Program-made: the position numbers and the translations under genes
Notes under the pieces: generated by a model
The model's database searches: none
Told to the model about the DNA's origin: nothing
Seen by the model: only the letters and a program-made list of their open reading frames with translations
From: Schlesneria sp.
GTDB taxonomy: Bacteria; Planctomycetota; Planctomycetia; Planctomycetales; Planctomycetaceae
Length of the DNA stretch: 64,000 nt
Reading direction: 5' to 3'
NCBI GenBank assembly: GCA_028291515.1
Contig: JAQGHU010000005.1
Span: 1-64,000, forward strand
Shown here: in pieces, positions 1 through 64,000 of the stretch
How positions within the stretch are numbered: the first letter of the stretch is position 1
Layout: every line of letters starts with the position of its first letter

Positions 1-169
1 GTCACAACGCAACTCCAGTGGCCAACAAACGCGCTGGCGTTTCACAACTGCCGACGCAAGAATCAAGCTGACATCTCTCTACCCCGTTCCCATCCGTCTA
101 CCTGACATTGGACGATAGATCGACCACTACACAACTCCAACCAGTAGCGACAAGGCGGAGATAATTCCT

Positions 170-373
170 ATGTCATCCCTGAAGATTCGATCGGCCCTTT
201 GCTGGGGAATGACCGCTTCGGTGGCTGTAGCTGCGGCCAGTGCCGTCATGGGCACTTCGCCAACTACGATCCACCGAATGTGGATCGCGGTGAGTTTGGC
301 GTTGATGGTGTTGCTGAATGGTTGGTTGTGGTCGACTCTTCAGCCCAAAGACAATGCTGTTAATGCTGGGTAG
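170..373 (+). CDS. Small two-helix membrane protein, hypothetical
   Basis: This is a 67-residue protein I do not recognise. Two hydrophobic stretches are visible, about residues 13-28 and 36-55, separated by a short polar loop, so it is probably an inner-membrane hairpin protein. The ATG is preceded by a GGAG-type ribosome binding site about 10 bases upstream, and the gene is followed by a perfect 13-bp hairpin, which supports a real short transcript. The opposite-strand frame over the same interval has no such signals. Function unknown. Confidence 0.5.
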   Translation: MSSLKIRSALCWGMTASVAVAAASAVMGTSPTTIHRMWIAVSLALMVLLNGWLWSTLQPKDNAVNAG

Positions 374-400
374 CAAACGGATTGCCTAACAAGCGGTTCA

Positions 401-429
401 ACCAAACCCGTGCCGCGCACGGGTTTGGT
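401..429 (+). terminator. Hairpin, likely terminator of the small membrane gene
   Basis: A perfect 13-bp inverted repeat (arms 401-413 and 417-429) encloses a 3-nt loop. No T-tract follows, so it may be a structural repeat rather than a classical Rho-independent terminator. A second small palindrome (500-507 / 511-518) lies further into the 374-644 gap, which otherwise holds nothing I can name. Confidence 0.5.
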
Positions 430-644
430 GTATCATGTCACTTGTGGGCACACGCGGGTTAACCTGGGCGTTCGGTCCCGCGTTGTGGTGCAGACCAGTA
501 GTCAGGCTGTGCCTGACTGGATGTCTCATTGTGTGGCCAATCGCGTAAGCGAATCCTACTCAACTCAATTTGACTTCCAGTGCTTCGTCACGCGACAATG
601 GGGGGCGACGGAATTCGTCGGAACGATCAACTGAGGAACAGATC

Positions 645-1538
645 ATGCAAACATCGCGACTGGCAACCATTGCCGTGGTTGGAGCGATATTCGCGTTGGG
701 CAGCGTTCAAACGGCTCAGGCCCAGGTGTACGGCGGGTTTGGATACGGGTATGGGCATCATGGTGGATATTACGCCACGGGTGGCGGCCCCTATGGCGGA
801 TACCCGTATGGCGGTTGGTACGGATCGCACTACCGAGCGGTGACGCCGGTTTATGCAGGGACGTACAGTTATGGTTCCGCCGCGAGCTATGGCATTGGCG
901 TTCCCGGCTATGGAGCGACCTACGGTCTGGGTAGTGGATATGCTCCGCTGGTGGTGGACCCACCAGTCTATGGCACGACCACGACGATCATTCGCGGCGG
1001 CCCGCGGGGTGGCGTGATGCAGTATTCGACCAATGGGAACGGCTACAGCTATGTCCCCGACAGCACCTATCCGACGGTGATCCAACAGACGCCAACGCTT
1101 GGTTTGTCGCGAACGATCGTGCAGCCGAGTCCTCCGCCCGTCGTCATCGAATCTCGCCCTCAACCGGGGTCGACCTACGACGTGCCGCCGTTGGCAAGCA
1201 ACCATGGTGGGACGATCAAACTCAGTTGCCCGAAATCGGCTCCCGTCGGCCTGTCGTATTCATTGAACGGGAACCCCTACACGATTCAGCCCGGGTATTC
1301 GCAGACAATCAAGAACGATCGCGCGTGGACCCTGGAATTCAAGCGCTACGATGGCTCGGAAACCGTGCGATTTCCTCTGAATGCCGGAACCTATGTGTTT
1401 GCATTGGGAGCCACTGGCTGGGATGTTCAACAGGCGGGCCAGGTTGCTCCGACATCCGATATCCCTCCGGCACCGATTCCGGATCTGTCGGCTGATCCGA
1501 TCCCCGCGTTGCCTCCAACGCCGATTCCCCCACCGTGA
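645..1538 (+). CDS. Secreted Gly/Tyr-rich protein, hypothetical
   Basis: The start at 645 is preferred because a GAGGA site lies just upstream and a clean signal peptide follows (about residues 1-26, ending in an AQA-type cleavage site). An upstream in-frame start at 570 would add a polar 25-residue extension. After the signal peptide comes a low-complexity Gly/Tyr-rich stretch to about residue 110, a proline-rich linker, then a compact C-terminal domain (about residues 185-270) with alternating beta-like pattern, and a Pro-rich tail ending PIPPP. The composition suggests an envelope or matrix protein. I recognise the architecture as planctomycete-like but know no function. Confidence 0.7.
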   Translation: MQTSRLATIAVVGAIFALGSVQTAQAQVYGGFGYGYGHHGGYYATGGGPYGGYPYGGWYGSHYRAVTPVYAGTYSYGSAASYGIGVPGYGATYGLGSGYAPLVVDPPVYGTTTTIIRGGPRGGVMQYSTNGNGYSYVPDSTYPTVIQQTPTLGLSRTIVQPSPPPVVIESRPQPGSTYDVPPLASNHGGTIKLSCPKSAPVGLSYSLNGNPYTIQPGYSQTIKNDRAWTLEFKRYDGSETVRFPLNAGTYVFALGATGWDVQQAGQVAPTSDIPPAPIPDLSADPIPALPPTPIPPP

Positions 1539-1718
1539 TTCGAGGCGTCCGTGCCTAAACCAGCGAAGTACCGAAGATTCTGGGGGTTCGGGCAAGGCCC
1601 TCAACCCCAGCCACCCGACGGCGAAGTTGGTCCTTCAAACTTGAATCGCAAAGTTCGCGCAGGCTCGCGAAGTTATCCGCGTGCTGACGCAGCGCGGCTC
1701 ACCAGGGAGGGGGCATTG

Positions 1719-2669
1719 ATGACGACGCGGCGAGAGTTTCTGGTCGGCAGCGTGGCGCTGGCAGCCAACGCCGTGGTCACATCATGCGGGGCGGCGAAAG
1801 TCGGTTACCCGATCGTTGATACGCACACGCACTTCTATGACCCTCAACGTCCGCAAGGTGTCCCCTGGCCAAGCAAAGATGATGCGTCGCTGTACCGTCA
1901 GGTGCTGCCAGAACACTTTGAGGCGTTTGCGAAGCCGCTGGGAGTGACAGGCACCGTTGTTGTCGAGGCCAGTCCATGGGTGGAAGACAATCAATGGGTC
2001 CTGGACTTGGCCGAGAAAGACAAGTTTATTCTGGGACTGGTCGGCAACTTGTCACCGGGCACACCAGAGTTCGCAGGCCACCTCAAGCGGTTCGCGGCCA
2101 ACCCTCTGTTCCGAGGGATTCGCGTAAATGCTGGCCCGCTGAAGGCCGGGCTGGAGAATCCTGAGTTTCTCGCGGATATCAAACGTTTGCTGGATGCCGA
2201 CCTGGAACTGGATGTTAATGGCGGGCCAGAACTGCTGCCGCTGGTTGATAGATTGGCGTCCAAACTTCCTGAACTGCGAATTGTGATCAATCATCTGGCT
2301 AACGTGAAGATCGACGGCCCGCGACTCGATCTGGATTGGGTCGACGGATTGAAGGCTGCCGCTGCGCATCCGCAGGTCTATCTCAAGGTGTCGGCCTTGG
2401 TCGAAAGCGCGGCTCGAGATGGCAGAGAGGTCCCGCGCGATCCCGAGTATTACCGACCGATCCTGGAATCGGTCTGGACTACTTTCGGGAAGGACCGGTT
2501 GATCTATGGCAGCAATTGGCCGGTCAGCGATCCGGCTGCGGACTATGCCACGGTCCTGAAGATCGTCACGACCTTCTTTGACGAAAAAGGAGACGAGGCC
2601 GCAGCGAAGTTTTTCGCCACGAATGCCAAGGCCGCTTATCGCTTTCCCGATCGCTCGAAGCGTTCTTAG
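1719..2669 (+). CDS. Secreted amidohydrolase-family (TIM-barrel) protein
   Basis: The start at 1719 has a strong AGGGAGG site 8 bases upstream, and the protein then begins with a twin-arginine-like RREFLVG motif and a lipobox-like VTSC, so it is probably exported and perhaps lipid-anchored. The mature part starts with the metal-binding HTHFYD motif of the amidohydrolase-2 family, continues through NHLANVK, and ends with a YGSNWPVSDP segment typical of L-fuconolactonase-like lactonases. It probably hydrolyses a sugar lactone or related ring, but the substrate cannot be told from sequence. Length (316 residues) fits the family. Confidence 0.85.
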   Translation: MTTRREFLVGSVALAANAVVTSCGAAKVGYPIVDTHTHFYDPQRPQGVPWPSKDDASLYRQVLPEHFEAFAKPLGVTGTVVVEASPWVEDNQWVLDLAEKDKFILGLVGNLSPGTPEFAGHLKRFAANPLFRGIRVNAGPLKAGLENPEFLADIKRLLDADLELDVNGGPELLPLVDRLASKLPELRIVINHLANVKIDGPRLDLDWVDGLKAAAAHPQVYLKVSALVESAARDGREVPRDPEYYRPILESVWTTFGKDRLIYGSNWPVSDPAADYATVLKIVTTFFDEKGDEAAAKFFATNAKAAYRFPDRSKRS

Positions 2670-2678
2670 GGTATTAGG

Positions 2679-2730
2679 GTAGACGGCACACTCCGTGTGC
2701 CGCGTTCAGCACACGGAGTGTGCTGTCTAC
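2679..2730. terminator. Long palindrome between convergent genes, likely bidirectional terminator
   Basis: Arms 2679-2700 and 2709-2730 pair over 22 bp with one G-T wobble and an 8-nt loop. It sits between the convergent amidohydrolase and DUF1232 genes, so it could stop transcription from both sides. Its length and near perfection also fit a dispersed palindromic repeat. Confidence 0.6.
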
Positions 2731-2745
2731 ATTGAAACGGTAAGC

Positions 2746-3096
2746 TTAACCAAACCACTGCTTCATGGTCTGTTTGGCGCGTTCTGAGTGTTCAGGCTTC
2801 ATGTGAGTCGCAATCGCGGTCGCGGCGGCAGCGAGGACGCCCAGATCGTCAGTGTATCCGACTCCCATAAAGACATCGGGGATCGCATCGACGGGAAGGA
2901 TGAAGTAGCCTAGGGCACCATAGATCATGCCCTTCGCGATCACCGGCGTATCGGGATCACTGGCGCAGTAGTGCAGAGCCAGAGACTTTTCCACGACAGC
3001 CGATCCCGCCGTTTTCGCGACGCCCATCAGCTTTTCCCAAAAGCCCCGCTCGCTATAGTTCTCTTCGAACTTAGATATTTTTGCATCGTCGGTCAT
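2746..3096 (-). CDS. DUF1232 (YkvA-like) membrane protein
   Basis: A 116-residue protein with the DUF1232 hallmark in its middle: a hydrophobic segment around YFILPVDAIPDV followed by TDDLGVLAAA. The family has a single membrane-associated helix pair and no established biochemical role. The ATG has GGGAGCG upstream on the minus strand. It stands alone between convergent and divergent neighbours. Confidence 0.85.
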   Translation of the reverse strand: MTDDAKISKFEENYSERGFWEKLMGVAKTAGSAVVEKSLALHYCASDPDTPVIAKGMIYGALGYFILPVDAIPDVFMGVGYTDDLGVLAAAATAIATHMKPEHSERAKQTMKQWFG

Positions 3097-3271
3097 CGAT
3101 CGCTCCCCACTGAATCGGTCCCGACCATTCCGCCGGATGGGACGCCCAGAGTATTGTACGCAGCAGACGCTGGAGTATCTCGCGACGATTGTGTTTCATG
3201 GCAATTCGCGTCAAAGCGACAGCGCCCCGTCTTTTGAAGACCGATCCTTTTCACCTTCAGGGAAGCTCGCC

Positions 3272-4579
3272 GTGAACACTGACCGAGGGACTCGATTCAT
3301 CGCTGGCCTGGCACTTCTTTGGATGTTGATGCAAACACCACGGATCGCGAACGCTGAAGATCGCGGGATCGAGGACTTTCCGAAACTGTCCGCGAAGACT
3401 GACTGGCCTTGGTGGCGTGGTCCCAACCGCAACGGAGTTGCCGGCGAAGGGGCAGCACCGACAAAACTGAGCGACACCGATAATCTGAGCTGGAAAGTTC
3501 CGGTTCCCGGACGCGGCCATTCGTCCCCGATCGTAGTCGGTGAACGCGTCTTTCTGACGACGGCCGATGAGCAGAAGAAGATTCATTCCGTGTTGGCATT
3601 CGATCGGGCGACAGGCAAATCGCTGTGGCAGGTCGATGTCAACAAGGGGGCTTTCCCCGCGAAGAACCATAAGAAGAATACTGAGGCAACGCCCACCCTC
3701 GCCTGCGATGGCGAGCGGTTGATTGCGACCTTCTACCATCACGACAAAGTGGAAGCCGTCGCACTGAACCTAGACGGTAAAGAAATTTGGAAGCAAGCTG
3801 TCTGTCCGTTTCACCCGCGCACGTTTGAATATGGCTATGCGCCATCCCCGCTGCTCTATGGCGAGACGGTGATCATCGCGGCCGAATATGATGGCAACAG
3901 CTTTCTGACGGCGCTCAATCGCAAGAACGGAGAACGAGCCTGGAAATCTCCACGACCGAACATGATCACGTTTTCGTCGCCTGTGATCACGCACGTCGCC
4001 GGCAAAGATCAGTTGCTTTTGAGCGGCGCTGATCAGATATCGTCGTATGATCCCGGCAACGGCAAGAAATTGTGGTCCGTCCCAGGCACCACGCTCGCCA
4101 CCTGCGGCACAATGGTCTGGGACGGCGACATCGTTTTCGCGAGTGGCGGGTACCCCAAGCCAGAGACGTTAGCCATGGAGGCCGGTGAGAACGGCAAAGT
4201 GCTGTGGCGTAATAATCAGAAGTGCTACGAACAATCGATGCTGGCTCACAACGGCTATCTGTATGCACTGACAGGCAACGGCGTCATGTTCTGTTGGCGC
4301 GGGACAGATGGCAAAGAGATGTGGAAAGAACGGCTGACAGGCCCCGTCAGTGCGTCACCCGTACTGGCCGCGGGCAATATCTATTGGGCCAACGAACTGG
4401 GGACGCTGTACGTCTTCAAAGCCACACCCGATCGGTTCGAATTGGTTGCGCAAAATCAGATCGGCAACGATTCGTTCGCCAGCCCAGCCATCTGCGGCGG
4501 TCAGATCTTTGTGCGAGTCGCCCAGTCGTCGGGCGGCGGGCGCCAGGAGTACCTATACTGCTTTGCTGACAAGAAGTGA
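3272..4579 (+). CDS. Secreted PQQ-like beta-propeller repeat protein
   Basis: I place the start at the GTG at 3272 because it gives a typical signal peptide (cleaved after ANA) and an upstream purine-rich site; the frame is open further upstream to 3137 but that part is polar. The mature protein starts with the DWPWWRGPNRNG motif characteristic of planctomycete PQQ-like (outer membrane protein assembly factor BamB-type) propellers. Repeated blades carry the pattern VLAFDRATGKSLWQ, LNRKNGERAW and YDPGNGKKLW. It probably folds into a seven- or eight-bladed periplasmic propeller. No quinoprotein catalytic residues can be claimed, so it is more likely a scaffold or binding protein. Confidence 0.85.
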   Translation: MNTDRGTRFIAGLALLWMLMQTPRIANAEDRGIEDFPKLSAKTDWPWWRGPNRNGVAGEGAAPTKLSDTDNLSWKVPVPGRGHSSPIVVGERVFLTTADEQKKIHSVLAFDRATGKSLWQVDVNKGAFPAKNHKKNTEATPTLACDGERLIATFYHHDKVEAVALNLDGKEIWKQAVCPFHPRTFEYGYAPSPLLYGETVIIAAEYDGNSFLTALNRKNGERAWKSPRPNMITFSSPVITHVAGKDQLLLSGADQISSYDPGNGKKLWSVPGTTLATCGTMVWDGDIVFASGGYPKPETLAMEAGENGKVLWRNNQKCYEQSMLAHNGYLYALTGNGVMFCWRGTDGKEMWKERLTGPVSASPVLAAGNIYWANELGTLYVFKATPDRFELVAQNQIGNDSFASPAICGGQIFVRVAQSSGGGRQEYLYCFADKK

Positions 4580-4602
4580 GGCCTTCGTCCGGACTATCTG
4601 TC

Positions 4603-4701
4603 GCCCCTTCCGTCATTCCCGCGCAGGCGGGAATCCATCTGCCGTCGGGATCATGTGATCCTTCGCTGGATTCCCGCCTGCGCGGGAATGACGGAGGGGG
4701 C
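4603..4701. repeat. Dispersed long palindromic repeat (MITE/REP-like)
   Basis: Two arms, 4610-4637 and 4667-4694, are perfect 28-bp inverted copies, and pairing extends outward with one wobble to 4603 and 4701. The core of the arm, CGTCATTCCCGCGCAGGCGG, is a type of intergenic palindrome I have seen in many unrelated bacterial genomes. It lies between convergent genes (beta-propeller and lipoyl-domain gene) and may double as a terminator. Confidence 0.75.
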
Positions 4702-4730
4702 AGAAGAATTAACAGCGCGAATTGAGTCGA

Positions 4731-4991
4731 TCAGTCGACCGCAATCCAGCCGACGATGTCGTTAGGAGCAACGAACTCGTCGACAGCCTTGGTGATTTGA
4801 ACGAGTTCGCCCGTTTGCCCGGCCTGGATGTCGAAGGTGATGCCAGGGACCAAGACTTCGACGACATTGTCGCCTGCGATCACCGTTTGACCCACATCAA
4901 CAAGCCACGCGCTGATGCGGATCTTGTCGTCGCCAGCACCAAGGTCGGGAACAGTAATCGGTATTCGTTTGGCCGTTGATTCGGACGTCAT
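4731..4991 (-). CDS. Lipoyl/biotinyl-domain protein lacking the attachment lysine
   Basis: An 86-residue single-domain protein matching the biotinyl/lipoyl hammerhead fold (ITVPDLGA start, DVGQTVIAGDNVVEV, then TFDIQAGQTGELV). In active family members the hairpin carries an E-(S/T)-D-K-(A/V) motif; here the hairpin reads EVLVPGIT with no lysine, so the usual lipoylation or biotinylation cannot occur there. The three lysines present (residues 8, 23 and 68) lie elsewhere. Its start overlaps the lipA stop by 4 bases, so it is probably translationally coupled to lipA. Its role is unknown: perhaps an unmodified scaffold or a regulator of lipoate assembly. Confidence 0.75.
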   Translation of the reverse strand: MTSESTAKRIPITVPDLGAGDDKIRISAWLVDVGQTVIAGDNVVEVLVPGITFDIQAGQTGELVQITKAVDEFVAPNDIVGWIAVD

Positions 4992-5896
4992 ACTCGCAGC
5001 ACATCCGTCATTTCGCCGGCATGGTAGCTGGAGCGAACGAACGGGCCGCTGGCGACCATGCCGAAGCCGAGCTTGCGAACTTGCTCGCCGATTTCGTCGA
5101 ACTCTTCGGGTGGAAGGTAGCGTTCGACCGGCAGGTGATCCAAAGTTGGCTGCAAGTACTGGCCGAGGGTCAGCATATCGCAGCCGACCGACCGAAGATC
5201 CGCACAGACTTCCATCAGTTCTTCACGAGTTTCGCCCAAGCCCAGCATCAGACCGCTCTTGGTCAGCATGTCGGGGACTTCGTCTTTGACTTGCTTGAGC
5301 AAATTCAGCGTTCGCTGGTATTCGGCGTTTCTGCGGACTCGATCGTAGAGCCGCGGTACGGTTTCGGTATTGTGGTTGAAGACATCGGGGCGAGATTCGA
5401 TGACGCGATGAATGGCGTCGCGATTGCCTTTGAAGTCAGGCGTCAGAACTTCGACCCGGGCTCCGGTCTTGTTGCGAACAGCGAGTACGCATTCGTAGAA
5501 GTGGTTCGCGCCACCATCGGACAGATCGTCGCGCGTGACCGACGTAATGACGACGTATTTCAGGCCCAGTCGCTGCGCGGCTTCGGCGACGCGTTCGGGT
5601 TCGTCGAGTTGAACCGTTTCGGTCTTACCACGTGGGACCGAGCAGAACCCGCACGGACGGGTGCAGACATTTCCCAGGATCATGAACGTGGCCGTTTGCT
5701 GTGACCAGCATTCCGTTCGATTCGGACATTTGGCACTTTCGCAGACGGTTTCCAGCCGCAAGTCAGCAATCACATCCGAAGTGAACTGCATCCCCGCTTG
5801 TGGCAGCGGTCGTCGCAACCACTTTGGCAGACGCTGACGGCCGCTAGGCGTTTCGGGTGGATTGGCGGGCAGGATATTCAGCAGGTTTGTGGACAT
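4988..5896 (-). CDS. lipA: Lipoyl synthase
   Basis: LipA is a radical SAM enzyme that inserts two sulfurs into protein-bound octanoyl groups. Both iron-sulfur motifs are intact: the auxiliary cluster C-x4-C-x5-C at Cys52, Cys57 and Cys63, and the radical SAM CTRPCGFC at Cys78, Cys82 and Cys85. The conserved RSSYHA motif that ligates the auxiliary cluster is near the C-terminus. Length (302) is normal. It lies 30 bases downstream of the lipB-like gene and overlaps the next gene by 4 bases, so the three genes form an operon on the minus strand. Confidence 0.95.
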   Translation of the reverse strand: MSTNLLNILPANPPETPSGRQRLPKWLRRPLPQAGMQFTSDVIADLRLETVCESAKCPNRTECWSQQTATFMILGNVCTRPCGFCSVPRGKTETVQLDEPERVAEAAQRLGLKYVVITSVTRDDLSDGGANHFYECVLAVRNKTGARVEVLTPDFKGNRDAIHRVIESRPDVFNHNTETVPRLYDRVRRNAEYQRTLNLLKQVKDEVPDMLTKSGLMLGLGETREELMEVCADLRSVGCDMLTLGQYLQPTLDHLPVERYLPPEEFDEIGEQVRKLGFGMVASGPFVRSSYHAGEMTDVLRV

Positions 5897-5926
5897 GTCA
5901 CAGCTTACATTGGGAATAGAGAAGCA

Positions 5927-6673
5927 TCACGCGTAGACGTAGACCTTGCGTGTGGAGCGATGCAGCAACGGATGCCCCGTGTACAGATGATAATTGTCAT
6001 AACCGAGCGATTCCGCCAGATTGCGGATCAGGCTTTCGCGGACCGTGGCCATGCCGGTGGGTCGTGTTCGTTGAGCAGCCAGGGAGGTGACTCGTAAGGT
6101 GCCATTCGTCCAGCGGACTAGTTCAAGCGGTTCCTGCGGAACGGAAACATTCACGTACATTCCGCCATGGGTCACCCAGTCGCGAACGCCGGCGCCGATG
6201 AAGGCGAACTGGCCACAACGGCAAGTCGCGCCGTGTGCATGCTTCGCTCGCTCGGCGTCGACATCAAGATCGGACGCCGTCGCAACAAGCGTCTGTTCGA
6301 GGCGGCTGCGGTAGTCGGCGAGCCCGAGTTTCAAACGATCGAGCGGCACCATCACATAGACGGCGACCTGGCCGGGGACGTGGCAAAACGTTCCACCGCC
6401 GCGATTCAGCCACCGGATCTCCATCTGTCGGGCGACTAGCTCTTCCTGGTCGACCAAGACGTCGGCAAAGCTTCCTTCTCGACCGATGCTGATTGTGGGA
6501 GGGTGTTCACAAACGAGAACGATGCCGTGTCGATCCTGTCGCTGTGCCACCTGGTTCTGTAACCGCGCCTGCAACCCCATCGCTGACGGAAAATCGACCT
6601 TCTCCAATAGAAAGACTTCCAATGCGGTGGACGCGCGGTCCACATGCTCCCAATCTATTGGCGTGTCAGACAT
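5927..6673 (-). CDS. lipB: LipB-like octanoyltransferase homolog with altered active site
   Basis: The protein matches the LipB/LplA/BPL fold: HPPTISIGREG, then RGGGTFCHVPGQ (residues 91-102; family RGG-x-T-Y-HGPGQ), then FIGAGVRDWVTHGGMYVNV. LipB uses a Lys/Cys dyad. At the lysine position (family K-I-x-x-x-G) this protein has Gln155 in the CGQFAFIG segment, and at the cysteine position (family PCG) it has Thr189 in RWTNG. Both residues were checked on the DNA. It is either a non-canonical transferase using other residues (Cys97, Cys151 and Cys153 are nearby candidates) or a pseudoenzyme. It is first in the operon with lipA, so a role in lipoate metabolism is still likely. Confidence 0.8.
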   Translation of the reverse strand: MSDTPIDWEHVDRASTALEVFLLEKVDFPSAMGLQARLQNQVAQRQDRHGIVLVCEHPPTISIGREGSFADVLVDQEELVARQMEIRWLNRGGGTFCHVPGQVAVYVMVPLDRLKLGLADYRSRLEQTLVATASDLDVDAERAKHAHGATCRCGQFAFIGAGVRDWVTHGGMYVNVSVPQEPLELVRWTNGTLRVTSLAAQRTRPTGMATVRESLIRNLAESLGYDNYHLYTGHPLLHRSTRKVYVYA

Positions 6674-6927
6674 CTTGGCGGGGTTTTACCGGGCAGGTCG
6701 TCGAATCGAAAAACATTGATTGCTGGGCAATCGATGACGTTTCAAGTCTATCTGATGACAGAGATTCGGACAATGGGCCTGTCGATCCTGCGATTTGGCG
6801 CGGCAACCAGATATTTGATTCGTTTCGATTGTGAATTCACAGCAGATCAAGACATGATCACTCTGATAAAACGCATTCTGATGACAGATTAGGCCGTGCT
6901 GACACCGCGGCAGCAGGGGAAGACCGC

Positions 6928-8667
6928 ATGGATTCGTTTGATCCCTATCACAAGTGGCTCGGAATTCCGAAGAAGGAGCAGCCTGCGAATCATTATCGCT
7001 TGCTGGGGATCACTGTTTTCGAACCTGATCTCGATGTGATTGAGGCTGCTGCCGATCGACAGATGGCATACGTCTCTCAGTGTGCCACGGGGGAGCATCT
7101 GAAACTTTCCCAGCAGATTCTTAACGAACTTTCCGCGGCTCGTGTCTGTTTACTTGTCCCTGCGAAGAGGGAGGTGTACGACGAGCAACTGCGAAAGAAA
7201 CTGGGCCGGTCGACAGAAGCGTCAGCGCTTCCGATCCGAGAGCCAGAACCGGTCGACGAGTTCGACCAAACATTTGAGACGTTGCGGCCCGCGCCGCGGC
7301 GCAAAAAGTCGAGATCGCAGAAGCCCGAGATTCCCTATTGGATGCTGGCGGGGGGCGGTGTGGCAGTGGTGGTATCGACGATCGGCCTCTGGTCGATGAT
7401 GGGGAACACTCGCTCATCAAAATCAAGAATTCGATCCGACTTAGAATCTCCGCCAGTGGCAGTTATTCCCGCGGTCACTCCTGTCGAACAAAGCACGACG
7501 CAAAATACCGATCGCAGTCCTCTTGAGAAGCCCGTTGACAAAATTGCGGTAAAGGTGGAGACGGGCAATTTGGTAGCGAACGCCACCGATTCGACAATCG
7601 GGTTAGAAGTGATCGAAGCGAGATATGGAACTCTCGACAGGTGGACTGATTTGACGGATCGCGCCCGCGTTGCATCTCGGTCAGGCATTCTCGGGATGGT
7701 GGTCGATGGCGGCTTGGTTGGAGGGGATCCCTATCCTGGGGTGCAGAAGTATCTCCATGTGCGGTATCGCGTTCGAGGCCACGACTACGATTATCTCGCG
7801 CCGGATTTTCACTCAACTTTCGTGATCGACACCCGCCCCAAGCCGGTCGTGGATCCGAAAGGGGGATTGTTGATTCATGAGGCCTGGTACAGCGGCAACA
7901 TCTCGGGAGAGTCTGAGCGCATCGATGTGGCAGATCGACTGAGAACCGCTGTTCACGATGGTCGGCTGCAGGCGAACCTCGCTCAGGTTGTCGAAGGTCT
8001 GCCCAATCGCCGAATCTTGTTTGTTCGCTGGAGCGTGCGCGGTGAGGTCTGGACCAGTTCCTTCGAACTCGACGAAACGATTGATCTGGGGCCAGAGACT
8101 CCCGCTGTGATCAACCTGGCATCGCGCCGAGCGTCACGATCAGGCGACAAGCAGTCGCTGATGATTCTGGAAGTGAAATACGGTCGCGGCAATCAATGGA
8201 TCGATCTCACCGACAAGGTCGGCTTCGCTGAAAGGAAAGGGGTGATTGCATTTCTTGCTGACGGAACGACTGTCTCGACCGACCCCGTTCCGAATATCCC
8301 GAAGATGGTACGGGTTCGTTATCAAGCAGAGGGAATGCTATTTGACGAGCTCTATTTTAACGGATCGTTTATCTACTTTGACGCTCGAGCAGATCAACCG
8401 TCGAAGACGGGATCGGGTTTGACGATCATTCAGGCGATCTGCGGCCACGGTGTATACGGCGATCCGAAGGAGACAATGATCGACGTCACCGATCATCTGC
8501 AAAAGCAGGTTCGAGAGAATCGGCTCGTTCAATCATTCGATGCCGCGGTGCAGGATGTCGCTGGCAATATCAATCCCAAGCGGTTGCTCGTTCGCTATGC
8601 TCACAACGGACAGGTTCGGATCGTCGTGTTCAATCAGGGTGACGAGATTCGCCTCGGAGCCGAGTAA
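6928..8667 (+). CDS. DnaJ-like N-terminus, one membrane helix, four repeated domains
   Basis: Residues 1-92 start with PYHKWLGIPKKEQPANHYRLLGI, a planctomycete version of a J-domain; the HPD motif of true J-domains is absent. A single membrane helix lies near residues 138-156. From about residue 218 to the end I see four tandem repeats of about 80-90 residues, each running 'I-x-x-A/V-x-Y-G ... W/I-D-V/L-T-D ... VRY' and ending in a hydrophobic strand. They resemble the C-terminal DUF3395-type domain found in eukaryotic DNAJC11, which is my inference by eye. The repeats would sit across the membrane from the J-like part. Function unknown. Confidence 0.75.
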   Translation: MDSFDPYHKWLGIPKKEQPANHYRLLGITVFEPDLDVIEAAADRQMAYVSQCATGEHLKLSQQILNELSAARVCLLVPAKREVYDEQLRKKLGRSTEASALPIREPEPVDEFDQTFETLRPAPRRKKSRSQKPEIPYWMLAGGGVAVVVSTIGLWSMMGNTRSSKSRIRSDLESPPVAVIPAVTPVEQSTTQNTDRSPLEKPVDKIAVKVETGNLVANATDSTIGLEVIEARYGTLDRWTDLTDRARVASRSGILGMVVDGGLVGGDPYPGVQKYLHVRYRVRGHDYDYLAPDFHSTFVIDTRPKPVVDPKGGLLIHEAWYSGNISGESERIDVADRLRTAVHDGRLQANLAQVVEGLPNRRILFVRWSVRGEVWTSSFELDETIDLGPETPAVINLASRRASRSGDKQSLMILEVKYGRGNQWIDLTDKVGFAERKGVIAFLADGTTVSTDPVPNIPKMVRVRYQAEGMLFDELYFNGSFIYFDARADQPSKTGSGLTIIQAICGHGVYGDPKETMIDVTDHLQKQVRENRLVQSFDAAVQDVAGNINPKRLLVRYAHNGQVRIVVFNQGDEIRLGAE

Positions 8668-8697
8668 CTTAGCCGTAACACAGAAACCGAGGAGACT

Positions 8698-8925
8698 ATG
8701 CAGAGCACAATGATGGTTGCACGAATAGTACAAACGATAGTTGTTGTGCCGATATTCTATTTCATTCTTCTACAAGACAGTAATCGTAGTGATCAGGTGG
8801 TGTGGTGCTTCCTCGAATTGCTTGCGGTTGTGTTCGGCGGCGACTGGATCAAAGCTCGAATAGTGGAGAGCTTGCTGCGGCAGAGGGCACTGAAACAATC
8901 CAATCAGGAGGGCAACGCAAATTAG
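8698..8925 (+). CDS. Small membrane protein, hypothetical
   Basis: A 75-residue protein with hydrophobic segments at about residues 7-22 and 33-47 and a polar, basic C-terminus. A GAGGAG site sits 5 bases before the ATG, and the gene starts 30 bases after the upstream DnaJ-like gene, so the two may be cotranscribed. No family recognised. Confidence 0.5.
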   Translation: MQSTMMVARIVQTIVVVPIFYFILLQDSNRSDQVVWCFLELLAVVFGGDWIKARIVESLLRQRALKQSNQEGNAN

Positions 8926-9118
8926 AGCGCATCCCACTTCACTGTGGCGTCCCGCGAGCAGAAAACCACTTGGTCTAGCCCATGTTTCAACGCGACACGT
9001 AAGTGCTATCAGCACTAGTCGATGCCCTCCGTCAATTTGCGATTGAAAAAAGAGTTCATCCGACTATTTGGGGGTTTAAGTCTTTCCACCTTCCAACTCA
9101 ACGATCTGCCCCGACGAA

Positions 9119-10939
9119 TCATTTCTCAGGAATCGGCTGGTTCAACAACAAGGCTTTGGTGAATCGCACCGGGGGCGATCCGAACGAGATCGCGCCATCG
9201 TGATACCGCTTCAGGCCAAACGTCTCACCCCAGGCGGCCTTGGCCGCGATTCGCAAGTCGCGGTGTTCCTGATAGCCGACAAAGTAGGTCGAGAGTTGAG
9301 TGGACGTAACCTGGGCTCGCGTCCACTTGCCTGCGGCTTCGCGTTCTTCCTGGAACGTGTCGTGCATCATCAGATGCATCGCCTCTTCGCGGCGCATACC
9401 GTCGACGTGAACCGATTGATCGAGAATCGCGTTCGCGATGACTCGCAGGTACCACTTCAACGTGATCAGCCGCATTAATGGATCTCGGTCGAGGAACCCT
9501 TCTTCGGACATCATCTGCTCGGTATAGACCGCCCAGCCTTCAACGAAGACACCCGATGACAGTAAGGCACGCAGTCGGTTGGGACTGCGATTGGCGTAGG
9601 CCAACTGCAGGAAGTGCCCCGGCATAGCTTCGTGAACCGTCAGATTATGAATCGAGCGGATGTTGTATTCGCGGAGGAACGATGCGCATTGAGCGTCCGT
9701 CCAATCGGTTGGAAGTGGGGCCACCGCGTAGAAGGTCTTCTGCCCTACTTCCAGCGGGCCCGGGGAATCGCAGTAGGCGACGGAGACTCCGCGCTGAAAC
9801 TCGGGCATCACGATAATGTCGAGCGGGTCGGGCGGAATGCTGACCAGATCGTGTTGGCGAATGAAGTCCGTGGCGATCTTGAGTGAGTTTTGCGCGGCGG
9901 GGAGAACACCGTCTCGCGGTGGCACGTCTGCGTAGGCCTTCTCCAGCGCATCCGCAATCGCCTTCTGCTGCTGCTCGGGCGTCGGCGATTCGGGCAGGTT
10001 CGCCTCAGGCTGCAGGCCTCGCGCAATCGCATACATTTCCGTTCGAACACGACGCAATTCAAAGTCGGCTCGTTCACGGATTTCGCCGCGAGTCAAACCG
10101 GCTGCCAGGGTGAACGCCAGCTTTTCGTCGTATAGCTTCGGCCCGATCTTGGCATCGCCACGCGCTTTTGGCAGCAGTTCCGTTTCCAACCACTTCTGGT
10201 GTTGATCGACTTCCGCCGTGGTCACGGCGATGGCCTTGAGCAATCGCTCACGATCGGGTTCAGGCAACTTCTCGAGATGTGGCCGCACCAGGTTGTCGAT
10301 GATGCTAAGGACGCCGCGATTCTGCTTGACCGCAGTTTCAGCATGAACCGGGGGGACTCGAGCAGGGTCGAGCGTCTCGCGAATCTGCGCGAAGAGGCGA
10401 GGGTATTGTTCGAGTCGGGCGGTGACGCTGGCCAGTCGTTGCTCGACCGGCGCAAATTCGCGAGCCATCAAGCCGTAGATGGCACCACCCGTCAGTTGCG
10501 TGTACTGAATCGGATTCCAGGCCCATTCCTGCAACGTGTCCAACGACCACAGATCGCCCTTAAGGCTATGTTCGAGCAATTGATAGTCGACTTGATTGTC
10601 ACGTGAGAGCTGATTGCGATCGATCTTCTTCAGTTCGCCGAGGTAACGCAGGCAGAAATCTCGTTGATGCTGTCGTGCGGCGGGGCTGATGTCGTCCAGC
10701 TTCTGATCGAAGCGATGATCACCCAATGTTGTCGCGCCGCTCGGCGAGAGTGATGGCGATTCGTCGAGATACGATTCCGCCAACCGTTGCAGGGCCTGAT
10801 CCATCGATTTCTCTTTCGGGTCCGCAGCCTGGGCAGAGGGATTGCCGATGACGGCGATCGCCGTACAAAGCACGAACACTTTCAGGGTGCTGACGAAGAC
10901 CTCGTCTGGTGAACAACGAGTGAAAGCGGTCTGTGACAT
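9119..10939 (-). CDS. Secreted DUF885 family metallopeptidase-like protein
   Basis: The start at 10939 is chosen over the longer frame to 11029 because a GGAAGG site precedes it and a signal peptide (ending SAQA) follows shortly. The DUF885 family signature is present: the HEAMPGH motif with a downstream EGWAVYTE segment, resembling a gluzincin zinc site (two His and a Glu). These proteins are thought to be periplasmic peptidases, but few have been characterised. Length (606 residues) is normal. Confidence 0.85.
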   Translation of the reverse strand: MSQTAFTRCSPDEVFVSTLKVFVLCTAIAVIGNPSAQAADPKEKSMDQALQRLAESYLDESPSLSPSGATTLGDHRFDQKLDDISPAARQHQRDFCLRYLGELKKIDRNQLSRDNQVDYQLLEHSLKGDLWSLDTLQEWAWNPIQYTQLTGGAIYGLMAREFAPVEQRLASVTARLEQYPRLFAQIRETLDPARVPPVHAETAVKQNRGVLSIIDNLVRPHLEKLPEPDRERLLKAIAVTTAEVDQHQKWLETELLPKARGDAKIGPKLYDEKLAFTLAAGLTRGEIRERADFELRRVRTEMYAIARGLQPEANLPESPTPEQQQKAIADALEKAYADVPPRDGVLPAAQNSLKIATDFIRQHDLVSIPPDPLDIIVMPEFQRGVSVAYCDSPGPLEVGQKTFYAVAPLPTDWTDAQCASFLREYNIRSIHNLTVHEAMPGHFLQLAYANRSPNRLRALLSSGVFVEGWAVYTEQMMSEEGFLDRDPLMRLITLKWYLRVIANAILDQSVHVDGMRREEAMHLMMHDTFQEEREAAGKWTRAQVTSTQLSTYFVGYQEHRDLRIAAKAAWGETFGLKRYHDGAISFGSPPVRFTKALLLNQPIPEK

Positions 10940-11125
10940 CTCGATTCCTTCCCATTTCCTGCGAAGCGGCAATTCACCATGTATCGCAGCACTTGCAGTA
11001 AACTTCAATGATACAACATCGCTGAGCAAAACCTTAATTCGCTCGCTGCGCTATGAAATCAGCGGTCCATCGCATACGAAAGGCGACAACAATTTGGCCG
11101 AGAATGTGTACCAGTCGGAGCGACC

Positions 11126-11572
11126 ATGAGGATTCTGTATCTTTGCCTGGCGTTTGTCGCGGGGGCCGCCGCTTCACTTCAGGTTCCGGTGAACGCGGCG
11201 CTGCGGACCAACCTTACTCACCCCATGCAGGCGACCTTCGCTTCGTTCGTGGTTGGCATGCTGGCATCGCTAGTTTGTTGCCTGGTGTTGGGAAGCCCGT
11301 TGCCATCCGCCGACAGTATGTCACGCATTCCTTGGTGGGCCTGGTTCGGTGGCGTGCTGGGAATGATCTACGTGGGGACCGCGATTGTCGTCTCACCTAA
11401 GATCGGTGTCGCGCCGATGCTCAGCATGGTGATTGCCGGTCAAATGGTGGCGTCGATGCTGATCGACCACTTCGGACTGCTACAAGCGCCGTTGTTTCAC
11501 GCCACTCCCTTGCGACTGGTGGGAGCACTCCTCGTCGCTGTGGGGGCCGCAATCATGACAATCGGGAAATAA
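11126..11572 (+). CDS. YdcZ/DUF606 family membrane protein
   Basis: A 148-residue protein of four or five hydrophobic segments, starting with the family-typical AFVAGAAASLQVPVNAALR. The middle has PWWAWFGGVLGMIYV and the end GALLVAVGAAIM. The DUF606 family is related to drug/metabolite (EamA-like) transporters, and half-size members may act as dimers. The ATG has GGAG upstream. No partner gene is adjacent. Confidence 0.85.
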   Translation: MRILYLCLAFVAGAAASLQVPVNAALRTNLTHPMQATFASFVVGMLASLVCCLVLGSPLPSADSMSRIPWWAWFGGVLGMIYVGTAIVVSPKIGVAPMLSMVIAGQMVASMLIDHFGLLQAPLFHATPLRLVGALLVAVGAAIMTIGK

Positions 11573-11693
11573 TCACATAACTGCGGCCCGATCGATTCAG
11601 CCCATCGATGATCGTCGATATACTCCGCTCTGTTCCCGCAACGGACGATCGCGGGCTAACCAAGATTGACATCACAGGCAAGGAATCGGGTTT

Positions 11694-13223
11694 ATGCAGA
11701 AGTCATTTTGGCGTTGGATACGACATGGGGTTCTGGCAGGGCTGACTCTGATCACGCTCGTGCAAAGCAATGCTCAAGCCGACGTGAAGCTGCCGAACGT
11801 GTTCGGCGATCACATGGTTCTTCAGCAGGGACAGAAGAACAAGGTCTGGGGTTTGGCGGAGCACGGTGAAAATGTCACCGTCACGATTGACGGGCAAAGC
11901 CATCAAGCGACCGCTGGCGCAGACGGCAAATGGCAGATCATGCTCGAGCCGCTCAAGGTCGGTGGGCCGTACGAGCTGAAGGTTGTGGGCAAGAACACGA
12001 TTACCTTTAAGGACGTCCTGGTCGGTGAGGTCTGGATCTGCTCCGGCCAATCCAACATGCAATGGACTGTTAACGGGTCCAATGATGCCGATCTGGAACG
12101 TGCCGCTGGGAAGTATCCGAAGCTGCGCATGATCAACTTCCCCAATGTGGGAACTCAGGAACCTGTCTGGACACACGACCGCAAATGGATGGTCTGTACG
12201 CCGGAAACGGTGGGTAACTTCTCAGCGGTCGGCTACTTTTTCGGTCGGCAATTGCAAGAGACTTTGGACGTGCCGATCGGTTTGATCAACAATTCATGGG
12301 GTGGTTCGGCCTGCGAAGCCTGGGTGCGACGCGATCTGCTGGCCGCTGATGCCAAGTACAAACCGCTGCTCGATAGCTGGGCCGAACGGGAAGCTCAGTT
12401 CAAGGCCCTGAAGGACAAGGGGGATCAGCTAACCGAAGACGAGAAAAAGCAACTCAACGGTTTGGGAGGCCAGCTCAGCGGCAATCATCGCCCAGCGAAT
12501 ATCTATAACGGCGTGCTCCTGTCGCATCTGGGATATGGAATTAAGGGTTCGATCTGGTACCAGGGCGAATCCAATGCTGGTCGCGCGTATCAATATCGCG
12601 ATCTATTCCCGTTGATGATTAAGAACTGGCGTGACGAATGGGGTCAGGGAGACTTCCCATTCTACTGGGTTCAGCTCGCTGACTTCATGGGTGAAACTCC
12701 TGAACCTGGCGACAGTGCCTGGGCCGAACTGCGCGAAGCCCAGACGATGACGATGAGTCGTCTACCCAATACCGGTGAGGCGGTCATTATTGATATCGGT
12801 GAGGGGAAAGACATTCACCCGATGAACAAGCTCGATGTTGGTCGCCGCCTCGCGCGATGGGCCTTGGCGAAGGACTACGGAGTGAAGATTCCGTTCCACA
12901 GCCCGCAGTATAAATCGATGGAAGTACAGGGGAATAAGATTGTGCTGACGTTCGATCATGTCGACGGCTGGCGTCCCTTTGACGTGGCCGAACCTCGCGG
13001 ATTCGCTATCGCTGGTGCCGACAAGAAGTTCGTCTGGGGTACGGCCAAGATCCTGCCAGACAACAAGATCGAAGTTTCAAGTCCCGCAGTGGCTGAACCC
13101 GTTGCCGTGCGCTACGCCTGGGCCAACAACCCCATCGTCAACCTGTACTCCAAAACAGGCCTGCCCACGACTCCGTTCCGCACGGACGATTGGCCGGGAG
13201 TGACTGCGAACAACACGAAGTGA
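11694..13223 (+). CDS. Sialate O-acetylesterase family protein, secreted
   Basis: Signal peptide at residues 1-29 (ends AQA), then the SGNH-type esterase domain: the nucleophile motif CSGQSNMQW at residues 116-124 (Ser120) and the WYQGESN block further on. The C-terminus has DIHPMNK, where the catalytic Asp and His would lie, and ends RTDDWPG. It should remove acetyl groups from sialic or other acetylated sugars in the periplasm or outside the cell. AAGGA lies upstream of the ATG. A paralog of the same layout is encoded convergently at 13431-14891, so the pair probably arose by duplication. Confidence 0.9.
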
Positions 13224-13241
13224 GACTGATGTGATCGACCG

Positions 13242-13275
13242 CTGCGGAGTCCGCGAGGGCTCCGCAGTTTTTGTT
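13242..13275 (+). terminator. Rho-independent terminator
   Basis: A GC-rich stem (arms 13242-13251 and 13258-13267, one wobble) is followed directly by a run of T. It lies 19 bases after the esterase stop codon. Confidence 0.8.
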
Positions 13276-13300
13276 AACTCAATCCGTGATTGAAGAGAAG

Positions 13301-13421
13301 AGTTTGAAACACAGAGGCACAGAGGAAACAGAGGAGAAGGGGTCGAATAGCTGAGAAGGTGATCTCAGTCGCCACTTCTGCTCGCCTTCTCTGTAGTCTC
13401 TGTGCCTCTGTGTTTCAAACT
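13301..13421. repeat. Inverted repeat of the CACAGAGGCACAGAG type
   Basis: Perfect 24-bp inverted arms at 13301-13324 and 13398-13421 flank a 73-bp centre whose inner parts are also partly complementary. The arm contains AACACAGAGGCACAGAG, a motif common in intergenic repeats of environmental bacteria. It separates the two convergent esterase paralogs and probably folds into a long hairpin. Confidence 0.7.
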
Positions 13422-13430
13422 CTTTAAGCT

Positions 13431-14891
13431 CTACCGGAGCACGCCGAAGGTCACGCCCGGCCAATCATCGGTGCGGAATGGAGAGGCGGGGAGGCCTTCC
13501 TTGTTGTAGAGGTTGCAGTCTGGATTGTCGGCCCAGGCGTAGCGGATGGCGACCGGCATCGACACTTGATCGGAACTGACGACGACCTTGTTCCCAATGA
13601 TCGTGGCCTTGGCCCAGACGAATTTCTGATCGGCACCGGCGATCGAGAAGCCCCGCAGGTCGTTCCCGCGTGACATCAAGCCACCACCCACGTGGTAGAA
13701 CTGCAAATGGGCTTCGTTGCCAGTGATCGTCATCGACCGAAACAGTGGGCCCGACGCGACCAGCGATTGGCAGTAGGCTACCGATAACGCCTGTCGAGCC
13801 AATCGTCGACCAACTTCTTGCTTGTTCTTCGGGTGGATGTCTCGAGCGTCTCCCAGGTCAATCGTCACGGCCATTCCCGTATTCGACGCCGATAACGCTT
13901 GTCGCTGTGCTTCGCGAAGTTCTGCCCAGGCGCTGGATTCAGGTTCGGGCGGATGATCCGGTTTGTTTTTATCCGTGAGATAATTGGGAAGTTGCACGAA
14001 AAGAAATGGGAAATCGCCCTGGCCCCACGTGCGCCGCCAGTCTTCGATCATGGCAGGGAACAGTGTCCGATACTGATGAGCTCGGGTTGCATTCTGCTCG
14101 CCCTGATACCAGATCACCCCTTTGATGGCGAACGGTTGCAACGGTGCGATCACGCCGTTGTACAGGACACTCGCGCGGCCGGGAGTATTGGCTTGAGCTG
14201 GGTCCTTGTTGGCGGCCGCGGTCTTTTCAAGAAGCTGTTGATAGATCGGATCGGCTTTCAGAGTGGCATCGCTGATCCACGATTCGGCCCCACATCCGCC
14301 GTAAGCGGCTTCGATGAGACCGATCGGCCGATTGCTCAATCGCGCGTACAGTTCTTTACCGAAGAAATATCCGACGGCCGAGAATTCACCGATCGTTTCC
14401 GGTTGGCATTCCACCCACCGGCCTTCGATGTCATGTTGCGGCTCCAATGCGGTCTGGCGTTCGACTTGAAAGAACCGCAACAATGGCAGCTTCGCAGCGG
14501 GGACTTCGTCTTTGGCCCCGGTCGATTCGGATACGCGCCACTGCATGTTGGATTGCCCTGAGCAGATCCAAACATCGCCAATCAAGGCATTTTTCAGGGC
14601 GATCGTATTCTTGCCGGCAACAAGGACTTCGACCGGCCCAAACTTCGAAACAGCGGGGCATCGCAAGGACCAGCGTCCGTCCGCTCCCGCCACCGCCATC
14701 GTAGTTTTCCCGGCAACGGTGACTGAGACCTGTTCGCCTGCCTCAGCCCATCCCCAAAAGGGGAGGTCGTGTCCCTGCTGCAACATCATGTTGTCGCCGA
14801 TGATCGCCGGCAATTTAACATCCGCTCGAACGGCACCAGTGGCCAGCATCGATACAGTGATCGCGACACAAATCGTGCGAAACCAGCACAT
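13431..14891 (-). CDS. Sialate O-acetylesterase family protein, secreted (paralog)
   Basis: The ATG at 14891 gives a signal peptide (MCWFRTICVAITVSML, cleaved after VRA). The longer frame to 14969 starts with TTG and adds polar residues. The catalytic blocks match those of the upstream paralog: [23 protein letters not shown] and the same RTDDWPG ending. It differs in having a shorter central insertion. No good Shine-Dalgarno site precedes the ATG. Expected activity: deacetylation of O-acetylated sugars. Confidence 0.9.
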   Translation of the reverse strand: MCWFRTICVAITVSMLATGAVRADVKLPAIIGDNMMLQQGHDLPFWGWAEAGEQVSVTVAGKTTMAVAGADGRWSLRCPAVSKFGPVEVLVAGKNTIALKNALIGDVWICSGQSNMQWRVSESTGAKDEVPAAKLPLLRFFQVERQTALEPQHDIEGRWVECQPETIGEFSAVGYFFGKELYARLSNRPIGLIEAAYGGCGAESWISDATLKADPIYQQLLEKTAAANKDPAQANTPGRASVLYNGVIAPLQPFAIKGVIWYQGEQNATRAHQYRTLFPAMIEDWRRTWGQGDFPFLFVQLPNYLTDKNKPDHPPEPESSAWAELREAQRQALSASNTGMAVTIDLGDARDIHPKNKQEVGRRLARQALSVAYCQSLVASGPLFRSMTITGNEAHLQFYHVGGGLMSRGNDLRGFSIAGADQKFVWAKATIIGNKVVVSSDQVSMPVAIRYAWADNPDCNLYNKEGLPASPFRTDDWPGVTFGVLR

Positions 14892-15122
14892 TTCAAGGAG
14901 ATTCCGGAAGGGTAAGGACCACCAGCATTTCGACTTCAGGGTGACTGATACGAAACGTGGCCCTGACAAACCGTAACGGATGCCGACGATGCCAGCAAGC
15001 GGACCGACTATCCCATGAACTTCGCGTGAACTTTATCCGGGGTAAGGTTGTCAACAGCGTGTCCAAAACCATACTGTTTGTCGTGAAAAGTTCGAGTTCA
15101 TCTGCTAAAGGCCGCGCTCTCC

Positions 15123-16694
15123 GTGTCTGAACCCTCGTCCGTTTCCTCAGTTGAGGCACATTCGGCACTTGCTTTGGAATCCTCAACAGCCACGCCAGAT
15201 GACAGTCCGAGCACATTAAGCGAATTACATGTGAAAGGCGTGCCGGGGGGATATCGAGAACTGCTGGCCATCGCAGTCCCGATGATTTTGAGCTCGGGAA
15301 CACAGTCGCTGATGCATGTGATCGACCGGATCTACCTGACTTGGTATTCCGAGGCCGCTGTCGCTGCGGCGTTGCCAGCCGGCATCCTCTTTTGGGCAGG
15401 ACTAAGTCTGCCATTTGGTGTTGTGTCGTACGCCAACGCGTTTGTGGCTCAGTATGACGGTGCCAAACAGCCTGGTCGAGCGGCGAGTTGTGTCTGGCAG
15501 GCAGCCTACTTCGCGGTTGTATGCGGGCTACTGCTGATCATACCGGCGTATTGGTCAGAGTCGCTGTTTCACATCGTCGGCCATGAATCCAATGTGCAGC
15601 GATTGGAGGTTGAGTACTTCTCGTGGCTGTGCATGGGGGCGGCACCGGCGTTGCTGGCAGGGGCGCTGTCGTGCTTTTTCAGCGGTCGCGGTCAGACGAG
15701 ACTAGTGCTGCTGGTGAACGCGTCGAGCATGGTGATGAATGGCGTTCTCGATTACGCGATGGTTTTCGGTTGGGGGCCAATTCCCCAGATGGGAATGGCA
15801 GGAGCCGCAATTGCCACGAATATTGCCAACGTCTTCGCTGCCATCTGCTACCTGATGCTGCTGACACGACACGACGCGCGTGTGAAGTATTCATTCTGGA
15901 AACATTGGCGACTAGACAAAGTATTGATGTTCGACCTGTTTAAATTCGGCGGCCCCAGCGGGCTGCAGATGTTCTTGGATGTCGCCGGCTTCACGGCGTT
16001 CATGATGATGATTGGTTGGATTGGGCAGCGTGAACTGGCCGCGACGAACATCGCCTTCAATTTGAATACGCTGGCATTTATACCCGTGATCGGCGTGGGG
16101 ATCGCGGTCTCGACTCTGGTCGGACAACGGATCGGTGAAGGTCGTCCGGATATCGCGGAGAAATCGGTCCGCAAGGGATTCGTCCTGGCGGGCGGAATCA
16201 TGGTCGCCTTCGGGGCCATCTATGTATTGGCTCCCCAAGTACTGCTGGCTCCTTACGAATACGGTGCGAATAGCCACGTCGTTGAAGCAGCAGAGGGTGC
16301 TTCGGCAATCGCCGTCGAGAACTCAGCCACGAAGGGGAATTTCGCGGAAGTCCGTGCCGTGGTCATCATCCTGCTGAGGTTCGTCGCGATCTACTCATTC
16401 TTCGATGCGATGGCGATCATCTTCGGTTCGGCGATCCGAGCGGCCGGAGACACGGTCTTCTCGATGATTGTCACATTCGTGTGTGCCTGGGGATTACTGG
16501 TCCTGCCGACCTATTTGACGTGGACGTATGTGCAGGAAAACCGCGCAGAGACCCTGTTGTTTTGGAGTTGGATCTGGTGTTCTGTCTACGTGATGACCCT
16601 CGGCTTCATCTATTTCTTCCGATTCCAGGGGGGACGCTGGAAGACCATGAGCGTGATCGAGCCGGAATCTGCTTTCAGTGATGCCGCCGCGTGA
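15123..16694 (+). CDS. MATE family efflux transporter
   Basis: A 523-residue protein with about 12 membrane segments beginning at YRELLAIAVPMILSSGTQ. The MATE pattern is clear: paired six-helix halves, GAGAALS-like turns, and 'LVGQRIGEGR' after the sixth or seventh helix. It starts with GTG; the first 40 residues are polar and Ser-rich, so the true start may be later. MATE proteins export organic cations in exchange for Na+ or H+. A hydrophilic insertion (residues about 380-405) precedes helix 10. Confidence 0.9.
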   Translation: MSEPSSVSSVEAHSALALESSTATPDDSPSTLSELHVKGVPGGYRELLAIAVPMILSSGTQSLMHVIDRIYLTWYSEAAVAAALPAGILFWAGLSLPFGVVSYANAFVAQYDGAKQPGRAASCVWQAAYFAVVCGLLLIIPAYWSESLFHIVGHESNVQRLEVEYFSWLCMGAAPALLAGALSCFFSGRGQTRLVLLVNASSMVMNGVLDYAMVFGWGPIPQMGMAGAAIATNIANVFAAICYLMLLTRHDARVKYSFWKHWRLDKVLMFDLFKFGGPSGLQMFLDVAGFTAFMMMIGWIGQRELAATNIAFNLNTLAFIPVIGVGIAVSTLVGQRIGEGRPDIAEKSVRKGFVLAGGIMVAFGAIYVLAPQVLLAPYEYGANSHVVEAAEGASAIAVENSATKGNFAEVRAVVIILLRFVAIYSFFDAMAIIFGSAIRAAGDTVFSMIVTFVCAWGLLVLPTYLTWTYVQENRAETLLFWSWIWCSVYVMTLGFIYFFRFQGGRWKTMSVIEPESAFSDAAA

Positions 16695-16737
16695 GACGGC
16701 TCCTACCGGGCCGGGGACGTAAGTCCCTTGGCCGTCT
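16694..16737 (+). terminator. Hairpin after the MATE gene
   Basis: Outer arms 16694-16700 and 16731-16737 pair over 7 bp and enclose an inner GGGAC/GTCCC stem, giving a two-step structure that overlaps the stop codon of the MATE gene. No T-tract follows, so terminator function is only probable. Confidence 0.45.
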
Positions 16738-16853
16738 GGAGTGGAGCACCCGATTTTCTCGACTTCCAACACTTTGTGGTCCTGCGGCGTAGGCTTCGAG
16801 ACGGCTTGCCCGGATCGTGTCAATCGGTCAAGATGCGGCCGGAAGGAACCACA

Positions 16854-17534
16854 ATGTCACTTGAGTTGCGCAACGTCACTAAGACCTATCGTGAGCCGGG
16901 CGGGGGACGACTGCCCGTCTTAAATATCGCGAATTTCACGCTGGCTGCCGGCGAACAAGTCGTCCTGGTCGGATCGAGCGGCGGTGGCAAAACCACGCTC
17001 TTGAATATCATTGCGGGGATCACCACCCCCGATGAGGGCCAGGTCCGCATCGATGGAACGGATCTGAGTCAGTTGCCAGAGGCCGCTCGCGATCGATTCC
17101 GAGCGGAACGATTGGGCTACGTCTTCCAGACATTCAACCTGTTACCCGCATTCACCGCACTCGAAAACGTCCTGTTGGGAATGAGCTTCAGCGGGAAGCG
17201 GCCAGATCGAGCGCGAGCCATCCAGCTTCTGGATCAGGTCGGATTGAAGCATCGCCTTTATCACAAGCCGTCGCAGATGTCAGTCGGTGAACAACAGCGA
17301 ACTTCGGTCGCGCGAGCGCTGGTCAATACGCCGCGACTGCTGTTGGCGGACGAACCGACGGCCAATGTGGATGCCGCCAACCAGCAGAACATCCTCGATC
17401 TGCTGCGAAGCTCGTGCAAAGAGCACAACGTGTCGCTGTTGCTGGTCACGCATGCTTCAGAAGTTGCCGGCCAATTCAATCGCGTCGAAAAGCTGGCCGA
17501 TTTCAACAAGCCCGTTCGAGACGGCGGGGCGTAG
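16854..17534 (+). CDS. ABC transporter ATP-binding protein (LolD/MacB type)
   Basis: The ATG at 16854 follows a GGAAGGA site; the frame extends upstream to 16728 without a good start. Walker A GSSGGGKT is at residues 40-47, the Q-loop follows YVFQTFNLLP, the signature reads MSVGEQQR (Gly-Glu in place of the usual Ser-Gly-Gly order) and Walker B is LLLADEPT. The short 226-residue length and the FtsX-like permease gene 71 bases downstream put it in the LolD/MacB group, which move lipoproteins or drugs or work mechanically on the envelope. Confidence 0.92.
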   Translation: MSLELRNVTKTYREPGGGRLPVLNIANFTLAAGEQVVLVGSSGGGKTTLLNIIAGITTPDEGQVRIDGTDLSQLPEAARDRFRAERLGYVFQTFNLLPAFTALENVLLGMSFSGKRPDRARAIQLLDQVGLKHRLYHKPSQMSVGEQQRTSVARALVNTPRLLLADEPTANVDAANQQNILDLLRSSCKEHNVSLLLVTHASEVAGQFNRVEKLADFNKPVRDGGA

Positions 17535-17605
17535 TCGCGAAGAGCCCACTCATTCTTACGAATTCATATTTGCTGTTCATTCTGCTGTAAGACGGGATTT
17601 CACTC

Positions 17606-18961
17606 GTGAACCTTGCGACAATTGCCTGGAAAAACGTTCGCCAACGTGGTTTGGCGTCGTCATTGACGGCGATCAGCGTCGCCTTGGGCGTGATGCTGAT
17701 GGTGATGGTTCTGGTGATCTATGGCATCCTGCAGAACACGTTCAACCAGCGCTCGATCAACTACGACCTGATCGTCGGTCCCAAGGGATCGCCGCTGCAG
17801 TTGGTGCTCAGCACGGTTTATCACATCAGTCCGCCGATCGAAAATCTGCCGTATCGATTCTATGAAGACATGAAAAAGGATCCACGAGTTACAGTCGCGA
17901 TCCCGATCGCCATGGGCGACGTCACCGACAAGGGGAACTTTCCCATCGTGGGAACACTTCCCGAGTTCTTCAAAATCGAATACGCCCCCAAACGAGAATT
18001 CCGCGTCAAAGGGACCGAATTTCATCAACCGTTCGATGCCTATATCGGATCTCGCGTGGCGATGGAAAACAAATGGGATGTGGGAACCAAGCTGAAGTTG
18101 CGGCATGGCGGAGCGGCCGGCGATCACGTACATGACGAAGAGTTCACGGTGGTGGGTCTGCTGCAGGCAACGGGGACACCTCACGACAAGACCGTCTATG
18201 TCAATCTGGAAGGTTTCTATCAGATCCAGGGGCATGACAAGCCGCTGAACGAAGCGATCAAACGCGAACGCGAATTTTTCGGTGAACCGCCGTTGAACGA
18301 TGACGAGATGGCGGCCGAGATCAAGAAGATCCAAGCGAAGTTTGGCGCGCACGATCATGCCCATGGGCACGAAGGGCATGACCACGCTCATCACGATCAC
18401 CAGACCGCTCCGATCCAGAAAGAAGTGACTTCGATTCTGTTGCAGTGCAAGACCCCGATCGCGGCCCGGTTGTTGGAAAGCGAGTTGAAAAAGGGCAACA
18501 AGGCCCAGGGGGTGAATCCCATTCTCCCGATGCAAGCCTTGATGACCACGATTGTGGGGCCCATTCAACAAATGCTGCTGGTGATGACAGCAATGATCGT
18601 GCTGGTTTCGGGGATTGGCATCTTCGTCAGTATCTACAATTCAATGACGGCTCGCCGACGCGAAATTGCGATCATGCGAGCGTTGGGGGCTCAACGCAGC
18701 ACGGTGTTCGCGATCATCCTGGCCGAATCAATCATCCTCTGCATCGGAGGCGGGCTGCTGGGCCTGTTGCTCGGACACGGCATGGTTTTCGTCGCGGCTC
18801 CGATCGTCGAAGTGCAAGCGGGTGTGATCGTCAATCCGCTCGCCTTCGAAACTGCCGAACTGGTGCTGTTCCCCGTGTTGCTGCTGATGGCCGTCCTGAT
18901 CGGCATTCTGCCGGGCATGACGGCCTATCAAACAGATGTCGCGGAATCGTTGAGTAGTTAG
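17606..18961 (+). CDS. FtsX/MacB-like ABC permease with His-rich loop
   Basis: A 451-residue permease with one N-terminal helix (about 14-40), a large extracytoplasmic domain, and three C-terminal helices, the typical MacB/LolC topology. It begins with GTG. A stretch at about residues 247-266 reads G-A-H-D-H-A-H-G-H-E-G-H-D-H-A-H-H-D-H-Q; it falls in the extracytoplasmic domain and looks like a metal-binding loop of the kind seen in zinc or nickel transporters. It pairs with the ATPase gene just upstream. I infer a link with metal sensing or export, or a metal-stabilised domain. Confidence 0.88.
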   Translation: MNLATIAWKNVRQRGLASSLTAISVALGVMLMVMVLVIYGILQNTFNQRSINYDLIVGPKGSPLQLVLSTVYHISPPIENLPYRFYEDMKKDPRVTVAIPIAMGDVTDKGNFPIVGTLPEFFKIEYAPKREFRVKGTEFHQPFDAYIGSRVAMENKWDVGTKLKLRHGGAAGDHVHDEEFTVVGLLQATGTPHDKTVYVNLEGFYQIQGHDKPLNEAIKREREFFGEPPLNDDEMAAEIKKIQAKFGAHDHAHGHEGHDHAHHDHQTAPIQKEVTSILLQCKTPIAARLLESELKKGNKAQGVNPILPMQALMTTIVGPIQQMLLVMTAMIVLVSGIGIFVSIYNSMTARRREIAIMRALGAQRSTVFAIILAESIILCIGGGLLGLLLGHGMVFVAAPIVEVQAGVIVNPLAFETAELVLFPVLLLMAVLIGILPGMTAYQTDVAESLSS

Positions 18962-18969
18962 CCGTACAA

Positions 18970-19004
18970 TTCCGTAGGACGGATTTCCAATCCGTTCTAC
19001 GGAA
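18970..19004. terminator. Hairpin between convergent genes
   Basis: Arms 18970-18985 and 18989-19004 pair over 16 bp with one wobble and a 3-nt loop. It covers the end of the permease transcript and the last codons of the DUF2239 gene, so it may terminate both. Confidence 0.6.
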
Positions 19005-19641
19005 GCGACACGGCAGCCGCCTCAATGTTGCCGTGCTCCACAGGGAACGCAGCGGCTGCCATTTGGCGACCGTAGTTGCGAATGTCTTTGGGCCAGCTTT
19101 CCGTCAGTTCGTGAAAACGAGCCTGATCGCCAGCGAACAACGCACGAGTCACTTCTTCGAAACCGCTCAGATTCCCGCCGATCGAGGACAAGAAGCGATA
19201 GGTGGCCTCCTGCGCCGCGCGGATCCGATCTTTGCCTTCGTTGGCACGACTGGCTTCGTTGACGAGTTTGCGCAGAGCCACCGAGGCCCCGCCCGATTGC
19301 CGACGCAGCCATTCCCAATGCTTGGGGAGCAACGTGACCTCGTGGGCTTCTACTCCCAATTTCGGTCGCCCTGGGCCACGAGCCGCGGCGGACACCTCGA
19401 CATTCTCCGCAACAGCGGCTGTGGACGGAGCCTCCGGAAGTGACTTCACGACATCGCTTACCTCGCGGCGAAAATCGACCTCAATCTGTTCCCCCGTCGC
19501 ACTATCGAAGATCAGAATCGGGGCTCTCTCGCCTCGATCGATGACCTTTTTCGTCTTCGCGGCAACAGAGGACAATGTGCCAGAGGCGATCAGACAAAAG
19601 CCTTCGAACGCGGCGCAATCGGTTTGTGCGTGAGCGGGCAT
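18997..19641 (-). CDS. DUF2239 family protein
   Basis: A 214-residue soluble protein recognisable as DUF2239 by the central PGRPKLGVEAHEVTLLPKHWEWL block followed by SVALRKLVNEA and a helical C-terminal half with FEEVTRALFAGD. AGGAG lies 8 bases before the ATG. The family has no known activity; the GRPKLG..TLLPRHW part resembles small DNA-binding segments but I do not claim binding. Confidence 0.85.
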   Translation of the reverse strand: MPAHAQTDCAAFEGFCLIASGTLSSVAAKTKKVIDRGERAPILIFDSATGEQIEVDFRREVSDVVKSLPEAPSTAAVAENVEVSAAARGPGRPKLGVEAHEVTLLPKHWEWLRRQSGGASVALRKLVNEASRANEGKDRIRAAQEATYRFLSSIGGNLSGFEEVTRALFAGDQARFHELTESWPKDIRNYGRQMAAAAFPVEHGNIEAAAVSLP

Positions 19642-19852
19642 CGTGCGACTCCTGGGATGAATTGAGTACGTCTATTTTATCCTGGCTAAATCATATCGTC
19701 AATAATACCAGGATGAAATTAGAGAATCGCCGCAAACTGATCACTTCAGAGGCGACTCTGTCGAGTTGAGTTGCCACAGACTCGTCCTACTCGTCATATC
19801 TGTGTTTCGTAGCAACCGCATGCGGGCTCAACCATTTGATCAAGGGACAGCA

Positions 19853-20887
19853 ATGAATTTCAAAATGGCAATCCTCGCGTTTTTAGGGATCATTGGCTTC
19901 GCAGCCAGTCGCGACGTTCATGCCCAGCAAACTGCTACGCCTGTCCCGGTCACGGCTGACAACTTTATCCGAGCGGAGTCGGATTTGTATTTCAGCAACA
20001 TCGTTAAAGATCACGGGTTCGCCAAGTTTACTCATAACCGCGAACTGACCCCGATCGACAAACAACTGGTGATCCGGCAGAACCGCGACACACTGTACTC
20101 GGCCGCTGTGTTCGATCTGGATGAGGGACCGGTCACGATCACGCTGCCGGACGCGGGAAAGCGATTCATGTCGTTGCAGGTGATTACGGAAGATCACTTC
20201 ACGCCTGCCGTTATCTATCAACCGGGCAGCCATACATTCAATCGCGACAAGATCGGCACTCGCTACGTCGTCATGGCAATTCGCACACTTGTCAATCCTG
20301 CTGATCCGAAGGATCTCGACCAGGTTCATGCGTTACAAGATGCGATCAAGGCTGAGCAAAAGAGCGCGGGAAAATTCGAAGTGCCACAATGGGATCCGAT
20401 CAGCCAGAAGAAAGTTCGCGATGCTCTCAGCGTTCTCGGATCGACGATTCCGGACTCAAAGCATATGTTCGGGACCAAAGATCAGGTCACACCGGTCAGA
20501 CACTTAATTGGATCAGCCATCGCTTGGGGCGGTAATCCAGAGACCGAGGCCGTCTACCTCAATGTGACACCCACGCTCAACGATGGCAAAACGGAGTACA
20601 CCCTGACGGTGAAGGACGTGCCGGTCGATGGGTTCTGGTCGATCAATGTCTATGACGCAAAGGGCTACTTTCAGGCAAATCCGCAGAATGCCTATTCGTT
20701 GAACAACATCACGGCGACGAAGGGGGCTGACGGTTCATACACAATCCGATTCGGTGGATGCGATGGGAAGACGCCAAACTGTTTGCCGATCACCCCAGGC
20801 TGGAATTACATTGTGCGTCTGTATCGACCACGCGCCGAGATTCAGACTGGCAAATGGACCTTTCCACAGGCCACTCCACTTAAGTAA
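19853..20887 (+). CDS. Secreted DUF1254/DUF1214 protein
   Basis: The ATG at 19853 has AAGGGA upstream and gives a signal peptide ending at VHAQ. The DUF1254 part (FIRAESDLYFSNIV, QLVIRQNRDTLYS) is followed by DUF1214 (EYTLTVKDVPVDGFWSINVYDAKGYF, then GWNYIVRLYRPR at the end). These proteins are widespread, secreted, and of unknown activity. Length (344 residues) is on the short side but complete. Confidence 0.9.
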   Translation: MNFKMAILAFLGIIGFAASRDVHAQQTATPVPVTADNFIRAESDLYFSNIVKDHGFAKFTHNRELTPIDKQLVIRQNRDTLYSAAVFDLDEGPVTITLPDAGKRFMSLQVITEDHFTPAVIYQPGSHTFNRDKIGTRYVVMAIRTLVNPADPKDLDQVHALQDAIKAEQKSAGKFEVPQWDPISQKKVRDALSVLGSTIPDSKHMFGTKDQVTPVRHLIGSAIAWGGNPETEAVYLNVTPTLNDGKTEYTLTVKDVPVDGFWSINVYDAKGYFQANPQNAYSLNNITATKGADGSYTIRFGGCDGKTPNCLPITPGWNYIVRLYRPRAEIQTGKWTFPQATPLK

Positions 20888-20925
20888 GTCGCGAGAAAAC
20901 CATCACCTCTTGGGCCGACGCTCAG

Positions 20926-20966
20926 AAAAAAGAAGGCCATCCACCAAGTCTCAGTGGATGGCCTTC
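20926..20966 (-). terminator. Rho-independent terminator for the minus-strand gene at 20998-21330
   Basis: A perfect 13-bp stem (20932-20944 / 20954-20966) is followed, in the minus direction, by six T residues (AAAAAA at 20926-20931 on the plus strand). It may also act weakly on the DUF1254 transcript. Confidence 0.8.
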
Positions 20967-20997
20967 AGATTGTCGAATTGGCTTTGTTATCTGCGAA

Positions 20998-21330
20998 CTA
21001 CTTCGGTAGCGCGAGTGCTCGGACGGCGTCGATCATCGTGACTTCACCTTCGGCTGTCGTGACCTTGATTGAGTCACCCGCCTTCAGATCGGTGAGTTTT
21101 GCCATCTTCCCATCGAGCATGATCTTCGCGGTCGCTGTGATCATGTGATTGTGCTGGTTCTTTCCGTCATTGTCAGACATCACCAGTTTGCCGTCCGCGA
21201 CCGAGACCACTTTGCCATCGTGAGTCTTGGCGACCTGCCCCACGTCACCTGCGTTCCTAAAAAACACGGGCGAGTCCAAACCTGAAACCGGGGCAGCCAT
21301 CGCAATGCTCATTAAGATTGCAGTCAACAT
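20998..21330 (-). CDS. Small secreted protein, hypothetical
   Basis: A 110-residue protein with a short signal-like N-terminus (MLTAILMSIAMAAPVSG). The rest is a small beta-rich domain with GKVVSVADGKLVMSD and the LKAGDSIKVTT pattern, resembling single-domain OB-like or DUF5666-like secreted proteins. The segment DNDGKNQHNHMI carries two histidines. GGAG precedes the ATG and a strong terminator follows the stop, so it is a single-gene unit. The 183-bp gap upstream probably holds the promoter. Confidence 0.65.
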   Translation of the reverse strand: MLTAILMSIAMAAPVSGLDSPVFFRNAGDVGQVAKTHDGKVVSVADGKLVMSDNDGKNQHNHMITATAKIMLDGKMAKLTDLKAGDSIKVTTAEGEVTMIDAVRALALPK

Positions 21331-21513
21331 TTTGGGCTCCTTATCAATGCAGTGGCCGTGCTGTCATGCAGCAACCGAACATGTGTGAGAAGGGCAGCAA
21401 AGCAGGTGCCAACGTCGGAATTTGGCCCCACGTGCATAGACCTGTCTGCCTGGAAGGACAAACCGGTAACTCGACGACCACTGTGTTCTGAATTCTCGCA
21501 ACCAGCGAACAGT

Positions 21514-22431
21514 TCAGCGCTCAGTGCAACTTTGCACATAGCGCTCGAACTCGCGGAGCTTCTGAGGAAATAGGGGCAATGAGATCTCTGGACCCATCAG
21601 TTCCGGATGCCACATCTTCTCCCACTCCAGTGAATACCAGCCGGAATAGTGATCGTCACGTAACAGTTGCAGACACTCGAATGCAGGGAATTCGCCACCG
21701 CCGAACAAAACATAGTCAGCGTGTCGATGTCCCGTCATCAATTGGCTGGCGGCGTTGGCCGCGGTCTGCGAAGCGGTCGTCGCTGCTCGTGCTGGGAGCG
21801 TTACCGAGTCTTTCCAGTGCGTATGCCGCGTCCACGGACGAATCTGACTCCACGTCTGTACGAGTGGCTCTTGATGGAATCGCCAGGGATGATGAGTATC
21901 CCAGACCAGCCCCACGTGCGGATGATTCGCCAGTTGCATCGCTTCCACACACGGTTGCGACGCTGAAAAGTCACCATGCGTTTCCAGCAGGATCTGGATT
22001 CCCGCAGGAGCCGCAAAATCCGCAAGAGTGACCAGTCCCTCGGCGATTTGTCGGATCATCGCCGATCGATTGGGATCACCAGGCGCGGGCAGAATGTCAC
22101 CAAAGACACGGATGAATTCGCCTCCCAAGGCCGAGCAAAGTTCGAGATAGCGCTTGCCGATCTCAATCTGATGGGCTCGATCACTGGCCGCGATGTCGTC
22201 GAAATGGACCGATGACGCCAGTCCCGCGACGCGGAAACCGGCATCGACCAGTTCGCGACGTCGCGTCAACCATTCCGTCGGCCGCAGGTCGGCAATCTTC
22301 AGTAGATCCGTCTCGCGAGACAGTAAACGAATCTCGACCCCATCAAACCCGAACTGCGATCCATATTTCAGAACATCGTGCCAATTCCAATCGGGGCAAG
22401 CCAACGTCGAGAAGCAGATGTTCAATGTCAT
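21514..22431 (-). CDS. Sugar phosphate isomerase/epimerase-like TIM barrel
   Basis: A 305-residue AP-endonuclease-2-type barrel (xylose isomerase-like). Key strands carry GFDGVEIRLL, IQILLETHGDF, GLVWDTHHPW and YSLEWEKMW, where the E, D and H residues would bind a divalent metal. Planctomycetes encode many of these for sugar metabolism, and the substrate is not evident. The start ATG at 22431 is followed by the strand MTLNICFSTLACPDW expected of the family. Confidence 0.85.
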   Translation of the reverse strand: MTLNICFSTLACPDWNWHDVLKYGSQFGFDGVEIRLLSRETDLLKIADLRPTEWLTRRRELVDAGFRVAGLASSVHFDDIAASDRAHQIEIGKRYLELCSALGGEFIRVFGDILPAPGDPNRSAMIRQIAEGLVTLADFAAPAGIQILLETHGDFSASQPCVEAMQLANHPHVGLVWDTHHPWRFHQEPLVQTWSQIRPWTRHTHWKDSVTLPARAATTASQTAANAASQLMTGHRHADYVLFGGGEFPAFECLQLLRDDHYSGWYSLEWEKMWHPELMGPEISLPLFPQKLREFERYVQSCTER

Positions 22432-22568
22432 GGGAGCCCTTCGAGTTGGCGATCTGCAGACAAGTGGAGCTTCAATCCACGATTGACAGGTGGATCAACG
22501 TGTTGACAGCAGGCCAACGAGCCTGCGGCCATTGCTCGGAAATCTGCCAAGACAGAGTGGCCATGCCA

Positions 22569-23042
22569 CTAGCCCAAGGGATGATTGAAGCGACCTCGGG
22601 GAGACGAACTCCCATGGCCAATCTTCAACTGTGTTTTCACGAAGCCCAGGTACTTCGCATCTTCGTCGGCGAATAAATCTTCGCCACCAACACGAAATGC
22701 CTCTTCCAGCACATTGGCCGCCTCGTTCATCTGACCCAGTTCCAGCAGGCACTGTCCCAATCGCAGATGCAGGAATGGATTCGAATCACCTTCCGGGAAC
22801 TCGCGGGCATCCCACAGCAGATCGGCTCCTTCGTCGTACTCTTTCATGCGAAAGTGGGCATCGCCGGCCGACATCAAAATCCACGTTGCGGCGGGCCATT
22901 GGTTGCGAGGTTCGGGGAGGAGATCCCAAGCCTGACCGTACTTTTCCAATGCATCGTCGTACTGTTCCAAGCCGGCGAAGTGGTCCCCTTTGCGACACAA
23001 ATCGTCAACGACCTGGGTAATTTCTTTGGGCAACTTATCCAT
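22569..23042 (-). CDS. Tetratricopeptide-repeat protein
   Basis: A 157-residue soluble helical protein. TPR-like pairs are seen at about residues 18-45 (YDDALEKYGQAWDLLP) and 85-117 (FLHLRLGQCLLELGQMNEAANVLEEAF). It probably mediates protein contacts; no partner is suggested by its neighbours. It ends in a Gly/Arg-rich tail. Confidence 0.75.
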   Translation of the reverse strand: MDKLPKEITQVVDDLCRKGDHFAGLEQYDDALEKYGQAWDLLPEPRNQWPAATWILMSAGDAHFRMKEYDEGADLLWDAREFPEGDSNPFLHLRLGQCLLELGQMNEAANVLEEAFRVGGEDLFADEDAKYLGFVKTQLKIGHGSSSPRGRFNHPLG

Positions 23043-23292
23043 ACAGATTCAGTTTCGGGTCCGCTCGTTGATGATCGATGAGTCACGTGCGAATGCGTCG
23101 CACTCATCCAAGATATCCCACGACCACGGCTGTCACAAGAATGCCCGGAAAACGCCGCTGTCATCAACAGCCGCCAAGCTGATTGCAATGTATGGGATAC
23201 CACTGTGGGTTGCTTGGATGTCGACCCGTCATCTAAAGTGACGCCTCGCGGAAGAAACCCTTTTTTCAGAAGGTTATGAGAGCAATTCACGG

Positions 23293-23964
23293 ATGAGCAA
23301 CGTTGTTTCGCCCGGCACGACGCCGAATACAGTCCGCTACAGTGACGGCACGCTGGTCACAATCCCCGATGACTGGGTCTTGTTACCTCCTGGCGACGCG
23401 GCCTTGACCCGGCGTGCCAAAGCGGCTGGCGACCATTGGATCGTTCAGGAGAAACGGGGAAGGAAGGTCTTTTCCCGTGGCGTTTACACGGCAGCAGCCA
23501 CTGTCGAACGGATACGACTGGAACTTGAAGCCGAGCGGTCGACCGCAAGCTTCGCGAAAAAGAAGGAAGCAAATGTCCGGCGACGAGAGAAAGTTCAAAC
23601 GGAGTATGTCGAGGACTTCTTCGGCGCGGTCGTGTCGTTCCTCGCATTTCATCGGGACCACGCGGCTCTGACTGATCGGTTTGCGCGAGCTGTCACCGAT
23701 CATGCAACGCCTGTGGGGAGCGGCACGGTCGATCGGACCAAACGCATTCCTGTCGAAGAGCGAGCCGAGGTGGCCGTTATCGCCTGGATGCGGCACCAAA
23801 CCACCGGCTATGACGGGATGGTCATTCCCCGTGTCAAAGGGAAGCGTCGCGAGATTCGGCGTATGCTGGCCCAGCGATCAAAGGAACTGCTGCAGCGTTA
23901 TCGCAGCGGCGCGGCCATCGAACTGCAATGTCCATTGAAGCTTGCACTAGCTGATGCTCCCTGA
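23293..23964 (+). CDS. DUF2293 family protein
   Basis: A 223-residue protein. The C-terminal half carries the DUF2293-like block: IPVEERAEVAVIAWMRHQTTGYDGM followed by KGKRREIRRMLAQRSKELLQRYR. The N-terminal half is a separate domain with TLVTIPDDWVLLPPGDAALTRR and a charged coil. Function unknown. The start is the first in-frame ATG and has no strong ribosome site. Confidence 0.7.
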   Translation: MSNVVSPGTTPNTVRYSDGTLVTIPDDWVLLPPGDAALTRRAKAAGDHWIVQEKRGRKVFSRGVYTAAATVERIRLELEAERSTASFAKKKEANVRRREKVQTEYVEDFFGAVVSFLAFHRDHAALTDRFARAVTDHATPVGSGTVDRTKRIPVEERAEVAVIAWMRHQTTGYDGMVIPRVKGKRREIRRMLAQRSKELLQRYRSGAAIELQCPLKLALADAP

Positions 23965-23983
23965 ACTGGTCTTGGGGCCATAT

Positions 23984-24448
23984 TCAAGTCGGCGGACGGA
24001 CCGGTTCAACGATGTGTAGTGGCGGCTGAGCCAAGGTCACTCTACGCAGTCTCATTAACGAAAAGAGCGTGACCAGCCCGACGCCGAGGGAGTCAATCAG
24101 CACATCCCAGATGGTGCCTCCACGCGTCGGGACAAATGTTTGGTGGAACTCGTCTGAAGCAGCGAACAGCAGGGCCAGTGCCGCTGCCACAAAAATATTC
24201 GCCATTCGTGTCGTGGGTCGCCAAACATTCAGAAGGCCAATCAGCCCGGCCGTCAGGATCGCGAACTCGGTGACGTGCCACCCCTTGACGACCGTGAACC
24301 AGGCAATCCCCCAAAAGATCTCAAACTGTTCGAGCGACTCCTTCCCAAAGATGAGACCCACCAGCGAGAAGAGTTCATCGGTTCCGATCACCGTGCAGGA
24401 GGTTCCAAAGATCATCGCGGCCCAAGCAAAACAAATGCTACAACCCAT
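23984..24448 (-). CDS. VanZ-like membrane protein
   Basis: I start it at the ATG at 24448, where the first helix begins and GAAAGG lies upstream; the frame can be extended to a TTG at 24523. Four helices are visible. The VanZ-type block SDEFHQTFVPTRGGTIWDVLIDSLG lies between the last two. The family includes a teicoplanin-resistance protein, but most members are of unknown role. Confidence 0.8.
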   Translation of the reverse strand: MGCSICFAWAAMIFGTSCTVIGTDELFSLVGLIFGKESLEQFEIFWGIAWFTVVKGWHVTEFAILTAGLIGLLNVWRPTTRMANIFVAAALALLFAASDEFHQTFVPTRGGTIWDVLIDSLGVGLVTLFSLMRLRRVTLAQPPLHIVEPVRPPT

Positions 24449-24641
24449 TTGCGCATCGATCACCTTTCGTTGATTCGCCTGCTTCTTCGCGCTGTGCGAC
24501 TGGCGGCTCAACTCACGTGGCAAAGTCCAAGATTTGAGAAAACCAGCAACTCGACGTTAATCTTGCGTCCGTTCTCCGGTGAACATCGTATCCAGAACTG
24601 AAGACAGTTACGGTGCGTCGTTTCAGGAAGGACGGACTGAG

Positions 24642-25568
24642 ATGGGAAATACAACCGCGAGGAAGCGAAACCCGGACAATCATCGACTTCGAGCAACTCC
24701 CGCTTTGTTAGCTCGCGTCCGAGACTGGGTCGAGCGGGAGATCAAGTATGTTGATTACGCCGAGTACGCTGGAGCAGGAGCCGCAGGATGGCTAGCCATG
24801 TCTCGCCCGCGGTCGCTCGATGACATCACTATTGCCCTCTCCGAACCGGCAATCGCGTTCGTACCGGGACTGGTCGATGCTCCGTTGTTGGCCCCGGATG
24901 AGGAAGTGTATCTCTTCAAGTGGATGAACTTCCTGAGATATCGCGCGGAACAGCGCCGGCAGCGACTCAGTTTGAACTCACCCAATGAATCACTGGTCGA
25001 CCAGATTGAAGCCGACTGTGCAGAATCCATCGCGGTTCGGAACCGCATTATCAGCAGCAATCTGCGATTGGTTGTCGCCCTCGCCAGAAAATTATCGACA
25101 TCTCTGGATCAGATGTCCGACTTGATCGCTGAGGCCACGGTGCCGTTGATACGTTCTGTGGAACTCTTCGATATCGGGTTGGGAAATCGCTTCAGCACCT
25201 ACGCCACCTGGGCCGTTCGCAATCACATGCTGCGTTGTCTGAAGCGGCGACAGTCCACTACGGATAGAAACGTGGGTCGCGATCAGTCGGTGCTGGAGCA
25301 AATGCCCGATGAACGAACCGATCCCGACGAGCAACTGCGAACGGCCGAGCAACGCGTCCAAGCGGTCCATCGCCTGCTCGATTCATTAAACGAACGCGAA
25401 CGAATCGTGATTACGGCTCGCTTTGGCTTGGACGGCCAACCTCGCGGACAAAGCCTGCAGGACATTGCTTCCCAAATCGGATTGAGCAAGGAGCGAGTTC
25501 GCCAGATCGCGATGTCGGCGATCGGAAAGCTGCAGGGACTCGCTAAATCCGCAGACATCGCGTCCTGA
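24642..25568 (+). CDS. RNA polymerase sigma-70 factor
   Basis: The ATG at 24642 follows an AGGAAGGA site. Region 2 spans about residues 134-190: NLRLVVALARKL, then DQMSDLIAEATVPLIRSVELFD (usually DLIQEG..GLI) and FSTYATWAVRNHMLR for the -10 contacts. Region 4 is at the C-terminus, with RERIVITARFGL and the helix-turn-helix SLQDIASQIGLSKERVRQI. Region 1.1 is missing and region 3 is short, so it is an alternative sigma of the group 2/3 kind. In planctomycetes such factors are numerous. No anti-sigma gene is adjacent. Confidence 0.88.
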   Translation: MGNTTARKRNPDNHRLRATPALLARVRDWVEREIKYVDYAEYAGAGAAGWLAMSRPRSLDDITIALSEPAIAFVPGLVDAPLLAPDEEVYLFKWMNFLRYRAEQRRQRLSLNSPNESLVDQIEADCAESIAVRNRIISSNLRLVVALARKLSTSLDQMSDLIAEATVPLIRSVELFDIGLGNRFSTYATWAVRNHMLRCLKRRQSTTDRNVGRDQSVLEQMPDERTDPDEQLRTAEQRVQAVHRLLDSLNERERIVITARFGLDGQPRGQSLQDIASQIGLSKERVRQIAMSAIGKLQGLAKSADIAS

Positions 25569-25758
25569 GCCCGACCGCTGTCATTGAAGATCGTAGTTAT
25601 AGCTGCCCACACTTTGATCACGCGACTCGACAATCATCAATGAAGGTTGAAATGAGCGAGCGGTGAAAGTATGACCTATTCACGACTTTGTTGGGCGCAT
25701 CGTGAATTGGGTCAAATTGGACTGACTGCCGCCGTCACGATTCGCCACAATATCCAAA

Positions 25759-28700
25759 ATGATTTGTGGGCAACTGGTGATGGTGGGATACACGAACTTG
25801 CACCGCTCCGTCGCTTTGATGATCGCTAGTCTGCTTGTCGGGTTAGCTCAACTTGCTGTTGCAGCCGATCCGGTAGCAGACGCGATTGACTTCGAATCCG
25901 CAGTCCAACCAATCCTGCAACGCGCCTGTTTACGCTGCCACGGCCCCGAAAAACAGAAGGCCGATTTTCGAGTCGATCTCCGTCAAAGCGCTTTGCATGG
26001 CGGCGAGTCCTACGCACCCAATATCGTTCCCGGCAAGGGCGACGAAAGTCCACTGATCAAGTTCATTTCGGGGACTGGTGACTTGGTCATGCCGCCCGAA
26101 GGTGACCGGCTCACGGCGGCTGAGATCAGCACGCTGCGGTTGTGGATCGACCAGGGGGCGAAATGGCCTGACGCACTGGCGGGAGAAGTGAAAGACAAGC
26201 GTGACTGGTGGTCTCTTCGCCCCTTGCCGACGGCGGATAGCATCAAATTGCGAAATGTTCGCCGTCCCTCGATCGACGCATTCATTCAGGACAAACTGGA
26301 AGCGAGCAATCTGAAACTCGTCCCTGAAGCAACGCGTCTGTCATTGATCCGGCGTGTCTATTTCGATCTGATCGGACTGCCACCGACCCCGGAAGAAGTT
26401 CAGGCGTTCGTCGCGGATCCTGCCACCAATGCCTACGAACTGTTGGTCGATCGTCTGCTCGACTCGCCTCGATTCGGCGAGCGTTGGGCTCGACATTGGA
26501 TCGACGCCGCTCACTTTGCCGAGACGCACGGGAACGATCAGGACCGGATCCGAGAGAATGCGTGGCCTTATCGTGATTACTTGATCCAGTCGCTCAACGC
26601 CGACAAACCGTACGCTCGCTTTGTCCAGGAACAAGTCGCGGGGGATGTGTTGTTTCCCGATGATCCTCAGGCAACCATCGCACTCGGCTTCCTGGCAGCG
26701 GGGCCTTGGGATGAAAGTTCGCTGAGGGACATTCGCGAAGACACCTTGGATCGCCAGATCGCCAGGTATCTTGATCGCGACGACATGATCGCGAACGTGA
26801 TCAACAATGTGACCAGTTTGACGGTGCAGTGTGCCCGCTGCCACGACCACAAATTCGATCCGATCTCACAGGCGGATTACTATGCGCTGCAAGCAGTCTT
26901 TTCCGGCGTGGAACGAGCGAATCGCGCTTACGATCCCGACCCGGCAGTGGGGGTCAAGCGCCGAAACCTCACCGTGCGACGTGGACAGCTTCAGCAGAAG
27001 GGACCGACCCTCCTGGCCGAGTTGCTCGCGCCAGCAATCCAAGAGCAGGTCGCGGACTGGGAGCGCCGACTTGGTTCACAAGGGGCCGTATGGCGACCGC
27101 TTGATCCCGAATCGTTTCTGTCATCCGATGGAGCGACCCTGACCAAACTTTCTGATGGATCCGTGCTGTCGGGGGGGACTCGCCCGGAACGCGACACGAT
27201 CACCATCATCGCCCCGATCACGCTCCCCAAAGTCACAGCGGTGAAGCTGGAAGTGCTCACGGACGATAGTCTGCCTCATCGGGGACCGGGAAGACAAGAC
27301 AACGGCAATCTCCATCTGTCGGAATTCGAAATCTTCGTCGATGGCAGCGATGTGCCGCTCGCTTTGGTGAATCCGCGAGCCGATTTCGATCAACAGGACT
27401 GGGGTATTGCCCGAGCCATCGACAAGGTCGAGCCGACCGCTTGGGGAATCTATCCTCAGGTGGGGCGGACTCACGCCGCTGTGTTTGAGTTGCGCGAACC
27501 GCTCGTTTCCACAGCAGCGACCAAGCTGAAGATCGTGTTGAAGCAGCGTCATGGCGGCGGACATCTGATTGGCCGAGCACGGTTGATGATCTCTGACGCG
27601 GCACCGCCAGTTCGCCTGGACGTCTTGCCCGAACCGATCGCGGCGATCCTCGCGACTTCGTCTGAACAACGCAGCGACCAACAACGAATTGACTTGGCGT
27701 TGTTCCAGCAGACGGAAGATGTGGAGCGACAGATCTCGCAGTTGCCAATTCCGTCGCGAGTGTACTCCGCCGCCGCCGACTTTGAGCCGGACGGAGGATT
27801 GCGTCCGCCGCCGGGTCCACGTCCGATTCATGTGCTTCATCGAGGCGACATTAATCACCCGCGCGATGCCGCTGTGCCGGGGACGCTGGGTTGCGTCGTC
27901 GGCTTGAAATCTCGATTCGAGATTAATGCCACCGCGCCGGAGTCAGAACGTCGAGCGGCACTCGCACGTTGGCTGACCGATTCGCAGAATGCCCTCACTT
28001 GGCGATCGATCGTGAATCGCGTCTGGCATCATCACTTTGGACGTGGCCTGGTGGGGACATTGAATGATTTTGGACACATGGGCGAAGTCCCGACGCATCC
28101 CGAATTGCTCGACTGGCTGGCGATTGAATTCCGCGATCAGGGACAATCTCTCAAGCAGCTTCATCGTATAATTGTGACAAGTGCGACCTATCGCCAGACG
28201 GCGAGCGTCAATCCGGAAGCAGCGGTTGCGGATCCCGACAATCGTCTATTGTCTCGCATGAATCGGACGCGACTGGATGCCGAATGCGTTCGCGATGCTG
28301 TGCTCCAGGTCTCAGGGCGCCTGAATCTGCGGATGGGGGGGCCATCCGATCGACAGTTCGATCTGCAACCGGGAATTCACGTGACACCGAAGGTGGACTA
28401 CACCAAGTTCAACCTCGATAGCGATCTCGGCCGACGACGTAGTATCTATCGATTTCTGTTCCGGACGCTGCCTGATCCGTTCATGGAAACTCTCGATTGT
28501 CCATCGGGGGATCAGATCACTCCGACACGTACCAATAGCGTCACCGTGCAGCAGGCGTTGGCCCTGTGGAACGACGTGTTCATCGCCCGCCATTGCGAAC
28601 ATATTGCGAGCCGAATTCAGAACGAGTCCGCTGCCAATCAACTGCGGCAACAAGTCGCTCGTGCTTCAGCATTGATCCTGTGTCGGACGGCAACCGAGGC

Positions 28701-28797
28701 TGAACTCGACGCGCTGGTCGCATATGCCGAGAAGCACGGTTTGGCGAATGCCTGTCGACTGCTGCTCAACAGCAACGAATTCTTGTTCGTGAACTGA
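25759..28797 (+). CDS. Secreted planctomycete cytochrome c domain protein (PSD1: DUF1549 + DUF1553)
   Basis: A 1,012-residue secreted protein. After a signal peptide (ending AVAAD) comes a planctomycete cytochrome c domain with CLRCHG, then the DUF1549 domain with LIGLPPTPEEV, FGERWARHWID and CARCHDHKFDP (a second CxxCH). A middle beta-sandwich domain (about residues 480-615) follows, then the C-terminal DUF1553 domain (WRSIVNRVWHHHFGRGLV). It presumably binds haem c and acts outside the cytoplasm, possibly on polysaccharides. It is cotranscribed with the DUF1501 gene 11 bases downstream, the usual pair. Confidence 0.9.
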   Translation: MICGQLVMVGYTNLHRSVALMIASLLVGLAQLAVAADPVADAIDFESAVQPILQRACLRCHGPEKQKADFRVDLRQSALHGGESYAPNIVPGKGDESPLIKFISGTGDLVMPPEGDRLTAAEISTLRLWIDQGAKWPDALAGEVKDKRDWWSLRPLPTADSIKLRNVRRPSIDAFIQDKLEASNLKLVPEATRLSLIRRVYFDLIGLPPTPEEVQAFVADPATNAYELLVDRLLDSPRFGERWARHWIDAAHFAETHGNDQDRIRENAWPYRDYLIQSLNADKPYARFVQEQVAGDVLFPDDPQATIALGFLAAGPWDESSLRDIREDTLDRQIARYLDRDDMIANVINNVTSLTVQCARCHDHKFDPISQADYYALQAVFSGVERANRAYDPDPAVGVKRRNLTVRRGQLQQKGPTLLAELLAPAIQEQVADWERRLGSQGAVWRPLDPESFLSSDGATLTKLSDGSVLSGGTRPERDTITIIAPITLPKVTAVKLEVLTDDSLPHRGPGRQDNGNLHLSEFEIFVDGSDVPLALVNPRADFDQQDWGIARAIDKVEPTAWGIYPQVGRTHAAVFELREPLVSTAATKLKIVLKQRHGGGHLIGRARLMISDAAPPVRLDVLPEPIAAILATSSEQRSDQQRIDLALFQQTEDVERQISQLPIPSRVYSAAADFEPDGGLRPPPGPRPIHVLHRGDINHPRDAAVPGTLGCVVGLKSRFEINATAPESERRAALARWLTDSQNALTWRSIVNRVWHHHFGRGLVGTLNDFGHMGEVPTHPELLDWLAIEFRDQGQSLKQLHRIIVTSATYRQTASVNPEAAVADPDNRLLSRMNRTRLDAECVRDAVLQVSGRLNLRMGGPSDRQFDLQPGIHVTPKVDYTKFNLDSDLGRRRSIYRFLFRTLPDPFMETLDCPSGDQITPTRTNSVTVQQALALWNDVFIARHCEHIASRIQNESAANQLRQQVARASALILCRTATEAELDALVAYAEKHGLANACRLLLNSNEFLFVN

Positions 28798-28808
28798 GAG
28801 ATCGATCG

Positions 28809-30251
28809 ATGAGCACGCCAGCTATCAATGTCGGAACGCCTCGCCGCGACTTCCTGTCCTCGATCGCAGGTGGATTCGGATCCGTGGCGTTGGCAAACCT
28901 GCTCGGTCAAACGCAGAGCCTGGCCGATCAACCGCGTCCCGAATTCAATGGGGGCCTACACCATCCCGCCAAGGTGCGCCGGGTCATTCAGCTCTTCATG
29001 AATGGCGGCGCGAGTCAGATGGATCTGTTCGACTACAAGCCTGAATTATTTCGCCGAGCTGGCGAGAAGTTCGACCCGGGAACCAGCGAACGCGTCGAGG
29101 CGGCCACCAGTGCGCCCGGCAATGTGTTGAAGCCGCCGTTCGAACTGCATCAAAAGGGTCAATGCGGCCGCTGGATCAGCGATTTGTTGCCTCACTTGGG
29201 AAATCATGTCGACGACATGGCGTTTCTGATGGCGATGAAGTCGCGCACGAATGTGCATGGCCCCGGCAGCTATCTGATGAACACGGGTTTCCTGTTGCCC
29301 GGTTTTCCCTCCCTCGGGGCTTGGGTCAGCTATGGACTCGGCAGCCTGACCGACAATCTGCCGACCTTCGTCGTACTTCCCGATGCACGCGGTCTGCCCT
29401 ACAACCAGAAGGGGAATTTCGCCTCGGGGTTTCTGCCGGTGACGCATCAGGGAACGATCATCAACAGTTCGCAGGCCGAGCCGATTGCTGACCTGAAAGC
29501 TCCCGCTTCAGCAACATTCATTACCCTCGATGCTGACCGTGACGGACTCGCACTGCTGCAGCAAATGAATCGAACGCATTTGGCCGCGAATGATCATGAC
29601 TCGCGATTGGAAGCGAGGATCCGCTCGTACGAACTCGCGGCGAAGATGCAGTTGAGTGCTCCGGAGGCCTTCGATGTCACTCGCGAATCCGAGGCAACTC
29701 AGAAGTCTTACGGCTTGGATGAAAAGCCCACAGAAGACTTCGGCAAGCGATGCCTGCTGGCTCGTCGACTGATCGAACGAGGCGTTCGTTTCGTTCAAGT
29801 CTGGAGTGGAGCGGGTGGGCCCTCGAACAACTGGGACAATCACAACAGCATTGTCAAAGAATTGGCTCCGATGTGTCAGGCGACCGATAAGCCGATTGCG
29901 GCTCTGTTGATGGATCTCAAGCAACGCGGGCTGCTCGAAGACACGTTGGTGCTGTGGAACACGGAATTCGGGCGGATGCCGTTCTCACAAGGAAGTGAAG
30001 GTCGGGACCACAACGGTGGTTCATTTGTCGGCTGGATGGTGGGGGCCGGCGTTAAAGGTGGCACTTCCTACGGGGAAAGTGACCCTTGGGCTTGGCGAGC
30101 GGTGCGCGATGTGACCACTAACTATGACTTCCACGCCACCGTCTTGCATCTGCTCGGAATCGACCACGAACGGCTCTCGATGAAGAACAATGGAGCGAAT
30201 CGACGCTTGACCGATGTGCATGGCCACGTCGTTCATGCTGTGTTGGCCTAA
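28809..30251 (+). CDS. Secreted DUF1501 family protein
   Basis: A 480-residue protein beginning with a TAT-like RRDFLSSIAGGFG signal. The DUF1501 (sulfatase-like alkaline phosphatase fold) blocks are MNGGASQMDLFDYKPEL, GPGSYLMNTGFLLPGFPSLGAWVSYGLG, NTEFGRMPFSQG, GRDHN and YDFHATVLHLLGIDHERL. In this family the metal-binding residues would be the Asp and His positions in these blocks. It always accompanies PSD1 proteins in planctomycetes, and the two probably act together in the periplasm. Confidence 0.9.
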   Translation: MSTPAINVGTPRRDFLSSIAGGFGSVALANLLGQTQSLADQPRPEFNGGLHHPAKVRRVIQLFMNGGASQMDLFDYKPELFRRAGEKFDPGTSERVEAATSAPGNVLKPPFELHQKGQCGRWISDLLPHLGNHVDDMAFLMAMKSRTNVHGPGSYLMNTGFLLPGFPSLGAWVSYGLGSLTDNLPTFVVLPDARGLPYNQKGNFASGFLPVTHQGTIINSSQAEPIADLKAPASATFITLDADRDGLALLQQMNRTHLAANDHDSRLEARIRSYELAAKMQLSAPEAFDVTRESEATQKSYGLDEKPTEDFGKRCLLARRLIERGVRFVQVWSGAGGPSNNWDNHNSIVKELAPMCQATDKPIAALLMDLKQRGLLEDTLVLWNTEFGRMPFSQGSEGRDHNGGSFVGWMVGAGVKGGTSYGESDPWAWRAVRDVTTNYDFHATVLHLLGIDHERLSMKNNGANRRLTDVHGHVVHAVLA

Positions 30252-30414
30252 TTCGAGTGCTCGCGATGACTTCCGCTGGGAGATTATCCGCGGGAACTTT
30301 TTCGGACCGGCATCGTCTACCGTGTCAGGGCTCTGATTCCGTGACGTGAACGCTATACTTGGCGGCATGGTCCGGACGGCCAGCACATCTTTGATGCAAG
30401 GAATGGTTCACATC

Positions 30415-33400
30415 ATGCGGAAGTACATCGTTCTGGCGAGTTTGTTGTCAACAGTCGTGGCGTCGTGGATGTTGATGGCCGAGGAGGCTGGCAAACCCGT
30501 GAATCGAGATCAGTTAAAGCAACAATTTGACGCTGGCAACTTTAAGGTCGCCTACGACGGCTATCGCAAGCTGGCGATTGATCCGAAGACCGAGCCCGGC
30601 AAAGTGGCAGGCGATCTCAGCCAGGCGGTTCAGGCACTGCGCAATCTGGGTCGCGTTGATGAATTCGACGAACTTGTCGAAGCCTCGATCAAAGCACATG
30701 AAAAGAACTGGCGACTGCTGCGACAAGCGGCGGAACAATACCGCAGCATTGAGCAGTGGGGCTTCATGGTTGCCGGAAAGTTCAATCGAGGGTCACATCG
30801 CGGTGGCGGAAAGTACGTCGCATCAACCGATCGCGATCGCGTGCGAATGCTGCAGTTGCTGCAACAGGCCTTGCCACTGGCCAGCAAAGATGACAACAAG
30901 GCCGAGGTCGGTCGGTTCTACCTGGATTTCGCCGGATCGCTCCAAGGAGTCGAAGCCTGGCGTCTACAGGCACTTTCCGATTTAGCCACATTGCCCGACT
31001 ATGAAGAAGGCCATCAGGGTTTTGGCCGCGGGCGTATGGGCTGGGGTGGCGGCCGTGGAGGCGAGAGCAAAGGGGCTCCCGTTGATGCCGATGGCAATCC
31101 CGTCTTCCACCATGTCCCCAAATCCTGGGAAACAGCAACCTCTGACGGAGAACGCTGGCGCTGGATGCTGCTGCAGGCAATCGAAGCAGACAACGGTTTG
31201 CGGAATGAAGCCGATTCCAACTGGGCTTCCTTTCTGCATAATCAATTTGACGTCCAGACGATGGCCTGGTTGCGACACGGCAGCGGACGAGATGACGACA
31301 AAGATGACAGCGGCCCATTCGCGGTCGATACGCTCAGCGATGACGAAACGATCGCGAAGCTGGCCACCGGCGTGAAGCGGTTGAAGCTGCCCGATGAATT
31401 CAACAGCCTGAAGATCTTCCAGCAGATCTTCCAACGCAGCGCCGACCAATATGCGAAGAATGCCGGCGACACGGTAGCTCAGACGTATGAAGATCGCCGC
31501 CAGTACTCCAAAGCCGCGATGGCATGGCAAGCTGCTATCGCCAAAGTTGGCGATGAAAATCACCGCCAGCAGCGACTCGATCAGATCGTGAAAAACTGGG
31601 GTCGCTTCGAAAACTTGCAGATGCAGCCTGCAGGCAAAGGGGCCACCATCGATCTGCGATATCGCAACGGAAAGCAAGTCACGCTGGAAGCTCATGCGAT
31701 CAAGATCGACAAGCTGCTGGACGACGTGAAAGCCTATTTGAAGACCGCTCCCGGTCAACTGGACTGGCAGAAGATCAACGTCCAGGAAGTCGGCTATACG
31801 CTGGTGACTCAGAATCAGACTCAGTATTTGGGCGAAAAGGTCGCTTCCTGGTCATTGGATCTGAAACCCAAAGCCGACCATTACGATAGCCTGGTCACGA
31901 TTGCGACACCGCTGCAGAAGGCTGGGGCTTACCTGGTCACAGGCACGATGAAAGACGGCAACGTCAGCCGGGTGATTGTCTGGCTGTCCGATACGGCTCT
32001 CGTCCGCAAGCCGCTCGATGGAAAGTCTCTGTACTTCGTCGCCGATTCAGTCTCGGGACAACCGGTCGCCAAAGCGAATGTGGAGTTTTTCGGGTGGCGA
32101 CAAGAACAGGTTGCTCCTGGCAAACCACAGTGGAAGATCCTGACATCGAATTTTGCTGAGTTCACCGATGCCGATGGGCAGTTGATGCTGCCCTCGAACA
32201 AAGTCGGCCACGAGTACCAATGGTTAATCATGGCGCGAACGCCTGAAGGGCGATTTGCCTACAATGGATTTACTCATGCTCTGTGGGGTCAGAAGCACGA
32301 TCAGGATTACCAGGCGACGCGCGTCTTCACCATTACGGACCGTCCCGTCTATCGACCCGAGCAGACGGTGAAGTTCAAATTCTGGATCGAGAAGTCTCAA
32401 TACGATCAGCCCGACTCTGCCGCATATGGCGAGCAGGATTTTCCGGTCCAAATCAACAACCCCCAGGGCGAAAAGGTCTTCGAAAAGACTCTCAAGACCG
32501 ATAAATTTGGCGGCATCGAAGGCGAGTTTCCGCTGCCGAAGGGGGCCATGCTCGGTAACTACTCATTGATGGTGATGGCCCCGTTCAATTCCGGGGGTAG
32601 CTTTCGCGTCGAAGAGTACAAGAAACCCGAGTACGAAGTCGTGATCGATGCACCGTCGGAACCGGTCGCGCTGGGTGAGAAAGTCCCCGCGACAATCAAA
32701 GCGAAGTATTTCTTCGGTGCCCCAGTGACCAAGGCCAAAGTGAAGTACAAGGTTCTGCGATCGCCTCACAACAGCGACTGGTATCCAACCGCTCGCTGGG
32801 ACTGGTTCTACGGTAAGGGATATTGGTGGTTCGCTTCTGACTACACGTGGTATCCCGGCTGGAGCCGGTGGGGCTGTGCTCGACCTATCGGCTGGTGGAT
32901 TGGTCGCAACAATGCACCTCCGGAAGTGGTCTCTGAACAGGAAGTCGAAATCGGAGCCGATGGCACGGTCCAAATCGAAATCGATACTTCTGCTGCGAAA
33001 CAAGTCCACGGTGACGAGGATCATTCGTACTCCATCACCGCCGAAGTCGTCGACGAATCTCGCCGCACAATCGTCGGGACGGGGACTGTCCTGGTCAGCC
33101 GCACGCCGTTCCGCGTCTTCGCGTGGGTCGATCGTGGTCACTACAAGGTCGGTGACAATGTGCAGGCCAACTTCGATGCTCATACTCTCGATAACAAGCC
33201 GGTCAGCGGCAAGGGTGAGCTGACACTGTTCAAGGTCACTTACGACGACAAGCAGAAACCCGTCGAAGAAGCGGTCCAATCCTGGAAGCTGGACACCGAT
33301 ACGACGGGACATGCGCGTCAACAACTTGCGGCCACCAAAGCGGGCCAATACCGGCTCTCCTATAAAGTGACTGACTCCAAAGACCATGTCATTGAGGGCG

Positions 33401-36400
33401 GATACCTGTTTGTCGTTCGTGGCGAAGGATTTGACGGCCGCGAATTTCGGTTCAACGACCTGGAACTGATCACCGACAAGCAAGAGTACGCCGCTGGTGA
33501 CAAAGTCCGCCTGATGGTGAACACGAATCGAGCCGATGGCTGCGTCGTGCTGTTTTTGCGTCCTTCGAATGGAATCTACCTGCCACCGAAAATCATTCGT
33601 CTGAAGGGCAAGAACACGGTCGAAGAAGTGGCCGTGGTCCAGAAAGACATGCCGAACTTCTTCATCGAAGCGTTTACGATCGCGGAAGGAAAGTACTTCC
33701 AGGAGATTCGTGAAGTCGTTGTCCCGCCAGAAAAACGAGTGATCAACGTCAACGTGGCCCCTTCTCAATCCGAGTACAAACCGGGGGCCGATGCCAAGGT
33801 GAAGGTGACGCTGACGGATGCAACGGGCGAGCCTTTCGTGGGCTCGACCGTGCTGACGGTTTACGACAAGAGTGTCGAATACATCTCGGGTGGATCGAAT
33901 GTCCCGGAAATTAAAGAGTTCTTCTGGAAATGGCGTCGTCAGCACTACCCACAACGCGACTGCACACTGGATCGCCTGTTCTACAATCTGCTGAAGAACG
34001 GCGAGATTGGGATGGCCGATCTGGGTGCCTTCGGCGGGTTGCTGGATGGCGAAGGAGGTTTCGGTGGTGGCGGAGGTGGGGGGATTGCTCGACCAATGAT
34101 GGCACGCGGCACTGCGACTCGAATGCGATCAATGGCGACTGCTCCGGGCGGGCCAGAAGCCGCATCGTTGGCAGTGGATGCCGCTGCTGATAAACAATCC
34201 TTCGCGCGAGAAGGACTCGCCCTCGCCAGGGGAGCCGAAGGAGTGGGCGAATCGGACGCTCGAGCTCCTGCGATTCGCTCAAACTTCGCGGATACAGCCT
34301 TCTGGGCGGGAAGCATCACCACTGACAAGACCGGAACCGCAGAAGTCAGCTTCAAGATGCCTGAAAGCCTGACGGGTTGGAAGGTAAAAACCTGGGCCAT
34401 GGGACTGGGAACGAAGGTTGGCCAGGGTGAGGCTGAAGTGACCACCAAGAAGAATCTGCTGGTCCGTCTGCAGGCACCACGCTTCTTCGTTGAAAAAGAC
34501 GAAATCGTGATCTCCGCCAACGTACACAACTACTTCAAGGGTGAAAAGTCGCCGCTGGTTTCCATTGAGATCGAGGGAGACGCCGTCGAGGTGGCCAGCC
34601 GCAACCGCGAACAGCGCGTCATGGTTGCACCTGACGGCGAAGTGCGCGTGGACTGGCGAGTGAAGGTGAAGGCCGAAGGAACTGCCAGCATCACCGTGAA
34701 AGCGATATCCGACGAAGAATCGGATGCCATGAAGATGTCATTCCCAGTCTATGTGCACGGCATGCTCAAGACGGAATCGTTCAGTGGCGCCATGCGTCCG
34801 GCCGACGCGAAGGGCCAGATCAAGTTTACCGTTCCCGCAGAACGACGACAGAACGAGTCACGTCTGGAAGCTCGTTTCTCGCCAACGTTGGCGGGAGCAA
34901 TGGTCGACGCCCTCCCTTACATGATCGATTACCCCTACGGCTGTACTGAACAGACACTCAATCGGTTCCTGCCGACGGTGATCACTCAGAAGATCCTGTT
35001 GAATATGCAGCTCAACCTGAAGGATATTCAAGAGAAGCGCACGAACTTGAACGCTCAGGAAATTGGTGACGATGCCGCCCGCGCCAAGCAGTGGAAGCGG
35101 TTTGATCGCAATCCGGTATTCGACGAGGCCGAAGTTCAGTCGATGGTCAAGGAAGGTCTCGAACGTCTAAACTCCATGCAGTGTGCTGACGGCGGCTGGG
35201 GCTGGTTCAGCGGTTGGGGCGAACATTCGTGGCCACATACTACGGCGGTCGTCGTCCACGGTCTGCAGGTCGCCAAGGCGAACGATGTCGCCCTCGTCCC
35301 TGGCATCCTCGAAAAGGGCGTCGACTGGTTGAAACGCTATCAGGACGAACAAGTTCAGTGGATCAAGAACTGGGGCAAGAAAGACGTTCGACAGAAGCAG
35401 TTTGCAGACGCTCTCGACGCTTTGGTCTACATGATCCTGGTCGACGCCGATATCGCCAATGGCGAGATGAACGAATTCCTCTATCGCGACCGTACACAAC
35501 TGCCGGTCTATGCCAAGGCCCTGTTCGGACTGGCCCTGCACAAACAACAGCAGGCTGACAAGCTGAAGATGGTCCTGGAGAACATCGAGCAGTTCGTCGT
35601 GCAGGACGAAGAAAATCAGACCGCCTATCTGAAGTTGCCGAATGACGGCTGGTGGTACTGGTATGGCAGCGATATTGAGGCCAACGCCTATTACCTGAAG
35701 TTGCTCTCCAAAACGAATCCGCAGGACGTTCGAGCTTCGCGACTAGTCAAGTACATCTTGAATAACCGCAAGCACGCGACCTACTGGAACAGTACTCGCG
35801 ACAGCTCCCTGTGCATCGAGGCTCTGGCGGACTACATGAAGGCCAGCGGCGAGGACAAACCAGACCTGACTGTGGAAGTCTGGCTCGATGGCAAGAAGCA
35901 CAAGGAAGTGAAGATCGATTCTTCGAACCTGTTCACGTTCGACAATAAGTTCATTCTCGAAGGCGACGCCGTTACCACCGGCGAGCACACTTTCGAATTC
36001 CGTAAACAAGGAACCGGACCGCTGTACTTCAACGTGTACCAGACCAACTTCACGCTGGAAGACTTCATCAAGAAGGCCGGGCTGGAGGTCAAGGTTGAAC
36101 GTAAGTTCTACAAGCTGACGAAGTCCGACAAGAAGGTTGATGTGGCAGGGTCGAGCGGCCAGGCACTCAAGCAGAAAGTCGAAAAGTACGATCGAACCGA
36201 ATTGCCGAACTTAAGCGAACTGAAGAGTGGTGATCTGGTCGAAGTTGAACTCGAGATCGACAGCAAGAACGACTACGAATACCTGTTGTTCGAAGATATG
36301 AAAGCAGCAGGCTTCGAGCCCGTAGATGTTCGTAGCGGATACAACGGAAACGAAATGGGAGCTTTCGTCGAATTCCGTGACGAACGAGTTGCCTTCTTCG

Positions 36401-36555
36401 TCCGCCAGTTGATGCGCGGCAAACACAGTCTGAGCTATCGCCTGCGAGCGGAAATCCCTGGCAAATTCAGCGCGCTGCCAACCAAGGCGAGTGCGATGTA
36501 TGCACCGGAGTTGAAGGCGAACAGCGATGAAATGAAGATCGGTATCACAGACTGA
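30415..36555 (+). CDS. Bacterial alpha-2-macroglobulin family protein
   Basis: A 2,047-residue secreted protein. The start at 30415 gives a short signal peptide (MRKYIVLASLLSTVVASW). An N-terminal helical part (residues 30-400) precedes a series of macroglobulin-like beta domains (RVFTITDRPVYRPEQTVKFK at about 640). The thioester motif PYGCTEQ is intact at Cys1510-Glu1512-Gln1513, followed by the helical thioester domain (GGWGWFSGWGEHSW, where the Trp and His lie). A Gly-rich bait-like stretch is at about 1214-1225 and a Trp-rich insertion at about 783-832. Such proteins trap proteases. Unlike in proteobacteria, no penicillin-binding protein 1C gene is adjacent. Confidence 0.9.
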   Translation: MRKYIVLASLLSTVVASWMLMAEEAGKPVNRDQLKQQFDAGNFKVAYDGYRKLAIDPKTEPGKVAGDLSQAVQALRNLGRVDEFDELVEASIKAHEKNWRLLRQAAEQYRSIEQWGFMVAGKFNRGSHRGGGKYVASTDRDRVRMLQLLQQALPLASKDDNKAEVGRFYLDFAGSLQGVEAWRLQALSDLATLPDYEEGHQGFGRGRMGWGGGRGGESKGAPVDADGNPVFHHVPKSWETATSDGERWRWMLLQAIEADNGLRNEADSNWASFLHNQFDVQTMAWLRHGSGRDDDKDDSGPFAVDTLSDDETIAKLATGVKRLKLPDEFNSLKIFQQIFQRSADQYAKNAGDTVAQTYEDRRQYSKAAMAWQAAIAKVGDENHRQQRLDQIVKNWGRFENLQMQPAGKGATIDLRYRNGKQVTLEAHAIKIDKLLDDVKAYLKTAPGQLDWQKINVQEVGYTLVTQNQTQYLGEKVASWSLDLKPKADHYDSLVTIATPLQKAGAYLVTGTMKDGNVSRVIVWLSDTALVRKPLDGKSLYFVADSVSGQPVAKANVEFFGWRQEQVAPGKPQWKILTSNFAEFTDADGQLMLPSNKVGHEYQWLIMARTPEGRFAYNGFTHALWGQKHDQDYQATRVFTITDRPVYRPEQTVKFKFWIEKSQYDQPDSAAYGEQDFPVQINNPQGEKVFEKTLKTDKFGGIEGEFPLPKGAMLGNYSLMVMAPFNSGGSFRVEEYKKPEYEVVIDAPSEPVALGEKVPATIKAKYFFGAPVTKAKVKYKVLRSPHNSDWYPTARWDWFYGKGYWWFASDYTWYPGWSRWGCARPIGWWIGRNNAPPEVVSEQEVEIGADGTVQIEIDTSAAKQVHGDEDHSYSITAEVVDESRRTIVGTGTVLVSRTPFRVFAWVDRGHYKVGDNVQANFDAHTLDNKPVSGKGELTLFKVTYDDKQKPVEEAVQSWKLDTDTTGHARQQLAATKAGQYRLSYKVTDSKDHVIEGGYLFVVRGEGFDGREFRFNDLELITDKQEYAAGDKVRLMVNTNRADGCVVLFLRPSNGIYLPPKIIRLKGKNTVEEVAVVQKDMPNFFIEAFTIAEGKYFQEIREVVVPPEKRVINVNVAPSQSEYKPGADAKVKVTLTDATGEPFVGSTVLTVYDKSVEYISGGSNVPEIKEFFWKWRRQHYPQRDCTLDRLFYNLLKNGEIGMADLGAFGGLLDGEGGFGGGGGGGIARPMMARGTATRMRSMATAPGGPEAASLAVDAAADKQSFAREGLALARGAEGVGESDARAPAIRSNFADTAFWAGSITTDKTGTAEVSFKMPESLTGWKVKTWAMGLGTKVGQGEAEVTTKKNLLVRLQAPRFFVEKDEIVISANVHNYFKGEKSPLVSIEIEGDAVEVASRNREQRVMVAPDGEVRVDWRVKVKAEGTASITVKAISDEESDAMKMSFPVYVHGMLKTESFSGAMRPADAKGQIKFTVPAERRQNESRLEARFSPTLAGAMVDALPYMIDYPYGCTEQTLNRFLPTVITQKILLNMQLNLKDIQEKRTNLNAQEIGDDAARAKQWKRFDRNPVFDEAEVQSMVKEGLERLNSMQCADGGWGWFSGWGEHSWPHTTAVVVHGLQVAKANDVALVPGILEKGVDWLKRYQDEQVQWIKNWGKKDVRQKQFADALDALVYMILVDADIANGEMNEFLYRDRTQLPVYAKALFGLALHKQQQADKLKMVLENIEQFVVQDEENQTAYLKLPNDGWWYWYGSDIEANAYYLKLLSKTNPQDVRASRLVKYILNNRKHATYWNSTRDSSLCIEALADYMKASGEDKPDLTVEVWLDGKKHKEVKIDSSNLFTFDNKFILEGDAVTTGEHTFEFRKQGTGPLYFNVYQTNFTLEDFIKKAGLEVKVERKFYKLTKSDKKVDVAGSSGQALKQKVEKYDRTELPNLSELKSGDLVEVELEIDSKNDYEYLLFEDMKAAGFEPVDVRSGYNGNEMGAFVEFRDERVAFFVRQLMRGKHSLSYRLRAEIPGKFSALPTKASAMYAPELKANSDEMKIGITD

Positions 36556-36567
36556 CATGGTGTTTCG

Positions 36568-36603
36568 ATGTGGACCGATCGCCGGATCGGTCCACATTCT
36601 TTT
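36568..36603 (+). terminator. Rho-independent terminator of the macroglobulin gene
   Basis: A perfect 13-bp stem (36568-36580 / 36585-36597) with a 4-nt loop is followed by a TCTTTT tract. It separates the macroglobulin gene from the convergent regulator gene. Confidence 0.85.
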
Positions 36604-36609
36604 ACGCAA

Positions 36610-37827
36610 TCAGCCGGTGACTTTCAGTTGCCGCCGGAACCCCGACGGAGTCATACCCGTCACCTGTCGAAATGTGATCGACAGTTGGCGGCTGTCAGTC
36701 AGTCCCGAGCGGTGAGCCACTTCCGGCATCGCCAGATCCGTTGTCGCCAGCAGATGCTTGGCTCGCTCCACGTGAGCGCGACGGATCTCTTGCAGGATGC
36801 TGCGCTGCAGCCACTTTCGAAAACGCCGTTCCAATGCCCGTCGCGCAATCGGAACGGCTCGCAGGATATCGTCGACTTTAAACGGCCGATGGGCTTGATC
36901 AGCGATGAAACGCACCGCTGCCGCAACATATGGATCAGGAACCGCCTGCAGGTTGGAGGATTGTCGAATGGCGACACCAGCCGGAGGCAACACCAACGTC
37001 TTCTCGGTGGGCGGACTGCCCGTTTGCAGCCATTCATCCAATAGCCGCGCCGCCTCGAAACCGATTCGCTCGGCCGGAAGTCGAACACTGGAGAGCGAGG
37101 GGCGGGAGAGCTCACAAAGCAGATCATCATCATCCGCACCGACGATCGCGACTTGATCTGGGACAATCAACTGCAGTTGATGGCAGTACTCGGCGACCTG
37201 AGCCCCCTGCGTGTCATGACTCGCCACGATGCCGATCGGCTTAGGCAGACTCCGCAGCCAGGTTAACAACGGCTCATTCCAGCGCCAGACTCCGGTTGGA
37301 TCTTCGAGACGTCGATTCTGTTCGTAGAATGAGTGAACCGACGTTCCAATCTCGGCGGCGATTTCTCGCAACCCTCGTTCTCGATCGACTGAAAACTCGT
37401 GGCTGCGGTATCCGACGAACGCCAGGTGACGCAGCCCACTCGACACCAGATGTCTGCCGGCTTGTCGTCCCACTTCCACATGATCGCTGACAACGCGCGG
37501 AAACGGGAGATCGGGCAAGACTCCCGAAACGTTGATGACCGGACGCTTCAGTGATCGCAGTTTTAGCCCCAGGGGCCGATGGAAAATGTGCGCAATGTAG
37601 CCGTGACAGCGAAGTGGCTTGACCAGTTCCAAGGCTTTCGGGTCGGCGGCGATAGGAGTGAATAGCCAGTCTGGACGATCGCTGGCAAAGGTTTTGATCC
37701 CTCGCAGGATTTGGCGATAGAATGACAGTGAATGCTCCATAACAAGGCCGATGCGGATGAAAGGAGCAGTCATTCGATTGATCAATCCATTTTCACAATG
37801 TCGCAAAACGACAAAAGATTTCCGCAT
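36610..37827 (-). CDS. XylR-like transcriptional regulator (LacI-type sensor + AraC-type HTH)
   Basis: A 405-residue regulator. Residues about 20-290 form a periplasmic-binding-protein-like sensor (IRIGLVMEHSLSFYRQILRGI ... VAIVGADDDDLLCEL). Residues about 300-400 form an AraC-type pair of helix-turn-helices with ARRALERRFRKWL and the ending SGLTDSRQLSITFRQVTGMTPSGFRR. This is the XylR architecture, which usually responds to a sugar. The ATG at 37827 has GAGGCG upstream; an alternative ATG is at 37773. It is divergent from the malectin/PSD1-DUF1501 pair, with an 85-bp shared promoter region, so it probably regulates that operon. Confidence 0.88.
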   Translation of the reverse strand: MRKSFVVLRHCENGLINRMTAPFIRIGLVMEHSLSFYRQILRGIKTFASDRPDWLFTPIAADPKALELVKPLRCHGYIAHIFHRPLGLKLRSLKRPVINVSGVLPDLPFPRVVSDHVEVGRQAGRHLVSSGLRHLAFVGYRSHEFSVDRERGLREIAAEIGTSVHSFYEQNRRLEDPTGVWRWNEPLLTWLRSLPKPIGIVASHDTQGAQVAEYCHQLQLIVPDQVAIVGADDDDLLCELSRPSLSSVRLPAERIGFEAARLLDEWLQTGSPPTEKTLVLPPAGVAIRQSSNLQAVPDPYVAAAVRFIADQAHRPFKVDDILRAVPIARRALERRFRKWLQRSILQEIRRAHVERAKHLLATTDLAMPEVAHRSGLTDSRQLSITFRQVTGMTPSGFRRQLKVTG

Positions 37828-37912
37828 TATCGCCTCGCATCCCTGAGAATGCCACGATCAAATGGTGAACATGCAATGATCTCGGCAGTTGCCATGTTTT
37901 CAGGTGGAGTCA

Positions 37913-40819
37913 ATGTACGTGTACTCGCGAGTTCGCTATTTGCTGCTAGTCGCCGCGACGATGATCGCGACCGATGCCATTGCGGCCGATCCGACAGCGG
38001 CAAAGTTCTTTCGCGGAATCAATTTGCATGGGCCCACCGTCACTATTGATGGCAATCAATGGGAGGCGGGAAATACGCCGAACTTGCGTTGCAACGGAGA
38101 CGGATTCGACAACCAATCGGTCACGTTGAAACCGGCGACCGATCCTGAGCGGGCGAAGATGATTCGCAGCAGCCGTTGGGCCCGTGAGATCGATGTTGAT
38201 CTGCTGAATATTCCCGCCGGCGACTACCAGGTCTGCCTCTATGTGTGGGAAGACAACGAATCGACGACATTTTGGGTGCTGGTGAATGATCGCAAAGTAC
38301 TGGATCGATTTGCCAGCGGGCCTGGTGGATCATGGAAGCGTCTGGGGCCGTGGCGGGCTCGGCCGATCGATGGTGTGATCCGTGTTTCCGCACGCGGCGG
38401 CGATGCGAATCTTTCCGGAGTTGAAGTCTGGACCGGCTCAGGGACACTCCCGAATCCACTGGAATCCGCCTTCAACTCGCAGCCCACCGACGAGGAACTC
38501 GCGTTCTTCGAAAGCAAGATTCGTCCCGTCCTGGTCAAGCACTGCTATGAATGCCACAGCCAGGGATCCAAAGAGTTGGGTGGTAACCTGCTGGTCGATT
38601 CGCGTCCCGGTCTCATTAGAGGAGGCGACACCGAGCCCCCGATTGTTCCGGGCGATCCCAATGCCAGCTTGTTAATTCGAGCGATCCGGCAGTCCGATCC
38701 CGATTTGAAGATGCCGCCAGAGGGGAAACTGGCAGCTCACGAAATTGCCGATCTCGAACGCTGGGTGACGCTGCGCGCACCCGATCCCCGAACAAGCGAC
38801 ACAGTGATCATACGAAAGCCCAAGTCTTCGATTGATTGGGACAAAGCCCGCGATTTCTGGTCGCTAAAGCCGCTCGTTCCGCCGTCAGTGCCGTTGGTGA
38901 ACGACAAGACATGGGCGGCCAATGACATCGATCGTTTTGTGCTGGCAAAGATCGAAGGCGCAGGACTTCATCCCGCTTCCGATGCGGACAAACCGACTTT
39001 ACTGAGACGAGTCACCTACGACCTGATCGGCTTGCCACCGACGCCGACCGAGATCGCCGATTTTGAGGCCGACACCTCTCCTCAGGCATTCCACAAGGTT
39101 GTCGAGAGACTGTTACAGTCGAAACAATACGGCGAGCGATGGGGACGACATTGGCTCGACGTGGTCCGCTATTCCGATACCGCCGGCGACAATTCCGATT
39201 TTCCGATTCCGCAGATGTACCGCTATCGCAATTGGGTGATCGACGCTTTCAATCGTGATTTGCCTTACGATCAGTTTGTGCGAGAACAATTGGCCGGTGA
39301 CCTCCTTGGAGGGACGCCTGAGGAAGCGCGTGAGCGGCTGATCGCGACCGGCTATATTGCGAATGCCCGGCGTTTCGGTTCGCGCGTCGATGACTATCCC
39401 CAGCATCTGACGATCGAAGATACGATCGACAATCTCGGTCGAACGTTTCTCGGCACGACGATCAATTGCGCGCGATGCCACAATCACAAATTCGACCCTC
39501 TGACAGCGGACGACTACTACGGTCTGTACGGCATCTTCAACAGCACGCGCTATCCGTGGCCGGGCATTGAACTCGAGCAAAAACAGCGAGATCTGATTCC
39601 GTTGATTCCGGAAGCGGAAGCGCAGCGATTTGTCAAAGAACGCAAGCAAAAGCAAACGGAGCTCGACGCACGGGTCCAACAGCTTGAAGCTGAGCATAAA
39701 TCTGCACCCGAAGATCGCCGGAACGAACTGAAGAAGCAGATTGACGAAGCCCGCCGGATCGCTCAACAGCATGCGAGTTCACCATTGCCGTTTGAGTTGG
39801 CCTACGCCGTCGCCGAGAGTTCCAGGATCGAAGATGCAGCGTTTCAGCAGAAGGGTGATCCCGCCAAGCTCGGTGCGATCGTCCCGCGGCATTTTCTGAC
39901 GGTCCTGAATGGATCGAGATTGTCGGACGAGGATCGGTCGAGCGGACGCCTGCAACTTGCCAACTGGATCGTCGAACCGAGCAACCCACTCACCGCGCGA
40001 GTCATGGCGAATCGCATCTGGTTGTATCACTTTGGCAAGGGCCTGGTGCCGACGCCGAATGATTTCGGTCGCCAAGGGAAGGCACCTGCGAATCCTGAAC
40101 TCTTGGATCACCTGGCAACGCAGTTCATTGCGAATGGCTGGTCGATCAAGTCCCTGCATCGACAGATCGTGCTGTCGAGAACCTATCGCCTATCGGGAAG
40201 TCGCGATGAACGTTCCAAGGAACTCGATCCGACAAATGAATTACTGGCGTCGTTCCCCCGCAATCGACTGGATGCGGAATCGATTCGCGACACACTGCTA
40301 CAACTAGGCGGACAACTCGACGCTTCACCCGGTGGTCCTCATCCATTTCCGCCTCAATCGGAGTGGAAGTTTACTCAGCACAATCCGTTTAAGGCGGTCT
40401 ACGAGAACAGTCGCCGCAGCGTTTATCTGATGACACAGCGGATCCAACGACATCCCTATCTGGCGATTTTTGACGGTCCCGACCCCTCCACCAGCACGCC
40501 GCTGCGACTGAACAGCACCACGCCGCTGCAGGCGCTGTACTTGCTGAACGACGCATTCGTACACCAGCAGGCGGCCGGCTTGGAGAAGCGGATTCGATCG
40601 GAACGATCAACCACGCCCGAGCGGCTCGAATTGGCGTACTTATTGATCCTTGGCCGCAAACCCAGCCTTGAAGACAGCGAAGCAGCAACCCGATTCTTAA
40701 CAGACATACAGCAAAAGTTTGCCTCGACGAAAGTTCCGGACGATCAGTTAGAATCACAGAGTTGGCAGGCCCTGATCCGTGCGATGTTTCGGCTGAACGA
40801 GTTTGTCTATATCGACTGA
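37913..40819 (+). CDS. Malectin-like domain fused to planctomycete cytochrome c protein (DUF1549 + DUF1553)
   Basis: The ATG at 37913 has AGGTGGAG upstream and gives a signal peptide ending at IAAD. Residues about 30-170 look like a carbohydrate-binding malectin-like beta domain (FFRGINLHGPTVTIDGNQW ... GDYQVCLYVWEDNESTTFWVLVNDRKV). A cytochrome c domain with CYECHS follows, then DUF1549 with DLIGLPPTPTEI and CARCHNHKFDP, a coiled-coil stretch at 560-640 and DUF1553 (MANRIWLYHFGKGLV). The added malectin domain and the divergent XylR-like regulator point to a glycan target. Confidence 0.9.
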   Translation: MYVYSRVRYLLLVAATMIATDAIAADPTAAKFFRGINLHGPTVTIDGNQWEAGNTPNLRCNGDGFDNQSVTLKPATDPERAKMIRSSRWAREIDVDLLNIPAGDYQVCLYVWEDNESTTFWVLVNDRKVLDRFASGPGGSWKRLGPWRARPIDGVIRVSARGGDANLSGVEVWTGSGTLPNPLESAFNSQPTDEELAFFESKIRPVLVKHCYECHSQGSKELGGNLLVDSRPGLIRGGDTEPPIVPGDPNASLLIRAIRQSDPDLKMPPEGKLAAHEIADLERWVTLRAPDPRTSDTVIIRKPKSSIDWDKARDFWSLKPLVPPSVPLVNDKTWAANDIDRFVLAKIEGAGLHPASDADKPTLLRRVTYDLIGLPPTPTEIADFEADTSPQAFHKVVERLLQSKQYGERWGRHWLDVVRYSDTAGDNSDFPIPQMYRYRNWVIDAFNRDLPYDQFVREQLAGDLLGGTPEEARERLIATGYIANARRFGSRVDDYPQHLTIEDTIDNLGRTFLGTTINCARCHNHKFDPLTADDYYGLYGIFNSTRYPWPGIELEQKQRDLIPLIPEAEAQRFVKERKQKQTELDARVQQLEAEHKSAPEDRRNELKKQIDEARRIAQQHASSPLPFELAYAVAESSRIEDAAFQQKGDPAKLGAIVPRHFLTVLNGSRLSDEDRSSGRLQLANWIVEPSNPLTARVMANRIWLYHFGKGLVPTPNDFGRQGKAPANPELLDHLATQFIANGWSIKSLHRQIVLSRTYRLSGSRDERSKELDPTNELLASFPRNRLDAESIRDTLLQLGGQLDASPGGPHPFPPQSEWKFTQHNPFKAVYENSRRSVYLMTQRIQRHPYLAIFDGPDPSTSTPLRLNSTTPLQALYLLNDAFVHQQAAGLEKRIRSERSTTPERLELAYLLILGRKPSLEDSEAATRFLTDIQQKFASTKVPDDQLESQSWQALIRAMFRLNEFVYID

Positions 40820-40874
40820 ATCGCAACGTCTTTTCCGTGGTGCGACGATTCAGTCGCACAAAGGATTGAATGCC

Positions 40875-42257
40875 ATGAATCATCCAATCGGCCGTCGGCA
40901 TCTGCTGCGAAGTCTGGCAGCGGGGTCGATGTTGATGCCCGGATTGCTGTCAGACTTGCTGGCCGATTCGGCACCTTTGCAAGCGGATCCGCTCTCACCG
41001 AAGCAAACACACTTTCCAGCCAAAGCGAAACGGGTGATCTTCATCTTTTCGAATGGTGGCGTGTCGCATATGGACAGCTTCGACTTCAAACCGAAGCTGT
41101 TCGCCGCGGACGGCAAGACGATGGGGATCGGTGGTGGACTTTCGAACCAACAGAAAGTCCTGTTGAAACCGCTGTGGCAGTTCAAACCCGGCGGACAGTG
41201 CGGAACACTGGTCAGCGACTTATTTCCCCACGTGCGGGAACGCATGGACGATATTTGCCTGATCAAGTCGATGAAGTCCGACGACAATGAACACTACCAG
41301 GCCACGTTGGCCATTCACACGGGTTCGTTCTTCTTCTCGAGGCCGAGCATCGGTTCCTGGGTCAGCTACGGCCTGGGAACGATGAACCAGAACATGCCGT
41401 CGTTCATGGTCCTGGCCCAGCAACTTCCCTACGCCGGGACGCAAGTCTACGCGAACGACTTCCTGCCAGCTTATCATCAAGGGGTACGTGTCGTTCCAGG
41501 AGCGACTCCGATCGCCGATCTCGACCGACGGACGCCGCAATCGGAAGTCCAGGAGGCCGAACTCAGCTTCGCGCAAGGCTTGAACCGGCGGCATGCTTCA
41601 GCTCGCGGCGACGATCAGGAGCTGGCAGCTCGCATTCGGACCTTTGAGACCGCGTTTCACATGCAGACGGAAGCTCGCGAGGCCTTCGATGTCTCCAGCG
41701 AAACACGCGAGACGATGGACATGTATGGCCACAAGCCCGATCAACCGGCAGGCTTTGCCTGGAAGTGCCTGGTCGCACGGCGCCTCGCCGAACGCGGAGT
41801 GCGATTCATCGAATTGATCGACGGAAGTTCCAGTGACAACTGGGATCAACATGGCAACATGGCCGACCATGCAAGCCACGCGAAGGCGATCGATCAACCG
41901 ATTGCGGGCTTACTGAAGGACCTGAAGCAACGCGGCATGCTCGAAGACACATTAGTTGTCTGGACCACGGAATTCGGCCGGACGCCAGGCGTCGACGGTG
42001 ACAAGGGCCGCGGACACCACAGCGCCTGTTTCTCATCATGGATGGCGGGCGGCGGTGTGAAGGGGGGCACCAGCTACGGAAGCACCGACGAACTGGGCGC
42101 CACCGTCGCAGAGAATCGTGTCCACGTCCATGACTTCCACGCCACGATCCTGCACCTGCTGGGGATTGATCATACTAAACTGACGTATCGCCACGGTGGT
42201 CGCGACTATCGCCTGACGGATGTCGCTGGAATTGTCGTCAAAGACATTATCGCGTAA
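40875..42257 (+). CDS. Secreted DUF1501 family protein (partner of malectin-PSD1)
   Basis: The ATG at 40875 follows AAGGA; the longer frame from 40803 would overlap the previous gene. The N-terminus has a TAT-like RRHLLRSLAAGSMLMPG signal. The DUF1501 blocks match those of the upstream partner at 28809: SNGGVSHMDSFDFKPKL, GSWVSYGLGTMNQNMPSF, TTEFGRTPGVDG, GRGHHSACFS and HDFHATILHLLGIDHTKL. It is the second member of a two-gene unit. Confidence 0.9.
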   Translation: MNHPIGRRHLLRSLAAGSMLMPGLLSDLLADSAPLQADPLSPKQTHFPAKAKRVIFIFSNGGVSHMDSFDFKPKLFAADGKTMGIGGGLSNQQKVLLKPLWQFKPGGQCGTLVSDLFPHVRERMDDICLIKSMKSDDNEHYQATLAIHTGSFFFSRPSIGSWVSYGLGTMNQNMPSFMVLAQQLPYAGTQVYANDFLPAYHQGVRVVPGATPIADLDRRTPQSEVQEAELSFAQGLNRRHASARGDDQELAARIRTFETAFHMQTEAREAFDVSSETRETMDMYGHKPDQPAGFAWKCLVARRLAERGVRFIELIDGSSSDNWDQHGNMADHASHAKAIDQPIAGLLKDLKQRGMLEDTLVVWTTEFGRTPGVDGDKGRGHHSACFSSWMAGGGVKGGTSYGSTDELGATVAENRVHVHDFHATILHLLGIDHTKLTYRHGGRDYRLTDVAGIVVKDIIA

Positions 42258-42260
42258 CAG

Positions 42261-43439
42261 TCACGGTCCGTCGTTCGGTGGCGCGACCGCGGCGATCTGG
42301 GATGCGTAGTGATGCACCTTCCGGATCGCCTCAACGACTTGCCGGATCGCAGCATCGCCTTCAAGCAACACCGGATGATGGAGTGTGACGATCTCCTGAT
42401 CCGCGCGAGTTGCTTCTGTCAATTCTCCGACAGCACGGAACCGTCGCGATCCGTGAATCAGATGATTACTGCGGAAGCCCGCGTCCATCGCGATTTCTTC
42501 CGCCCGCAGCGCTGAAACGAACTGTTCTCGCGACAATCCAAAGCGACTCGCCGTGAAGCGGAAGCCCAGTTTGTAGTAACCGGGCTGCAACTCCTCCGTC
42601 GGCAGTTGCAAAGCAGCAAGTCCCTCAAGCCCAGTCAGCGCCGAACAAATTCGGCAAACCGCGTTGCCGCGCCGCTCATTCATCGTATCCAAGGCTTCCA
42701 ACTGAGGGATGACGAGGGCGGCCTGGATTTCGGAGAGAGGATAGGCGTCATTTCCTCGTAGAACGTAGCGCTTGATTCGTTCGGCAATCACGCTCTGCGA
42801 AGTGAGAATGGCTCCGCCTCGACCAGAGGTGAGTAATTTGCTGCCACCAAAACTCAGCACGCCGACATCGCCCCAAGTTCCTGCTCGCCTTCCATACAGC
42901 GTTGCCCCTGGGTTTTGGCACGCATCTTCGACGATGGCGATCCCTGCCGGTGCGGCGATCTTGCGAATCTGCCTCATGTCGACGACACCGCCATGCAGGT
43001 GCGAGACCAGAATCGCACGCGTCTTGGGCGTGATCGCGGCCGTCAACTGCGAAGGATCGAACTGGAATGTCGCGGGATCGAGGTCAATCAGGACCGGAGT
43101 CGCCTTCAGATGCAAAACATTCTGGAAATTCGCTTTGAAGTCGTAGGCCGCCAAGATGACTTCGTCGCCCTCTTGAACACCGATGCCGCGCAGCGCGAGC
43201 TCGATCGCCGCCGTACCGCTACAGCAAGCCAGAGCGTGCTCTACCGCATGATATTCGGACAATTGCCGACACAGTTCAGGGACAAAACGACCGTGATATC
43301 GCCCCCAGTCGCCCGATTCGACCATGGAACGAAGGACATCTTTAGTCGCGTCTTCCAGCACTGGCCACTCCGGCGGGCCAGATGGCCGAACCGGCGGGCC
43401 ACCGAGAATTGCGGGAAGGTCTAATGCGGAAGAACTCAT
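42261..43439 (-). CDS. DegT/DnrJ/EryC1/StrS family PLP aminotransferase
   Basis: A 392-residue sugar-aminotransferase-type protein. The PLP lysine lies in VLSFGGSKLLTSGRGG, where most members have a 'GDGG' after it. The motifs ACCSGTAAIELALRG, VEDACQNPGA and YVLRGNDAYPLSEIQAAL fit the family. It might transaminate a nucleotide-linked keto-sugar, or an unusual substrate given that no sugar-nucleotide genes are adjacent. It is convergent with the DUF1501 gene, and the 162 bp to 43603 is a divergent promoter region in which I see no clear element. Confidence 0.85.
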   Translation of the reverse strand: MSSSALDLPAILGGPPVRPSGPPEWPVLEDATKDVLRSMVESGDWGRYHGRFVPELCRQLSEYHAVEHALACCSGTAAIELALRGIGVQEGDEVILAAYDFKANFQNVLHLKATPVLIDLDPATFQFDPSQLTAAITPKTRAILVSHLHGGVVDMRQIRKIAAPAGIAIVEDACQNPGATLYGRRAGTWGDVGVLSFGGSKLLTSGRGGAILTSQSVIAERIKRYVLRGNDAYPLSEIQAALVIPQLEALDTMNERRGNAVCRICSALTGLEGLAALQLPTEELQPGYYKLGFRFTASRFGLSREQFVSALRAEEIAMDAGFRSNHLIHGSRRFRAVGELTEATRADQEIVTLHHPVLLEGDAAIRQVVEAIRKVHHYASQIAAVAPPNDGP

Positions 43440-43602
43440 GCGTTAGCGATTCGTAAGTTGATGCCGGGACGCGGGTCAGGTCTACTATGGGGGCAGGCAA
43501 CTTTCAGTGTCAACCAATCCGATGCGAGTGCTCAACAAACTCGACATGGGCTGCAATCGATAGCTGAACACCGACGAGTGAACTTCTGACAGGGTGATCT
43601 GA

Positions 43603-44709
43603 ATGGCGAAGTCGATTCGATTCGTGATGGTGGGCGGATTTTTAGGAGCTGGCAAGACGACGACGCTGGCTCGACTGGCTCGACATTACATCTCGCAGGG
43701 ATTGAATGTCGCCATCGTCACGAATGACCAGGCGGCCGATTTGGTCGATACGAAATCGCTTCGTTCACAGGGCTTCGATGTCGGCGAAGTTGCAGGGGCC
43801 TGCTTTTGCTGCCGATTCGAAGATCTGATGTCCACAATCGAAGGGTTGGGGAGCGATCACGCCCCGGATCTGATTCTGGCCGAACCGGTCGGAAGCTGCA
43901 CCGATCTAGTGGCAACCGTGATCCAACCAATCCGACAGCTTTATCGAGCTCAATTCCAGATTGCCCCTTATGGGGTGATCCTCAAGCCGAGCCAGGGCCG
44001 CAAGATTCTGAAGAACGAACCCGGAACCGGATTCTCGCCCAAGGCTGCCTATATCCTGCAGAAGCAGTTGGAAGAGGCGGACCTGATCCTGATTAATCGC
44101 ATTGATGAACTCACCCCCGCAGAGTTAACAGAACTGCACTCGCTGCTCGACCAGCAGTATCCCGATACCCCGCGACTGGCGGTGTCGGCCAAAACGGGAA
44201 TGGGATTCGACGCCTACTTCGCGTTCCTCGATCAAATCGGCGAGTTCGGTCACCGAGTATTGGACATTGACTACGACACCTACGCCGAAGGTGAGGCGGA
44301 ACTGGGGTGGCTCAATAGCAGTGTCCAGATCACCGCGCCTCAAGAACTTGTCCTCGATAGTCTGTTGATTGAAATTGTTGCGGGATTGAAAAAGCGACTT
44401 GTCGAAGACGGGTTGGAGGTGGCTCATCTCAAAGTGATCGGCCTGAGTGCGGCTGCTTTTGGCGTTGCGAATCTTGTCACTCGCGACTTGGCACCCGAGT
44501 TGTCACTGCCATCGCACGCGAAAACGCTCGAATTCGATCTGGTCGTGAATGCCCGAGTTGCGTGCGATCCCGAACTGCTGGGCCGGCATGTCGACCACAC
44601 CGTGCGCGAAGTCTGTGCGGCTCATGGAGCGACGCCAACATTCGGGAATGCGCAGATGTTCCGACCGGGCCGACCGCAACCGACACATCGGATGACGGCA
44701 GCCCCCTGA
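43603..44709 (+). CDS. CobW-like G3E GTPase with CxCC motif
   Basis: A 368-residue GTPase. Walker A GGFLGAGKTT is at residues 11-20, the metal-binding CxCC motif sits at Cys66-Cys68-Cys69 (GACFCCR), and INRIDEL takes the NKxD position. COG0523/CobW-family proteins use such a site to move zinc, cobalt or nickel to partner enzymes. Here the C-terminal CobW_C domain is not obvious; the tail is different (CAAHGATPTFGNAQMF). The radical SAM gene starts 129 bases downstream. Confidence 0.85.
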   Translation: MAKSIRFVMVGGFLGAGKTTTLARLARHYISQGLNVAIVTNDQAADLVDTKSLRSQGFDVGEVAGACFCCRFEDLMSTIEGLGSDHAPDLILAEPVGSCTDLVATVIQPIRQLYRAQFQIAPYGVILKPSQGRKILKNEPGTGFSPKAAYILQKQLEEADLILINRIDELTPAELTELHSLLDQQYPDTPRLAVSAKTGMGFDAYFAFLDQIGEFGHRVLDIDYDTYAEGEAELGWLNSSVQITAPQELVLDSLLIEIVAGLKKRLVEDGLEVAHLKVIGLSAAAFGVANLVTRDLAPELSLPSHAKTLEFDLVVNARVACDPELLGRHVDHTVREVCAAHGATPTFGNAQMFRPGRPQPTHRMTAAP

Positions 44710-44838
44710 AGTTGATGTCATGGAATTGGCCGTGTGAGAATTTGGTTGTGTGGTTGCGTCTTGAAAGTCGTTAAAATCGATCATCAGCGAAAACAAGCGA
44801 CGGACCGGAGGTTCTTCCTCCGCAAAGGATTCTGATCA

Positions 44839-46068
44839 ATGTATTTGAGAATGGCTCGGCGACTATTGCTGGAAACTGACAAGCGCTTACTGTGGAAGCT
44901 GGCGTATAACTTTGGCTTTAAGGGAATGCTGTCGGTTGAGCGATTCAAGCGAAAGATGAAACGCGGCGAATTCTTCCCGCCGTTCCTCTACATTTCGGTG
45001 ATCAATAGCTGCAACTTGCGCTGCCAGGGTTGCTGGGTCGACGTGGCCGCCAAGCAGCAGATTATCGAAGCCGACGCGATGAACCGGCTGATCAAGGAAT
45101 CCAAAGAAGCGGGGAACAACTTCTTCGGAATCGTCGGTGGCGAACCGTTCATGCACCCGCAGTTGCTGGAAATCCTGGCTGCTCATCCTGACTGCTACTT
45201 CCAGGTTTTCACCAACGGACATTTTATTACCGACGAAGTCGCCAAAGAACTTCGCCGCATGGGCAATGTTACGCCGCTGATCAGTGTCGAAGGGACCGAG
45301 ATCATCAGTGACGAACGACGCGGACGAATGAACGTCCTGTCGAAGACGATGGAAGGCTTGCAAAACTGCCTGAAGAACAAGGTGATTACGGGTGTTTGTA
45401 CCAGTGTCTGTCAGACCAACATTGATGACCTGGTAAATGAAGCGTGGCTTGATCGCCTGATTGAGATGGGGGCCATGTACGCCTGGTTCCACGTCTATCG
45501 CCCGATGGGTCCGAATCCGCAGCCCGAACTGTCGCTCACGCGCGAACAGCAATTGCGCATCCGCAAGTTCGTGGTCGACATGCGGGTCAAAAAGCCGATC
45601 GGGATCATTGATGCGTACTATGACGGAGAAGGCCAGGCGATTTGTCCGGCGGCATCCGGATTGACGCACCACATCAACCCGTGGGGTGGCATTGAACCCT
45701 GCCCGATCATTCAGTTCGCTCGCGAATCGATTCACGATCAAAGGCATATCAAAGATGTCATTGGACAGTCGGAATTCCTGAGAGACTTCCGCCAACTGGC
45801 CGCCAAGTCGACTCGCGGCTGCATCGTGCTGGAGCGCCCCGATCTGCTCCATGAACTGGTCGTCTTGCACAACGCGGAAGACCAGACCGTGCGAAAAACC
45901 GCCGTTGCGGAACTCTTGGCAATGGAATCGCGTCCCAGCCAATACGGCCCTGGTCAGGAAATTCCCGAACGAAGCTGGGCCTACCGGTTTGCCAAGCGGT
46001 TCTGGTTCAACGATTTTGGAGCCTACGGGGCACTGGATGCGGCCGCGAAACAAGCCGTCGCAACATGA
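44839..46068 (+). CDS. Radical SAM protein with SPASM-like C-terminus
   Basis: A 409-residue protein. The radical SAM Fe-S motif CNLRCQGC is at Cys58, Cys62 and Cys65, and the GGEP motif follows. A later Cys pair (residues about 272-290, CPAASG ... GGIEPCPIIQF) suggests an additional cluster as in SPASM or twitch domains. It has an N-terminal helical part before the barrel. The substrate is unknown. Its proximity to the CobW-like GTPase suggests a metal-dependent step. Confidence 0.88.
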   Translation: MYLRMARRLLLETDKRLLWKLAYNFGFKGMLSVERFKRKMKRGEFFPPFLYISVINSCNLRCQGCWVDVAAKQQIIEADAMNRLIKESKEAGNNFFGIVGGEPFMHPQLLEILAAHPDCYFQVFTNGHFITDEVAKELRRMGNVTPLISVEGTEIISDERRGRMNVLSKTMEGLQNCLKNKVITGVCTSVCQTNIDDLVNEAWLDRLIEMGAMYAWFHVYRPMGPNPQPELSLTREQQLRIRKFVVDMRVKKPIGIIDAYYDGEGQAICPAASGLTHHINPWGGIEPCPIIQFARESIHDQRHIKDVIGQSEFLRDFRQLAAKSTRGCIVLERPDLLHELVVLHNAEDQTVRKTAVAELLAMESRPSQYGPGQEIPERSWAYRFAKRFWFNDFGAYGALDAAAKQAVAT

Positions 46069-46215
46069 ATCCTCTTGAATTCAATTCCTTAACCACTATC
46101 CAAATAAGATCTTCCGGATTCGCCGTATGAGTAGGCGTCAGCCTTGCCACTCCCCCGGCAATCCGATTATCATCCCGCCCCCGCCGTCTGTTCCAACAGA
46201 AGACAGGGAAAACCT

Positions 46216-46302
46216 GGAGAGGTGACAGAGTGGCCGATTGTGCTGGTCTCGAAAACCAGTGTGGGTGCAAGCTCACCGAGGGTTCGAATCCCTCCCTCTC
46301 CG
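46216..46302 (+). tRNA. tRNA-Ser(CGA)
   Basis: Acceptor arms GGAGAGG (46216-46222) and CCTCTCC (46295-46301) pair perfectly and discriminator G follows. The anticodon stem CTGGT/ACCAG encloses a loop with anticodon CGA at 46250-46252. The long variable arm (GTGGGTGCAAGCTCACC type) is typical of serine tRNA, and the T-arm is GGTTCGAATCC. CCA is not encoded. The gene marks the start of the accessory region. Confidence 0.9.
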
Positions 46303-46315
46303 CTTGTGACTGACT

Positions 46316-46350
46316 GCCCACGAGACATAACTTGATGTCTCGTGGGCATT
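46316..46350 (+). terminator. Hairpin terminator after tRNA-Ser
   Basis: A 13-bp stem (46316-46328 / 46335-46347) with a 6-nt loop is followed by ATTTGC. It ends the tRNA transcript before the integrase gene. Confidence 0.75.
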
Positions 46351-46437
46351 TGCATTCTTGAGGACTCGTCAGAGCCTCCCGTTTGTGGCGCTGTTTGTGG
46401 CGTTTTGTAGCGGGGGAATTCTCTGACGGAGTCCCTC

Positions 46438-47820
46438 ATGCCCTCACTGAAGCTAGCGTCCGCAACCAAAACTGCCTCCAAATCGCCGAAAAATTCCAGC
46501 CAATTTCGCATTGGAAAAGTCCAAGGGTACCTCCGGGGCAGCGTGTGGTATCTCTACTATCACGAGCAGGGTCAGCGCCGACGTCCTCGCGTCGGCCCAG
46601 ACCTTGAAGTCGCTCGGCAGATGGCGGCCCAGATCAACAGCCAATTGGAGACCGGAGCACCGGCCGCTCTCTCCTTCGAAGCCATCTCAATTGTGGATCT
46701 TCGAAATCGCTGGCTGGCCCATCATGAACACGTGCTACGATCATCCATCGCCTCGATCAAGCGCTACCGAGCCGCCACGGAGCATTTGATCCGGTACATC
46801 CAGAACGTGAAGCCGGTCAAACTCGCCTCTCATTTTCGGACGAGTCACGCCAAAGACTTCGTCGGTTACTTGAGGAACATTCGAGTGTCGCCGAATGGAC
46901 ATCCGAAATCGGCGAAGCGTCCGCTCCTAGACAAGGGGATTCAGTACATTCTCGAAACCTGCAGGACTCTCTTTGCATATGCGATGAAACGGCGCCATCT
47001 GTCGCCGTACGCAGAGAATCCCTTTAGCGCGATGGAACTTGGGCGACTCCCGATTGAGCATGTCAAGCCGATCGTTTTGCTGACGGAAGAGCAGAAAGTC
47101 GAGTTTCTGAAGGCTTGCGATGGGTGGCAGTTTCCGGTGTATGTGACCTTGATGCTAACCGGCCTTCGTCCCGGCGAACTCGTGCATCTGCTGTTGCCGG
47201 AAGATCTCGATTTTGAGCAGCGACTTCTGTTCGTTCGCAACCGCATCAATCTCGGCTGGCAGGTTAAGACGCGAAATGAGCGCACGATTCCGCTGCTGCC
47301 ATGCCTCGTCGACATCCTGAGACGCCTGATCGGCGAACGGAATCGAGGACCTGTCTTCGTGAGGCGACTGTTTCAGATCGACAACCTGCCCTCGTGGGCG
47401 AGCACTAGGCCCGCAGAGTTGGAACTGAGTAGGCGCATTCTCAAATTTGAATCGGAGAGCGGTGACCACGTCACACGAACAAAGCGTGCTCAGTTGTCGC
47501 GAGGCCTATGGAACGAAATGGGGATCGTGGAAACGGATCGCATCAGAATCGAATACATGCGCCTGACCAAAATGATCGGCCAACCTGAACTCACGGCACC
47601 TAAAACCCTACGTCACCTGTTCGCGACGGCCTTGCAGGACGCCAATGTCGACCCACTGATTCGTAACGAGTTGATGGGCCACACTGCAGCCAGCGCGATT
47701 GGTGGCAACAGCCTCGGCATGACTGCAAACTACACGCACACTCGCATCGAAACTAAGCGAAGGCAGCTTGAACAAGCATTCGAAAGAAGCTCGGTTGTCC
47801 ACTATGTCCATTCGCGCTGA
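46438..47820 (+). CDS. Tyrosine-type integrase
   Basis: A 460-residue integrase with an N-terminal DNA-binding part and a C-terminal catalytic domain. Catalytic positions: Arg in LTGLRPGEL, then the KTLRHLFAT block (Lys at the first His position of HxxR, with Arg and His retained), MGHTAAS for the second His, and the Tyr nucleophile in TANYTHTRIE. A GGAG site lies upstream. Its position 136 bases after tRNA-Ser is the usual arrangement for a tRNA-targeting island integrase. I could not find the matching right-hand attachment copy inside this window. Confidence 0.9.
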   Translation: MPSLKLASATKTASKSPKNSSQFRIGKVQGYLRGSVWYLYYHEQGQRRRPRVGPDLEVARQMAAQINSQLETGAPAALSFEAISIVDLRNRWLAHHEHVLRSSIASIKRYRAATEHLIRYIQNVKPVKLASHFRTSHAKDFVGYLRNIRVSPNGHPKSAKRPLLDKGIQYILETCRTLFAYAMKRRHLSPYAENPFSAMELGRLPIEHVKPIVLLTEEQKVEFLKACDGWQFPVYVTLMLTGLRPGELVHLLLPEDLDFEQRLLFVRNRINLGWQVKTRNERTIPLLPCLVDILRRLIGERNRGPVFVRRLFQIDNLPSWASTRPAELELSRRILKFESESGDHVTRTKRAQLSRGLWNEMGIVETDRIRIEYMRLTKMIGQPELTAPKTLRHLFATALQDANVDPLIRNELMGHTAASAIGGNSLGMTANYTHTRIETKRRQLEQAFERSSVVHYVHSR

Positions 47821-47828
47821 GTTTGGCA

Positions 47829-47887
47829 CTGGATTCAAAATCCAGTTAGGTTCGCCACAAGGGAGGGTTCGAGTCCCTCCTTCGGCA
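47829..47887 (+). pseudogene. 3' fragment of tRNA-Leu(CAA), probable attachment-site relic
   Basis: Anticodon stem-loop CTGGA-TTCAAAA-TCCAG (anticodon CAA), a long variable region, a T-arm (GGGTTCGAGTCCC) and the acceptor 3' strand CTTCGGC with discriminator A are intact. No 5' half with GCCGAAG lies upstream; the sequence runs directly into the integrase stop codon. This is the typical remnant left when an element integrates into the 3' half of a tRNA gene. Confidence 0.8.
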
Positions 47888-47893
47888 TCTCAA

Positions 47894-47939
47894 GCAGCGA
47901 AAAGAGTTACGGCGGTTAAACCGTAGCTCTTTTTGCTGC
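47894..47939 (+). terminator. tRNA-type terminator hairpin
   Basis: An imperfect stem (GCAGC...TTACGG with CCGTA...GCTGC, 47894-47913 against 47921-47939) contains an AAAAGAG / CTCTTTTT match. It follows the tRNA-Leu fragment and was probably brought in with it. Confidence 0.55.
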
Positions 47940-47997
47940 CGAATCACGCTGATTGGTAACAATCTGGTAAGCATGGCGGTGATATTGGTGTGGCGTC

Positions 47998-48660
47998 ATG
48001 GCCGGACTTCAGCACCGAAACGGTAGTTACGGAATACTCTTCCGTTACCACGAGATGTAATCCGCCTTTACTCTTGGCGAAGTGACGCAGGAAGAGGCGG
48101 AAGTAAAAGCCGCTCACGTCGACTATCTGCTCATGCGATTGCAGCAGCGACTGCCGCGATTCCTCCGGGGATGTCGATTAGCGACTATCTCAGGTTCGAC
48201 GGTCGCACAAAAGAAACACCTGTGGCCGAGACGGTCTCACTCGTATCACTTCGGGACCGCTATATCGCTGCTCACAGGGATTCCCTTGAGGAAACGACGA
48301 TGGATGGCATCCGCATCCATTTCAATCATCTGACTTCCACCTGGGCGAATTGTTCCCAATCGCCGAACTGACCATGGCCGATTTGCAGGGTTACGTTGAC
48401 CGCAGGCTGAAGGCACCTGGCTTGAAGGGTCGCAGACTGTCACCAGCCACGATCCAAAAGGAGATCATCAGCCTCCGCACGGCGTGGAACTGGGCCACGG
48501 AATCAAGCTCGTATCGGGACTGTTCCCCAGCCGTGGGCTTCAATATCCAATGACGACGGAGAAACCTCCGTTCATGACGCGTGAAGAGATCGAGCGGCTT
48601 ATCGCCGCCAGAAAGCTTACCAAGGTAGAGATCAGCGACCTATTTAGCCTCGTTGATCTT
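47998..48660 (+). pseudogene. Decayed tyrosine integrase
   Basis: Translation gives a recognisable planctomycete integrase N-terminus in pieces: MAGLQHRNGSYGILFRYH, a stop at 48058, then FTLGEVTQEEAEVKAAHVDYLLMRL, a frameshift, SISDYLRFDG ... RDRYIAAHRDSLEETTMDG, a further shift, MADLQGYVDRRLKAPGLKGRRLSPATIQKEIISLRTAWNWA, another shift, and PPFMTREEIERLIAARKL. The catalytic domain is missing; the similarity ends near 48660. It is dead, and stands right after the tRNA-Leu fragment. Confidence 0.8.
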
Positions 48661-48708
48661 CGCGGTAATAGGCCGATCATGGCGATTCGAATACAGCCAC
48701 GCCCTGAA

Positions 48709-49146
48709 TCACGATTGCCCATTGCGCTTGGACAGGCGATCCAGGTGGACGTGTGGGCGAGCTCCGTTGCCGCGGAGTTCGATGACGTTGTCGGCTCGAT
48801 GTTGCGTCAGGAATGAAGTCAGGTCGACACCTAGCGTTTTCAGTTCGCCGTGGAACGCTTGTTGTTCGGAATGCAGTACGCGTTCGGATTCCACTCGTGA
48901 TTGACTGTCGGCCAACCGCTGCTTACGTCGCGATTCCTGGTTCTGTTCGCGGATCTTCAAATCGGCTGTGGCTTTCTCTTGGGCGAGTTCCATGAGATGC
49001 CGCGTTTCTGCCACCTGTTCGATGTGCCGTTTGTCGACGCGCTTCATCTGGCTTTCGAGTTTGAAGTTTTCCAACGCCTGTGCCTGCTCTTCGGTAGCAC
49101 GCTCCAGTTGCAACTTGGTGCGAGCTTCGATCGCCTGGTTGTGCAT
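48709..49146 (-). pseudogene. Truncated coiled-coil protein fragment
   Basis: The 145-residue translation is almost entirely charged heptad-like coil (EARTKLQLERATEEQAQALENF ... KATADLKIREQNQESRRKQRL). The coil frame stays open upstream of this ATG for only nine codons, to a TAA at about 49174, and the 3' part changes character beyond residue 120. It looks like the internal part of a larger coiled-coil (perhaps SPFH-type) protein cut at both ends. Confidence 0.45.
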
Positions 49147-49173
49147 CTGCTGCAGTGAGTCCGCTGCGCCTTA

Positions 49174-49615
49174 GCCTCGATAAATGACGTTATGAATGCA
49201 GTAGCCGGATTGAGCCGATAGGGCCACGAGGGTACTTGTAAGTAGTGAGGTCGTTCAGCATTCATTGCTCACTTGGGCGATTTGCGGTCGTGGTCCTGCC
49301 ACATGAGCTCGCTACTCCGAATATATCATCCACGGTAAACCCGATCCACCAGCATTCTCACAAGGGATGACGTCATGGCGGAAAGGGATTGCCGACAGAA
49401 GACCACAGCGGAAGTGGCATCGCGATAGCACCTCTAATCATGAAGTCCGGCAACCCGAGCTACTTCACGGCTGCGATTGTTGGACATTTGCATGATGTTT
49501 CTGCTGTTGTTCGATTCGATCGCCGTGGTGGCCGTCGCCATTTGGGGCGTTTTTTTTCGAAAGTGCCGACGAAGTCGACTTTTCCGCACTCGCCTTAGAA
49601 CGTTTTCTTTCGCCG
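49174..49615. other. Gap without a supported gene
   Basis: Two short plus-strand frames (49389-49598 and 49477-49665) exist but have no ribosome site or recognisable motif and run into the 3' end of the minus-strand ATPase gene. A poly-T run lies at about 49551-49557. I see no RNA gene or repeat. Confidence 0.5.
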
Positions 49616-51958
49616 TTACCGTCGCCGAATTGCGAAAAGGCGTCTTTGATTTGTTAGTCTTTTGAAGCGATGATGCGCCAAAGGTTTGACACTTGCTGTC
49701 TCGATTGATAAACTGAGTCTACGGAACGATTTATATATTTTATACGCGTCGGAGACGCCGGCTGCGAGTACCTGACCTAAGACACCTCTTGCATCATCTA
49801 GAAATTGCGAGAGCTCGGAATGGGCGAAAGTATGCAGAGTCACTTTAAATGCAAACGTTCGACTTAGTCGCTCACGAATTTTCTCGTTGTAATTTTCTTC
49901 TGCTGAGTTCTCACGAAACAGCTGAAGCGCCACCCTTGCCTTTTTAGGTGAGCCGGAAAGCAAATCGGAAAAGCCTTCAAACCCACTTTGAACCCGTACC
50001 CCGGGCGTCTTCCCAGTGTCTCTCGGGTTGATGGCGATTTCCCTAATCTGAAGATCATGGCGACTGTCTTTGGCCTTCAGAACATAGATTGCTTTGTGCA
50101 TCTGATCGTTCAGATAGATATGCTGCAGGATCAGGACGTTCTCGCAAATTGCAGACACCCCCTCCGGTTCCGGCACTAGTGACCGATCGTGTGGGGTCAA
50201 TTCATAGGTCGCGAAGATTGTTGGACGCGCGCGGCCTGCGTCGAGGTCGACATAAGCATTTTGAAGGGTTCGGAGAAGTGCGGTCACAATTCCGGTTCGG
50301 GATGCAGGCTCGACGCATTTGATCAATTCGGCAAGACCATCAATTGCTACTCTCTCAACACGACGCGCGCGGCAGATCCAACGTAGTTCGAAGAGCAATC
50401 TATTGATGTGCAAGCTCGCTGGCGATGCGTAGATCAACGAAGCACACGCCAGTAGATCTGCCAGATCCCCTGACGTGCGTTTAAATCCTTTGATCGCTGA
50501 AGCTTCGCCCTCAAAGCTCAGGAACAGAGTGGGACCATAAAAAGCATACGCTCGATTCTTATCCTTCCAGTTTTCTCCCCGGGAGGTTGTTTCAGCCCTA
50601 TAAGCCTTGATTCGCGCGGTCTTTGCATCTGAAAGACAGAAAACGCCGTCCTCATGAATGTTGCCAGCAAGAAATTGAATCGAAATCCAGGACTTCAACG
50701 TTCCCGACGAGCCAAGCAACAGGGTCGTCTCGCCTTGACGCAGACCAGGAGTCCAACTCGCGCCATCATATCGCTGTGCCCATTTATCGGGGCGACTCCA
50801 ATACTCGGTGTCGCCTTGCAGCAGTTCATCGAGACCAGGAGTACCACTCCATATATAGTTGTGTGAGCTCTCTGGTGTAGGTGGCGGACCAGCTTCGACC
50901 GGATCAGCTCGGGCAGACTCCAGATATGTCGACCACTGGGGGTAGATCACGATTGTCGCGGCATGAGGAAGTTGGCTACGCGGACGTTCCGGCGGAAAAC
51001 GTCGCTGCACTGCATCTGCGGATATCTGGCCGGGTGATAGATATTCGGCGGAGCTATTCAACGAAACGTCTCTCGCCGCGCCCAATTGCATTTCCCTGTA
51101 CTCCCATAAGTACCTCCTCAAATCGCTGTCGAAGAATAGGGATTCATCAGTTGCAGCGGTGTAAAAATCCCATGTATGCTCACCAGCAGCCATGTAAGTG
51201 CCGTGCGATTTGACTATATCCCAAGTGCGAACCCGGCGTCCTCCGGGTGCCTCTCGGTACCCCAGACGAAACACATAATCTGCTACATATTGCTCAAGAG
51301 GCGTATCGTCGCAGCGACCCGTCGAGGATTCAGTGATTAGGAACACCAAGCCAAGGTCTTTGTCGAATTCCGTTTCAAGTCGTTCGAGAAAGTCTTCAGT
51401 GAGCCGTCGACGTTCGCCGGAAGTTGAAGCGTCACGAAGCAGGCCCGACAGGCTGTCGACGACGATTAGGGATGAGTGCCCCCGCCGATCCGGTTTGCGA
51501 CGATATTCCGATATTCCGCGGAAGATGTCGTTGATCTGCTCTCCGCTGCTGGGCAACGGTCGATCCGTCCTTGCACGCGGTAATTCTGCGAAAAAGAGGT
51601 TGTCTTTCGTGAATGGATGACCAGAGTCCGAGGCCACAGGACTTTGGATCTCGTTGAATCCGTCAAACCAGCCAAATTCCGCATGGTTCTTAAAAAGTCG
51701 CTCTTTCGTGACTTCGGTGCTTAAGTAGTACATCAGATTTGCAGGGAATGGCATCAATGCCCGACAGATAGCGAGCGTAGCCGCCGTTTTCCCAGACCCT
51801 GGTGGTCCTTCTATGACGATGGATGATTTTCGACGAAAACCAATCGTCGGTGCTGTAGCCGAATCGAACGCGAACAGCGATTGACCAAACAACGCTTCTA
51901 AGCCTGGAATCGCCGGGAAAAAGTGGTCGACGTGGGAGGTGCTAGCACTATCGCTCAT
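49616..51958 (-). CDS. Tandem KaiC-like RecA-fold ATPase
   Basis: I start at the ATG at 51958, which begins with SDSASTSHVDHFFPAIPGLEALF, the usual KaiC-like opening; the frame extends to 52018. Two RecA/KaiC-like domains are visible. Domain 1 has Walker A GPPGSGKT (residues 51-58), the Walker B-like SSLIVVDSLSGLL and WDIVKSHGTYMAAGEH. Domain 2 opens at PGLDELL and has GSSGTLKS, a Walker A with Leu in place of the Gly before the Lys, then AIDGLAELI and KAKDSRH. The C-terminal 130 residues are helical and unlike KaiC. Family members act in circadian, signalling and defence settings; no partner is certain here. Confidence 0.75.
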   Translation of the reverse strand: MSDSASTSHVDHFFPAIPGLEALFGQSLFAFDSATAPTIGFRRKSSIVIEGPPGSGKTAATLAICRALMPFPANLMYYLSTEVTKERLFKNHAEFGWFDGFNEIQSPVASDSGHPFTKDNLFFAELPRARTDRPLPSSGEQINDIFRGISEYRRKPDRRGHSSLIVVDSLSGLLRDASTSGERRRLTEDFLERLETEFDKDLGLVFLITESSTGRCDDTPLEQYVADYVFRLGYREAPGGRRVRTWDIVKSHGTYMAAGEHTWDFYTAATDESLFFDSDLRRYLWEYREMQLGAARDVSLNSSAEYLSPGQISADAVQRRFPPERPRSQLPHAATIVIYPQWSTYLESARADPVEAGPPPTPESSHNYIWSGTPGLDELLQGDTEYWSRPDKWAQRYDGASWTPGLRQGETTLLLGSSGTLKSWISIQFLAGNIHEDGVFCLSDAKTARIKAYRAETTSRGENWKDKNRAYAFYGPTLFLSFEGEASAIKGFKRTSGDLADLLACASLIYASPASLHINRLLFELRWICRARRVERVAIDGLAELIKCVEPASRTGIVTALLRTLQNAYVDLDAGRARPTIFATYELTPHDRSLVPEPEGVSAICENVLILQHIYLNDQMHKAIYVLKAKDSRHDLQIREIAINPRDTGKTPGVRVQSGFEGFSDLLSGSPKKARVALQLFRENSAEENYNEKIRERLSRTFAFKVTLHTFAHSELSQFLDDARGVLGQVLAAGVSDAYKIYKSFRRLSLSIETASVKPLAHHRFKRLTNQRRLFAIRRR

Positions 51959-52219
51959 GAGAGAGGAGCCAGTTTGGGTAAGCAAGGTTGAATGGGAGTG
52001 TGTATGAATTAGCCACAATAGACCGCAGTGTATTTACCTGCAACTCTTCTCAGGCAACTTTCTGAGAAACTGAAACATTTTCTTGTTGAAATATACAGGT
52101 AATCGATGATTCGATCTGCCACCGAATATTGTCGTACATCTAGCCACAATCATTTTGAAAAGGTGTCGTAGCTTTCATGCAGACTTCTCGACGTTCTTAC
52201 CACGATCGGCGTTCCGACT

Positions 52220-52617
52220 TCAAATACGCCTAGGGCCCTGGCACAGTCCGTTCTCGCGAAGCTGCACCAGGACAACCGCAGCCTCCAACTCCTGAATGCT
52301 TTGGCCGAGTCTGTGCGCTTGCCATCAGCAGCGGCCAGCACGAGTTCTTTCCATCCGTCGTGCAGCCTTGCTTGTGTCTCGATTTTCTTGTTTCGCAATC
52401 GGGCGAGAAAAGTCAACATGTTTCGATTCCTTTCGACCGTCATGGTTAAAGGACTCGCCACAGTGGCAGGCCCTATATCGCTAGCACCACGTGCGGCGCG
52501 CTTCTTCGACTTCGATTTTGGCTTGCGCTGCGCAGGCGTCTTGCCGCCGTTCTGTTTCCACAATCCAATCAGCACTGCCGCCCACGCTCGCAAAATCGGC
52601 TCGCGTAGATCAGACAT
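52220..52617 (-). pseudogene. Frameshifted small hypothetical gene
   Basis: From the ATG at 52617 (GGGGGTG upstream) the frame reads MSDLREPILRAW, then a Lys/Arg/Ser-rich part and NMLTFLARLRNKKIETQARLHDGWKELVLAAADGKR. It then stays open but turns Arg/Trp-rich to 52150. The next frame instead gives LGQSIQELEAAVVLVQLRE and a stop at 52220, which reads as a natural coil. So one base was probably lost or gained at about 52300-52330 (mutation or sequence error). Function unknown. Confidence 0.4.
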
Positions 52618-52967
52618 GGCACACCCCCACAAATGTGCCGCTTTGATTGCGAGACGAGCGATCAGTTCTCAATGCTTAATGACAGTTCTGGGTCAAGCGC
52701 CAGGGCAAGGGAAGCGGAACGTCACTGAAGCTTCGAAGCTATTTCAAGGGCGCGCTCCATCCAGTTGCATTCGCCACGCCACAGGATATAAATCAAACCT
52801 AGCACGAGTGAGACAAGTGGCTTCCGAATGCTTCACCTGTGGCCCAATATCCCGCTACGTGAAGATTGGTCAGATTTTATGCAGGCGCGGAGCTGGTCCT
52901 ATGAACACGACTAAGACAACCGCTTCGACGTTACGAGAGTGTCTCTCCGTAATAACGTAACGTTAAC
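52618..52967. other. Gap before the glycan-type cluster; holds an inverted repeat
   Basis: I see no supportable gene. A plus-strand frame over 52301-52960 is Cys/Arg/Ser-rich and overlaps the small gene, so I reject it. Just before the next gene, ACGTTACG (52928-52935) and CGTAACGT (52956-52963) form inverted arms around a GAGAG/CTCTC mini-stem; this could be an operator or attenuator for the following cluster. Confidence 0.4.
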
Positions 52968-54134
52968 ATGACAACCTTCAACGCGTCTATGAAGTGGAGA
53001 TCCTCATTAATGGGCTCAGAGATTATTGGAGCTTACCACGTGGCGACATTTCCAGGATGGGAGCGCGTCGTCGTCGCGCAGTGCACTCGCCTTCGAAACA
53101 GCGGCCTCCTCGACCTGACCTGCCATATAGTTGTTGGAGTGGTCGGAGAGCGCGAACCGGCCGTCTCAACAATCGAACGCCTTCTCGATGGTAAAGCGCG
53201 AGTTACCTACTGTGGCGACATCACTGCGTTCGAGTTCCCGACATTGCAGTTGTTATACGAAGCTGCAGCAAAAACAGATTCATTTTCTTGGTATATACAC
53301 ACAAAAGGGATTTCAAGTCAGAGTCTGGGGGCCGAAAATCACCGCCTGTGCATGGAATCAGTCGTAATCGACAACCATGAACTTTGCTACGATACACTGA
53401 GGAATTATGACGCCTGTGGTCCAGGTTGGCGTACCGATGGTTTTGATCGCACAAATCCTCACTTTGCAGGAAATTTCTGGTGGGCTAGAACGAGCTATCT
53501 CAGGACACTAGTTTCACCTAATTCGCTCGACCTTGGTGATCGGTATCAGGCCGAATTCTGGATTGGAAAGAGTGATCGCATCCGGCCCTTTTGCTTGGAA
53601 TTATCGGATGTTCCCATCACACTCTCGTCTGACCCCTTTGCGAAACCAAGTGCGTGGGTTGGACTCGAACATTATTATCAACAACTCTGTGAGATTGAAG
53701 ATCCATTGGCAATCAAACGTGTAGTCGACATCGGAGTCGACTACGGGTTTTCGACATTTCATTTTGCTAAGGACTTTCCGGCGGCTGATATTGTCGGAGT
53801 GTCGGATTTCAGACTGCACTTGGATTCCGAGATGTGGGTCCGCCGACATTTGGAGCAATTTTCAAATGTCCGCCTTTTGGTTGGAGACTCTCCAACTGTT
53901 GGAGCGGCTTTTAGTGAACCCATCGACATTCTGCACCTCGACGGCGATCATTCCTACGAGGGAGTAAAAAAGGATTTTGAAGCGTGGGTCAATTGCCTTA
54001 AACCAAATGGACGAGTGATTTTTCACGATACGCAATCTTTTGATTCGGTTCGTCAGTTTTTCAACGAATTGCCTGGCCGTAAGAAGGAAATCCACGAACA
54101 TCACGGATTAGGGTGCTGGTTCAAACAGGGTTAG
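52968..54134 (+). CDS. Glycosyltransferase-like domain fused to a class I methyltransferase
   Basis: The N-terminal half (residues 1-225) carries WYIHTKGIS and a later FAGNFWWARTSYL segment, as found in capsule/LPS-type glycosyltransferase-related proteins that act on surface glycans. The C-terminal half (about 240-388) is a SAM-dependent methyltransferase of the Methyltransf_24 type: VVDIGVDYGFSTFHFA for the SAM site and LHLDGDHSYEGVKKDF and GRVIFHD. The start is not certain; ATGs at codons 8 and 15 are possible. It begins a run of five co-directional genes. Confidence 0.75.
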   Translation: MTTFNASMKWRSSLMGSEIIGAYHVATFPGWERVVVAQCTRLRNSGLLDLTCHIVVGVVGEREPAVSTIERLLDGKARVTYCGDITAFEFPTLQLLYEAAAKTDSFSWYIHTKGISSQSLGAENHRLCMESVVIDNHELCYDTLRNYDACGPGWRTDGFDRTNPHFAGNFWWARTSYLRTLVSPNSLDLGDRYQAEFWIGKSDRIRPFCLELSDVPITLSSDPFAKPSAWVGLEHYYQQLCEIEDPLAIKRVVDIGVDYGFSTFHFAKDFPAADIVGVSDFRLHLDSEMWVRRHLEQFSNVRLLVGDSPTVGAAFSEPIDILHLDGDHSYEGVKKDFEAWVNCLKPNGRVIFHDTQSFDSVRQFFNELPGRKKEIHEHHGLGCWFKQG

Positions 54135-54168
54135 CTGAGAACGACGAATCGTTAAGCCGGAGTAAACA

Positions 54169-54765
54169 ATGCCAGATCGTCTCGTACCAAAGATCATCGA
54201 CTCGATCAACATTGCAGGAAGCGACAATGTCGCTAGTTTCGGGGGCCTCTACGAGGGAGGTTACCATATACAACATTCTCCACAGGAGTTTGCGCAACTC
54301 GTGTGCCTCTTGGCGGCGCTAGGTCCATTTTCTGCGTATCTCGAGATTGGAACTGCAGCAGGCGGAACAATTCGATTTCTGAATGACCATATTCAAATCG
54401 ACAGGAATGTGGTCATCGACGACGGGACGCACCCAAAAGCGCACTTCTGGGCAAGCCAGAATCGGCACTGCGTTCCCAATGTGGTCGATTTCATCGGCGA
54501 CAGCCATTCTCCCGAAGCTGCACACTTCTTGAGCGAACTCGGTCTTGAGTTTGATCTAGTTTCAATCGATGCGGACCATAGTTACTCAGGGGCTGCGGCG
54601 GATTGGAACCTTATCCAAGATTATACACGGCCGGGAGCCATTGTGTGGTTTCATGACATCCTCGCTTGCGACGGGGTCGCGGCTTTATGGAATGAACTGA
54701 AAGTTCAACAAACTGTATTACTCGAAACTGATCAGTTCGGAATTGGTGTGCTTAAGTTGCAGTAA
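54169..54765 (+). CDS. Class I SAM-dependent methyltransferase
   Basis: A 198-residue Methyltransf_24-type protein. The SAM-binding motif is YLEIGTAAGGTIRFL and the later strands carry LVSIDADHSYSGAAADW and GAIVWFHDI. It resembles the C-terminal half of the upstream fusion protein, so the two may be paralogous. A GGAG site lies upstream and it follows 34 bases after the fusion gene. Confidence 0.8.
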   Translation: MPDRLVPKIIDSINIAGSDNVASFGGLYEGGYHIQHSPQEFAQLVCLLAALGPFSAYLEIGTAAGGTIRFLNDHIQIDRNVVIDDGTHPKAHFWASQNRHCVPNVVDFIGDSHSPEAAHFLSELGLEFDLVSIDADHSYSGAAADWNLIQDYTRPGAIVWFHDILACDGVAALWNELKVQQTVLLETDQFGIGVLKLQ

Positions 54766-54795
54766 TTCGGCCCTATTTCTCTTCGGAAAACTCAT

Positions 54796-55614
54796 ATGAC
54801 GTTGCGTGGCAAACGAGCCCTCGTCACCGGTGCCGGGACCGGGATCGGTCAAGCGGCGGCGTTGGCGTTTGGCAGAGAAGGGGCTTCGGTCGTCTTGCAC
54901 TATTGCCATAGCAAAGACGGTGCAATCGCGACAGCTTCGCAAATCAACTCGCTCGGCGGATCTGCTACCTGCGTGCGCGCCGATTTTAGGAGGTCAGATG
55001 ACATGGTGGCTTTGGCAGAACGAGCATTAGACGTTCTGGGAGGGGTCGATATCCTTGTCAATAACGCTGGAATCACCATGAATTTGCCCGTTGGCAAAGT
55101 TACGATGGAACATTTCGACACGCTCTATTCGGTAAACGTCAAAGCTCCATTCTTTCTAACACAATCGCTCTTGCCTGCCCTTCTGAATTCCAAAGGCTGT
55201 ATTGTTAACACGACATCAATTCATGCTTACGAAGGTATGCGAGAACACTCGGTCTATGCCGGCACGCGTGGCGCGATCGCTTCATACACCAGACAACTGG
55301 CGATCGAATTAGCTCCGCACGGAGTCCGCGTGAACGGCGTCGCCCCAGGGTGTGTTCCGGTTGAGCGATATTATCGCTCGATCCCCGATTTTGACGCGGA
55401 TGCGGCCGGACGTACGATTCCGGTCGGACGCGTTGGAACCCCAGAGGACATTGCGGAAGTTATTCGCTTCCTTTGCACCGACGCGGCCCGCTTTATTGTC
55501 GGCCAGACACTGATAGTTGACGGCGGTTCGACATCTTGGATGCCATTCCTCGAAGAAGATTTTGGGGGCAAACTGCCCTATCAATTTGGCAATGAGTATG
55601 TGCCGGGAATGTGA
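54796..55614 (+). CDS. Short-chain dehydrogenase/reductase with altered active site
   Basis: A 272-residue SDR. NAD(P)-binding TGAGTGIG is at residues 11-18 and NNAG at 89-92. The catalytic Ser141 and Tyr154 are present, but the YxxxK motif reads YAGTR, so the lysine is Arg158. The rest (VRVNGVAPG, then FIVGQTLIVDGG) is regular. The Lys-to-Arg change may weaken or alter activity. It starts 30 bases after the methyltransferase gene. Confidence 0.88.
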   Translation: MTLRGKRALVTGAGTGIGQAAALAFGREGASVVLHYCHSKDGAIATASQINSLGGSATCVRADFRRSDDMVALAERALDVLGGVDILVNNAGITMNLPVGKVTMEHFDTLYSVNVKAPFFLTQSLLPALLNSKGCIVNTTSIHAYEGMREHSVYAGTRGAIASYTRQLAIELAPHGVRVNGVAPGCVPVERYYRSIPDFDADAAGRTIPVGRVGTPEDIAEVIRFLCTDAARFIVGQTLIVDGGSTSWMPFLEEDFGGKLPYQFGNEYVPGM

Positions 55615-55666
55615 CGGATCTTCACTGCTATCAGTGAGAACACTGCAATGAGGCGCAGCAAGACGA

Positions 55667-56389
55667 ATGAATACTCGCTTCAATCCAACAGCGAATGGAC
55701 AACTGCATCTTGGACATCTGTATCTGATCCTGTTGAATCAACGAACCGCGAAGAAATCGGGCGGGCGTTTTCTCGTCCGATTTGATGACGACCAACCACA
55801 CTGGATTCAATCAATCGGAAAGCAGGGGGTCGCCGACAGCTGCCAGTCGATCATTGAAGATCTTGATTGGATGGGAATCGACGTCGACGGATACAGCTAT
55901 CAAAGCCGAGAGCGTGAAGCGAATGAACAGTTCATCAAAGATCTTCCTGGAATTCGTCCTCTCTCGGTCTCGGGGTATGGAGCGCCGCCGATGATCGTGA
56001 GTTGTGATCGTCCGTATCCTTATGTCCCGTATCTCACCGCGATCAAAGTGGCGCAGGATTATCGTGAGCAAGTCGACTGCGTCATTCGTGGTGACGATCT
56101 GATCAGCGAATTCTCGCTCTACTGTTATTTCTGTGAGCGATTGAGCATCCCTATTCCAACGTTCTTTTACGTACCCAAACTCCTCTACCAAGGAGATGAC
56201 TTGACGGATGTCTCAAAAACACGCGGCAATTTTAGAGTCCGCGATTTGAGAGCAAAAGGGTTAACGCCACAGACGATGGTGTCGATCCTGGCAACAGCCT
56301 GCCTCAAAGTTCCCAAAGGCGAATGGTCATTCGAGAATATCAAACAGATTCCGGCACTGACATCAGAGGATTTTAGCCGATGGGTGTGA
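55667..56389 (+). CDS. Free-standing GluRS-like catalytic domain (class I aminoacyl-tRNA synthetase paralog)
   Basis: A 240-residue protein whose whole length matches the glutamyl/glutaminyl-tRNA synthetase Rossmann core. TRFNPTANGQLHLGHLY (residues 3-19) carries the HIGH motif as HLGH (14-17), RFDDDQP follows, VIRGDDLISE (139-148) matches GluRS VIRGEDHI, and the KMSKS loop is TDVSKTRGN (180-188). The anticodon-binding domain and zinc-like insertion are missing. It could activate glutamate or another amino acid and load it on a tRNA or another acceptor, like GluQ-RS. Context suggests a glycan or metabolite rather than translation. Confidence 0.85.
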   Translation: MNTRFNPTANGQLHLGHLYLILLNQRTAKKSGGRFLVRFDDDQPHWIQSIGKQGVADSCQSIIEDLDWMGIDVDGYSYQSREREANEQFIKDLPGIRPLSVSGYGAPPMIVSCDRPYPYVPYLTAIKVAQDYREQVDCVIRGDDLISEFSLYCYFCERLSIPIPTFFYVPKLLYQGDDLTDVSKTRGNFRVRDLRAKGLTPQTMVSILATACLKVPKGEWSFENIKQIPALTSEDFSRWV

Positions 56390-57381
56390 TGATGCTTGAC
56401 TACGGTCACAGTTTTGATCGGGAATCGTTGTCACGACTCGCTGATGCCGGTTGCAAAGATATTCTTCTCTTCGACTACTGGTGTGAACACGAACCTGAAG
56501 AGGGACGTTTCACTTTCGATCCACTTTTGGAATATTCGAAGACTGTTCGAGAACTTGGGATGTCTCTGCGCGTGCAAACTCCAGTTGGAGTGCCGTTGTG
56601 GTGTCCGAGAGACTGGTTCTTGACAAACGCTGAGGGAGTTCGGAGCGACTTTTACGACGCAGAAGTTCGTTACCGGATGCCTCTAACTGAACCGCTCACC
56701 TACGAGTACACCATCACTCGAGCAATCAAGACGCTATCTTACTGGAACGCGGATGCAGAGGCACACCTTGTCGAATACGTCCGCCGTCTGCGGCAAGCCG
56801 TGGAATCTGAGAACGCCACTTGTATCTGCTCGATCGGAAGTTGTGGCGAGTATCTTTTTCCTCCTGTCTATTTCTACCCATTTTTAGGCGCCGAGGCATC
56901 GCCTTGGTGGTTCGATGAGGGTGCCGAGCGATCTTGGCTGGGCTATTGCGAAGGTCGTGACGCACCTGATCGGTCAGCCTGGTTGCTGGGACAACTGGGT
57001 GAGATCACGCAGAGACGCTTAAGCCTTTTCGATGAAAAATGGCTTCAGTATGTCCCGTACTATCAAGGTTGGGGAAATTTTGGCAACGACAACGTTGATG
57101 TCGTTCTCGACCAAAATGCGAATCATCTACGGACCATATTGTTTTCCGTTTTTCACCTCAATTTCCCCGACATCGCGACTGTGCAGGCAGCGAAGTTTCC
57201 GACTTGGGGAGGTGCGGAAGGCGCAGCGAATATCGTGACCAATAGTCGTCGAGCCTACGAACTAGGTCTCAAAGGTGTCGTGTGCGGGCCTCTCTGGTTT
57301 AACTATGCCAGTGGCATGGAGACATGGATGTACGAGGAAATTCGCAAAGCAAATGAGTATTGGGAGGCCATCGAGTCGTAG
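56380..57381 (+). CDS. GH-A-like TIM-barrel protein
   Basis: A 333-residue protein overlapping the aminoacyl-tRNA-synthetase-like gene by 10 bases, so the two are probably translationally coupled. The N-terminus resembles GH42/GH5-type glycosidases: DAGCKDILLFDYWCEHEPEEGRFTFDPLLEY. A later SIGSCGEYLFPP carries an E at the usual acid/base position after strand 4, and WMYEEIRKANEYW ends it. No signal peptide is visible, so it works inside the cell. The family link is by pattern only. Confidence 0.65.
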   Translation: MGVMMLDYGHSFDRESLSRLADAGCKDILLFDYWCEHEPEEGRFTFDPLLEYSKTVRELGMSLRVQTPVGVPLWCPRDWFLTNAEGVRSDFYDAEVRYRMPLTEPLTYEYTITRAIKTLSYWNADAEAHLVEYVRRLRQAVESENATCICSIGSCGEYLFPPVYFYPFLGAEASPWWFDEGAERSWLGYCEGRDAPDRSAWLLGQLGEITQRRLSLFDEKWLQYVPYYQGWGNFGNDNVDVVLDQNANHLRTILFSVFHLNFPDIATVQAAKFPTWGGAEGAANIVTNSRRAYELGLKGVVCGPLWFNYASGMETWMYEEIRKANEYWEAIES

Positions 57382-57440
57382 GGTGTGACGACTTGCACCT
57401 GCATCAGGATGATGTCTCCAGTTCGATTCCGCTCGCGATT

Positions 57441-58331
57441 TCAGCTGGCCTGCACCGTAGGTTGTGGAGTTGCTGATCCGGTTCCGTCGCCAGCCCCTTG
57501 GTTAGGATCCTGAAAATCAGCAAGGGAATAGTTGAGCCCCCACTCCAACGCTTGATGATGGTAATCTTCGCTAGTTCTGGAATCATGCCAAAGGTAGAAC
57601 GGCGACTTCTCACATCGATCTGTCCCCATCAATGTCCAAAGGGCGTATCCAGTTCGAGATTCTGTCATTGGATGCGCCGCCCTCCATCGCTCTGCACGTT
57701 GCGAGTTCAATCCTTCGAGACGACGCGCAAACTCATGAAGATAGCCCTCCACGAACACGCCGCGCGGCCGATGAATGTAACTCCACAAGTCGTTTAGGAA
57801 CACCTCTTCACCCCATTGTGCGACAGCTAAACCGAGACACTCCGTGCGAAAGCCAAAATCGAATGTCGTGGTATAGCTGCAGAATGTGGCATATTGCGAC
57901 TCCATCGCGAGCGATGAAAGGCTCTTCGTCCAATCCGTTAGAAAGATCCAACGACGCGATAGCTTGGTCATAAGGTCCACTCCCCGTGCCTTCGCCCAGA
58001 CGAGGCCTCCCAAGAATGCAGTTAGATCACCAATGCAGGGTGGTTGTCGAACGCTGTTGCTTTCAAAGTCACAATCATAGCTACGGCAGAGCGATCGAAG
58101 CGTGTCGCGTTGGTGGCTTCCATCGTCATGAACCAACAACGGTACTCCCGGATAGAAACGACGGCGAGCTTCTAGTTGAAGGTGAATGTAGGGGAGGGCC
58201 GCGAATGTGCCAATGACGACACCGATGTTTGGCGGCCTCTGGAATAGATCATCGATGGTTGTTGATTGCTGAACCAACTTGTGATTGTTCCAGTCTTGCA
58301 TGATCGCGAACTCGTCCGCCGCAACAGTCAT
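57441..58331 (-). CDS. Glycosyltransferase-like protein, hypothetical
   Basis: A 296-residue protein convergent with the previous cluster. IGVVIGTFAALPYIHLQLEARRRF and LLVHDDGS look like the first strands of a GT-A fold; MTKLSRRWIF follows. GAGGGGCG lies just before the ATG. No full GT motif set (DxD) is clear. The end is a low-complexity Gly/Thr/Pro tail. Likely to act with the cluster at 52968-57381. Confidence 0.55.
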   Translation of the reverse strand: MTVAADEFAIMQDWNNHKLVQQSTTIDDLFQRPPNIGVVIGTFAALPYIHLQLEARRRFYPGVPLLVHDDGSHQRDTLRSLCRSYDCDFESNSVRQPPCIGDLTAFLGGLVWAKARGVDLMTKLSRRWIFLTDWTKSLSSLAMESQYATFCSYTTTFDFGFRTECLGLAVAQWGEEVFLNDLWSYIHRPRGVFVEGYLHEFARRLEGLNSQRAERWRAAHPMTESRTGYALWTLMGTDRCEKSPFYLWHDSRTSEDYHHQALEWGLNYSLADFQDPNQGAGDGTGSATPQPTVQAS

Positions 58332-58975
58332 GTCGAACGCCCCTCAATAACGCCACTTCGCAAGAAAACTCAACATATCTAAGTGCGAAAGATATCCAAG
58401 ACTATGTCCAATAGAGTAATGCTGCAAGGGAGTTCGCTCGGATGCCTTTTGAACTGATCTGACTTGTCGCCGTTGCCACTGACTTGATTTATGGCGTTGC
58501 CGCAGTCGTTCGGCTCATTGGTGACTGCACCTGTACGACTTTGGAGGCGTCGAGTTCACAGAGCAGGTGAAGGTATACCTTTAGGGCCAGGATCTCGAAG
58601 AGTTCCGGCAGCGCGAACTTCTTCGGACTCTAAAGACGCGAACGCCCTGGCTGCACACCCTTGGTCAATTCATAGGCCGCCACCAAAACTCGCCGCGGTA
58701 ATTTGGATGTTCCGCTCATCCGCGGGTGGTATCATCACCACAACCATCAGGGCAAGACCTTTTCTACAGAGCAGATCTGCCCCCTTTTCCGATCCGCCGT
58801 CCCGGAGTGCTCCGAGCAATGCCATCGCCCAACAAGATTTGGGATGGCAATGATGATTGCTTTGTTGAAGCCATCGCCGACCACCGTGGTCGGGCCGGTG
58901 CAGTGGCTATGGCTGGTTGCTTTTTGTTATGGTTGAGAGCTAGACCAGATGTATTCAACTTCTGAGTGGTTGAAG
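58332..58975. other. Gap with decayed sequence
   Basis: Several short plus-strand frames (58491-58965) overlap each other in different frames and are not credible as genes. The stretch ends with one copy of a 30-bp repeat (58894-58923). I cannot identify what was here before decay. Confidence 0.4.
58894..58923. repeat. 30-bp direct repeat, copy A
   Basis: The sequence containing GGTGCAGTGGCTATGGCT matches 60090-60119 in 29 of 30 positions. It lies 52 bases past the stop codon of the immunity-like tail at 58976. A shorter match, TTTGTTGAAGCC, occurs upstream of both copies (58861 and 59972). Confidence 0.85.
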
Positions 58976-59836
58976 TTACGTGGCGTCCCGCTCAACAATT
59001 CTTTGCAATTCCAGCGAAAACTTTGTTAATTCTCTGCTGGAAACAATTCCTCTCGCTCCTGCATAGCTACGTCCAACTCCCTCTGTATATCCAACATTGA
59101 TCCAAATGGACATCGTTAGTTCGGATTCATCTGGAGCCGACGAAACAATATCGAAATCTTCAAAAGCGAGTTCAAACCCAAGCTCCAAGGGAACGAAAAC
59201 GTCAACACCGCTGCAAGTTGACGTCGCAACTCCCTGCCGCCGATGATGACGGCCAACGGCTGGTCCAGCTTTCAACTGACAGCGGCCAGAGCCCACCGGT
59301 TTGTTGGTGGTTTCGCCCACCAGTGGAATGTCGGCCACGATGCGATCGAGCAGCCGGGGATCTCTCAACAACCGTAACGCCTCTTCGACTGCCAGTTCCA
59401 TCGCTTCGTGAGTCATGAACGTCTTGCGATGTCGGGCGGAATACAGATCAAACGTATACACGAACAGGCCCCTGTCGGTCGATGCCAGCAAATTCACTCG
59501 AAGCATGTTCGAGGTCTTTAATCCATACCGAATTGCCAATGAGCCAACGAAAATCCCATCATCTCGTTGGGCTTCAACGTTCGGCGACAGCGAATCAATG
59601 AAGCTCCGAGCAACATCGAGCTTGCCTGCGGTTTCGATGAGCGTTGCCATTTCCGGCAGATGCGAATGCACTATCGGCGTAAATTCTCGTCGCCAGCCGG
59701 ACGCCAGCGTCTCCTGTACGATGGCCTCAACAAATGATCCCTCGCCCTGCTGTTTGCCAACGCCCAGCCCGTCCTGAAGTGCTGCGAGCAAAGGGTCAGC
59801 CCGTCTGTTCTGATGCCCCAATTCGTCTGCGAGCAA
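58976..59836 (-). pseudogene. Decayed partial copy of the primase-like gene joined to an immunity-like tail
   Basis: The middle part (MLRVNLLASTDRGLFVYTFDLYSARHRKTFM, then ALRLLRDPRLLDRIVADIPLVGE) repeats the neighbouring primase-like protein (62058-64000). About 40 residues are missing between its two Glu-Glu pairs. At about 59300 the homology passes into another frame, where LAAVS is followed by a TGA. The last 75 residues (VFVPLELGFELAFEDFDIVSS ... GYTEGVGRSYAGARG ... ELTKFSLELQRIVE) are unrelated and resemble small polymorphic-toxin immunity proteins. The N-terminal 90 residues match nothing I know. The start is a TTG. Confidence 0.6.
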
Positions 59837-60089
59837 ACGAGCAAAGGTCGGTCAGGGGACTTTGCTCGCAAGGTCATGACGGGAAACGGAGGGCTCGATC
59901 AGTCGGGACTGGTCAGCAGTGGCAGGCGACACAACGCCATAATTCAGCAAACAGGATGGCGTGATGCCTTGTTTGTTGAAGCCGATCACCAGCCGGGCCA
60001 TCGACTGGATTTTTTATCGCCAGAAGCCTCGTTGTTGCAAAAGTTGTAATCGAACAACGCTTGTCAAACGAGTCAGGGGCTGGACGGTG

Positions 60090-60119
60090 GCCGGTGCAGT
60101 GGCTATGGCTAGTTGCTTT
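60090..60119. repeat. 30-bp direct repeat, copy B
   Basis: Second copy of the repeat at 58894-58923, with one mismatch. It overlaps the last codons of the immunity-like gene (60109-60408), so the repeat itself may supply its stop codon. The copies are about 1.2 kb apart in direct orientation. Confidence 0.85.
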
Positions 60120-60408
60120 CATTGTGTGAGTATAATTCCAAAAACTGATTCATTGGTTCGAATGGCAGACGAACGGCCTCACTCGGAATGGTTCGGCGAG
60201 CTTCTTCCAGTGAAGCAACTGATCGCCATCTAATGATGCGTGAGTCGAGGTCTGCATTCTCATACTCGACGACCCTGAACTGTTCTTCTGGAGGAAATCC
60301 GGGAGGGGCTTTCAAGATACGAAAAAACATCTTTCCTCCTCCACTCGAAAATTTGTCATATTCATCGTCCCATTGCTTTATTGATTGCTTGTTGGGCGAA
60401 TTCGTCAA
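60109..60408 (-). CDS. Small acidic protein, probable immunity protein
   Basis: A 99-residue protein starting at a TTG (weak evidence; the first ATG is at codon 27). It overlaps the toxin-like gene by 47 bases in another frame, the usual coupling of toxin and immunity genes. Composition is acidic and aromatic, with QWDDEYDKF and FRVVEYENADLD. No family is recognised, so the assignment rests on position. Confidence 0.4.
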   Translation of the reverse strand: MTNSPNKQSIKQWDDEYDKFSSGGGKMFFRILKAPPGFPPEEQFRVVEYENADLDSRIIRWRSVASLEEARRTIPSEAVRLPFEPMNQFLELYSHNESN

Positions 60409-60691
60409 ACACGAGACTACCGGTTGTTGCCCCTATTTTGATGTGCCCATGATTGTAGAGATCGTCGAACAGATCCAACGGTATTTCATACCTGACAATG
60501 TTCAGGCAACCGCCCTTCTTCGCCACTTCATCAGCACCAAAGTTCGCAGCGTTCGCCGGATTAACTGCCATCTGGAATTCGTCAGGATTCCCCAACATTT
60601 TCGGATTGACGCCTCCTTCAGACAAGCTCGCAGCACCACTGTTGTTCGTTCCGTGATATGCGACGTATTTACCGTTCTTGGGGCCTCCCAT
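60362..60691 (-). CDS. Toxin-like C-terminal domain (ADP-ribosyltransferase-like), orphan
   Basis: The 109-residue frame starts at an ATG, but the same frame stays open upstream to a TGA at 60809, adding 39 residues of linker-like sequence. The domain starts with YVAYHGTNNSGAASLSEGG, resembling the NAD-binding YHGT opening of ART-type toxins, followed by DEFQMAVNPANAANFGADE, VRYEIPLDLFDDL and SLVFDEFAQQAIN. It looks like the C-terminal toxin module of a polymorphic (Rhs-type) toxin whose delivery part is absent. The region 60692-60996 holds only this extension and a gap. Confidence 0.5.
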   Translation of the reverse strand: MGGPKNGKYVAYHGTNNSGAASLSEGGVNPKMLGNPDEFQMAVNPANAANFGADEVAKKGGCLNIVRYEIPLDLFDDLYNHGHIKIGATTGSLVFDEFAQQAINKAMGR

Positions 60692-60996
60692 CGGAAGCCC
60701 TTTGGCGCTGTCGCAAACATCAACGTCAACTGTATTCGGCGTCGAGACTTTTGGCTTTGAATTGCCGCTTGGAGCAACAATGAGTCGCGCTGCACGTCGT
60801 AGCCAATCTCACCGCAACCGCTGATGCCTTCTGCCGGTTATCGCCAGCGTTGGCCGATGCCAACCTCCTTTCCTGAACAAAATCCCTGATGCGTGTTTTT
60901 GTTTAGCTGTCGCTCTGGCCCTGATCGTTACGACACCCTCTTGGGCCGTTGCTGCTGCGAGCAAACGAACAATGGCAGGGCTGATGTCGTGGCCAG

Positions 60997-62040
60997 TTAT
61001 TCTACCGTCCCCGACTCCTTGTTGTCGTCGGCTGGCTTGGGCTTGCTGTTCCGTTTTTTCGGCGGTGTCTGTGGCTTCAGCCGGGCTGGATGCGTCGCCG
61101 TGTGAATCTCTTTCAGCTTCTTGATGCTGACCTGTGTGTAAATCTCCGTGGTCGTCAGCTTGGAATGCCCCAACATCGCCTGAATGAATCGGATGTCCGC
61201 CCCGTTGTCGTGCATCAATGTGGCCATCGTGTGCCGGAACAGATGACACGATCCCTTCTTGCCAATCTCCGAATGCTCGACATACCGACGAACCAGCAGT
61301 GTCAGGGCATCCGGGTCGATCTGCTGGCCCAAGTGACTGAGGAACAACACATCTTCCGAGTTATGCCCCACAACAAGCGTCGGTCGCACTTCATCCTGAT
61401 ACTTGCTGATCCATGCCAACGCCCGTTCGCCAATCGGAATCATCCGATCTTTGCGACCCTTCCCCTGTCTGACCACGATTGTGCCCCGGTCGGGATCAAG
61501 GTCGTAGACGTGCAGATTGGTAAGTTCTCTTCGGCGGATGCCTGTCGAGTAGAGCGTTTCCAGAATGGCCCGGTCACGGACTCCCAACGATGTCTTCAAG
61601 TTGGCTTGAGCGATCACTTGTTCCGCTTCGCCGGATGTCAGGACATGCTTGGGAAGTCGATACTCCAATTTCGGCAGTTCAATCTCACTGGCGGGATTGA
61701 ACAGGATGTAATTCTCACGGGCCAGCCACTTGAACCATGCCCGAATTGGGATCAGCCGACCATGCTGGCTTCGCACCGACAGGGGATCACCATTCCGCTT
61801 GCGGTAATGGTAGATGAATCGTTGATACCGCTGGATGACCTGCTTGGTGACTTCACAGGGCTGGACAATCCCCCGATCTTCCGCCCAACGAATGAAGAAG
61901 CCAAGGTAGAGCCGTCGAGTATCGACCGTGTGGACGGAATAGTTCCGAATCAGCATCCATTCCAGATACTTCTTCATCAGCACCAGACATCCCTGCGGAT
62001 CGTCCGGGTTCCCGACGTTGGTCAATGATTTGTTCTGCAT
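60997..62040 (-). CDS. Tyrosine recombinase (XerC-like)
   Basis: A 347-residue recombinase, intact. The N-terminal SAM-like core-binding domain (MLIRNYSVHTVDTRRLYLGFFIRWAEDRG) is followed by the catalytic domain with Arg in STGIRRREL, HLFRHTMAT, LGHSKLTTTEIYT (His and the Tyr nucleophile). The C-terminus is Lys-rich. It starts 17 bases after the primase-like gene, so the two form a unit. The gene is not near a tRNA, and may serve transposition or resolution of the element. Confidence 0.9.
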   Translation of the reverse strand: MQNKSLTNVGNPDDPQGCLVLMKKYLEWMLIRNYSVHTVDTRRLYLGFFIRWAEDRGIVQPCEVTKQVIQRYQRFIYHYRKRNGDPLSVRSQHGRLIPIRAWFKWLARENYILFNPASEIELPKLEYRLPKHVLTSGEAEQVIAQANLKTSLGVRDRAILETLYSTGIRRRELTNLHVYDLDPDRGTIVVRQGKGRKDRMIPIGERALAWISKYQDEVRPTLVVGHNSEDVLFLSHLGQQIDPDALTLLVRRYVEHSEIGKKGSCHLFRHTMATLMHDNGADIRFIQAMLGHSKLTTTEIYTQVSIKKLKEIHTATHPARLKPQTPPKKRNSKPKPADDNKESGTVE

Positions 62041-62057
62041 TGCTGTTCCCCACTACG

Positions 62058-64000
62058 TTACGACGACGCTGTTTCCATGTTCTGACACTCGTTCTGAACC
62101 TGATTGACGGGACAATCGCCGTTTGTGTCGGATTGACAGGCGGTTCCGTCGATTTGTTCGATCCGACCATCCCCCGACTTGACCCCGACCGAGGGCCGAC
62201 CAACCCCCGACTTCTCAGCGATTTGCCCCGACCGCCTGCGTCGTAGCTGATCTACGTCGATCAAATCGGCGAAGAACTTCGGTCCAGATTCGATTGGCAG
62301 TCCGTGCAGTAGTTCGTAAACGAACGACTGGCCACGACCACCCCGATGGACCAGCAGATACTCCAGTTCGACCAGTCGCTTGAGATGGACTTTCAGTTGT
62401 GTGTTGCCCCAACTGGTGTGATCCCGGACATCCCGGCGACTGAACCGATAGTCGCTGCGATCCGTTCCCTGTCGTTCACAAACACCATTCACCATCGCTT
62501 CAATCATGTTGAGCAGCCTTTGAGACTGTGGCGGCAGATCATCTGCCGACTTGCCCAGCACTTCGCTGGCCAGTCGGTTAGCCACTTCAATGTCTTCCAA
62601 CGTGACTTCGATGTAATGCACGTCTTCATCGTGATGGACCGTGGATCGGATCGGGCGTTGATACTGGTGCAGCAACGCCACGGCCCGGATCAGCGTCAGA
62701 TACTTGAGATGATCCCGGCGTGTGCGGGTCTTGGTGTTCAAGAATGTCAGGTCTTTGGCGAAGGGGTTGGCGACCAGCAAAGGCCGTAGCAGACGCTGCG
62801 AGTTGCGATGCAGCGCCAGCACCTGCTGGTGATCCTGCCGGGCCAGCAAGCCTTGCAGCGTCTGGCGTTCCCGCTGTAACCGATGAATGGCCCGCGTCTG
62901 TTCCCGGTCTTCATCGACAGACAGGACAACACATCGGTTCAGCAATTCTTCGTCGATCTTGATGGCTGTAGTGGTCAGGAAGATCATGACCGGACCTTCA
63001 ACACGATATGTCTGCGTCACCAACCGACCACTGGAAACATCCTTCCCCGTGCTGGCGATCATCAATTCCCGTTCGCTCTGCAACAGCTTCAACGCATAGC
63101 TGGCACGTTCTGCCCCTTCCTCTTCGACGATGGCCAGAATCTTGTGCTTCAAGTCTCCTTCACCCATGTAATACAACGACTGGCCTGTCATCGCTGAAAA
63201 CTTCACTTGGTCTTCGCCCGGCATCAGGGACAATACCGCTTCCATCAGCGTTGTTTTCCCTGCCGCCGATGACGACTGGATGATGACGGCCAACGGTTGG
63301 TCCAGCTTGCGGCTGACAGCGGCCAGATAGCCAACAAGTTTGTTGGTGGCTTCGCCAACCAAAGGGATATCAGTCACGATTCGGTCCAGCAATTTCGGAT
63401 CACGCAACAATCGCAACGCCTCTTCCTTCTCTTGAGGCGTCATCGTGGGCAGGATTTCCTTCGGTTCCAGTGCGGACTTGATTTGCTGGTCTTGAAGCTC
63501 TTCCAGTTTCAATAGCACTCGTCCCAAATCCTTCTTGATGACCTTTTCCTCAATGACCAGTTCCGTTGCCGCTTGTGTGATGAAGGTCTTTCGATGCCGG
63601 GCCGAATACAAATCGAATGTATCCACGAACAATCCCCAGTCGGTCGATGCCAGCACATTCACCCGAAGCATGTCGTAGGACAGATTCTTCGCAGTCCCAC
63701 GAACCCGATAGCGACGATGGCCAATGTTCAGCACAACTTCATCCCGCTGGTCGTCTGACTGCTCCGCTTCGATGTCTTGAGGCAACGCAGGCATCAGGCT
63801 GGGCGTGGAAGCCACAGGCTGGATAGGCAATGGTGTCGCATCCGCGACGCCGGGCACTGCGGGGGAATCAGTTTCGCTGCCATCCGCCCTGGGCTTCGAC
63901 AGGGCGACAGCTAATGCTGCCTGCTGTTTCCCCTTTCCCAGCCATTCGGCTTTGCGGATCAATGCTCCCAAGGCTGCGGCGGGATCTTCAAATTGTCTGG
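62058..64000 (-). CDS. P-loop primase/helicase-like protein, 5' end beyond the window
   Basis: The frame is open to the window edge, so the N-terminus (in related proteins probably a CHC2 zinc-finger primase part) is outside. The visible 640 residues include an MLRVNVLASTDWGLFVDTFDLYSARHRKTF domain and an AAA-type ATPase core: the P-loop VIIQSSSAAGKTT with AVLSLMPGEDQVKF, then ILAIVEEEGAER (Walker B-like), IFLTTTAIKIDEELLNRC (sensor 1) and an arginine-finger region. A winged-helix-like C-terminus (YRFSRRDVRDHTSWGNTQLKVHLKRL) ends it. A partial decayed copy lies at 58976-59836. Confidence 0.8.
   Translation of the reverse strand, partial: RQFEDPAAALGALIRKAEWLGKGKQQAALAVALSKPRADGSETDSPAVPGVADATPLPIQPVASTPSLMPALPQDIEAEQSDDQRDEVVLNIGHRRYRVRGTAKNLSYDMLRVNVLASTDWGLFVDTFDLYSARHRKTFITQAATELVIEEKVIKKDLGRVLLKLEELQDQQIKSALEPKEILPTMTPQEKEEALRLLRDPKLLDRIVTDIPLVGEATNKLVGYLAAVSRKLDQPLAVIIQSSSAAGKTTLMEAVLSLMPGEDQVKFSAMTGQSLYYMGEGDLKHKILAIVEEEGAERASYALKLLQSERELMIASTGKDVSSGRLVTQTYRVEGPVMIFLTTTAIKIDEELLNRCVVLSVDEDREQTRAIHRLQRERQTLQGLLARQDHQQVLALHRNSQRLLRPLLVANPFAKDLTFLNTKTRTRRDHLKYLTLIRAVALLHQYQRPIRSTVHHDEDVHYIEVTLEDIEVANRLASEVLGKSADDLPPQSQRLLNMIEAMVNGVCERQGTDRSDYRFSRRDVRDHTSWGNTQLKVHLKRLVELEYLLVHRGGRGQSFVYELLHGLPIESGPKFFADLIDVDQLRRRRSGQIAEKSGVGRPSVGVKSGDGRIEQIDGTACQSDTNGDCPVNQVQNECQNMETASS

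Follow-up and report, generated by a model that had tools for sequence, protein, structure and literature searches.

A mostly phage-borne family of GluRS-like catalytic cores lacking tRNA-binding parts, with a possible role in acid activation for a phage glycan module

The protein family described here shares with GluQ-RS (YadB) a derivation from GluRS, the lack of an anticodon domain, and an ATP site next to an acid site with two arginines. GluQ-RS works on tRNA and retains the pocket tyrosine as well as the acceptor-arm insert, in which the E. coli enzyme binds zinc according to PMC4381286, whereas our family has lost both. With bacterial GluRS, including insert-deleted versions, the family has in common the catalytic core, an R141-type (GluRS-like) pocket residue, and the HIGH and KMSKS motifs. 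However, it is about half as long, has no anticodon domain, and has a pocket that is rebuilt at positions 6, 123, 127 and 148. GlnRS-type references carry Asn10, His17 and Asn24, as does the family, but they have Cys at position 141 and Glu at position 8, where the family has Arg and Ser/Thr.

Synthetase cores that operate outside of translation are few, and they have tended to reveal new chemistry. Synthetase-derived enzymes that make amino-acid amides or esters are known, MshC and others among them. For these non-translation ligases, the likeness to our family would be a class I synthetase core working on a small acceptor, though MshC descends from CysRS, not GluRS. With respect to phages, virion glycosylation was reportedly treated by Freeman et al. 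in 2023, with phage-encoded glycosyltransferases said to decorate the virion. We know of no synthetase-like enzyme or sugar importer in phage virion glycosylation.

The gene under study lies in a window of 64,000 nucleotides, by which we mean the whole stretch of DNA that was analysed. The relevant features are as follows.

46216 to 46303, plus strand: tRNA-Ser(CGA) identified with ARAGORN, the probable integration site of an island
46438 to 47820, plus strand: phage-type integrase of 460 amino acids (PF00589)
52968 to 54134, plus strand: protein of 388 amino acids with a C-terminal Methyltransf_24 domain (Pfam) and no Pfam match on its N-terminal part
54169 to 54765, plus strand: second Methyltransf_24 protein, 198 amino acids (Pfam)
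54796 to 55614, plus strand: SDR oxidoreductase of 272 amino acids (Pfam and NCBIfam)
55667 to 56389, plus strand: GluRS-like catalytic core of 240 amino acids with an ATG start, acceptor-arm insert and anticodon domain absent
56380 to 57381, plus strand: TIM-barrel partner of 333 amino acids, GH35/GH14/GH42-like in its predicted fold
57441 to 58331, minus strand: protein of 296 amino acids, glycosyltransferase-like by inspection only, with no Pfam, NCBIfam, PHROG or PADLOC match

A first-pass annotation had described the product of 55667-56389 as a GluRS-like catalytic core with the motifs HLGH, DVSKTRG and VIRGDDLISE. All three motifs were found (HLGH at residues 14 to 17), and PF00749 matches the protein with 80.8 bits (Pfam cut-off 23.4; E=1.1e-22) in two stretches, the best of which covers residues 2 to 92. 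GluRS chains in the PDB are matched with E=3.6e-13 by the single sequence and with E=1.3e-23 by the family profile; the product is homologous to the GluRS/GlnRS catalytic core, far above chance. Its ATG start agrees with the relatives, whose N-termini read MNTRFNP or similar. The best NCBIfam score is that of the GluQ-RS model NF004315, at 83 bits versus 63 for the bacterial gltX model TIGR00464, with the second GluQ-RS model, TIGR03838, at 56 bits, and all three are below their cut-offs (250, 290 and 277, respectively). The core is a member of PF00749 that falls outside GluRS and GluQ-RS by model score and by domain content.

The same annotation was right about the missing anticodon domain, but this is not the sole loss. 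Residues 3-93 and 126-209 of the core align to residues 14-98 and 193-274 of H. pylori GluRS, and 32 residues lie between the aligned blocks, compared with 94 in the H. pylori enzyme. Hence, with about 60 residues fewer, the core has also lost the greater part of the acceptor-arm insert; in T. thermophilus GluRS, the insert comprises residues 101-150 (PMC4381286). The proposed structure comparison placed the fold closest to GluRS. An AlphaFold model from a nine-sequence alignment reached pLDDT 84 and pTM 0.82, with pLDDT below 50 at residues 102-114 only, and in a Foldseek search of the PDB the best 50 of 262 matches (E at most 0.001) were GluRS or GlnRS, with GluQ-RS at rank 28. The TMq was 0.75 to GluRS 1j09 as opposed to 0.59 to GluQ-RS. 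Matches of the model to cytidylyltransferase-like phage proteins were weak (E of 0.04 and worse).

Relatives of the core come from viral sequences. A first search of IMG/VR turned up two relatives of full length, with 47 and 44% identity across residues 1-231. The alignment search found 21 viral contigs with relatives, 19 of them matching over most of the length at 36-47% identity, and motif scans gave six more contigs, all within these 21 loci. In the nine-sequence alignment, identity to the window's core protein is 34-45%. Loci, mostly IMG/VR contigs, are denoted by L-numbers (L036, L068 and so on); the nearest relatives of the window's core are L036 and L037. Some core genes are identical (L058 and L059; L060, L061 and L062), L074 and L075 are cut by contig ends, and L072 is cut at its 3′ end. 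Our table of 17 distinct members includes the window and leaves out the duplicates L058, L060 and L061 as well as L074 and L075. These members measure 219 to 252 amino acids and contain nothing beyond the catalytic core, and thus no anticodon-binding domain. That the gene is a fragment or pseudogene was rejected, because its relatives are intact and equally long, and purifying selection acts on them.

Single-sequence and motif scans of the genome_contigs collection gave no bacterial relative of the core; such scans depend on the exact match of short motifs and may miss copies that are rare or divergent. Among 392 genomes of the phylum, including the window's own, 357 had matches to the core, and besides the own gene the matches listed were all in open frames of at least 317 amino acids, the size of GluRS, GlnRS or GluQ-RS. 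Plasmids held no relative of the core. Named phages held no match to the TIM-barrel partner and no core-family member: the hits there were incomplete, or came from ordinary GluRS/GlnRS proteins or from the GluRS of LR745206. Ordinary phage synthetases such as the GlnRS of Escherichia phage D6 and the gltX of an Acinetobacter phage do exist in named phages and were rejected as members. The 285-amino-acid GluRS-type protein of LR745206.1 (L080 8004-8861) was likewise rejected, because it has GluRS-type motifs and lies outside the family clade. It is encoded in a phage record of 634,780 bases and also lacks the acceptor-arm insert. A search of the open literature with strict terms found no paper describing this GluRS-core family, which apparently is undescribed so far and mostly phage-borne.

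For comparison we used 35 reference proteins (33 with the N-terminal part) from genomes of the window's phylum, some of them nearly identical, whose labels as GluRS, GlnRS or GluQ-RS-sized were assigned by length and residues rather than annotation. In a tree of 210 columns, which took in one huge-phage GluRS besides these references, all 17 members form one clade (support 1.0) that stands apart from GluRS-type, GluQ-RS-sized and GlnRS-type proteins, and within which the window's core groups with L036 and L037. The dN/dS ratio was 0.056-0.167 in five of eight pairs, one of them near saturation with dS above 2, and dS was not estimable in the other three. The core family is under purifying selection.

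Conservation of the active site, on which the idea of an activating enzyme had been made to depend, is found in 16 or 17 of the 17 members. Arg4, Asn10, His14, Gly16, His17, Asn24, Asp41, Trp68, Thr124, Asp131, Arg141, Gly142, Glu148, Tyr152 and the HxGH motif are kept throughout, positions 40 (D/E), 8 (S/T), 6 (N/S) and 127 (K/R) alternate between two residues, and the KMSKS lysine and Cys156 are each present in 16 of 17, with L037 having lost the SK motif. Judged by this conservation, the ATP motifs are intact across the family. The acid pocket, whose positions were assigned by sequence alignment only, presents a mixed picture. At position 123, which aligns with the pocket tyrosine, all 35 references have Tyr or Phe and none of the 17 members does, whereas Lys/Arg at 127 and Glu at 148 occur in every member and in no reference. 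In GluQ-RS, according to PMC12736043, glutamate is contacted by Arg9, Ala11, Ser13, Glu45, Tyr172 and Arg190, with two Arg and the Tyr binding its side-chain carboxylate and the Ala acting through its backbone. Of these six contacts, four are the same or alike in our family by alignment (both Arg, S/T and D/E), Ala is replaced by Asn or Ser, and the Tyr is lost in 17/17. The site still looks suited to an acid with an amino group, but rebuilt, partly kept and partly changed; because the pocket Tyr is lost in all members, the acid may be one other than glutamate.

The ORF of the partner, from 56380, overlaps the core ORF by 10 bp. Its predicted TIM-barrel fold is supported by the model (pLDDT 82) together with Foldseek matches to beta-galactosidases and beta-amylases, enzymes of the GH14 and GH42 groups. 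Beta-galactosidase chains are also hit by the profile of the partner family, with a best E of 3e-7. The GH42 model PF02449 scores 13.3 bits with the window's partner, below the cut-off of 21, and among homologues it gives 35 bits for the L052 member, 20.6 for the L047 member and no match for three others. Glu157, after strand 4, is present in 18/18 proteins, and position 280, after strand 7, is Glu in 11/18, Gln in 4/18 and another residue in 3/18; with this second catalytic Glu varying between proteins, some members may not act as hydrolases.

The TIM-barrel family is present in 15 of 22 loci (21 phage loci plus the window), and in 15 of the 16 loci whose sequence continues for 2.5 kb or more downstream of the core; in 8 of these 16 the ORFs overlap, as they do in the window. 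The exception is L036, which has another gene in the partner's place. In L037, which is cut by the contig end, the gene after the core weakly resembles that of L036 (22% over 88 amino acids, E=3e-5 for that one comparison). These two genes, located at L034 5516-6571 and L035 8721-9296, showed no relation to the TIM barrel in hhalign and are perhaps an alternative partner family. A reciprocal test with one TIM-barrel subgroup, a small sample with search patterns drawn from the same sequences, found four loci, all on contigs already known to carry the core gene.

To describe the neighbourhoods, 365 proteins were clustered from the ORFs around the 21 loci and from the window from 44 kb onward; ORFs were longest-ORF calls, with the core genes of L066 and L069 taken from match coordinates. 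The five-gene neighbourhood proposed at the outset is not conserved in the 21 phage loci, and what recurs is the core with its overlapping TIM-barrel partner. Glycosyltransferase-like clusters are frequent (c2 in 15 of 21 loci, c5 in 11), and importer genes of the RbsABC type, unusual cargo for tailed phages, comprise a permease in 13 loci, a binding protein in 12 and an ATPase in 6, with one or two members per cluster checked against Pfam. The permease carriers are L057-L062, L065, L067-L071 and L073, most of which have the binding-protein gene too, and these importer genes lie beside or within the head gene block. Further sugar-related genes occur in single loci, namely a DegT aminotransferase, a weak NTP-transferase match and a GT17 protein in L048 (same contig as L065), and a nucleotide-sugar dehydratase-like protein in L073; L067 has a methyltransferase. 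Behind the core/TIM-barrel pair at L045 12500-17673 (same contig as L063) there is another importer type, consisting of an SBP_bac_1 binding protein and two permease-like ORFs, along with a melibiase-like protein. In L058, L059 and L068, the flanking genes are a head-protein cluster on the upstream side and, on the downstream side, the c6-c10 cluster with its head-tail adaptor and neck proteins, and in L036 a Phage_cap_E gene lies just upstream of the core. L036 and L037 have neither a glycosyltransferase cluster nor an importer. ARAGORN, run on 15 of the 21 family loci and on six other stretches from these contigs, found no tRNA gene. The homologs do not stand alone near tRNA-modification genes, an arrangement that had been named as speaking against a non-tRNA role; many are found among glycosyltransferases, sugar-nucleotide enzymes and importers.

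In the window, the neighbours named in the first-pass annotation were largely borne out, in that both methyltransferases, the SDR and the overlapping TIM barrel are as described. No ORF of the 21 phage loci is homologous to either of the two methyltransferases or to the SDR; in some of these loci there are methyltransferases or an epimerase belonging to different families. No window gene besides the core/partner pair clustered with phage loci. The pair sits on a probable integrative island that begins with the tRNA-Ser(CGA), 9.4 kb upstream of the core, and the integrase; G+C is 0.50-0.53 at 48-62 kb, lower than the 0.54-0.59 of the bins that precede 48 kb, and a search for a second att copy or the far end of the island found neither. 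The same island encodes, at 49616-52018 on the minus strand, a protein that resembles KaiC, contains two KaiC-type stretches and is up to 800 amino acids long. The minus-strand ORFs 58976-59836 and 62058-63971 share homologous protein segments and fall into one cluster, which suggests a partial duplication on the island. A defence system was considered and rejected: PADLOC matched neither the core gene nor its partner, and its single match was mad2 (E=2e-7) in the methyltransferase region of 52968.

We put at about 0.5 the probability that the core is an acid-activating enzyme of phage type, descended from GluRS, which belongs to a phage glycan module and no longer acts on tRNA. Since the tRNA-binding parts are lost and clusters for sugar handling are the usual company, the acid is probably activated for a use other than protein synthesis. 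The core would bind ATP and a glutamate-like acid, with the carboxylate on Arg4 and Arg141 and the amino group on Asp40, and would convert ATP and an acidic amino acid or a relative of it to an acyl-adenylate. The acyl group would then be transferred to an acceptor (a sugar, a glycan or a small compound) on which the partner and the glycosyltransferases would work; that it is an amino acid which is activated and a sugar which receives it, we infer. In phages the product would most likely end on the virion, because the module, where visible, lies in the head gene block, and in the window's genome the two-gene core sits on the integrated island, beside methyltransferases and an SDR. Against this reading we count that L036 and L037 lack sugar clusters and the partner, that L037 has lost the SK motif, that the pocket Tyr is gone, and that the partner's second Glu is variable. 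The activating step outside of tRNA that the first-pass annotation had envisaged is supported in part, by the preserved active site, the lack of tRNA genes in the 15 loci and the sugar genes, and not in the five-gene setting it had been given.

With glycosyltransferases nearby, sugar-nucleotide enzymes in single loci and HxGH in 17/17 members, one may ask whether the protein is instead a HIGH-superfamily nucleotidylyltransferase put to a new use, which would make a nucleotide-activated sugar or sugar acid and not an acyl-adenylate for transfer. The weak fold matches to cytidylyltransferase-like phage proteins point the same way. However, sequence and fold are closest to GluRS, and the family keeps the carboxylate-holding Arg pair and the KMSKS Lys, which nucleotidylyltransferases would not need; we therefore regard this as unlikely.

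It is somewhat less likely again that the core still acts on tRNA, either as a minimal GluRS or as a relative of GluQ-RS that glutamylates queuosine or another modified base. The GluQ-RS model gives its best NCBIfam score, though far under the cut-off. PMC4381286 reports the insert to be absent in 7 of 212 bacterial GluRS, such that its loss alone does not exclude a tRNA role, but here the anticodon domain is missing as well. A vacancy could exist in the host, whose genome encodes a TGT enzyme and has no GluQ-RS above the cut-off of one model; yet it owns GluRS-type and GlnRS-type genes. Furthermore, in the tree the core belongs to neither the GluRS nor the GluQ-RS-sized groups, no member has the pocket Tyr, and no tRNA genes accompany it in the 15 phage loci scanned.

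More doubtful still is a free small molecule, i.e., an amino-acid amide or ester such as a signal or antibiotic-like compound, as the product in place of a decorated glycan. Enzymes of the MshC sort provide a precedent, the window's pair lies beside two methyltransferases and an SDR, and the nearest relatives have no glycosyltransferase cluster, but the c2 glycosyltransferase in 15 of 21 phage loci and the head gene blocks, where visible, argue against it. Phages do carry decoys, and L037 is without the SK motif, but a non-catalytic protein that has kept the fold alone, and that binds a host factor or acts as a decoy for it, is very improbable given ATP-site residues in 16 to 17 of 17 members and low dN/dS.

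An acid-activating enzyme of a phage glycan module may be part of a larger scheme, which we advance tentatively: in tailed phages, a tRNA-independent aminoacyl synthetase, its partner and glycosyltransferases would couple an amino acid, or an acid akin to one, to a glycan on the virion or on the infected cell. A sugar importer encoded by the phage would supply them, and a bacterium would have acquired the two-gene core on an island. If true, this would be an aminoacyl synthetase born from GluRS through the loss of its tRNA-binding parts. The family is a synthetase clade with pocket residues of its own and with links to a defined partner and to the sugar genes of phages; it bears on what becomes of a GluRS core without tRNA and on why there are sugar importers in the head gene block of phages.
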